NCBI GenBank assembly: GCA_017994575.1
Contig: JAGOKN010000025.1
Coordinates: 1-34,500 of the forward strand
Origin: Nitrosomonas sp.
Lineage (GTDB): Bacteria > Pseudomonadota > Gammaproteobacteria > Burkholderiales > Nitrosomonadaceae
Direction: 5' to 3'
DNA length: 34,500 bases
Shown here: piece after piece, positions 1 to 34,500 of the stretch
Numbering within the stretch: position 1 is the first letter of the stretch
How the letters are laid out: each line of letters opens with the position of its first letter
Made by a program: the position numbers and the translations under genes
Notes under the pieces: generated by a model
What the model saw: the letters and a program-made list of their open reading frames with translations, nothing else
Databases searched by the model: none
Told to the model about the DNA's origin: nothing

Positions 1-52
1 CCAACACTCCAAACAGTACCATCACTATCCTCAGCCATAGCTTGGCAACCAT
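1..52 (-). CDS. 5' end of a gene running off the left edge; hydrophobic N-terminus
   Basis: An ATG at 52 (minus strand) opens a frame that stays open to the window edge. Its 17 residues begin MVAKLWLRIVMVLFGVL, a basic start followed by a hydrophobic stretch, as in a signal peptide or first membrane helix. A strong Shine-Dalgarno sequence (AAAGGAGAG) sits a few bases upstream of the ATG, which is the main support for a real start. The product cannot be identified from so few residues. It lies downstream of and co-directional with the His-rich protein gene, separated by about 270 bases. Confidence 0.55.
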   Translation of the reverse strand, partial: MVAKLWLRIVMVLFGVL

Positions 53-152
53 GTTTCTCTCCTTTGTTTTTCCAAAATTTTCGCTCTCTTTCTCTCTTTG
101 CTCTTCTTCTTATTCTCTCTAGCAAACTGTTCCTGCCACTTACGGCTCATAA

Positions 153-314
153 CGTACGGCCAGACTACTTAGCGGAATCTTTACTGTCAAGACAATTGAG
201 CAGCTTCTCTACAGCAAAGAATATAAGCATCCCACCGCAACCAGCGGGGTATTAACTGCGCTCTTCAATCTGCTGGTTTCCGACCAGCTTTCGCCCCAAG
301 GGATGGGGAGTTGA
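153..314 (+). pseudogene. Possible C-terminal remnant of a decayed gene
   Basis: Plus-strand frame 153-314 is open and protein-like, ending KEYKHPTATSGVL and then VSDQLSPQGMGS before TGA at 312-314, but it has no ATG and no ribosome binding site. A second plus frame (64-255) overlaps it and begins with a hydrophobic stretch, so the two could be halves of one frameshifted gene. The source protein is not recognised. It lies antisense to the leader of the minus-strand gene at the left edge. The composition reads like coding sequence, but chance openness over about 50 codons cannot be excluded. Confidence 0.25.
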
Positions 315-325
315 ACCCGCAGAGA

Positions 326-1090
326 TTAAGATTTATCCGCTAACTGTTTCGATTTCCTGTGATATAGAAAATAAAATCCGCCGCCAACAGATACCAGCAG
401 CAATACGATAAACTCCATCAGACCAAAGCCACCACCATGACTGCCATGGCCGCCTTCACCACCGACACCAAAAGGAATACGGCCAGCAACAACAACATTA
501 CCCACATCATCCTTTCTTTCTAGCAAGATCTCATAATGCCCTTTTTCAAGTACTGCAGAAACCACTATGATTCCAGAAGCATGTTTCATATATGGGATGT
601 AATTAATACCATGCTCGGCAGCGCTGGGATCTGTGTGCCCGGGTCCTTCATGCTCCATAGTATGATCGGAATGCTCATCCATATCATGACCGCTGTGATC
701 TTCTTTATTGCCTGCTGCTTCTTTACTGGCTGCCGTACTTCCATGGTTATCGCTATGTCCACCGCCGTGACCGCTATGTCCAGCTTTTACCAAACGAACA
801 GCCAAGGGTATTTCACGAGAATCCCAATCGGGCAATTCTACAGTCAGTTGTACTCTACCAGGCGTTGGTATGTTCGAGCAAAATGAGTGCAATGGTGGCA
901 GATCGTTATCAGGTACTTCGTAACCACTGAATGATATTGGAAATTCAGCATTAGTTATCGTACACCCTCCTGCATCATGATGCCCTTCATGCGCGAGCAT
1001 TAACTGCGCATATACTGGCAGCGCCAAAAAAGATGCCAAAATAGCGCCGCTTAATTTTGCTACCCAACCACTTCTAGGAACTACCTTCAT
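326..1090 (-). CDS. His-rich exported protein with C-terminal membrane anchor, unknown function
   Basis: This 254-residue protein starts at ATG 1090, which follows a good ribosome binding site (TTGGAGAGAAC). Residues 1-28 form a signal peptide ending in VYAQ. The middle is extremely rich in His, Gly, Asp and Glu: many HSGH, GHSDNH, DEHSDH and HEGPGH motifs lie around residues 104-160, and a second cluster (GGHGSHGGG) lies near 213-222. A single hydrophobic segment near residues 225-245 is followed by a basic tail, so most of the protein should face the periplasm, held by a C-terminal helix. A role in binding Cu, Ni or Zn at the membrane is inferred from composition only; no known family was recognised. 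Two cysteines flank the first folded stretch and may form a disulfide. Confidence 0.85.
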   Translation of the reverse strand: MKVVPRSGWVAKLSGAILASFLALPVYAQLMLAHEGHHDAGGCTITNAEFPISFSGYEVPDNDLPPLHSFCSNIPTPGRVQLTVELPDWDSREIPLAVRLVKAGHSGHGGGHSDNHGSTAASKEAAGNKEDHSGHDMDEHSDHTMEHEGPGHTDPSAAEHGINYIPYMKHASGIIVVSAVLEKGHYEILLERKDDVGNVVVAGRIPFGVGGEGGHGSHGGGFGLMEFIVLLLVSVGGGFYFLYHRKSKQLADKS

Positions 1091-1324
1091 GTTCTCTCCA
1101 ATCTGTTGTTATCTGTAAGCTAATTTATTCATAAATGTATTCTCAAAAATCCCGTCCGAACAACTTAGCACGGGATTGTATAACAAAAAATTCAGAATTT
1201 TAATCGAAATGAAAATTTTTAACTATCGTGCTTGGAATCTCTGCAAATTCCTTTCGCTGTTTTATTTCAGGCTGAATAGCTATCCTAACAGCAACTAGCT
1301 AATAAAGATTCACATCACTTCTTA

Positions 1325-2563
1325 TCAGGATAATCGTTCATCCAATAATTCTATCCAGTGTTTGACTGGCAATGCAGCACCACTTTTTAAATGCATCAAA
1401 CATCCAATATTGGCAGTAGCAATATGATCGGGATTACTTGACTCCAATGCTGCTAATTTATTTTTCAGCAATTGCTGCGAAAGTTCTGGTTGCAAAATCG
1501 AATAGGTACCGGCCGAGCCACAGCACAGATGAGCATTGGCTACATAAGATAATTCAAAACCAGCTGCCTGCAGAATCTCTTCAACAACGCCGCGTATTTG
1601 CATGCCATGCTGTAGTGTGCACGGAGAGTGAAACGACAACTTTGTTTTGAGAACAGGGGGTTTCTGGCTAAACAGGCGCTGCAAATTTCCCAGCTCCGCA
1701 TGCAGAATTTCGCTGATATCTTTGGCTAATGTTGAAATAGTAGCTGCTTTCTCTGCATAAACTGAATCATGTCGCAACAAATGTCCATATTCTTTGACAG
1801 TCACTCCACAGCCACTGGCGGTCACTATAATCGCTTCCACTTCTTTTTTTTCTACTGATGGCCACCACGCATCAATATTGCGGCGCATATAATTTAACCC
1901 ATCCTGCTGATCATTCAGGTGATAAGCAACAGCACCACAGCAACCGGCATTCGCTGCTTTAACTAGCGATATGCCAAGCTTATCCAGCACACTGGCGCTA
2001 GCGATATTAATATTAGGCGCCAACGCAGGCTGCACACAGCCATCAAGCACAAACATCTTGCGGGCATGGCGTGCCGCAGGCCAAACTTTAGTAAGTTTAG
2101 CTCTTTCTGGAATTGATTTTTTTAAGATAGCTGGCAAGAAAGGCCGCACCGACTGACCTACTTTAAGCAATCCTCCAAATATAGAAGTATTCGGTAGGAT
2201 TTTGCGTAATGTATAGCGTACTACAACCGATCGCAGATCACGCTTTACCTGCTTTTCTATGATGTCACGACTGATGTCTACCAATTCTCCATAACGCACC
2301 CCTGACGGGCAAGTTGTTTCACAAGCCCGGCAAGTCAAGCAACGATCCAGATGCAATTGTGTTTTTTGGGTGATTGGCTGGCCTTCCAACATCTGTTTCA
2401 TTAAATAAATACGCCCACGCGGACTATCCAGTTCATTACCCAGGATCTGATAAGTCGGACAAGTCGCTAAACAAAAACCACAATGCACACAACTGCGCAG
2501 AATGGCATCGGCTTCTTGACCTTCAGGTAAATTTTTAATGAAATCAGCAAGTTTGGTTTGCAT
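1325..2563 (-). CDS. glcF: Glycolate oxidase iron-sulfur subunit GlcF
   Basis: This 412-residue protein is the electron-transfer subunit of glycolate oxidase (glycolate to glyoxylate, electrons to the quinone pool). Two ferredoxin-type 4Fe-4S motifs are visible near the N-terminus: CVHCGFCLATCP (about residues 25-36) and CLTCRACETTCP (about 75-86). Two CCG-type domains follow, marked by GCCGAVAYH and LCCGSAGTYS, typical of GlcF and heterodisulfide reductase-like subunits. The length fits GlcF (about 405-410 residues). The ATG directly abuts the TAA of glcE (TAAATG), so translation is probably coupled. It is the last gene of the four-gene glycolate operon. Confidence 0.95.
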   Translation of the reverse strand: MQTKLADFIKNLPEGQEADAILRSCVHCGFCLATCPTYQILGNELDSPRGRIYLMKQMLEGQPITQKTQLHLDRCLTCRACETTCPSGVRYGELVDISRDIIEKQVKRDLRSVVVRYTLRKILPNTSIFGGLLKVGQSVRPFLPAILKKSIPERAKLTKVWPAARHARKMFVLDGCVQPALAPNINIASASVLDKLGISLVKAANAGCCGAVAYHLNDQQDGLNYMRRNIDAWWPSVEKKEVEAIIVTASGCGVTVKEYGHLLRHDSVYAEKAATISTLAKDISEILHAELGNLQRLFSQKPPVLKTKLSFHSPCTLQHGMQIRGVVEEILQAAGFELSYVANAHLCCGSAGTYSILQPELSQQLLKNKLAALESSNPDHIATANIGCLMHLKSGAALPVKHWIELLDERLS

Positions 2564-3637
2564 TTAAATCTCAGGATAGAGTCGACCAGAATTGAAGATT
2601 CCGGATGGATCGAACTTTGCTTTCAAAGCACGATGGATGTTCATAATGCCTTCATCAAGCGGATGGAATGCATGAGCATGCGTTGCACGACTACGGAACA
2701 AGGTTGCATGCCCTCCCGCATCTTTTACCGCCCGTCGAACAGTATCTGCCTGCACATTTTCATCACAAACCAACCAGCGCAAGCCACCATTCCATTCAAT
2801 TAACTGCCTTCCTGGTAAGGACAAAGGGGGGGTCGTGGATTGAATGGATAAGCGCCAAAGAGAATGATCGGATTGAAGAAATTCATGCGACTGCTCTCGT
2901 ATCGAACGCCAAAAAGCTGTACTGTCAGCCAATTCATCACCACCCAATTTGGCTTGGGCTGCACGTACCGCCGACTCAGCGCCGGAAAGTCGAAAAAAAA
3001 GCTGATTGTCAATATAACAAGTCGCAGAGATCGGCAATGGCTTACCAGCCCATCGATTCATTATCTCAATAGCACTTGCCTCAGTCAATTGCATGCACAT
3101 GGTTATCTCAACCGATGGTTTTGGTAAAACTTTAAGCGACACCTCAAGCAACAACCCCAGCGTTCCCATGGCGCCCACCATCAGTCGCGAAACATCATAA
3201 CCAGCCACATTCTTCATCACTTGCCCGCCGAAACGGCAATCTTCACCCATTCCGTTCAGCATCCGCACACCCAACACAAAATCACGCACTGCACCGGCAG
3301 TGGCGCGGCGCGGTCCAGACAAACCCGTTGCAATACAGCCACCCAACGTGGCGTCTGCGCCAAAATGCGGCGGTTCAAATGCAAGCATCTGCCCTTGCAA
3401 ATCAAGTGTAGCCTCCAATTCAGACAACTTTGTTCCGGCACGAGCTGTAATAATCAGTTCCGTTGGTTCATATTCAATAATGCCTCGGTAAACTGTCGCA
3501 TCCAGACTTGCATCACTTTGCCGATTGAGTGAATTTCCATAAAAATATTTAGTGCCGCCACCACATATTTGCAACGGGATTTCATGTGCGACTGCTGCAC
3601 GAATAGTTGCTTTATATTGCTCAATAACAGCTTGCAT
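2564..3637 (-). CDS. glcE: Glycolate oxidase FAD-binding subunit GlcE
   Basis: This 357-residue protein is the second flavin-type subunit of glycolate oxidase. An FAD_binding_4 (PCMH) fold is recognisable from LQICGGGTKYFYG near the N-terminus and from FGADATLGGCIATGLSGPRR around residues 95-115, the latter being the characteristic GlcE stretch. The C-terminal NSGRLYPEI matches the usual GlcD/GlcE ending (NPGR-like). It starts 5 bases after glcD and its stop abuts glcF. The order D-E-F and the size are canonical. GlcE is required for activity in E. coli, where GlcD, GlcE and GlcF are all needed. Confidence 0.95.
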   Translation of the reverse strand: MQAVIEQYKATIRAAVAHEIPLQICGGGTKYFYGNSLNRQSDASLDATVYRGIIEYEPTELIITARAGTKLSELEATLDLQGQMLAFEPPHFGADATLGGCIATGLSGPRRATAGAVRDFVLGVRMLNGMGEDCRFGGQVMKNVAGYDVSRLMVGAMGTLGLLLEVSLKVLPKPSVEITMCMQLTEASAIEIMNRWAGKPLPISATCYIDNQLFFRLSGAESAVRAAQAKLGGDELADSTAFWRSIREQSHEFLQSDHSLWRLSIQSTTPPLSLPGRQLIEWNGGLRWLVCDENVQADTVRRAVKDAGGHATLFRSRATHAHAFHPLDEGIMNIHRALKAKFDPSGIFNSGRLYPEI

Positions 3638-3642
3638 GGATT

Positions 3643-5097
3643 CTAAAATCTTGGCAATTCGGGAAATTTCTCTTCACCCTGGTGCACATGCATGGCACCT
3701 AGTTCTGCACAGCGATGCAAAGTAGGCACTGCCTTGCCCGGATTCAGCAATCCCACAGGATCAAACGCAGCTTTCACCGCATGAAACATTTCCAATTCAT
3801 TTGTTTTAAATTGTGCACACATCTGATTGATTTTTTCCATCCCTACACCATGTTCCCCAGTGATCGTACCACCAGCCCGTATGCACATTTCCAGTATTTT
3901 TCCACCAAATTCTTCCGTTCTTTCCAGCTCACCCGGTTGATTAGCGTCATATAAAATCAATGGATGCAAGTTGCCATCTCCGGCATGAAATACATTCATG
4001 CAACGCAACCCATAGGCTTGCGAGAGTTCTTCAATACCCCGTAACACATCTGCCAGATGCTTGCGCGGAATAGTACCGTCCATACAATAGTAGTCTGGAG
4101 ACACTCTGCCTGCGGCTGGGAATGCCGCTTTACGCCCGGCCCAGAACCTGAGCCGTTCAGTCTCATTTTGTGAAGTATTGATTTTGGTCGCGCCACTTCG
4201 CAGCATGATGGCATGAATGCGCTGGATCTCATCCAACACTTCTTCAGCACTGCCATCTGATTCACACAATAAAATAGCTTCCGCATCCAAGTCATAGCCG
4301 GCATGTAAAAATTCTTCTACCGCATGAATAGTTATTTTATCCATCATCTCCATACCTGCCGGAATAATGCCCGCGCCAATAACATTTGCCACTGCAGCAC
4401 CTGCTTTGTGCACACTATCAAACGCGGCCATCACCAATTGCGCTTTTTCTGGCTTAGGAATCAGCTTCACCGTAATTTCCGTGACAATGCCCAACATGCC
4501 CTCACTACCTGTCATCAGTGCTAACAAGTCATATCCTGCACTGTCCAAACTTTCGCCGCCAACTTCCAAACATTCACCTTCAATGGTCAAAACTCGCAAT
4601 TTGAGGATGTTATGCACCGTAAGACCATATTTCAGACAATGTACGCCGCCTGAATTCTCCGCCACATTGCCGCCGATCGAGCAGGCAATCTGTGATGAAG
4701 GGTCAGGCGCGTAATACAATCCAAGTGACGCAACTGCTTCACTGATCGCCAGATTCCTGACGCCCGGCTGAACACGCACAGTCCGCGCCAATGGATCTAC
4801 CGCGATGATTTGGTTCAATTTAGCGAGAGACAGCAAAACCCCTTTGGCATGAGGCAACGCACCTCCCGACAAACCCGTACCTGCTCCGCGAGCCACAACG
4901 GGGGTTTGAGTCGCATAACAAAGCTTTAAAATTTTGACAATCTGTTCTTCGGTTCTCGGCAAAACGACCACCAGCGGCAATTGCCGATAAGCCGACAAAC
5001 CATCACATTCATAAGGTTTCAAATCTTCGGTTTCATACAAAACCGCTTCGGTAGGCAAAAAAGACCGCAAGTTATCGATAAATTGCTGAAGAAGCAT
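3643..5097 (-). CDS. glcD: Glycolate oxidase catalytic FAD subunit GlcD
   Basis: This 484-residue flavoprotein oxidises glycolate (and often D-lactate) to glyoxylate. The FAD-binding region contains VVARGAGTGLSGGALP (about residues 68-83) and SIGGNVAENSGGVHCLKYG (about 142-160), both diagnostic of the GlcD/FAD_oxidase_C family. The C-terminal domain carries NVFHAGDGNLHPLILYD and TGEHGVGMEK, which hold the metal and substrate-binding histidines. The size is close to E. coli GlcD (499). It begins 3 bases after the stop of the preceding reductase gene and ends 5 bases before glcE, so it is inside one operon. In an autotroph it would recover 2-phosphoglycolate carbon formed by Rubisco oxygenation. 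Confidence 0.96.
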   Translation of the reverse strand: MLLQQFIDNLRSFLPTEAVLYETEDLKPYECDGLSAYRQLPLVVVLPRTEEQIVKILKLCYATQTPVVARGAGTGLSGGALPHAKGVLLSLAKLNQIIAVDPLARTVRVQPGVRNLAISEAVASLGLYYAPDPSSQIACSIGGNVAENSGGVHCLKYGLTVHNILKLRVLTIEGECLEVGGESLDSAGYDLLALMTGSEGMLGIVTEITVKLIPKPEKAQLVMAAFDSVHKAGAAVANVIGAGIIPAGMEMMDKITIHAVEEFLHAGYDLDAEAILLCESDGSAEEVLDEIQRIHAIMLRSGATKINTSQNETERLRFWAGRKAAFPAAGRVSPDYYCMDGTIPRKHLADVLRGIEELSQAYGLRCMNVFHAGDGNLHPLILYDANQPGELERTEEFGGKILEMCIRAGGTITGEHGVGMEKINQMCAQFKTNELEMFHAVKAAFDPVGLLNPGKAVPTLHRCAELGAMHVHQGEEKFPELPRF

Positions 5098-5100
5098 AAA

Positions 5101-6006
5101 TTATTCCGGATATTCCTGAATTTCGTGATTGGCTAATTTTTCCAAAATTTTTACGATAGCCGAATTATCCCATTTCGCGCCGCCATGCGCGAGACAGGCA
5201 GAAAATAGTTCACGCACGGTCGCGGTATTGGGCAAACTCACTCCCAAAGCGGAAGCGCTCTCCAGCGCAATATCCAAATCTTTTTGATGTAACTCAATAC
5301 GAAAGCCCGGCTCAAAACGCCGCTGAATCATGCGCTCACCATGCACTTCCAGCACTCGCGAAGCTGCAAATCCCCCCAGCAAAGCTTGCCGCACCTTTTC
5401 CGGATCGGCGCCAGCCTTGGATGCGAACAACAATGCCTCAGCCACGGCTTCAATGGTTGATGACACAATAATTTGATTGGCGACTTTACAAATCTGACCA
5501 GCACCATTCTCACCCACATGCGTAACCGTCTTACCCATCAATCCGAGAATCGGTTTAATCCTATCAAATACCGCTGTACTGGCACCCACCATTATCGTTA
5601 GCGTGGCATTTTGCGCCCCCACGTCTCCTCCAGAAACTGGCGCATCCACATAATCACAACCTAATTGGACAATCCGTTCTGCAAACTGGCGTGTTTTCAG
5701 CGGAGATATCGAGCTCATATCAATGATGATTTTTGCTGAACTCGCTTGGGATTGCAGGCCTTCAACGATACCATGCTCAGCAAATAATACTTTTTCCACG
5801 TCCGGCGTATCCGGCAACATGGTGATAATCACATCCGCGTGCTGTGCCACTAACTTGGGGGAAGAAAAATCCTCACCACCCAACGCAAGCAAATCCTTAG
5901 GTACTCCACTACGCGAATGCAAAAACAGGCGATGCCCGCCCTTGATCAAATGCCCTGCCATAGGCTTGCCCATAATGCCCAGGCCGATGAAACCGATATT
6001 CGCCAT
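5101..6006 (-). CDS. glxR: 2-hydroxy-3-oxopropionate (tartronate semialdehyde) reductase
   Basis: This 301-residue protein belongs to the 3-hydroxyisobutyrate dehydrogenase family. The N-terminal NAD(P)-binding motif is GFIGLGIMGKPMAGHL (residues 5-20). The substrate signature DAPVSGGDVGAQNATL and the catalytic-lysine segment GAGQICKVANQIIV follow, and the C-terminal helical domain is intact. Tartronate semialdehyde reductase (GarR/GlxR) is the best call because it is the first gene of an operon with glcDEF, where it would reduce the product of glyoxylate carboligase to glycerate. The carboligase itself (gcl) is not in the window. The ATG at 6006 has no obvious Shine-Dalgarno sequence. A spacer of 109 bases separates it from norD upstream. 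Confidence 0.88.
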   Translation of the reverse strand: MANIGFIGLGIMGKPMAGHLIKGGHRLFLHSRSGVPKDLLALGGEDFSSPKLVAQHADVIITMLPDTPDVEKVLFAEHGIVEGLQSQASSAKIIIDMSSISPLKTRQFAERIVQLGCDYVDAPVSGGDVGAQNATLTIMVGASTAVFDRIKPILGLMGKTVTHVGENGAGQICKVANQIIVSSTIEAVAEALLFASKAGADPEKVRQALLGGFAASRVLEVHGERMIQRRFEPGFRIELHQKDLDIALESASALGVSLPNTATVRELFSACLAHGGAKWDNSAIVKILEKLANHEIQEYPE

Positions 6007-6115
6007 AAATAATGTAAACCGGATTAAGAAACGATGGAATGAAAGGAGCTAATTACACCACATTTGTTGATTTTTTAAAAACCAACCAGCCGAATGACTC
6101 AATCTTCTTAGCTGT

Positions 6116-8050
6116 TCATCCAACCAATTGCTGGCAGATGATTGGAAGAATGTGGGGCAAGCGATCAGGCCGCCCTACAATGGCATAGCCTCCTCTGCCG
6201 AATAGATAGGGAAAATAATCTTGCGCTTTGCGGTCTATGGTGATTCCAAATACCGAAAGACCTGCTTTACGAGCTTCCAGAATGGCCTGCCGAGTGTCTT
6301 CAATCCCGTAACGACCTTCATAATAATCCAGATCATTGGGTTTACCATCACTCAACAATAGCAATAGACGATGACGTTCAGGACGTTTGCTCAGCAACTG
6401 ACAGGTATGGCGCAAAGCGGCTCCCATGCGCGTGTAGTAACCAGGCCGCAGAGCGGCAATACGTCGCAAGACTTGGCTGTTGAAAGTTTCATTAAAATGT
6501 TTGATAGCTGTGACACGGACATGATGCTTTTTACGCGAAGTAAAAGTATAAATCGAGAAAGTATCTCTGCAAGTGGCAAGGCCAGAAGCCAGTGTAATCA
6601 GGGCTTCTTTTTCAATATCAAGAATCCGTCGATTGCTCACCCAGCTATCGGTAGACAGTGACACATCCACCAGGATAGCAACAGTCAGATCTCGCGCCTG
6701 CTGATGGGATTTCATATAAATATGGTCCGAGCTGTTTCCATTCGCCAAAAAATCACATTGCGCCCGCACCAATGCGTCGATATCCAATTCAACACCATCC
6801 AATTGTCCGCGCAAAACCTCGCGCTTTGGACGTAGCGCTTCAAACTGACGCTGAACTTTACGAAATAAACGCCTGGCTTGAAGATCGGGGATCCATAAAT
6901 CGCCTCCTTCTTCGGCTTCCTGAAATATAACCCGGCACTGCTGCGCATGATAATCTTTGCGCCGATAATCCCATTCAGGATACGTCAGTTCCGCGATTAG
7001 AGCAGCGGGATTAACATCATCGGGTGCGAAATCCAGATCAAACTTGAGCTTAGTCGCCGCCTGGCGCTGATGTGGACTCAGCGCAATTTCTTCGCTCGCT
7101 TCAGCGACTTCCCTGGCGGCATCCTCATCATCGTCCTGCACAGCTCGATTGACGTTGATCATCTCGGACCAGCTGATGAGTTTCTCGAAACGATTCAGTA
7201 ACATCGGATCATCGCGCTCGCTTTGCTCAAATCTTTCCCTGCGCCCTTTTTTCTTGCATTGATCCTCGTTTTCCATGCTGCTGGCGCCACTCTCCTGGTC
7301 TGCAGAATCCGCCATCACGGTCGTTGAAGCTTTAACGAAATCGACTTTTCCCCATAAAGGAACCGGCAGGAAGGTATGATAATTCGCCGCGGCTTGCCAA
7401 GCTTGGAAATTTGGCTCAGATTGCATAATGGCTTGCAAAAATGCTTCACTGCCAACATGCGAGGATGGCTTGCCTAATAACATCTGGATAACCGCCTCGA
7501 TAGCTTGCTCCTGTTCGGACAACAATCGCTGAGGTCGCTGCTCACAGAGCGCCTGGCAGAGTGACCGGTAATCCTTGGCCAAGCCGGGAAAACGATCGCA
7601 CACTTTTAAGCTAACCCGATAGGCGTTATGTAGAAAAGCGAGATCCACTTGCAAAGGATCGTACAAAGTATCGCAACATGAATCTTCCGCCATAGCAAAA
7701 TAAGCAGCCAGCCAAAAATACAGGCGCCGATTCAAGGTGATCGATGGAAAGTAAGCAATGGTGGCTGGTAGTAACATCCTCTCGATATTACATTCTATGC
7801 TTGGCATGGATTCCTGTTCCATGCCAAGACGCTGCCTTAGGCTCAAACGATGCCCTGAAGATTGCGGTATCACTGCAGTCAATGCAATGCCGGGCGCTCC
7901 TCCCAGGCCACGAAAAAAAACACTCAGTGATGAGCGAACAGAATCCAGCGTTACTGCAGCATCAGGATAATAAGAGTAGCTCTCTGCCTTACCGACGAGG
8001 CGGTGCCAGTAGCGGCCAATCTGCTCTTCCAACTCGAGAAATTCCCACAT
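6116..8050 (-). CDS. norD: NorD, VWA-domain accessory protein of nitric oxide reductase
   Basis: This 644-residue protein ends in a von Willebrand factor A domain. The MIDAS motif is visible in AILVDVSLSTDSW (about residue 455 onwards), with LLLLLSDGKPND further on. The long N-terminal part is helical and carries an acidic and charged linker in the middle. NorD works with the MoxR-type ATPase NorQ to mature NorCB, most likely inserting the non-haem iron of NorB. It begins 4 bases after norQ, as the last gene of norCBQD. The length matches NorD proteins (about 600-650). Confidence 0.93.
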   Translation of the reverse strand: MWEFLELEEQIGRYWHRLVGKAESYSYYPDAAVTLDSVRSSLSVFFRGLGGAPGIALTAVIPQSSGHRLSLRQRLGMEQESMPSIECNIERMLLPATIAYFPSITLNRRLYFWLAAYFAMAEDSCCDTLYDPLQVDLAFLHNAYRVSLKVCDRFPGLAKDYRSLCQALCEQRPQRLLSEQEQAIEAVIQMLLGKPSSHVGSEAFLQAIMQSEPNFQAWQAAANYHTFLPVPLWGKVDFVKASTTVMADSADQESGASSMENEDQCKKKGRRERFEQSERDDPMLLNRFEKLISWSEMINVNRAVQDDDEDAAREVAEASEEIALSPHQRQAATKLKFDLDFAPDDVNPAALIAELTYPEWDYRRKDYHAQQCRVIFQEAEEGGDLWIPDLQARRLFRKVQRQFEALRPKREVLRGQLDGVELDIDALVRAQCDFLANGNSSDHIYMKSHQQARDLTVAILVDVSLSTDSWVSNRRILDIEKEALITLASGLATCRDTFSIYTFTSRKKHHVRVTAIKHFNETFNSQVLRRIAALRPGYYTRMGAALRHTCQLLSKRPERHRLLLLLSDGKPNDLDYYEGRYGIEDTRQAILEARKAGLSVFGITIDRKAQDYFPYLFGRGGYAIVGRPDRLPHILPIICQQLVG

Positions 8051-8054
8051 GCCG

Positions 8055-8879
8055 TTATCCGTAAGTCGCGCGTATCAGTTCCAGCAAACCTTCCTTAATG
8101 TCAGCATCATCACACAATGGCTCAACCAGGGCTGTTTCAGCTGCCTGATAGGGATCCAGTCCAGTTTTCATGAGGATGGCGCAATAAACTAATAAACGAG
8201 TAGACACGACCTCTTCCAGATCAACTTCCTTCAGTTCCCGCAACCTTTTCGCAAGATTCACCAATGGCCTGCACTGTTCTGCAGTCAAACCACTTTCGTT
8301 GGACACAATCTCAACTTCCGCTTCGAGTGGAGGAAAATCAAAACTGATGGAAACAAAACGCTGACGTGTACTTGGTTTCAATGACTTGAGGATATTCTGA
8401 TAACCTGGGTTATAAGATACCACCAGCATAAATCCATCCGGCGCTTGCAGAATCTCACCAGTGCGCTCCAACGGCAAAATACGGCGATCATCGGTCAATG
8501 GATGAAGCACCACTGTGACGTCTTTACGAGCTTCCACGATTTCATCCAAGTAACAGATCCCACCTTCGCGCACAGCACGAGTCAGCGGACCATCCACCCA
8601 TACCGTCTCCCCTCCCTTCAACAAATAACGTCCGGTCAGATCGGCAGCCGTCAGGTCATCATGGCAGGAAACAGTCTGCAGAGAGCGGCCCAAGCGAGCC
8701 GCCATGTGCGTTATAAACCGAGTTTTACCACACCCCGTTGGCCCCTTAATCAGCAAAGGCAATTGCTGGTGATAAGCAGCTTCAAAGATTGCGCATTCAT
8801 TTCCGATCGGTTTATAGAATGGAATTTCTTCCAGCATCACGGTTGTTTGAGGTCTGTCTTGATGCTGGAAATGATTCAT
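8055..8879 (-). CDS. norQ: NorQ, MoxR-type AAA+ ATPase for nitric oxide reductase activation
   Basis: This 274-residue AAA+ protein has a Walker A motif GPTGCGKT at residues 46-53 and a Walker B stretch ICYLDEIVEARKD around 108-120, followed by sensor regions (VVSYNPGYQN) typical of the NorQ/CbbQ branch of MoxR ATPases. Assignment to NorQ rather than CbbQ rests on its position between norB and norD. It starts 15 bases after norB and ends 4 bases before norD. The pair acts as a chaperone that remodels NorB for metal insertion. Confidence 0.93.
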   Translation of the reverse strand: MNHFQHQDRPQTTVMLEEIPFYKPIGNECAIFEAAYHQQLPLLIKGPTGCGKTRFITHMAARLGRSLQTVSCHDDLTAADLTGRYLLKGGETVWVDGPLTRAVREGGICYLDEIVEARKDVTVVLHPLTDDRRILPLERTGEILQAPDGFMLVVSYNPGYQNILKSLKPSTRQRFVSISFDFPPLEAEVEIVSNESGLTAEQCRPLVNLAKRLRELKEVDLEEVVSTRLLVYCAILMKTGLDPYQAAETALVEPLCDDADIKEGLLELIRATYG

Positions 8880-8894
8880 GATTCAGGCTGGCTA

Positions 8895-10229
8895 TTAGTG
8901 TGAACGCGACTGCGCCGTTACCTGCTCGCGAACTGGACCCAGCGCTGAATAAATAAACAGTATCGCTCCGATCACAAAAAATACGCCGGAACCCAGTCTG
9001 AACCAGTAGAACAATTCAACCTGCGATTGGATTTGCATAAAACCCATTGCCAACACTCTCTGAAGGTGTGTTTGCAAGACGCCGGCAAACGCAAGCGTGA
9101 AAGTCATCAACACCATAGATCCTGTCATGAGCCAGAAACTCCACATGTTCAGAATCTGATTAAATGGCTGCAATCCCCGCAGAGCTGGCAGAGCATAAGT
9201 AAAGAAGGCCAGATTCAACATCACATAAGCGCCATAGAAAGCCAAATGCCCATGCGCGGCGGTCAATTGTGTGCCATGGGTATAAAAGTTTATCGATGGA
9301 AAACTATGCATAAGCCCCAATACGCCGGCGCCAAAAAAGGCCATGACCGGACAACCCAGACTCCAGAGCATGGCTGCTTTATTGGGATGATTACGCCCGC
9401 TTTTATAGACCATATGAAAAGCCCACAAGATCATTGCAAAAAAAGGCACAACTTCCAGAATCGAAAATACCGCACCGATCCAGTGCCAATATTCCGGTGT
9501 ACCAATCCAGTAATAGTGATGACCGGTTCCCAGCAAACCACTAAACAGAGAGAAACCCACGATGACATACAGCCATTTTTCTATCACTTCACGATCAACA
9601 CCTGTCATTTTGATCAACAGGAATGCCAACATGGCCGACATGATCAATTCCCAGACACCTTCCACCCACACATGCACCACCCACCACCAATACAGTTTAT
9701 CCAAAGCCAGGTTATCGGGATTATAAAAAGCAAACAGAAAAAATATCATGGCACCCCATAATCCCAGCAATAAGACAATAGAAACCACAGTTTTGCGGCC
9801 TTTGAGAACCGTCATGGTTACATTGTATATAAACACGATGAAAGCAATAGCCATCAGGATTTTTATCAAAAAGGGCTGCTCCAGAAATTCACGTCCCTCA
9901 TGAATGCCGAACAGATAACCAACCACGGCAGCCAAAGCCGCAAATACAAAAATGCCAAGCTGTAACCAAGCCAGCTTTGGACTATGAATCTCACATTCAC
10001 TTTCTTCAGGTAGCAAAAAATAGCTCGCACCAAAATAACCCAATAACAACCACACCAGCAGCGCGTTGGTATGAATCATACGAAGGATATGAAAAGGCAC
10101 CGCTTCCGACAAAAAATTAGGAAAAACATAAACGGTGCCAGCAAGCACACCGGCTGAAACCTGCACTAGGAATAAAGCCAATGCGGCGATAAAATAGGGA
10201 TAGGCAAGCTTCTGAGTCTGATATTTCAT
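8895..10229 (-). CDS. norB: Nitric oxide reductase catalytic subunit NorB (cytochrome b)
   Basis: NorB reduces 2 NO to N2O at a haem b3/non-haem iron centre in the inner membrane. The protein is dominated by about 12 hydrophobic helices and contains the family signatures WWVVHVWVEGVWELI and AHGHLAFYGAYVMLNLAFF, with the expected metal and haem histidines and buried glutamates. The start is set at ATG 10229 (MKYQTQKLAY), because a clear AAGGAG lies 9 bases upstream; a longer frame from TTG 10250 would place that ribosome binding site inside the coding region. The resulting 444 residues match cNorB (about 447). It follows norC by about 35 bases and precedes norQ. Confidence 0.96.
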   Translation of the reverse strand: MKYQTQKLAYPYFIAALALFLVQVSAGVLAGTVYVFPNFLSEAVPFHILRMIHTNALLVWLLLGYFGASYFLLPEESECEIHSPKLAWLQLGIFVFAALAAVVGYLFGIHEGREFLEQPFLIKILMAIAFIVFIYNVTMTVLKGRKTVVSIVLLLGLWGAMIFFLFAFYNPDNLALDKLYWWWVVHVWVEGVWELIMSAMLAFLLIKMTGVDREVIEKWLYVIVGFSLFSGLLGTGHHYYWIGTPEYWHWIGAVFSILEVVPFFAMILWAFHMVYKSGRNHPNKAAMLWSLGCPVMAFFGAGVLGLMHSFPSINFYTHGTQLTAAHGHLAFYGAYVMLNLAFFTYALPALRGLQPFNQILNMWSFWLMTGSMVLMTFTLAFAGVLQTHLQRVLAMGFMQIQSQVELFYWFRLGSGVFFVIGAILFIYSALGPVREQVTAQSRSH

Positions 10230-10263
10230 AATGAATCTCTCCTTAGGCAACTCTGATAATCAA

Positions 10264-10716
10264 TCAACCAGCATCATTGGGAGGCCAGCCCAGTGTATCG
10301 ATACGACTTGTCCATTCAAAAAAGTCAATTAAATCATCCAATTCCTGCTCTGTCAGATTAAATTGTGGCATCTGCCGCCGTCCTTCTGTGCCGGTTGGCT
10401 GTGCACGCATCCAGGCTTTGATGCCCATGCGCGCACCTATCGGACTGTCACGCCCACCGTAGCGAACCCACACGTTTCCTAATTCAGGAGCGAAATAAGC
10501 CCCTTCTCCCAGCAGCGTATGGCAATTAATGCAGGAATTACGCTCCCACACATGCTTTCCTCTAGCGACTGCTTCGGTAAGGGTTGATTCATCGGTTGAA
10601 ACATTTTTGATGTAGTAGTGACTATGCGCTGTTAACAGCGCAAAAATCACCAGAAAGAAAATCGAGCCACCATAGAATATGTTACGCGCTGCCGATTTGG
10701 TCAAACGTTCTGTCAT
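10264..10716 (-). CDS. norC: Nitric oxide reductase cytochrome c subunit NorC
   Basis: This 150-residue membrane-anchored c-type cytochrome passes electrons to NorB. An N-terminal anchor helix (about residues 14-32) is followed by a single haem site CINCH (C62, C65, H66) and a downstream methionine in RRQMPQFNLT (about M116) as the likely sixth ligand. The start is ATG 10716, preceded by a purine-rich AAGGGGGAGGT; an alternative GTG at 10752 would add 12 residues (MYILIVCEQGGG) and is less likely. It is the first gene of norCBQD. Confidence 0.95.
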   Translation of the reverse strand: MTERLTKSAARNIFYGGSIFFLVIFALLTAHSHYYIKNVSTDESTLTEAVARGKHVWERNSCINCHTLLGEGAYFAPELGNVWVRYGGRDSPIGARMGIKAWMRAQPTGTEGRRQMPQFNLTEQELDDLIDFFEWTSRIDTLGWPPNDAG

Positions 10717-11129
10717 ACCTCCCCCTTGTTCACAAACGATTAAAATATACACATCATTAGTAGTGCCTTTTAACCATTATAATCAAATGGATAAATAATT
10801 TTTCTAGAAACTAGATGAGATGATAGCGCAAGTTATCGACTGTGTGAAGCGATGTTATGCAGATAGAAATGGACCGTAAAAAAAGCAACTAGCACAACAA
10901 AATGGATTCGAGTACTGCATTTTCCAGCAATCTGCTGATCCTGACGCGCATTTACAACACCAGCGCAAATTCCCCGCACTCTCTGGCTTAAATCGTGATG
11001 ATGAATCGACACATTGCGTGTTTTTTGCATAAAAGTAAAGCAAGTATTGTACCTATTTTCCTACGAATCATTGAGCCTTAGCAGAAAACCCTGTAAATTG
11101 ACTTACCATTGATTACTTCATTGATTCGC
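10717..11129. other. Divergent intergenic region between norC and the L,D-transpeptidase gene
   Basis: This stretch of about 410 bases separates two divergent genes. Apart from the norC -10 candidate and the small inverted repeat at 10804-10814, it holds only short frames without ribosome binding sites or family resemblance (for example on the minus strand at 10833-11030). No RNA gene was recognised. Confidence 0.5.
10776..10781 (-). promoter_or_regulatory. Candidate -10 element for norC
   Basis: A perfect TATAAT (minus strand) lies about 60 bases upstream of the norC ATG. No good -35 is seen at 17 bases, which would fit an activator-dependent promoter. A CTAG-AAA-CTAG inverted repeat at 10804-10814 is centred about 40 bases upstream of the predicted start of transcription. 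I see no clear FNR/NNR or NsrR consensus. Confidence 0.3.
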
Positions 11130-12293
11130 ATGCATAGAAAATTTTCATCAGCGCTGCGCAGTAGTCTGGTGTGCGGACTAACCGGCGCCCTGCTTGTTTT
11201 AAGTGGCTGTCAATCATTTCTGACTCAACCATCTCCAGTACTGCACATTCCGGCAGCCAAGCCATTGCCTATACCGGTTGCCAGCCATGAGTTCAGTTTC
11301 GATCCAGCGCGCGATGATGTAGTCGGCTCGCTGCAAGTGATTACTGCCAACCAGGACGACACACTGTCCGATATCGCCCGGCGTTTCAACCTGGGTTATG
11401 AAGAAATCGTCAATGCCAATCCCGAGGTCGATCCCTGGTTGCCGAAAACAGGCACCAAAATTGTGATCCCAACTCAATTTGTGCTACCGGACGCACCCCG
11501 GCAAGGCATTGTGATCAATCTGGCGGCAATGCGCCTGTTTTATTTTCCAAAAACCAAAGCGGGTCAACCACAAAAAGTCATCACTCACCCGCTCGGCATC
11601 GGTCGTGTGGAATGGAAAACCCCGGAGGGGGTGACACGGGTTACTTCCAAAAAAGAAAATCCATCCTGGATTCCAACGCCTTCCATTCGCAAAGAACATG
11701 CAAAAAATGGCGATCCATTGCCAGCCATCGTGCCCCCCGGACCGGACAATCCGATGGGCACTCATGTATTGAAACTCGATTGGCCGAGTTACGCCATTCA
11801 TGGCACCGACAAACCACCCAGTATCGGTTTACGCGGCAGCCATGGTTGCCTGCGCATGTACCCCGAAGACATCGTGTGTATTTACAATGACGTGCCTGTG
11901 GGCACACCCGTGCGCGTGGTTAATCAACCGCAATTACTCGGCTGGCGCGACCGCACGTTGTATCTGCAAGCTTATCCGGTATTGGAAGACGATAAACGCA
12001 ATCACGACAAACTACTTAAAAAATCATTAAGTAGCGTACGCACAACACCTAAAGCAAAATTTGATGCGCGTCCCAAAGCTAAGGTCAATCAGGCCCTGCT
12101 CACAGAAGTCATTCGCAACTCGCGTGCCGTCGCCGTTCCCATTACACATCCTGATATGACGCTGCAAGCACATCTTGATCGCGCCACGCGCGTACAGAAC
12201 ACACTGCCATTCAATGCAACATGGGATGGCGACATGAGTGGGCAATTAACAGCCGGAAAAATACTGGAAATGGCCGACAAAGAACCGGATTAG
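11130..12293 (+). CDS. L,D-transpeptidase lipoprotein with LysM-like domain (YkuD family)
   Basis: This protein of about 387 residues makes or remodels peptidoglycan cross-links or attaches proteins to peptidoglycan in the periplasm. A lipoprotein signal ends in LSGC (Cys27). A LysM-like domain (TLSDIARRFNLGYEEIVNAN, about residues 75-110) precedes the YkuD catalytic domain, whose motif is intact: HGTDKPPSIGLRGSHGCLRM, with Ser237-His238-Gly239-Cys240 and the catalytic cysteine at 240. ATG 11130 is preferred over an in-frame TTG at 11109; neither has a strong ribosome binding site. The C-terminal 100 residues beyond the catalytic domain are basic and less conserved. It is an ErfK/YbiS-like enzyme. 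Confidence 0.92.
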   Translation: MHRKFSSALRSSLVCGLTGALLVLSGCQSFLTQPSPVLHIPAAKPLPIPVASHEFSFDPARDDVVGSLQVITANQDDTLSDIARRFNLGYEEIVNANPEVDPWLPKTGTKIVIPTQFVLPDAPRQGIVINLAAMRLFYFPKTKAGQPQKVITHPLGIGRVEWKTPEGVTRVTSKKENPSWIPTPSIRKEHAKNGDPLPAIVPPGPDNPMGTHVLKLDWPSYAIHGTDKPPSIGLRGSHGCLRMYPEDIVCIYNDVPVGTPVRVVNQPQLLGWRDRTLYLQAYPVLEDDKRNHDKLLKKSLSSVRTTPKAKFDARPKAKVNQALLTEVIRNSRAVAVPITHPDMTLQAHLDRATRVQNTLPFNATWDGDMSGQLTAGKILEMADKEPD

Positions 12294-12714
12294 ATGTCAG
12301 ATTTTCATTGGCTTCAGTGAAGTTTGCATGGAATGCGACAGCATGGTTACTTCTCATTCACACAAAGCATCCATGGACTGATCACAATGAATTCAACCAA
12401 AGCGAAGGTAACCAGATTTTTTGCAAGTTACGTATTACTGTTCGTCTATGCTTATCTTTACATCTTTTTCGGTCTTGGCAATGACTTAATCTTCGAACGA
12501 ATCATTTTGAATGGAATAAATTAGATCCATACAAGCATGTTCTGTGACTGATTGCTTTACAATCAAATAAACTCTTGACTGCCCAACAGTTTATTTGACA
12601 GTCAATTCATCTTCCAGTAGATTTTTCAACAAAACAAGCGCCATCTTGCTGCACACGTTTAGCCGCAACAAAAATTCCTCATCACAATTCACAAATCACC
12701 CTAAAGGAATTAGG
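12294..12714 (+). other. Intergenic region before the isoaspartyl peptidase gene
   Basis: This is about 420 bases between two plus-strand genes. It contains the doubtful 45-codon frame at 12387-12524 and otherwise AT-rich sequence. A short repeat of the type AAACTCTTGACTG...ACAGTTTATTTGACAG near 12569-12602 is visible but has no clear function. Confidence 0.4.
12387..12524 (+). CDS. Possible 45-residue membrane microprotein
   Basis: This small frame (MNSTKAKVTRFFASYVLLFVYAY...) has a basic N-terminus and one hydrophobic, aromatic-rich helix ending in a polar tail, which is the shape of a single-pass microprotein. No ribosome binding site precedes the ATG, and no family is recognised. It lies alone in the gap between the L,D-transpeptidase and the isoaspartyl peptidase gene, so it may be spurious. 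Confidence 0.25.
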   Translation: MNSTKAKVTRFFASYVLLFVYAYLYIFFGLGNDLIFERIILNGIN

Positions 12715-13779
12715 ATGCGTCTTTTCTTTTATTTCTGGATTTCACTGTTACTGATGACTGCACAAACAAGTATCTCTGCGGCGGATGCTGCGCCCATTCG
12801 CATGCTGATTCATGGTGGCGCCGGCACCATCGATCGCAATAAACTGACAAAGGAACTCGAACAGGCCTACACGCAGGTGCTTGTACAGTCATTGACTGCG
12901 GGTCATGCCGTGTTAAAAGCAGGTGGAAGCAGCGTGGATGCAGTCATTGCCGCCATTGTAGTGATGGAAGACTCACCGCTGTTCAATGCCGGCAAGGGTG
13001 CAGTGTTCACACATACGGGCCGCACCGAGCTAGATGCTTCGATCATGGAGGGATCTACACGCATGGCGGGTGCCATTGCCGCGGTGACAACGATCCGTAA
13101 TCCGATCCGCGCTGCCCACGCGGTGATGACGAAAAGCAATCATGTATTGTTAATGGGCGAGGGGGCGAACACCTTTGCCGCTGAACAAGGGCTTGAGATT
13201 GTTGACCCTGCCTATTTTTATACCCAATCCCGCTGGGATCAACTACAAAGAGCCATCGTCAGAGAGCGCGTTGTGCGCGATCACGACGACGATCTGAATC
13301 CGCCACAGCCTGATAAGGATGAGAAACGCGGAACGGTAGGCGCTGTAGCGCTGGATCGGCATGGAAATCTCGCCGCCGGCACATCCACCGGCGGGCTTAC
13401 CAACAAGCGCTTCGGACGTGTCGGAGATTCACCGATCATCGGTGCCGGTACCTATGCGGACAATCGCTCAGTCGCGGTATCTGCAACCGGCACAGGGGAA
13501 ATGTTCATTCGCACTTCAGCAGCGTTCAATACGGCAGCACAAGTACGATTACTGCATACGCCGCTGGCTGAAGCCGCAGACAATGTCTTGGCAGAAATCA
13601 ACGCTATCGGTGGAGATGGGGGCTTGATCGTACTCGATGCAAAAGGTCATTACGCCATGCGTTTCAATACCCGAGGCATGTACCGAGGCGCCATCGGCAA
13701 CGATGGCATTGCTCGAATCGGCATTTTCTCGGATGCCGAAACACCAATTGCCGCTCCCTCTTCGCTTGATCAATCATGA
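12715..13779 (+). CDS. Exported isoaspartyl peptidase / plant-type L-asparaginase (Ntn hydrolase)
   Basis: This enzyme of about 354 residues cleaves isoaspartyl dipeptides and/or asparagine. The family opening RMLIHGGAGTID and the autocleavage site KRGTVGAVALD are present: cleavage between Gly206 and Thr207 would free Thr207 as the N-terminal nucleophile. The substrate-binding GTSTGGLTNK and GAGTYAD motifs follow. The start is ATG 12715, which has AAAGGA 6 bases upstream and begins a signal peptide (MRLFFYFWISLLLMT...ISAADA); an upstream in-frame start at 12595 would bury it. E. coli IaaA has no such export signal, so this copy is probably periplasmic. It is not in an obvious operon. Confidence 0.92.
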   Translation: MRLFFYFWISLLLMTAQTSISAADAAPIRMLIHGGAGTIDRNKLTKELEQAYTQVLVQSLTAGHAVLKAGGSSVDAVIAAIVVMEDSPLFNAGKGAVFTHTGRTELDASIMEGSTRMAGAIAAVTTIRNPIRAAHAVMTKSNHVLLMGEGANTFAAEQGLEIVDPAYFYTQSRWDQLQRAIVRERVVRDHDDDLNPPQPDKDEKRGTVGAVALDRHGNLAAGTSTGGLTNKRFGRVGDSPIIGAGTYADNRSVAVSATGTGEMFIRTSAAFNTAAQVRLLHTPLAEAADNVLAEINAIGGDGGLIVLDAKGHYAMRFNTRGMYRGAIGNDGIARIGIFSDAETPIAAPSSLDQS

Positions 13780-13925
13780 GCGCTTCCATCCGACGATATT
13801 ACAGTTCGTTGTAGTTACACCAATTTCACTTAATCACTACGATTGATGCGAATGATTGCCCCCTAGCACTGATAGTTCTATAAGATATGCTCAGTAGAGC
13901 ATTAGCACCGCATAGGAAAGAGAAT

Positions 13926-14744
13926 ATGAAAGATTATCGAGTGAAGCCCGGAAGCAAATTGACACTATCGCATTTCGACACTGACGACACGGGCGATTAC
14001 AAGAAAACCGATCAAGACAAAGCAAATGCGCAAGCGGTTACGCAGCAACTGATCGGCAAACTGGACGAGCTTCAGGAACGCCTGTATGCCAATAACAGTC
14101 GGGCGTTGTTGATTGTGTTACAGGGCATGGATACCAGTGGCAAGGACGGAACCATCAAAAACGTGATGTCCGGTATCAATCCGCAAGGATGCAAAGTGGT
14201 AACCTTCAAAACCCCATCAGCGGAAGAACTGGGACATGATTTCCTCTGGCGCGTGCATCAAAAAGCGCCCGCCAAAGGCCAAATCGGTATTTTTAACCGC
14301 TCGCACTATGAAGATGTGTTGATCACCCGCGTACATGGACTGATCTCAGACAAAGTCGTCAAGCAGCGCTTCAATCAGATTAAGGAATTCGAAGAATTAC
14401 TATCCGAAAGTGGAACGGTCATTCTGAAGTTTTTCCTGCATATTTCAAAGGATGAGCAGAAAGAGCGTCTGGAAGAGCGCATCAGCAATCCGGAAAAACG
14501 CTGGAAGTTCAATGACGGAGATCTCGAAGAACGAAAGCTGTGGATAAACTATATGGAAGCGTTCGAAACCATGATGGCCGCCACCAGCACCGATCAATCT
14601 CCCTGGTATATCGTGCCTGCCAATCGGAAGTGGTATCGCAACCTCGTCATCGCCGAACATGTCGTTGATGCACTGGAAAATATGAAGCTGAAAACACCCC
14701 CTGCTCCCACAGGAATCAACTTTGATACATTGAAGATCGAGTAG
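13926..14744 (+). CDS. ppk2: Polyphosphate:nucleotide phosphotransferase, PPK2 family
   Basis: This 272-residue kinase uses polyphosphate to phosphorylate AMP and/or ADP (or the reverse reaction). Its Walker A is QGMDTSGKDGT (about 66-76). The Walker B-type segment GIFNRSHYEDVLITRVHG and a charged lid region (ERLEERISNPEKRWKF) follow. Size and motifs fit the single-domain PPK2 group, closest in my judgement to class III (AMP and ADP acceptors), but the exact substrate cannot be read from the sequence. The start is ATG 13926, with AGGAAAGAG just upstream, rather than the in-frame 13887. The CYTH-CHAD gene follows after 56 bases on the same strand. Confidence 0.92.
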   Translation: MKDYRVKPGSKLTLSHFDTDDTGDYKKTDQDKANAQAVTQQLIGKLDELQERLYANNSRALLIVLQGMDTSGKDGTIKNVMSGINPQGCKVVTFKTPSAEELGHDFLWRVHQKAPAKGQIGIFNRSHYEDVLITRVHGLISDKVVKQRFNQIKEFEELLSESGTVILKFFLHISKDEQKERLEERISNPEKRWKFNDGDLEERKLWINYMEAFETMMAATSTDQSPWYIVPANRKWYRNLVIAEHVVDALENMKLKTPPAPTGINFDTLKIE

Positions 14745-14800
14745 ATACACAGTGATGATTACCAGGACACGTAATTACATTGTCCAGATAGAGGTTTTGC

Positions 14801-16288
14801 ATGGAAATTGAACTGAAACTAGCTTTGCATTCCCGTCATACCATGCGCATCCGACGCCACCCTCTTTTGAATCCAATCAAGCCCGAACAACGTTCACTGC
14901 TCAGTATTTACTTCGACACTCCCAAACTTGACCTGATGCGACGCGGCATCGCACTACGCGTGCGCCGTGTAGACGGTAATTGGATTCAGACATTGAAAGC
15001 GGAAGCGCAGTCAGTTGGCGCACTATCCAGCCGTCCGGAATGGGAAATGGCAATCGCTGATGGTAATCACCCAGACTTCTCCGGGCTACCGCAAACAGCA
15101 TTAGATTTATTGACAGGCATCAAGCTCAAACATATCGCCCCCGTGTTCACCACCGAGTTTGTTCGCACCACTTGGCAAATCCACAACCATACCGCTCACG
15201 CCGAAGTCGCGCTTGATATCGGCAAAATCAATGCAGGCAAAGACTCTCGGGATATATGCGAAGTAGAAATTGAACTCAAGTCCGGAGCTTCCGAGTTTTT
15301 GTTCGATGCGGCAACGCAATTGCTGACACAGGTACCACTACATATCGAACCGCGCAGCAAAGCAGAGCGTGGCTATATCTTGAATGGCGCCATTACTGCG
15401 ACCCCGGTGAAATCAATATATCCGCAAATTCATCCGGATCAGACTGCCAGCGCAGCCTGGAATGCCATCATGCAAGCTGCATTGGCGCAACTGGTCTCCA
15501 ATGTGCCGGGCTTTCTGGAAAGCCCGCACGACACGGAATACCTGCATCAACTTCGCATTGCACTGCGTCGCCTATGTACTGGCTTGTTACTGGCTGAATC
15601 ATTGGGCCAAACACCCCCTGCCTGGGAGCAATCCTTGCGTGCGTTGATGCATACACTGAATCCGGCACGCGACTGGGATGTGTTTCTGCTTGAGACTTTA
15701 CCCAGAATTTTAACGACACTACAGCATGCATCGAAACCAACTATTGAAGAAACGATACTGGCCCTGTTGAGCGATAGCGCTGCACATTCCCGCCAACAGT
15801 CCCAGGCATTGTTGCTCAATCCCGTATTCACTCAACTGGTACTTGATATTGGACGCAGCCTGCTTGCGACAACTGACAATACGCAAAAAATGGATGCCAG
15901 CGCATGGGCAAAAACGGTTCTTGAGAAACGCTGGCACACGCTGTGCAAGCACTGTCGCGGCTTTGCCAAACTGAATTCAACCGAACGTCACCAAGCGCGT
16001 ATTGCTGCCAAGAAAATGCGTTATGCCGCTGATGCTTTTGCACCACTTTACGGTAAACGCAGCAAGCATTTCATTACAGCTTTGGCAGCATTACAAGAAG
16101 AATTGGGACGTGCCAACGATGGATATATCGGCACGCAATTACTGCAAGCATTACCCAAGAAATCTGCTGCAATCAGCTTCGCTCTTGGCCGAATCCATGG
16201 CGCACTGGAATCCGAGGCTGTGCAGCATGCAACGCTATCGGGCACAAGCTGGCGACAACTGGCGCGCGCAAAATTGTTTTGGCATTAA
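14801..16288 (+). CDS. CYTH-CHAD protein, probable triphosphatase / polyphosphate-binding
   Basis: This 495-residue two-domain protein starts with the CYTH signature MEIELKL (EXEXK) at the very N-terminus; the CYTH domain (about 1-205) also has the alternating charged residues of the tunnel fold (RSLLSIYFDTPKLDLMRRG). The C-terminal CHAD domain (about 220-495) shows its conserved histidine-containing helices: LHQLRIALRRL and ARIAAKKMRYAADAFAPLYG. The layout is that of E. coli YgiF, an inorganic triphosphatase. CHAD domains bind polyphosphate, so pairing with the upstream ppk2 is meaningful. AGAGG lies 6 bases before the ATG. It ends 12 bases from the convergent gene. Confidence 0.92.
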   Translation: MEIELKLALHSRHTMRIRRHPLLNPIKPEQRSLLSIYFDTPKLDLMRRGIALRVRRVDGNWIQTLKAEAQSVGALSSRPEWEMAIADGNHPDFSGLPQTALDLLTGIKLKHIAPVFTTEFVRTTWQIHNHTAHAEVALDIGKINAGKDSRDICEVEIELKSGASEFLFDAATQLLTQVPLHIEPRSKAERGYILNGAITATPVKSIYPQIHPDQTASAAWNAIMQAALAQLVSNVPGFLESPHDTEYLHQLRIALRRLCTGLLLAESLGQTPPAWEQSLRALMHTLNPARDWDVFLLETLPRILTTLQHASKPTIEETILALLSDSAAHSRQQSQALLLNPVFTQLVLDIGRSLLATTDNTQKMDASAWAKTVLEKRWHTLCKHCRGFAKLNSTERHQARIAAKKMRYAADAFAPLYGKRSKHFITALAALQEELGRANDGYIGTQLLQALPKKSAAISFALGRIHGALESEAVQHATLSGTSWRQLARAKLFWH

Positions 16289-16300
16289 GCGCAATCTGAA

Positions 16301-17230
16301 TCACCCATGCGAGTGTACTAACCATGCGATATAACCGATCAATACGAAGCATCCCGCAAGCGTCATGTGAGCAGTTTGGCGGAATTTATGGGTTAATAGG
16401 GCTTGTGAATAAACCGAGATGATAAAGGGGCGCCCTGAATTGTCGGGCCTTTCAATGATATGCTCATCCGGCTTTAGCACCAGTTGATCGTGAATTTGCT
16501 GCGCTTGTGACTGGGCTAATTGGCGAGCGGATTCCCACTCTTGCTGATCTATATTGCCATCCTTATTACTATCAAAACGATTGCGTAACTGCTGCTGATC
16601 TTTTTTCCAATCATTAATCAGATCAATCATCACTTCTCGCATCGAGTGCTGCGATGTAGCTGACCAAGTTCTAAACTGTCCCAAAACATACAGCGACTGG
16701 CCTGGCAATATCAACCATTCGCTATAGCGATAGCTGTTAGTCAGTTTATTTAAAACCGACTGACTTTCCAGTAGCTGAGTCCTGGCCGGCCATTCGGTAT
16801 TGCCATACCACACCAACTTCTCGATGCCATTCACTTCTGCATCGCCCGGATCCACATAACAACTGTGCAGACCATCCGTAAGCTTGAATCGATGATTGCT
16901 GATATTGCTATAAACCACATTCCAGCGCGTTTGCACTCGACCATTTTGCGTGAAAGTTTCCTGCTGCTCAATCAGGCTGCGATACCAGAGACACAAATGA
17001 TTCGATAGTGGAGCGTAAATAGGTTGCTCTTCAATCAGTTGCCCCTTCCCTTCTAGCTCAATATAGCCTTGATGCGCAGAGCGTAACCGGGCGGTGGGAG
17101 TATCTTGGATAATGCGTAACCGCTTCCAGTTGCGCACAAAACAATAAAAACAAAGCAGTGCGGCCAGCACCGACACACTCAGCACAAACTCATAGTTTTC
17201 TGGAGTAACTTCCAGGCCTGGAATATTCAT
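16301..17230 (-). CDS. GIDE-domain membrane protein with an inserted EF-hand
   Basis: This 309-residue protein has an N-terminal helix (about 15-32) and a C-terminal helix (about 284-304). Between them is a GIDE (MULAN-like E3 ligase-related) domain, recognised from the IQDTPTARLRSAHQGYIELEG opening, the LWYRSLIEQQ stretch and the LxD-G repeats. No RING finger is present, as usual in bacterial members. A textbook EF-hand loop lies at residues 220-231 (D220, N222, D224, G225, N226, I227, D228, E231), just before the last helix region, suggesting Ca2+ binding. It starts 14 bases after lemA; LemA-GIDE pairs are common in bacteria, but their function is unclear. Confidence 0.85.
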   Translation of the reverse strand: MNIPGLEVTPENYEFVLSVSVLAALLCFYCFVRNWKRLRIIQDTPTARLRSAHQGYIELEGKGQLIEEQPIYAPLSNHLCLWYRSLIEQQETFTQNGRVQTRWNVVYSNISNHRFKLTDGLHSCYVDPGDAEVNGIEKLVWYGNTEWPARTQLLESQSVLNKLTNSYRYSEWLILPGQSLYVLGQFRTWSATSQHSMREVMIDLINDWKKDQQQLRNRFDSNKDGNIDQQEWESARQLAQSQAQQIHDQLVLKPDEHIIERPDNSGRPFIISVYSQALLTHKFRQTAHMTLAGCFVLIGYIAWLVHSHG

Positions 17231-17244
17231 CTCGGAACTCTGCG

Positions 17245-17817
17245 CTAACCAAACAGCTTGCCAAGATTGACATCCTGTTTCTCAGCATCACTGAATTCGA
17301 GCAAGTCACGTGACTTGAATTTAAACCAATGAGCAATGATGACATCTGGAAATTGCTCAATGCGCACATTATTGATTTTGACCGCTTCATTGTAATATTC
17401 GCGTCGATCAGCAATACTGTTTTCCAATGCGGAAATACGCGCTTGTAAATGTTGAAATTTCTCACTGGCTTTCAGCTCCGGATAATCTTCCGCAACTGCA
17501 AATAAATTGCCCAATCCGATACGCAGCATACTTTCCGCAGAACCTAACGCACCGACACTCCCGGACTCCAGTGCCGATGCCACCTGTGAGCGCGCTGCGA
17601 TTACCTGCTTCAGTGTTTCCTGCTCAAAACCCATATATTGTTTGCAGGTTTCAACCAGTTTGGGAAGTTCATCGTGACGTTGTTTTAGCAGAATATCGAT
17701 ATTCGACCAGGCTTGCGATACCGTATGCTTCAGATCGACCAGTTGGTTGTAAAGCATAATGCCGTAGATTATAACAATGACAATCGGTGCCAGGAAAATA
17801 AAAATGATGATATCCAA
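17245..17817 (-). CDS. lemA: LemA family protein
   Basis: This 190-residue protein has one N-terminal membrane helix (MDIIIFIFLAPIVIVIIYG) followed by the long helical bundle typical of LemA. Family marks are YNQLVDLKHTVSQAWSNID, LLKQRHDELPKLVETCKQY and the C-terminal NNVRIEQFPDVIIAHWF. A strong ribosome binding site (AAGGAGG) lies 6 bases before the ATG. The helical bundle is expected to face the periplasm, with the N-terminus inside. It is the first gene of a two-gene operon with the GIDE protein. Confidence 0.94.
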   Translation of the reverse strand: MDIIIFIFLAPIVIVIIYGIMLYNQLVDLKHTVSQAWSNIDILLKQRHDELPKLVETCKQYMGFEQETLKQVIAARSQVASALESGSVGALGSAESMLRIGLGNLFAVAEDYPELKASEKFQHLQARISALENSIADRREYYNEAVKINNVRIEQFPDVIIAHWFKFKSRDLLEFSDAEKQDVNLGKLFG

Positions 17818-18026
17818 TGTCGCACCTCCTTGAATTTATGTTCATTCAATATACCTTATAAATCATTCAGCAAATATTTCAAAAAGGAATGGGGACTGGC
17901 TTTATTTCATCTAAATGATGCATCAGAAAACTTAAGATGCTCAACGCCTATTGACGAATGACACCATGCTTCTCTATGCTTTCACGCTCATACAGTTTAT
18001 GTGAATAAGTATTTTGAGAGACCGTG

Positions 18027-18395
18027 ATGAGTATTCCAAAAAATTTACAATTTTTAATGGGTAAAATTGCATTGGTGTTTTTCGTATTGCATTGCGCTGA
18101 AATTTCAGCACAACCCCAAGTAAAATCTATCATGATACAAGTGGGTGAGGAGGAACCTTCCGGTTGTCAGTTATTAGGCAAAGTGAAAGGTTCATCCAAA
18201 GATAGTCAGAAAAACGAAGATGACATGCCCTACATGGAGCGACTGATGACTGCCAGAAATCAATTAAGAAATGAGACTCTCAAGCTGGGTGGCAATACCG
18301 TTCATATTATTCGTTCCAACAATACGGGCACATTTGAAATTCCTGGTGTTGATAAGGAAATAATATATATCGGGAATGCCTACCTTTGCGAATAA
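18027..18395 (+). CDS. Small exported DUF4156-like protein
   Basis: This 122-residue protein has a signal peptide (MGKIALVFFVLHCAEISAQ within the first 30 residues) and a short domain with SGCQLLGKVKGSS, RLMTARNQLRNETLKLGGNT and a terminal GNAYLCE. That pattern (a Cys near each end, the ARNQLRNE helix and LGGNTV) resembles DUF4156 / RcsF-like small envelope proteins, with a possible disulfide between the two cysteines. ATG 18027 is chosen; a GTG directly before it (18024) is equally possible. It is isolated and convergent with the PEP-CTERM gene. The function is unknown. Confidence 0.75.
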   Translation: MSIPKNLQFLMGKIALVFFVLHCAEISAQPQVKSIMIQVGEEEPSGCQLLGKVKGSSKDSQKNEDDMPYMERLMTARNQLRNETLKLGGNTVHIIRSNNTGTFEIPGVDKEIIYIGNAYLCE

Positions 18396-18454
18396 GCTCG
18401 GATCAATCAAAAGACATCACTGCATAATCTTGCGTGGATCCAAAAAACAGCAAC

Positions 18455-18964
18455 TTAAATATCAGTCCTTCTTCGCAACAAGGTAAAGCTTAATAACCCC
18501 AGACCAACCAACCACATGACATACGTTTCCGGTTCTGTCACTGAAGATAGCTGAATATTTCCGGAATAAGATCCGCTTTCACGCACATCCTTCAACTCGC
18601 CATTAACCTGGATTTGATAACTGTGCGTAACATCCAAAAGACCCACATAATTTAAACTCGATATATTACCTGCCGCCCCTGAAGCCAAGATGGTCGAAGT
18701 CGTCGCATCAACTAATGCGAAACTCGTTATATTTACATTGGAATCACTGATCACACTGGCGCCTAATCCACTGCCATTCATTGGCACAATCACATCAAAA
18801 ATATCATTAAATGATCCAAGCACAACATTATTACCAAAAACCGCACCCCAATTTGCGCCATTATCCGTAAGTACCGGCTGTATCAGAGCAGCATTCACGC
18901 CACTCATCCAGCATCCCCAACTCAGCGCAATTGCAACAAACATCATCCGTAAATTTTTTCTCAT
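18455..18964 (-). CDS. PEP-CTERM sorting-signal protein (FxDxF-like)
   Basis: This 169-residue secreted protein has a signal peptide (MRKNLRMMFVAIALSWGCW...VNA) and a C-terminal PEP-CTERM tripartite tail: SVTEPETYVMW, a hydrophobic helix (LVGLGLLSFTLL) and RRRTDI. Proteins with this tail are handled by the exosortase EpsH/XrtA and are associated with exopolysaccharide. The central FNDIFDVIVP fits the FxDxF type of PEP-CTERM proteins. No exosortase is present in the window. The PEP box is degenerate (TEPETY rather than VPEP), which is within the known range. Confidence 0.85.
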   Translation of the reverse strand: MRKNLRMMFVAIALSWGCWMSGVNAALIQPVLTDNGANWGAVFGNNVVLGSFNDIFDVIVPMNGSGLGASVISDSNVNITSFALVDATTSTILASGAAGNISSLNYVGLLDVTHSYQIQVNGELKDVRESGSYSGNIQLSSVTEPETYVMWLVGLGLLSFTLLRRRTDI

Positions 18965-19423
18965 AACAAAACCCAGGAACCATAATAATCAATTAAATAT
19001 GTGCAATATTGATTTATAAATACGCAATCATTCCCGACGATTATTTCAATAAAATATATATTCACTTATTCTATATATCGCGGGAAATTTACCCACAAAG
19101 ATAGAAATATACGTGGAAAAATTTCACACGTCAATAGCTTGCAGGCCGCCAAACCATCCAATCATGCCCATTACAGAGATAAAACAATTAACAACCCGAT
19201 AATTTCCAAAATTACATCGATTCAACCACACAGAAAAAACATCTGCTACGAATGGCGATCAGTTCAATTGATCACCCAAAGAAAAAAGGGCCGTATTTGA
19301 ATCCAAAATTCCCGGCAATCTGTGCAGCAATCATTTTAAATATCCGCAGCATGCTCACTGCGCATTTGCGGTAAAATTGGAACTAGCAGCAACACTTCTT
19401 CTGTAACCGTGCGAGAGTTCAAC
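18965..19423. other. AT-rich divergent region between PEP-CTERM gene and purM
   Basis: About 460 bases hold no convincing gene. Two imperfect palindromes are seen: GGGAAATTTACCC at 19083-19095 and ACGTGGAAA...TTTCACACGT at 19111-19131. Either could be a regulator site for the PEP-CTERM gene. No sigma-54 type -24/-12 element with correct spacing was found. Confidence 0.4.
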
Positions 19424-20482
19424 GTGACTTCATCAAATTCTGATCATTCTAAAGCAGCACAGCTATCCTATCGTGATGCCGGCGTGGATATTGATGCGGG
19501 AGATCGCTTGGTTGAAAATATCAAACCGTTCGCCAAGCGCACATTACGTCCCGAGGTACTCACCGGAATTGGTGGTTTTGGTGCGTTATTCGAAATCTCC
19601 AAGCAATATCAAAACCCTGTCCTGGTTTCCGGTACGGATGGCGTCGGAACCAAGCTCAAACTGGCTTTCCAGCTTAAAAAGCATGACAGCATTGGTATTG
19701 ATCTGGTTGCGATGAGCGTCAACGATATTCTGGTACAAGGCGCAGAGCCTCTATTTTTCCTGGATTACTTTGCTTGTGGCAAGCTGGATGTACAAACGGC
19801 CACCGCTGTAATCGGTGGTATCGCAAAAGGGTGCGAGCTATCAGGTTGCGCATTGATTGGTGGAGAGACTGCAGAAATGCCCGGCATGTACCCTCATGAT
19901 GAATATGATCTCGCGGGATTTGCTGTAGGTATTGTAGAGAAAAATCGAATTATTACGGGTGCTACGATACGGGAGGGCGATATTGTGCTGGGTCTCGCAT
20001 CGAGTGGCGCACATTCCAATGGTTATTCGCTGATTCGCAAGATCATAGAAAGAAATCAAATTGATTTATCGGTAGATTTTGATGGAAAATCACTGGGTGA
20101 TGCCATCATGACACCGACACGAATTTATGTGAAACCATTATTGGAGCTAATGAAACAATTACCCATCAAAGGGTTGGCGCACATCACAGGCGGTGGATTA
20201 GTCGAAAACATACCACGCATTCTACCTGATCGAGTCATGGCTACTTTACAAAAAAGTTCATGGGAAATGCCTCCCTTATTTCACTGGCTGCAACAGCATG
20301 GCAATGTGTCTGATCATGAAATGGCACGCGTATTTAATTGCGGAATTGGCATGGTAGTTATAGTGGCTCCCAATGATGTCGAGAGCGCCATGCATAAACT
20401 ACGTGCCTCTGGTGAGAGTGTCTGGCAAATCGGAGAAATCAAGCCGCGCACCGCCAATCTGGCAGCCACTGTTCTAGTGTAA
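19424..20482 (+). CDS. purM: Phosphoribosylformylglycinamidine cyclo-ligase PurM
   Basis: PurM (AIR synthetase) converts FGAM to AIR with ATP in purine synthesis. The sequence is canonical: [18 protein letters not shown] at the N-terminus, [41 protein letters not shown] and the C-terminal [14 protein letters not shown] 19424 gives the usual short leader before SYRDAG and 352 residues, close to E. coli PurM (345); an in-frame GTG at 19409 would add five residues. It is followed after 22 bases by purN, the classic pairing. Confidence 0.95.
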
Positions 20483-20504
20483 AAACCACTCACGCCATCG
20501 CATC

Positions 20505-21143
20505 ATGAAATCACTGGTTATTCTTATCTCCGGTCGCGGCAGTAATATGCAAGCGTTGTTAAAGGCTGGATTTCCAATCGAGAACATCACCGTAATCAGT
20601 AATAATCCTGGCACGATAGGCTTAGAAATTGCCCAACAGCATGGCGCCAAAACCATTGTTCTGGATCATCGCATCTATCCTGACCGCCAGACATTTGATA
20701 AGGCATTGGCTGAAAGAATTGATACTTGCCAACCAAAACTAATTGCACTGGCAGGTTTCATGCGTATACTCAGCGACAGCTTTGTACAACGCTATCAAGG
20801 CCGGTTAATGAATATTCACCCTTCGTTATTGCCCTCATTTCCTGGTCTAGGAACACATGCAAGAGTACTGCAAGAAGGTGTCAAGATTCATGGCTGCACC
20901 GTACATTTCGTTACTTCTCAACTGGATCACGGCCCTATCGTCATCCAGGCAGCCATTCCGGTATTACCCAACGACACTGAGAGCACACTGGCTGCACGAA
21001 TTTTGCAGCATGAGCATCGCATTTATCCTCAGGCTGTGCAGTGGTTTATGGAAGACCGCATCCGATTGAATAACAATTATGTTGAAATACTGGATGCCCG
21101 TATTGATGAAATAGCTCTTTATTCACCAGGACTACCGGAATGA
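20505..21143 (+). CDS. purN: Phosphoribosylglycinamide formyltransferase PurN
   Basis: PurN (GART, folate-dependent) formylates GAR in purine synthesis. In 212 residues it shows the phosphate-binding LISGRGSNMQALL at the N-terminus and the catalytic region LAGFMRILSDSFVQRY ... MNIHPSLLPSFPGLGTHARVL (Asn-His catalytic pair), then GCTVHFVTSQLDHGPIVIQ with the catalytic Asp. The gene overlaps the next one by four bases (ATGA), so DUF3108 is probably translated from the same message. Confidence 0.95.
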   Translation: MKSLVILISGRGSNMQALLKAGFPIENITVISNNPGTIGLEIAQQHGAKTIVLDHRIYPDRQTFDKALAERIDTCQPKLIALAGFMRILSDSFVQRYQGRLMNIHPSLLPSFPGLGTHARVLQEGVKIHGCTVHFVTSQLDHGPIVIQAAIPVLPNDTESTLAARILQHEHRIYPQAVQWFMEDRIRLNNNYVEILDARIDEIALYSPGLPE

Positions 21144-21856
21144 AATTACTTCTATTCATTTTGCTACTATGGATATTCAATTTTTCAGTAATGGCTACTG
21201 AAATGCCGTCACGCATTGACATCAGCTACACTGTCACAACCGATTTGGGTGAAGGAGAAATCAATGAAGTCATGGAAATCAAACATGGCAGTGATTCACA
21301 TAGCTATCGCATCAACAGCGAAGCACAAGCCACGGGAATTTATAAGATCATAGAGCCCGGCAGTATCGTACGTCATAGTGAGGGAGTCATTACAAAGCGA
21401 GGTTTACGCCCTTCTCGCGCCTTTGAGAAACGTGGCAAGAAAGAACCCAGTGTCGCTGAGTTTGACTGGAAGAATCATGTAGTCAGACTCGAACATAAAG
21501 GACAACAACATCAAGAGAAATTGCCGGAAGGTACTTTAGATCGCTTAAGTTTGTCTTACAGCTTTATGTTTACTCCTCTTCCCAAACATCACGTCGATAT
21601 ATATGTCACGGATGGCCATAGTCTAAAGCTATCTCGCTATACAATTACCCGAGAAAAATTACACACTCCGATAGGGGAACTGGAAACTATTGCACTAACC
21701 AGGCAAGACGGGAAAAATGCCAAAATCAAAAGAAAACTATGGCTGGCACCCAACAATCACATGTTACCTGTTCGCATTGTTTCTATAGAAGAAGATGGTC
21801 GCCAACTCGAAAAGATAGTCACCGGAATTAACATCAGTTACAAAGCCGAACATTAA
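21140..21856 (+). CDS. DUF3108 family exported protein
   Basis: This 238-residue protein has an N-terminal signal peptide (MKLLLFILLLWIFNFSVMA) and a beta-rich body with repeated patterns such as YRINSEAQATGIYKIIEPGS, GLRPSRAFEKRGKKEP and KRKLWLAPNNHMLPVRI, typical of DUF3108 periplasmic proteins. These often sit next to purN or purM in betaproteobacteria. Its start codon overlaps the purN stop (ATGA). The biochemical function is not known to me. Export to the periplasm is inferred from the signal peptide. Confidence 0.85.
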   Translation: MKLLLFILLLWIFNFSVMATEMPSRIDISYTVTTDLGEGEINEVMEIKHGSDSHSYRINSEAQATGIYKIIEPGSIVRHSEGVITKRGLRPSRAFEKRGKKEPSVAEFDWKNHVVRLEHKGQQHQEKLPEGTLDRLSLSYSFMFTPLPKHHVDIYVTDGHSLKLSRYTITREKLHTPIGELETIALTRQDGKNAKIKRKLWLAPNNHMLPVRIVSIEEDGRQLEKIVTGINISYKAEH

Positions 21857-21893
21857 TCCACTGCATCAATTGATACAGTACACTAGGAAATCA

Positions 21894-23165
21894 ATGCAAT
21901 TAACTCCCTTCCAACTAGAGACCGCTGTCATCGCAATTCGTACGGTGCTTCCTTTAGAATTTCCAGCTGATGCTATCTTGCGAAGATTTTTTCGAGAAAA
22001 CCCCATGCTCGGCGCACAGGATCGCGCATTCATCGCAGAAACAGTCTTTGGTATATTGCGTCATCGCTTTTTTCTTGAAAGCCTAGCAGAAATCACGACA
22101 CCCCGCGCACTGGTTCTGGCTTATCTGATTAAGTTTCAAGGCATGAACATGCGTGAAATCACTTCATTCATTAGTGAAAGTGAAACTAAATGGCTAGCTG
22201 AAATTAAAGCTATTAAATTAGATACTCTGCCATTAAATATTCAAGCCGAATTTCCCGAATGGCTGATAGAAAAATTAAAGCATTTTATGTCTGATGCAGA
22301 GATTCTGAACTTAGGATTTTCCTTGCAAAAATCGGCATCACTGGATCTTCGAGTAAACACATTCCTCACTAAACGCAATCAAGTTCTTGAAATACTCGGC
22401 CAAGAAGGTATTGCAGCGCACGAAACACCCTATTCACCTTGCGGCATCCGTCTAGCAGGCAAGCCTGCTATCAATCGCCATCCTCTGTTTCTATCTGGAA
22501 AAATAGAAGTCCAGGATGAAGGAAGCCAATTGCTTGGATATTTATTGGCGCCCAAGCGTGGCGAGATGGTCGTTGATTTTTGCGCTGGTGCAGGCGGCAA
22601 ATCGCTACTTCTAGGTGCGCTGATGAACTCCCAAGGACGTCTTTATGCCTTTGATGTCTCTGAAAAACGATTGAGCAATATGAAACCACGCTTCAAACGC
22701 TCAGGATTATCGAACTTACACGCACAGCGCATTACGCACGAGAACGATATTAAAGTCAGACGATTGATCGGGAAAATTGATCGAGTTCTGGTAGATGCTC
22801 CCTGCAGTGGCCTCGGTACATTGCGCCGCAACCCAGATTTAAAATGGCGCCAATCTCCTCAGAGCATTCAAGAGTTAACAGCAAAACAAACGGCAATCCT
22901 CTCAGCAGCCGCCAGCTTGCTCAAACCAGGAGGGCGGTTGGTCTATGCGACTTGCAGCTTCTTGCCCGAAGAAAATCAGGAAATTATTCATCATTTCCTG
23001 GCAACGCACCCTCAGTTTACCTTGTTAAACTGCACTGAATTACTATCACAACAAAAAATAGCACTGAATACTGGTGAGTTCTTACAGTTGACTCCACAAC
23101 TACATCAAACTGATGGTTTTTTTGCTGCAGCCTTAACACGCATTGAGGCGACAGGATCGACATAA
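21894..23165 (+). CDS. rsmB: RsmB-like 16S rRNA (cytosine-C5) methyltransferase
   Basis: This 424-residue protein belongs to the NOL1/NOP2/Sun family. The N-terminal helical part (about 1-140) is a NusB-like or PUA-preceding domain, and the methyltransferase domain carries the SAM motif VVDFCAGAGGKSLLLGAL (about 225-242). Both catalytic cysteines are present: LVDAPCSGLGTLRRNPD (C304) and VYATCSFLPEENQEI (C354). The second is the family nucleophile and the first releases the product. RsmB (C967 methylation) is the most likely paralogue by size, but RsmF or a related enzyme cannot be excluded. The start is ATG 21894, with AGGA upstream. Confidence 0.85.
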   Translation: MQLTPFQLETAVIAIRTVLPLEFPADAILRRFFRENPMLGAQDRAFIAETVFGILRHRFFLESLAEITTPRALVLAYLIKFQGMNMREITSFISESETKWLAEIKAIKLDTLPLNIQAEFPEWLIEKLKHFMSDAEILNLGFSLQKSASLDLRVNTFLTKRNQVLEILGQEGIAAHETPYSPCGIRLAGKPAINRHPLFLSGKIEVQDEGSQLLGYLLAPKRGEMVVDFCAGAGGKSLLLGALMNSQGRLYAFDVSEKRLSNMKPRFKRSGLSNLHAQRITHENDIKVRRLIGKIDRVLVDAPCSGLGTLRRNPDLKWRQSPQSIQELTAKQTAILSAAASLLKPGGRLVYATCSFLPEENQEIIHHFLATHPQFTLLNCTELLSQQKIALNTGEFLQLTPQLHQTDGFFAAALTRIEATGST

Positions 23166-23358
23166 ACCATTGAATTCTTTTATCCATTTTGACCAATCAT
23201 TACAGGAAAAGGTGCGAAGAACTTTGTCAGATCGTGATATCAGGCACAATAAAACCTGAAAAGTATTTTAGTGGAGAAATCAGTTAAATAGGAGAGATTT
23301 GCTAATTTATTAACCAGTTTCTCCTAATCTAGGCAATGGAGCGATATTCATCCGCTCA
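23166..23358. other. Convergent intergenic region between rsmB and hpnM
   Basis: About 190 bases lie between two convergent genes. Weak inverted repeats (TCAGG...CCTGA at about 23239-23258 and TAGGAGA...TCTCCTA at about 23289-23330) could act as bidirectional terminators, but neither has a clear T-run. Confidence 0.3.
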
Positions 23359-23988
23359 TTAATTCTGTCGTGTGAGAGCAATCTTTTCTTTAAGCATTTC
23401 AATCAACGCTTGGAAACCATCTCGTTGCATAATTGCACGATATTCTCCACGCTTTATTGCAAGATCGCTCACGCCATCAAACAAGATATTGGTGATACGC
23501 CATTTTCCTTCCGTTTGGTGCAAAACATAGTCAAAATTGACGGTACCGCCATCAGATTTAATTAACTGGCTTCGCACTAAAATCTGCTCATGCGGCAAAG
23601 CACGCTGTTCAATAATTTCAAATTGCTCGCCCTCATATTGATTAAATCTCCCTGCATAAGTAGCAACACTGAGCTGGCGAAATGTTTCAACAATCAGATT
23701 TTGCTGCTTCTTATCCAGCTGCGACCAGTAGGTGGCACCCAATATAGTTTTAATAATCAGATCGATATCGTGAGACTGATCAATCACTGGTTCCAGGAAT
23801 TTAAATCGCCCATCGTACCCCAGCTTTTCACCCTCACGCATGACTTGAACTAAAGAAGTTTGCAATTTCTGAATCACTTGTTCTGGATTCTCCGCTTCCA
23901 CAGGGGCGCTGAATGCCGTCATCATTGGCAACAGCATGACCAATAATAAACTCCCGCCAATCAATTTAATTGTTTGCATTACTTTCAT
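23359..23988 (-). CDS. hpnM: HpnM, hopanoid-associated MlaC/Ttg2D family periplasmic protein
   Basis: This protein of about 210 residues has a signal peptide (MKVMQTIKLIGGSLLLVMLL...AFSAPVEA) and the MlaC (toluene tolerance Ttg2/phospholipid-binding) fold: VIQKLQTSLVQVMREG, ATYWSQLDKKQQNLIVETFRQL, VRSQLIKSDGGTVNFDYVLH and WRITNILFDGVSDLAIKRGEY. MlaC-type proteins carry lipids across the periplasm. HpnM is the hopanoid-linked branch, and the assignment rests on its place directly after hpnB and hpnH. ATG 23988 overlaps the end of hpnB by 23 bases; an ATG at 23979 is possible. Confidence 0.85.
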   Translation of the reverse strand: MKVMQTIKLIGGSLLLVMLLPMMTAFSAPVEAENPEQVIQKLQTSLVQVMREGEKLGYDGRFKFLEPVIDQSHDIDLIIKTILGATYWSQLDKKQQNLIVETFRQLSVATYAGRFNQYEGEQFEIIEQRALPHEQILVRSQLIKSDGGTVNFDYVLHQTEGKWRITNILFDGVSDLAIKRGEYRAIMQRDGFQALIEMLKEKIALTRQN

Positions 23989-25102
23989 ATCGACGATCTT
24001 TCCAACAAGCACGTTCTCCACGCCAGTATCGTAGCGCTGATGTCCAAGTCATAGCCAGGTACAAAGTACCAATAATAGGCAATGTCAGCCCCCATAATGG
24101 AGAACGCTGATAATAAATTAAAATAGGAATGTAGGTTAAAAACATAGCCACCCACGCCAATACACTCAGTATATAAATCTCGTGAGCAGGCAGCATCAAG
24201 AATGCAAGCGGAGCAGCCCAAAACATCGATATCATGATGACTGTACAAATGATCAGTAGCAAAAGCGAATATCTTAATTGAGTGTAAGCCGTACGTGCCA
24301 CCATTTCCCAAATCGGTTTTAGCGTTTGATAACCACGATGACTTCTTGCCGCACGACTAAGTCCAATCCAGGTTTGCAGTCCTGCACGCTTGACATGTGC
24401 CGCCAAAGTACAGTCATCAATCAACGCATTATGGAGATTTGCAAACGCTCCTATAGAGCGTAGTGCTTGGGTCTCAATCAAAATACAACCACCTGCAGCG
24501 GCCGCCATGCGTGATGTCGGATTATTGGCTAAACCAAAAGGATATAGTAATTTAAAGAAAAAGATAAATGCTGGCATCAATAACCGCTCGATAGCGTTCT
24601 TCATAGGTGGCTCGGCCATCAACGACACCAACGCCAGACGCTCATCACGCGCTTTTCTGAACAACTGGGCAATGATTCCAGGTGTCAGCTCAATATCAGC
24701 ATCCAACAACAATGTATAGGGTGTTCTAACTTCTCGCAGCCCCTGTTCAAGCGCCCATAGTTTTCCGCTCCAACCCGTAGGAGGTGTAGTACCCGATATT
24801 ACCTGTGCACTACATTGCTTAGCTTGCTTCGCTGTATCATCTATAGATTGATCATCTATCACGATGATTTGCACTCCTATGCCTTGCGCATTCACTCCGT
24901 CCAATGTATGTCGGATATAAGGCCCTTCATTGCGCGCAGGAATTAATACGGTAATGTCATTGAGCATTTCACCAGAACCTTTAGCGATTCCAGATTCTAA
25001 TTTCTCGCGAGTACTCCAAGGCCGCCATGGCAATATCAATATTGACCACCAGCATAAAGCGCCAAAAACAGAAAGGTATAACACCAATTCCACCATCCTC
25101 AT
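23966..25102 (-). CDS. hpnB: HpnB, hopanoid-associated glycosyltransferase family 2
   Basis: This 378-residue GT2 protein contains the nucleotide-sugar fold: VLIPARNEGPYIRHTLDGV, VIDDQSIDDTAKQAKQC, LLDADIELTPG (DxD-type motif) and LIDDCTLAAHVKRAG (ED-type acceptor region). It is flanked by an N-terminal membrane helix and a cluster of hydrophobic helices at the C-terminal end (about 285-365), so it is membrane-bound. These features and the hpnH neighbour identify HpnB. The substrate (probably a sugar for a bacteriohopanepolyol side chain) is inferred. It follows hpnH by 41 bases and overlaps hpnM. Confidence 0.9.
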   Translation of the reverse strand: MRMVELVLYLSVFGALCWWSILILPWRPWSTREKLESGIAKGSGEMLNDITVLIPARNEGPYIRHTLDGVNAQGIGVQIIVIDDQSIDDTAKQAKQCSAQVISGTTPPTGWSGKLWALEQGLREVRTPYTLLLDADIELTPGIIAQLFRKARDERLALVSLMAEPPMKNAIERLLMPAFIFFFKLLYPFGLANNPTSRMAAAAGGCILIETQALRSIGAFANLHNALIDDCTLAAHVKRAGLQTWIGLSRAARSHRGYQTLKPIWEMVARTAYTQLRYSLLLLIICTVIMISMFWAAPLAFLMLPAHEIYILSVLAWVAMFLTYIPILIYYQRSPLWGLTLPIIGTLYLAMTWTSALRYWRGERACWKDRRYESNANN

Positions 25103-25143
25103 TTAGTAGGTTGTAGAAACCAGTATTGCCACTCCAATACTCT

Positions 25144-26262
25144 TTACTTATTAATGAGTGTCACCTGAATATCTGAAAGTTTTTTGGGTGTTTTATTTTC
25201 TCCCGTCACCCATTTCGGAGTCGGTTCAGCTACCATCTCACCAGTCGTTTTGGGTCCTCTCATGGAAGCAATCAGTGCTTTCCATGGATGTTGGAGTGTG
25301 TCTTCAACAGCTGTTGCTTCATATCCGCAATGAGCCATACATTGAGCGCATTTTGGATTATTAGCTGTTCCATATTTTTCCCACGGCGTGTCATCGAGAA
25401 GCTCTTTGAAAGTTTTTGCATAACCCTCGTCTGACAATAAATAACAAGGCTTTTGCCATCCAAACACATTACGCGTCGGATTACCCCACGGCGTACATTC
25501 ATAATCCTGATTGCCTGCCAGATAATCTAAATACAGCGCTGAATGATTTAACCGCCATTTGCGTTTTAGCTTCTTCCCTAATTCGAAAATACCACGAAAT
25601 AATATCTTGGTATCTTGGCTTTTTATAAACACATCCTGCTGAGGTGCTTTCTCATAACTAAATCCTGGAGCAATCGTAGCTGCTTCGACACCCAACTCCA
25701 TTGCGTAATCTAGAAATTCAGCAACATCTTCCGGCGTTTCACCTTGAAACAAGGTGCAGTTTACTGTCACCCTAAAACCTCTCTCCAGCGCCAGTTTAAT
25801 AGCCTCAACCGCACGATCAAAAACGCCATCCTGGCAAACGGATGCATCATGGCGCTCTCTCATTCCATCCAAATGAATTGAGAACGTTAAATAGGGTGAT
25901 GGCGTATAGTCATCGATCCTTTTCTTTAACAATAAGGCATTTGTACACAGATACACATATTTTTTGCGCTTAATGATACCTGCAACAATCTGCGGCATTT
26001 CTTTATGAAGCAGTGGCTCACCACCGGGGATTGAAACCATCGGCGCACCACATTCGTCAACGGCCTGCATGCATTCTTCATAAGAGAGGCGTTGATCGAG
26101 AACATCTTCCGGATGTGCAATCTTTCCGCACCCCGCACAAGCTAGATTACAGCGAAACAAAGGCTCCAACATCAATACCAAAGGATATTTCTTAACCCCT
26201 TTTAACTTCTGTTTGATTAGATAAGTGCCAACTGCAATCTGTTGACGTAAAGGAACTCCCAT
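25144..26262 (-). CDS. hpnH: HpnH, adenosyl-hopene transferase (radical SAM)
   Basis: HpnH adds the 5'-deoxyadenosyl group of SAM to diploptene, the first step of side-chain building of bacteriohopanepolyols. In 372 residues, the radical SAM cysteines are C38, C42 and C45 (LFRCNLACAGCGK, CxxxCxxC), and MVSIPGGEPLLHKEM gives the SAM-binding GGE motif. A C-terminal cysteine-rich SPASM-like tail (NPKCAQCMAHCGYEAT) is typical of HpnH. ATG 26262 has GGAGG 8 bases upstream; a TTG at 26277 lies within that ribosome binding site and is not used. It is the first gene of hpnH-hpnB-hpnM. Squalene-hopene cyclase is not in the window. Confidence 0.95.
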   Translation of the reverse strand: MGVPLRQQIAVGTYLIKQKLKGVKKYPLVLMLEPLFRCNLACAGCGKIAHPEDVLDQRLSYEECMQAVDECGAPMVSIPGGEPLLHKEMPQIVAGIIKRKKYVYLCTNALLLKKRIDDYTPSPYLTFSIHLDGMRERHDASVCQDGVFDRAVEAIKLALERGFRVTVNCTLFQGETPEDVAEFLDYAMELGVEAATIAPGFSYEKAPQQDVFIKSQDTKILFRGIFELGKKLKRKWRLNHSALYLDYLAGNQDYECTPWGNPTRNVFGWQKPCYLLSDEGYAKTFKELLDDTPWEKYGTANNPKCAQCMAHCGYEATAVEDTLQHPWKALIASMRGPKTTGEMVAEPTPKWVTGENKTPKKLSDIQVTLINK

Positions 26263-26689
26263 GAGCAAAACCTCCAAAAATACTTCAAAAGCAAATGAAT
26301 GACGAACACTACAAAATTAATAAAAAATCAACCAAATCTAGCTAAAAGCCCGTATGAAATAAACAATGCCAGATCTAAGAAAAATCTGTCTGTAGTTCTT
26401 TAAGGTGTTTCTTTGTATTGAGGAATTTAAGTACTAAAAATAGAGATCCACAATAAACAATAACAACCATTGTTTAGCTTCCACAAATCCTATAATTATC
26501 TGATAAAGCTTTGAAACCCGTTCTAACGTTCAACTATAGAACATGACTCTGTCTATAGCAAATATTTTTAAAACCACAATGCCAATATGAGACACTAATG
26601 CCAATGAATTCTGCACAAACAAAAACGCCAAGAACTTTAATCTCTTGGCGTTTCAGAAAATGAAGCAGAATTAATACATGCCAGAGTTC
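26263..26689. other. Intergenic region between hpnH and the peptidoglycan-binding lipoprotein gene
   Basis: About 430 bases, AT-rich, contain no credible gene. The only clear element is the terminator hairpin at 26623-26653. The remainder should hold the hpnH promoter, but I cannot place it confidently. Confidence 0.5.
26623..26653 (-). terminator. Rho-independent terminator of the peptidoglycan-binding lipoprotein gene
   Basis: An 11-base-pair perfect stem (AAACGCCAAGA / TCTTGGCGTTT) encloses a 9-base loop and, on the minus strand, is followed by TTTTTGTTTG. It lies 36 bases after the stop of the gene ending at 26690. Confidence 0.85.
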
Positions 26690-27214
26690 CTAAAAATCGA
26701 CACCCAATGCACGTAATGTGTTCTTAGTTAATTTACCCGCCGGTAGATTATTTTGCTTCTGAAAGCTTTCAATAGCATTCCTTGTTTTAGCACCACTTAC
26801 TCCATCCACAGGACCAGGATTAAACCCTGCATTCACAAGTGCTTGCTGCACCTTACGCATAACGGCAGGGGTCGCTTTTACCACATCATTGCCATCATCA
26901 ACAGCTTGTATCTGAGTGGAAGTCTCTTTGGCAACAGTCGACTTCGTTCCCTGCGCAGAAGCGTCATTAGCCATATTCGCTGAATCTAATTCTTCTATTG
27001 CTGATGATCCCAGACTCTCTATGCTTCCCACCTCATCAATTTTGGTAACTGGCTCAGCCACAACCGCCGCACCTTTCGCAGGTTCAGTAACAATCTCTTT
27101 GCTTTTCTTGGCATCAGCTTTAGGATCAGCGGGTGGATTACACCCTAATAGCAATCCTGCGGCTAACAAAAGCATTATGTGAGCTGTTAATGTACTGATT
27201 TTGCAAGATCTCAT
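26690..27214 (-). CDS. Lipoprotein with C-terminal peptidoglycan-binding domain
   Basis: This 174-residue protein starts at ATG 27214, preceded by GGGGGA at good spacing; the frame can be extended to 27253 but that is unlikely. A lipoprotein signal ends in LLLGC (Cys25). The middle (about 26-115) is low complexity, rich in Ala, Lys, Glu, Asp and Thr, and looks unstructured. The C-terminal 60 residues form a PG_binding_1 domain (MRKVQQALVNAGFNPGPVDG, then TRNAIESFQKQNNLPAGKLT). A role as an envelope anchor or stress protein is inferred. A clear terminator follows. Confidence 0.85.
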   Translation of the reverse strand: MRSCKISTLTAHIMLLLAAGLLLGCNPPADPKADAKKSKEIVTEPAKGAAVVAEPVTKIDEVGSIESLGSSAIEELDSANMANDASAQGTKSTVAKETSTQIQAVDDGNDVVKATPAVMRKVQQALVNAGFNPGPVDGVSGAKTRNAIESFQKQNNLPAGKLTKNTLRALGVDF

Positions 27215-27427
27215 TGTTATCCCCCATAAATAAAGTAAATATAAAAGTCTCAAATCTTAACAATACGCAACAATGATAAATTGAAACACATCCGATGTCT
27301 TATTCAATTATCCTTACGAGCCATAGCAAAATGATTCGATTGATTTATTAGTCATGCAATAATTAATCCAGCATATGCTTTATGAACTATCACACTTTTC
27401 TGGCTATAACGCAATCTGAATCAGTTA

Positions 27428-28591
27428 ATGATGAATCACATATTTCCTAAAAGAAATTTATGCTTAATTGGCGGTGGCCACAGTCATGTCAATGTAATCA
27501 AACAGCTGGGCATGCATCCTATTGCTAACGTTAAAATCACTTTAATCAGCAATGATAGGCTCACAGCTTATTCAGGAATGCTACCCGGATTAATTGCAGG
27601 TCATTATATGTTTAATGACTGTCACATCGACATAGGTAGACTTTGCCAATGGGCTGGCATTCAATTTATTCGCAACGGAGTGCAACAGATTGATCCACTG
27701 ACAAAGAAAATTTTTTGTCATGCTCACCCTCCCCTCAGTTACGATCTGTTATCTTTAAATATTGGTTCTCAACCAGCACTTAACGATATCAGTGGCGCCC
27801 TTGTGCATGGACACCCTGTCAAACCGATCAAGCAATTTCTACGGAATTGGCATCAATGGATTGATTCCGTTCAATCTTCCAATCGCACGCAGCACATTGT
27901 CATCATTGGAGCCGGAGCCGCCGGTATCGAAATATTGCTAGCCATGCAGTATAAACTTCGTAGCTTGATGCCTGCTCGCGCTATGTTTACTTTGGTGTGC
28001 GCTGATCAAACCATACTCCATTCACACAACAACCATGTACAGCAATTTTTCAAACACCACCTGCAAATAAAAGGCATCGCGACTATCTGCGGGAAACATG
28101 TAATTTCGATCAACGAGCACCAACTGATACTGAATGATCACACCCAGCTTAGTTATGATTTCTGCGCTTGGGCTATTCATGCCGGTGCACAGCATTGGCC
28201 AGCGGATAGTGGCTTGCAGTGCGACAACCAGGGTTTTATTATGATTGACCAATATCTTCGCAGCATTTCACATCCAAGTATATTTGCTGCGGGTGATTGT
28301 GCGGCTTTCACACCCTCCCCACTACCGAAATCCGGTGTCTATGCAGTTCGTCAAGGACCTGTGTTAGCAAGCAATATTGTCGCCACACTTCAGAATCGCC
28401 CGCTTCTGGCTTTCAAGCCACAAAAATATTTCCTCAGTTTACTCACTGCCGGCCATCGCCAAGCTGTTGCTTCACGAGGTCCTCTATTTGCAAGTGGAAA
28501 ATGGGTTTGGTTATGGAAAGACTATATAGATCGGGCATTTATCGCGCGCTTTAATCCCAAGCGACCAATCAATAAAAGTTGCTTGGATTAA
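27428..28591 (+). CDS. NAD(P)/FAD-dependent oxidoreductase (SelD N-terminal-like / type II NADH dehydrogenase-like)
   Basis: This 387-residue flavoprotein has an N-terminal dinucleotide-binding motif LCLIGGGHSHVNVIKQL (note GGGHSH), a second nucleotide-binding site HIVIIGAGAAGIEILLAM around residue 160, and a C-terminal FAD contact SIFAAGDCAAF. The GGGHSH start and the RLTAYSGMLPGLIAGHY segment are characteristic of the family found fused to selenide, water dikinase or standing alone; here no SelD domain is attached, and the C-terminal 60 residues look short. The substrate is unknown; a quinone- or thiol-linked role is possible. It begins at MM; either ATG could be the start, and no strong ribosome binding site is seen. 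Confidence 0.82.
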   Translation: MMNHIFPKRNLCLIGGGHSHVNVIKQLGMHPIANVKITLISNDRLTAYSGMLPGLIAGHYMFNDCHIDIGRLCQWAGIQFIRNGVQQIDPLTKKIFCHAHPPLSYDLLSLNIGSQPALNDISGALVHGHPVKPIKQFLRNWHQWIDSVQSSNRTQHIVIIGAGAAGIEILLAMQYKLRSLMPARAMFTLVCADQTILHSHNNHVQQFFKHHLQIKGIATICGKHVISINEHQLILNDHTQLSYDFCAWAIHAGAQHWPADSGLQCDNQGFIMIDQYLRSISHPSIFAAGDCAAFTPSPLPKSGVYAVRQGPVLASNIVATLQNRPLLAFKPQKYFLSLLTAGHRQAVASRGPLFASGKWVWLWKDYIDRAFIARFNPKRPINKSCLD

Positions 28592-28670
28592 CACCACACT
28601 TTATATCATGCAAACTTCACAGTAAAAATATTAACAGCAAACCAGATAACCGCATCTGACTAAAACCAAG

Positions 28671-29324
28671 TTATTGTTCTATTAAATATTCGATAGCGGA
28701 TGCTGGTGTCAATACCCTAGGTTTATCTTGTGCAACCTCGTTAAAAGATGGTATCAATGTTTCCAGAAATGGAATTGAGTTTATTGATCCGCTTCTTGTG
28801 TGAGTAAATCCTCTATTATGAATCATTTTTTTCAAGTTAAAGGCGAACGCCTGAGAATCAAACTCCAGTATCAGAGTATTCGTGATAGTCAGGATCTGAC
28901 TAGTGCTAAATGATGAGAATGGATCTCTTCTAGCACTCAAATCAGTAAATAATGAGCTGATCACAATCACCAAATCCTTCCCATTGAAGTAGGCAGTTGC
29001 ATCAATAGATTCTAACGGTTTTGGTAAGCCGTCCAGCGCCGGAATTCCTGAATATCCCAAGGCCGTGGCATTATCGATACACACATTTTGGCTATTATTG
29101 ACAAAACGAGGAATTCCTCCTGTCAAACTTAAACGAAACATCCCGCCACCCAAATCCTCCGTGACCTCTAATCTGCTCTGGATTGGTGTTTCTGTTGACG
29201 TAAGATCGTTGGCATCTATCGGATTGAGACATTCAAATCCGTCATAGGTCAGAGACAATCCCCAAACATTACTTTGAACCAGCAAAGAAAATAATGTTAA
29301 TACCAATATCTGCATTATTTTCAT
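28671..29324 (-). CDS. Secreted protein of unknown function
   Basis: This 217-residue protein has a signal peptide (MKIMQILVLTLFSLLVQSNVWG) and a soluble body with no recognised domain. The mature part has two cysteines (FECLNPID and NVCIDNATALG), a Gly-rich turn (LGGGMFRLSLTGGIPRFV) and a patch of Ser/Thr/Leu beta strands (SQILTITNTLILEFDSQAF). A GAGG lies 7 bases before ATG 29324. It is 119 bases downstream of and co-directional with the sphingolipid-type operon, but there is no evidence of a shared transcript. Confidence 0.7.
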   Translation of the reverse strand: MKIMQILVLTLFSLLVQSNVWGLSLTYDGFECLNPIDANDLTSTETPIQSRLEVTEDLGGGMFRLSLTGGIPRFVNNSQNVCIDNATALGYSGIPALDGLPKPLESIDATAYFNGKDLVIVISSLFTDLSARRDPFSSFSTSQILTITNTLILEFDSQAFAFNLKKMIHNRGFTHTRSGSINSIPFLETLIPSFNEVAQDKPRVLTPASAIEYLIEQ

Positions 29325-29443
29325 GGGTGCGCCTCGTGATAGAAAACGAGATTAATTTAATATTTAATCCCAAAGAGAATACTCACATTCAATAGAACAT
29401 TATAAATATATAAACAAAAACGAATGCTTAACCAAATTATCAT

Positions 29444-30640
29444 TTAAGGTTTGTTTGAACACACCATGTCATGTAGTTTAGCAAATGTATCCCCAACATA
29501 CGCAATTTGTTCTGACGTATGAGCAGCATTTACACTACACCTCACCAGCGATTTACCCTCAGGCGCCGCTGGAGGCAGTATCAAATTCACATAAATATTA
29601 TGCTCAAGCAAATTTTGCCAAAGCAAAAGTGCTTGTTGAGGCGTATCAAGAATAGCAGCAATCACAGGACCAGGATCCGGTCCAAGAACATAACCAGCAT
29701 CCTGCAATCGAGAATAAAGCTGTGTTGAGCTACTCCACAATTGTTTACGCAAATCACTTCCCTTGCGCAACAACTCCAATGCCGCTCGCGTAGAAGCAAT
29801 TGTGGCTGGTGAAGGTGACGCAGTAAAAATATAAGGATGACTCACATAGCGCAATTGCTCAAGCTGCGGGTGGTTACTCACACAAAAACCGCCAATACTG
29901 CACAAGCTTTTACTAAATGTACCGGTAATGAAGTCAACCTCCTCCAATAAACCGGTTTTTTCAACCAGACCCTGACCAGTTTCTCCTAACACCCCAAGTG
30001 AATGAGCTTCATCAAGTAGCAAGATACAATTGTATGCCTTTTTAAGCCTAACGATCTCAGCCAGAGGCGCTTGATCTCCCAGCATACTGTATATACCTTC
30101 AGCAATAATCAGCGTTGTTTCAACACGCGCTCCCAGTCGACGCAGACGCTTTTCCATATCGACCATATCATTATGTTTAAAGCGAATGATATCTGCGCCA
30201 CTGAGAATACAGCCATCATAGATACTCGCATGAGAATCACCATCAATCAATACAGTGTCTCCGGGACCTACCAAACCAGAAATAGTCCCTAAGTTAGCTT
30301 GATAACCGGTTGTAAACACGATACCAGAGCTACAACGATAAAAATCGGCAAATTCCCTTTCTAGAGCACGGTGTCCAAAATAGCTGCCATTTGCCATCCG
30401 AGAACCGGTAGTACCCGTACCTTCCTTATCAATAGCCTCATGCGCTGCGCGGATGCACTCCGGGGCAAAGGTAAGTCCCAAGTAGTTGTTAGTTCCTAGC
30501 AGAAGGACACGACGGTCACCAATTCTGGCTTCCGTCGCCGAGTAAACTTCCTCTATTGGAATGCCAAAAGCACCAACACCATTGGGTAAAAGTGCTTTTC
30601 TTGCCGCAGCCGATGCATCTAATTTCTCAAGTAAATTCAT
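29444..30640 (-). CDS. spt: Serine palmitoyltransferase-like alpha-oxoamine synthase
   Basis: This 398-residue PLP enzyme condenses an acyl thioester with an amino acid. The fold-type I marks are TGSRMANGSYFGHRALE (about 77-93), LLDEAHSLGVLGETGQG (D209, H212) and the PLP lysine K243 in TGTFSKSLCSIGGF. The TFSKS...SIGGF version is that of serine palmitoyltransferase (SPT) rather than BioF (T-L-S-K-A) or KBL. No biotin genes are nearby; instead it is the last gene of an operon with an ACP, an SDR reductase and a fatty acyl-AMP ligase, as in the bacterial sphingolipid locus of Caulobacter. Its start overlaps the ACP stop by one base (TAATG). The reaction, serine plus acyl-ACP to 3-ketosphinganine, is inferred. 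Confidence 0.85.
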   Translation of the reverse strand: MNLLEKLDASAAARKALLPNGVGAFGIPIEEVYSATEARIGDRRVLLLGTNNYLGLTFAPECIRAAHEAIDKEGTGTTGSRMANGSYFGHRALEREFADFYRCSSGIVFTTGYQANLGTISGLVGPGDTVLIDGDSHASIYDGCILSGADIIRFKHNDMVDMEKRLRRLGARVETTLIIAEGIYSMLGDQAPLAEIVRLKKAYNCILLLDEAHSLGVLGETGQGLVEKTGLLEEVDFITGTFSKSLCSIGGFCVSNHPQLEQLRYVSHPYIFTASPSPATIASTRAALELLRKGSDLRKQLWSSSTQLYSRLQDAGYVLGPDPGPVIAAILDTPQQALLLWQNLLEHNIYVNLILPPAAPEGKSLVRCSVNAAHTSEQIAYVGDTFAKLHDMVCSNKP

Positions 30641-30894
30641 TATGCTTCTGATTTTATTTTGTAAACTAAGTCGGCTAACTCACCAACAGTCTGAATATCT
30701 GTTAATGCATTAATGGGAATTGAAATATCAAAGGTATCTTCAATTTCCATAATCAAATTCAATAGCTTAATTGAATCAATGGACAATTGACTAATTAAAT
30801 TAGTTTCAAGTGTAATCTGGGCATCGGCACTAGCTATACTATTTAAGCGATCACAAAGAAGCTGTGTGATTTCTTGGTAACTACTTTCAGTCAT
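30640..30894 (-). CDS. Acyl carrier protein of the sphingolipid-type operon
   Basis: This 84-residue acidic protein has the ACP four-helix pattern. The phosphopantetheine site is Ser41 in LSIDSIKLLNL (DSI rather than the usual DSL), preceded by LISQ and followed by EIEDTFDISIP. It is too specialised to be the housekeeping AcpP, which has a DSLD motif. Its place between the SPT and the reductase genes suggests it carries the acyl chain activated by the fatty acyl-AMP ligase to SPT. Its stop overlaps the SPT start (TAATG), consistent with coupled translation. Confidence 0.88.
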   Translation of the reverse strand: MTESSYQEITQLLCDRLNSIASADAQITLETNLISQLSIDSIKLLNLIMEIEDTFDISIPINALTDIQTVGELADLVYKIKSEA

Positions 30895-30923
30895 AAGTTG
30901 ATTCAGGAGAGTTAAATTTTGAG

Positions 30924-31838
30924 TTAGATTACTTTAGATAATACATCTTGTAAACGAATACTAGGTTTCCATGCTGGGAGCACACGGATCAAGGCGGCAT
31001 TATCACATACCCAGTTGCTATGTTGTAACTCATTCACCTTTCCAGGAGTCAACATAGGAGAGTAATGACAAAAGCGTGCAATCCATAGATTGAATAAAGC
31101 GATATTTCTGATTAAAAAGTTGGGTATGACTATGCAACGAACCGGATGTTTCCATATTTGTTGCGCTAAAGCGGATAAGCTTTGATAACTGTACCCATTC
31201 GGGACCCCATCATCTAACTCAAAAATACCATTGATATCGGTATCAGAATCCAACCAAAGTTGAATTGCTGCAACCAAATCTTCTACATGGATTAATCCAA
31301 ACCGATTATGTATTTTCCCAATTACAGGAAGCAATCCACGATACATCGCCTGAAAAAGAGGTTTTAATTCTTTATCTCCCGGACCATAAACTGCAGTAGG
31401 TCGAAATATCGTCCATGGCAACTGATCCGAGTATTGAATGAGCTGTTGCTCAGACAAATATTTACTTTGAGCATACCAAGACAGTTCGGGTTGCCTTGCC
31501 GCTAAAGATGAAATTAGCAGAAAGCGGGGAGATTGTTTCTGCTCAGAGATGGTCCACAGAAGATTCTTAGTACCTTGGACATTGATATGCGAAAACTCTT
31601 TAAAAGAACTTCCTCGGACTGTTGCAGCACAGTGAATGACAAACGCTACACCATTAACTAAATGATGTAGCGCAGTTAAATTATCCAAATCACCGTGTAT
31701 CCAATGGATCGAATCTCTACTATCAGACCGATATGTTCGCGTAAGTGCACGAACTTTCCATCCATCTTCAATCAACCTTTGAATCAGCACATTACCAATG
31801 AAACCAGTAGCGCCTGTTACAGCTACCAATTTTGGCAT
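30924..31838 (-). CDS. cerR: NAD(P)-dependent extended-SDR reductase (CerR-like)
   Basis: This 304-residue protein has the Rossmann motif VTGATGFIG (residues 7-15), an acidic strand end DLDN, and the SDR catalytic pair in SWYAQSKYLSEQ (Y122, K126) with a preceding serine (LISSLAA). It belongs to the extended SDR/NDUFA9-like group. In this gene context it fits CerR, which reduces the 3-keto group of the ceramide or sphingoid precursor in bacterial sphingolipid synthesis. It lies 29 bases upstream of the ACP gene and 6 bases after the ligase gene. A sugar or steroid/terpenoid epimerase role is the alternative reading without context. Confidence 0.8.
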   Translation of the reverse strand: MPKLVAVTGATGFIGNVLIQRLIEDGWKVRALTRTYRSDSRDSIHWIHGDLDNLTALHHLVNGVAFVIHCAATVRGSSFKEFSHINVQGTKNLLWTISEQKQSPRFLLISSLAARQPELSWYAQSKYLSEQQLIQYSDQLPWTIFRPTAVYGPGDKELKPLFQAMYRGLLPVIGKIHNRFGLIHVEDLVAAIQLWLDSDTDINGIFELDDGVPNGYSYQSLSALAQQIWKHPVRCIVIPNFLIRNIALFNLWIARFCHYSPMLTPGKVNELQHSNWVCDNAALIRVLPAWKPSIRLQDVLSKVI

Positions 31839-31844
31839 GTTTCT

Positions 31845-33668
31845 TTATCGATCTCCTGATTCTACAACAGATAATTGACCTGTAAGATTTGTTCTCTGAA
31901 TATAACCTTGTCGCGCAGCAAAGCGGGAAAGCTTTCCAGAAGAGGTTCTTGGCAAAGTATGTGGTGGAACTAATTCAACAACGCAATTCACACCAAATGC
32001 CATATAAACTAACTGCTGTAATCTGGTAGTCAATGACTGCCTCTCCGTCACAGATGTAAGCCTACACTCAATAACCAAAACAATAGTTGTTGTCCCATCT
32101 TCATCATTCACACCAAATGCTGACGCCTCACGAGACCTTACTTCTGGCTGCTGTTCTGCCAACTCTTCAATGTCTTGCGCACGAATATTACGGCCATTTA
32201 CAATTATCACATCAGTACGACGCCCAGTGATATAGAGATCTCCTTCAAAAAGAAAACCGATATCTCCTGTATCTAACCAATTCCCGGGTTTCAGTGCTTT
32301 GCTAGTTTCATCTATATTATTATAATAACCCATCATTACACTTTCGCCTTGCACCAAAACACTTCCAACCATCATTTCAGATAATTGCTGACCATCTTCA
32401 TCAATTATCTTAACAATGTGGCCTGGCAAGGGGCGCCCACAATTGACAAATTCATTTTGTTTACGTCCATCAGCCTGTAATCGCACAGCCATTCTTTTAT
32501 CAATAAGTGCTTTACTATCTATTTGAATACTCTTGCATCCTGTTCCAACTTTTGAGAATGTAACAGCAAGTGTTGATTCAGCAAGACCGTAACACGGCAG
32601 AAAAGCATTTTCATCAAAACCTGCTGATGAAAACTTTTCCGCAAAATTCCTCAGGGTTTCGGGCCTAATCATTTCGGCACCAATGCCAGCTGCTCTCCAA
32701 CAACTAAGATCTAATTCTTTCAAATCAGATTCGCGAACACGCAAACTACAGAGCTTAAGACCGAAAGGTTGACTAAATGCAACAGTGCAACGATTGCGAC
32801 TAATTAGACGCAGCCATTGCAAGGGTCGAATTGCAAAATCCCGTGTTGCAAGATAATCAACTGAAATTTGTGTGACCATTGGCGCAAGAACCAACCCCAC
32901 TAACCCCATGTCATGATAAAACGGCAACCATGATGCTGAACGATCATCAGGTTTTATTTCCAATCCATTACAAACGATACCTTGCAAATTACACATCAAA
33001 GCACGCTCAGTGATAACTACACCTCTAGGAGTGCGTGTGCTACCCGAAGTAAACTGCAAATAGGCAGTTTCATCAGGATGATTAGGTTTTAATTCAACAT
33101 CTTTTTCAGGCAATTCACCCAGTTTCCCAGGTGTCCCAACCCATTTCAGACATGCTGCTTCTTGGGCAGCTTCTTCCAAGAAACCAATATAATCAACATT
33201 AGCAAGTGCAATACTCGCTTGACTGCTCTCAAGCATACCTCGCAATTGCTGAACATATATTGTATGACTGCCAAGATTCACAGGAACTGGCATTGCAAAA
33301 GGCACTAAACCAGCATAGCGGCAAGCAAAAAACAATTCGACAAACTCAGGGGAAGTATCGGCAATGATTGCTACCCGGCTACCGCGAGGCAAATCAAAAC
33401 CAGATAAACGTTGAGCTAAACTACGAGCATTTTCCCTCAATAAACTATAAGGCAAAACTGAACGTAAATTACCCTTCGCATCGTAAAAATTATACCCCGT
33501 TATTCCCCCGGCTGCATATTCTAAAGCGCTCGTTAGAGTATCAAAACCTGCTAACTGCTGAGTTAGTGTATTGAGTGTCGGTGTCGGTGTTATTTGCGAC
33601 TCGCTTGAAGGTTGAAAATCAAACGCTTGCGTTAGCGGAGCGTTCAACTTGATTATTGTCGAACTCAA
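31845..33668 (-). CDS. Fatty acyl-AMP ligase (FAAL) of the sphingolipid-type operon
   Basis: This 607-residue adenylate-forming enzyme activates a fatty acid as acyl-AMP for transfer to an ACP. Visible motifs are FTSGSTRTPRGVVIT (about 206-220), the FAAL-typical SWLPFYHDMGLVGLVLAPM, PCYGLAESTLAVTF and, near the C-terminus, WLDTGDIGFLFEGDLYITGRRTDVIIVNGRNI and a catalytic-lysine end LPRTSSGKLSR. The start is TTG 33668, preceded by GAGGGGA at 7 bases spacing; there is no ATG that would give a complete protein. It is the first gene of the operon and its start overlaps the stop of a 42-codon leader frame. It probably supplies the neighbouring ACP with a fatty acid. Confidence 0.88.
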   Translation of the reverse strand: MSSTIIKLNAPLTQAFDFQPSSESQITPTPTLNTLTQQLAGFDTLTSALEYAAGGITGYNFYDAKGNLRSVLPYSLLRENARSLAQRLSGFDLPRGSRVAIIADTSPEFVELFFACRYAGLVPFAMPVPVNLGSHTIYVQQLRGMLESSQASIALANVDYIGFLEEAAQEAACLKWVGTPGKLGELPEKDVELKPNHPDETAYLQFTSGSTRTPRGVVITERALMCNLQGIVCNGLEIKPDDRSASWLPFYHDMGLVGLVLAPMVTQISVDYLATRDFAIRPLQWLRLISRNRCTVAFSQPFGLKLCSLRVRESDLKELDLSCWRAAGIGAEMIRPETLRNFAEKFSSAGFDENAFLPCYGLAESTLAVTFSKVGTGCKSIQIDSKALIDKRMAVRLQADGRKQNEFVNCGRPLPGHIVKIIDEDGQQLSEMMVGSVLVQGESVMMGYYNNIDETSKALKPGNWLDTGDIGFLFEGDLYITGRRTDVIIVNGRNIRAQDIEELAEQQPEVRSREASAFGVNDEDGTTTIVLVIECRLTSVTERQSLTTRLQQLVYMAFGVNCVVELVPPHTLPRTSSGKLSRFAARQGYIQRTNLTGQLSVVESGDR

Positions 33669-33793
33669 GATCTTCCCCTCGAAGTAATAGTACTTGTCAT
33701 CTTGCTATCATAAGCAAGAAATTCTGGTTGAGCGCGCCAACGCCGATTACTAATCGTCAATAATATTCTTTTTGTTGGCTGGAAAATTTTCAT
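33665..33793 (-). CDS. Possible 42-residue leader peptide coupled to the FAAL gene
   Basis: An ATG at 33793 opens a basic 42-codon frame (starting MKIFQPTKRILLTISNRRW) whose TGA overlaps the TTG start of the FAAL gene (TTGA). The overlap and proper phase suggest translational coupling, so the leader may control entry to the weak TTG start. Its own ribosome binding site is weak. It could also be a chance frame in the leader. Confidence 0.3.
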   Translation of the reverse strand: MKIFQPTKRILLTISNRRWRAQPEFLAYDSKMTSTITSRGRS

Positions 33794-33856
33794 TCAAACG
33801 CTTACCGCTGACATTGCTTAATAAATATAAGTGTGTCATATTTGACCAAACCGCAG

Positions 33857-33883
33857 CTTATATAAGGTGCTTTTTCCTGTCAA
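33857..33883 (-). promoter_or_regulatory. Candidate sigma-70 promoter for the sphingolipid-type operon
   Basis: On the minus strand, TTGACA (33878-33883) and TATAAG (33857-33862) are separated by 15 bases. The -35 is perfect and the -10 has five of six matches, but the spacing is shorter than the usual 17. Transcription would begin near 33850, giving a leader of about 180 bases before the TTG start. Confidence 0.5.
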
Positions 33884-34093
33884 GGCAATATTAAATCGGT
33901 GTTGCACCAAAACAACAAACACCCCTTACTAATTTTTCTAGCCGCCCAAAAAAAGAGGGATTGTACCGGATAACATTTTTTGATCGATAGTTTTCTTCTA
34001 ACTTCACACATTAAAAAATTAGAAAAACCTTCTAAAAAGATACTTATTAAATGCAGTCATATTGATAAATTTGCTCCGCGCGCCCTGCACCTA

Positions 34094-34116
34094 TCCCCGC
34101 GGCAAGACCGCGGGGA
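34094..34116. repeat. Perfect 9-bp GC-rich hairpin
   Basis: TCCCCGCGG and CCGCGGGGA flank a 5-base loop (CAAGA). There is no T-run on either side, so it is not a standard terminator. Its strong GC against an AT-rich surrounding suggests a dispersed repeat unit or a mobile element remnant. Plus-strand frames through it are protein-like but have no start. Confidence 0.6.
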
Positions 34117-34182
34117 ATCGCAAGTTGAAGTTATGAATACTCGCTCAAAACATCAACATCACCGAAAGCTTGATCAACAGAT

Positions 34183-34287
34183 CTAATTTGCTTCTCTGCC
34201 CTTAATAATCCAAGATTGGATTTTCAACATGCCTAAGAAATCAATATGTACCATTTCAATCATCTCTTTTTTAGTTGCGTTATACAT
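34183..34287 (-). CDS. Short ORF just after the attC-like site
   Basis: A 34-codon frame (MYNATKKEMIEMVHIDFLGM...) begins 39 bases beyond the attC-like site on the same strand, with GGAAG close to the ATG. An adjacent frame continues with plausible coding composition (ending FGDVDVLSEYS), so the two may be one frameshifted gene. The product is not recognised. Confidence 0.25.
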   Translation of the reverse strand: MYNATKKEMIEMVHIDFLGMLKIQSWIIKGREAN

Positions 34288-34325
34288 TGCTTCCGAGACT
34301 TATTTTCAATATATAAAAGACTCCT

Positions 34326-34388
34326 GCATAACGAGTAAGGTTAGATCGTGATCGCGAAGCGAGCCACGATCTGAACCGTTTGTTGGAC
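34326..34388 (-). repeat. Integron attC-like recombination site
   Basis: Read on the minus strand, the 63-base element has R'' GTCCAAC (34388-34382), a 5-base spacer, L'' GTTCAGATCGTG, a small inner TCGC/GCGA hairpin, L' CACGATCTAAC, a 7-base spacer and R' GTTATGC (34332-34326). The arms pair except for one extra C in L'' (GTT-C-AG), the position of the extrahelical base in known attC sites. R'' fits RYYYAAC; R' deviates by one base from GTTRRRY. Site size is within the attC range. No integrase gene is in the window. Confidence 0.55.
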
Positions 34389-34438
34389 GAGCTCGGAGGT
34401 GCTGCTGTGAATCTTGTTATGGAAATATCTCTCTGACT

Positions 34439-34491
34439 GTGGCGGTCCTACCGGGGCGTGCTCCTCGCTACGCTCCGAAGTCCACCGCTAC
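34439..34491. repeat. Imperfect two-stem hairpin near the right edge
   Basis: GTGGCGGT (34439-34446) pairs with ACCGCTAC (34484-34491), and CGGGGCG (34452-34458) pairs with CGCTCCG (34471-34477), with internal loops of 5 and 6 bases and a 12-base apex. Each stem has one G-T pair. Its shape is similar to a folded attC site, but no GTTRRRY core is seen. Confidence 0.45.
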
Positions 34492-34500
34492 AAGTTGCCA

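Follow-up and report, generated by a model that had tools for sequence, protein, structure and literature searches.

Organisation of the gene cluster

The window analysed here is a stretch of 34,500 nucleotides from Nitrosomonas sp. (contig JAGOKN010000025.1 of the assembly GCA_017994575.1). According to its ORF list, and as had been described earlier, four open reading frames occupy positions 29444-33668, all on the minus strand. They encode, in the order of transcription, a fatty acyl-AMP ligase (FAAL), an extended SDR, an acyl carrier protein (ACP) and, as the last gene, a serine palmitoyltransferase (SPT) (Table 1).

Table 1. Genes of the operon in the order of transcription
Gene	Product	Position	Strand	Remarks
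aasR-like	fatty acyl-AMP ligase / specialised acyl-ACP synthetase (predicted)	31845..33668	-	607 aa, TTG start
cerR-like	extended SDR, predicted ketosphinganine/ketoceramide reductase	30924..31838	-	304 aa
acpR	dedicated acyl carrier protein	30640..30894	-	84 aa
spt	serine palmitoyltransferase	29444..30640	-	398 aa

The FAAL and SDR genes are separated by 6 bases (31839-31844) and the SDR and ACP genes by 29 bases (30895-30923), and base 30640 is common to the stop codon of the ACP gene and the start codon of the SPT gene. The genes are arranged on one strand in the order aasR-cerR-acpR-spt with acpR directly before spt, and the coordinates together with the family scores given below confirm the closely packed four-gene operon proposed in the earlier note. 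The TTG start codon of the FAAL is preceded by GAGGGGAAGATC, and no other ATG, GTG or TTG occurs in the open frame upstream of it. A promoter scan gave 4 sites, fewer than the 15.2 expected from shuffles, and terminator-like sites number 8 against an expectation of 4.2.

Identity of the synthase

The synthase scores 569 bits against the NCBIfam model of serine palmitoyltransferase NF047599 (cut-off 500), a model that is exceeded in 2 of 14 named control genomes, and stays below the cut-offs of the sister SPT models NF047603 (425.5 of 670) and NF047600 (338.2 of 640). Its best match in the PDB is the bacterial SPT 2x8u (E-value 4.5e-120), with the best KBL structure, 3tqx (8.4e-61), far behind. 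The motif TFSKSLCSIGGF has been found in this protein. The stretches T241-F-S-K244-S and D210-E-A-H213 are invariant across five aligned SPTs including that of E. coli; the former we take to be the PLP-lysine motif, and the residues of both stretches presumably have the roles assumed for them in SPT.

In favour of a paralogue of BioF or KBL, belonging to an unrelated operon of fatty acid or secondary metabolism, the protein is homologous to both and scores 318.6 bits with the BioF model and 295.9 and 255.3 bits with the KBL models. These scores are nevertheless below the curated cut-offs (426.45 for BioF; 460 and 493 for KBL), whereas the SPT model is passed. The genome of the window (G000) already has a separate BioF-like gene (G000:C59:46530-47600), and in a phylogenetic tree the synthase is set apart from BioF and Kbl. 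We regard such a paralogue as extremely improbable.

The tree, a quick maximum-likelihood reconstruction, has 43 rows, namely 40 SPTs, BioF and Kbl of E. coli, and the BioF-like protein of G000. Its SPT rows include 27 of the best 80 named loci in a scan of species genomes for SPT relatives (32 were hand-picked for spread and 5 dropped as the match ran through a stop), 8 of 12 listed SPT loci of the family and three loci of the same genus; the row of L043 was kept with one stop, read as a gap. Among all the 80 named loci the translated match runs through a stop in 6, probably continuing past the end of the gene. The three non-SPT proteins split from the 40 SPT rows with an SH-aLRT support of 97. 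Since the outgroup branches are long (2.8-6.2), the tree has been used only for the distinction of SPT from BioF and Kbl. Within it the SPT of the window groups with the three rows of the same genus (support 99), and a clade of 13 rows (support 100) is made up of 12 rows from the family of the window, the window row included, and L128. The SPT of the latter, from a Nitrosomonadaceae bacterium, pairs with that of a genome of the same family at almost zero branch length, which we take to place the window in Nitrosomonadaceae. The curated scores and the tree uphold the assignment of an SPT-type synthase made in the earlier note.

The choice of substrate is a separate matter, as a family score cannot reveal it. 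An SPT that uses alanine or glycine would give a 1-deoxy or other variant base in place of serine-derived sphinganine, and a Black Sea paper (PMC11334938) refers to a pathway for a (1-deoxy)ceramide backbone that employs this set of genes. The closest solved relatives of the synthase are, on the other side, named serine palmitoyltransferases, and we consider a variant base very unlikely.

FAAL, reductase and acyl carrier protein

The FAAL passes the fatty acyl-AMP ligase model NF006624 with 848 bits (cut-off 600). The ACP passes PF00550 (45 bits, cut-off 20.8) and has a DSI motif as read from its sequence, and the SDR passes PF01370 (92 bits, cut-off 20.9); like that of the SPT, these scores greatly exceed what chance would give. 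Identities to the proteins of the corresponding cluster of E. coli BL21(DE3) are 46% for the FAAL (across 566 positions), 44% for the SDR (with the protein at the same operon position), 39% for the ACP (with AcpR, across 59 positions) and 54% for the SPT. When the E. coli reductase is searched against G000, the SDR of the window is obtained with an E-value of 8.1e-76 and the next place with 4.8e-15, which is the only other match at E <= 1e-10. As no curated CerR or ceramide-reductase model is matched by the SDR of the window, its predicted role as CerR is based on the position in the operon and the moderate identity of 44%.

The same operon in other organisms

The cluster ECD_02850-02854 of E. 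coli BL21(DE3) (yghO, FAAL, epimerase, ACP, spt) has the gene order of the window and the same one-base overlap of acpR and spt. The gap between the reductase and ACP genes is 31 bases in E. coli and 29 in the window, and the FAAL and reductase genes overlap by 4 bases in E. coli but are 6 bases apart in the window. Of 5426 complete E. coli genomes, 4088 have a match to the E. coli spt gene, which in 4047 of these covers 80% or more of the gene.

The best 80 named loci span Enterobacterales, Pseudomonas, Azotobacter, Nitrospirota, Myxococcota, Thermodesulfobacteriota, Gemmatimonadota and others. In 61 of them AasR, CerR, AcpR and SPT follow one another in this order on a single strand and within 5 kb; in the other 19 at least one of AasR, CerR and AcpR was undetected with the window proteins as queries. 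Some of these 19 loci are close to a contig end. AasR and CerR were undetected in L096, L099, L102, L108, L109, L115, L123 and L127 despite at least 6 kb of sequence upstream of SPT.

The same set is already known from Nitrosomonas eutropha C91, for which Figure 9 of PMC9386255 names aasR (Neut_0458), epi (Neut_0459), acpR (Neut_0460), spt (Neut_0461) and aca (Neut_1100). By this description, the likeness being one of gene type, the four genes have the same order as in the window under consecutive locus tags, and the N-acyltransferase is encoded elsewhere in the genome, as here. In Caulobacter crescentus the five ceramide gene types found in the genome of the window correspond to CC_1162-CC_1165 and CC_1154, and the cluster for the lipids CPG and CPG2 also includes LptF2/LptG2 and a lipid kinase, gene kinds that lie beside the ceramide synthase gene here (PMC11324152, PMC11087976). 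The likeness is again by gene type only, and the Caulobacter genes form one region of 17 genes whereas those of the present genome are spread over at least two contigs.

The ceramide synthase

The earlier note had found no ceramide synthase (GNAT-like bCerS) in the window, and this holds, since a search of the whole genome with E. coli YghO, an N-acyltransferase according to the legend of Figure 9 in PMC9386255, matches another contig alone. The single place (G000:C126:203-1312, 49% identity, E-value 2.9e-125) lies in an intact open reading frame of 384 aa, G000:C126:164-1318. The N-acyltransferase (bCerS/aca) of the rhodobacterial operon type is therefore encoded in G000, and the genome has further sphingolipid genes. 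Its gene is unlinked to the operon, and in E. coli BL21(DE3) yghO is divergently adjacent to it.

Neither YghO nor the bCerS of G000 matches any Pfam family. The family PF04339 (FemAB_like), tried as a stand-in for bCerS, was ruled out for this reason and its counts (0 of 1 for G000; 53 of 125 genomes at E <= 0.001; 31 of 125 over the cut-off) have been discarded as bCerS evidence.

A pathway that stops at ketosphinganine or at another alpha-oxoamine lipid for want of a ceramide synthase would agree with the location of bCerS on another contig only, outside the window, and with the lack of a match in G000 to the PF04339 proxy, which later proved wrong. It is opposed by the full-length homologue on C126, by the relatives of this protein encoded in 120 of 125 Nitrosomonadaceae genomes and by the naming of Neut_1100 as N-acyltransferase of N. 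eutropha in PMC9386255. We judge an arrest at this stage to be highly improbable. The suggestion in the earlier note of a simpler ketosphinganine product is not borne out; with a bCerS homologue in the genome and a block of downstream-type genes beside it, the predicted product is most likely a (dihydro)ceramide.

Genes beside bCerS and the head group

On the contig C126 bCerS is followed by genes for a MobA-like NTP transferase, an LptF/LptG permease, a second LptF/LptG permease that is 33.5% identical to LptG of the E. coli cluster, a protein with a CDP-alcohol phosphatidyltransferase domain and a protein of 664 aa with a diacylglycerol kinase catalytic domain (DAGK_cat). Relatives of bCerS, the NTP transferase, LptF, the CDP-alcohol transferase and the kinase are collinear with this block in three Pseudomonas loci (L073-L075), where the block directly adjoins the operon in divergent orientation. 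Among 81 stretches (the 80 loci, with flanks of at most 10 kb, and E. coli), bCerS has been identified in 60 and the NTP transferase in 35; the CDP-alcohol transferase is limited to 8 and the kinase to 4. Six proteins of the E. coli cluster are unmatched on C126, namely a YtfJ-family protein, a hypothetical protein, a flippase-like protein and three kinase-like proteins.

G000 encodes two DAGK_cat genes, of which the C126 copy scores 54.2 bits and the other 56, and three CDP-alcohol transferase genes, with 34.9 bits for the C126 copy against 82.7 and 78.8. No sphingolipid gene was seen by eye near the second kinase gene (G000:C58:4199-5200) among the ORFs of at least 150 aa in 14 kb. In PMC11324152 N. 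eutropha is credited with at least 13 of the 17 genes of the Caulobacter cluster, in three regions, and CPG and CPG2 are predicted for it; CpgB of Caulobacter is a ceramide kinase according to PMC10331486. Orthologues of the ceramide kinase and of CC_1161, CC_1159, CC_1153 and CC_1152 would be expected for the CPG/CPG2 pathway, and the genes beside bCerS are candidates for them. The putative head-group genes of C126 are recognised by their domains and their arrangement, and we infer from these features that the lipid probably bears a phosphorylated head group.

Proposed pathway

Onto the gene identities, gene order, conservation and bCerS gene observed here, a pathway may be projected whose every enzymatic step, preference for acyl-ACP and final lipid are carried over from the work on Caulobacter and E. 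coli. AasR would activate a fatty acid and load it on AcpR, and SPT would join acyl-AcpR and L-serine to form 3-oxo-sphinganine. The bCerS N-acyltransferase, encoded on the other contig, would add the second acyl chain, and the 3-keto group would then be reduced by CerR to give the (dihydro)ceramide. The lipid kinase, the CDP-alcohol transferase, the NTP transferase and the LptF/LptG proteins are probably involved in the addition of a phosphorylated head group and in export to the outer membrane.

In C. crescentus AasR is reported to load AcpR, and acyl-AcpR to be preferred by SPT (PMC9386255). SPT and bCerS of Caulobacter are described as cytoplasmic and CerR as periplasmic (PMC11087976), a separation that speaks for acylation as the earlier step and reduction as the later one; the opposite sequence had previously been proposed, as stated in PMC11324152. 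Family scores, gene order, tree and literature agree with the idea put forward earlier of a Caulobacter-type sphingolipid operon whose SPT would be fed by acyl-ACP. We are highly confident that the operon represents the aasR-cerR-acpR-spt set of the known Caulobacter or 'Rhodobacteria'-type sphingolipid pathway, with ceramide as its probable outcome.

Distribution in Nitrosomonadaceae and significance

An SPT over the cut-off of NF047599 is encoded in 119 of 125 Nitrosomonadaceae genomes. The six others (G006, G017, G028, G038, G055 and G119) are 66-91% complete, and in G017 the SPT is a fragment at a contig start. With the C126 protein as query, relatives of bCerS are present in 98 of the 99 good-quality genomes among those considered. 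Neither gene has been identified in G038, G055 and G119; G017 has the SPT fragment only, without bCerS; G007 has SPT without bCerS; and G006 and G028 have bCerS without an SPT over the cut-off. Six of these seven genomes are 66-89% complete. G055 is 91% complete and may truly have lost both genes. Of 399 genomes drawn across the order, the share of Nitrosomonadaceae among them not being given, 16 have an SPT over the cut-off; 13 of these belong to Nitrosomonadaceae and 3 to two other families. The operon, considered unexpected for a Nitrosomonas-like ammonia oxidiser in the earlier note, is hence not so, in view of its publication for N. eutropha C91 and its near family-wide SPT.

The operon itself is one more member of a described pathway. 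The useful part of the current analysis is its breadth, with SPT and bCerS nearly family-wide and SPT sparse in the draw from the order. Among the literature matches listed (titles and abstract starts, with few subscription journals) there is no report of measured sphingolipids in Nitrosomonas or other ammonia oxidisers. The family-wide presence of both genes makes it a simple question for lipidomics whether ammonia-oxidising bacteria have sphingolipid membranes, and bears on the interpretation of bacterial ceramides from the environment.

Sphingolipids, probably phosphorylated ceramides, may be a core lipid of the outer membrane of Nitrosomonadaceae, perhaps built together with hopanoids, a proposal that we put forward tentatively and at somewhat less than even chances. 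The sphingolipid operon lies near hopanoid genes in the window and in the three further genomes of its genus that were looked at, and this proximity may point to a joint synthesis of these two kinds of lipid, both of which order membranes.

Genomic surroundings of the sphingolipid operon

The hopanoid genes hpnM, hpnB and hpnH have been identified on the spt side of the sphingolipid operon, at distances from roughly 3 kb upwards, with a gene for an oxidoreductase of the TIGR03169 type in between. HpnH is also encoded near the operon in all three loci of the same genus that were fetched (L042, L043 and L045). It was not detected in L044, a locus from another genus, nor in any of the 81 stretches made up of the 80 named loci and E. 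coli, many of which are short.

The ORF directly downstream of spt matched no family in NCBIfam or Pfam searches; it is conserved in L043 (67%) and was not detected in L042, L044 and L045.

Features identified in the window and in genomes of its genus
Feature	Location	Remarks
hpnM, hpnB, hpnH (hopanoid genes)	window 23359-26277	curated family models; hpnB slightly below curated cut-off
Pyridine nucleotide-disulfide oxidoreductase, type found fused to SelD	window 27428-28591	TIGR03169, 464 bits
217-aa ORF	window 28671-29324	apparent signal peptide (by eye)
Lipid-kinase candidate, 664 aa	L040:5732-7726 (G000:C126)	DAGK_cat match, residues 19-128 only
Second bCerS-like protein, genome G009	G009:C18:1073-2191	
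Second bCerS-like protein, genome G041	G041:C10:43244-44359	

Outside its DAGK_cat part, the lipid-kinase candidate from the contig encoding bCerS has an LYGS-type stretch that, judged by eye, might represent a nucleotidyltransferase. Two other genomes of the genus encode, beside the standard bCerS, an additional bCerS-like protein sharing 35-36% identity.

Possible sphingolipid genes in nitrite oxidisers

Nitrite oxidisers may also carry sphingolipid genes, since the operon with bCerS nearby is present in five Nitrospirales/Nitrospiraceae records (L081, L085, L092, L104 and L116), one of which has an isolate name containing NOB, and likewise in L086, whose record bears the title Nitrococcus mobilis.
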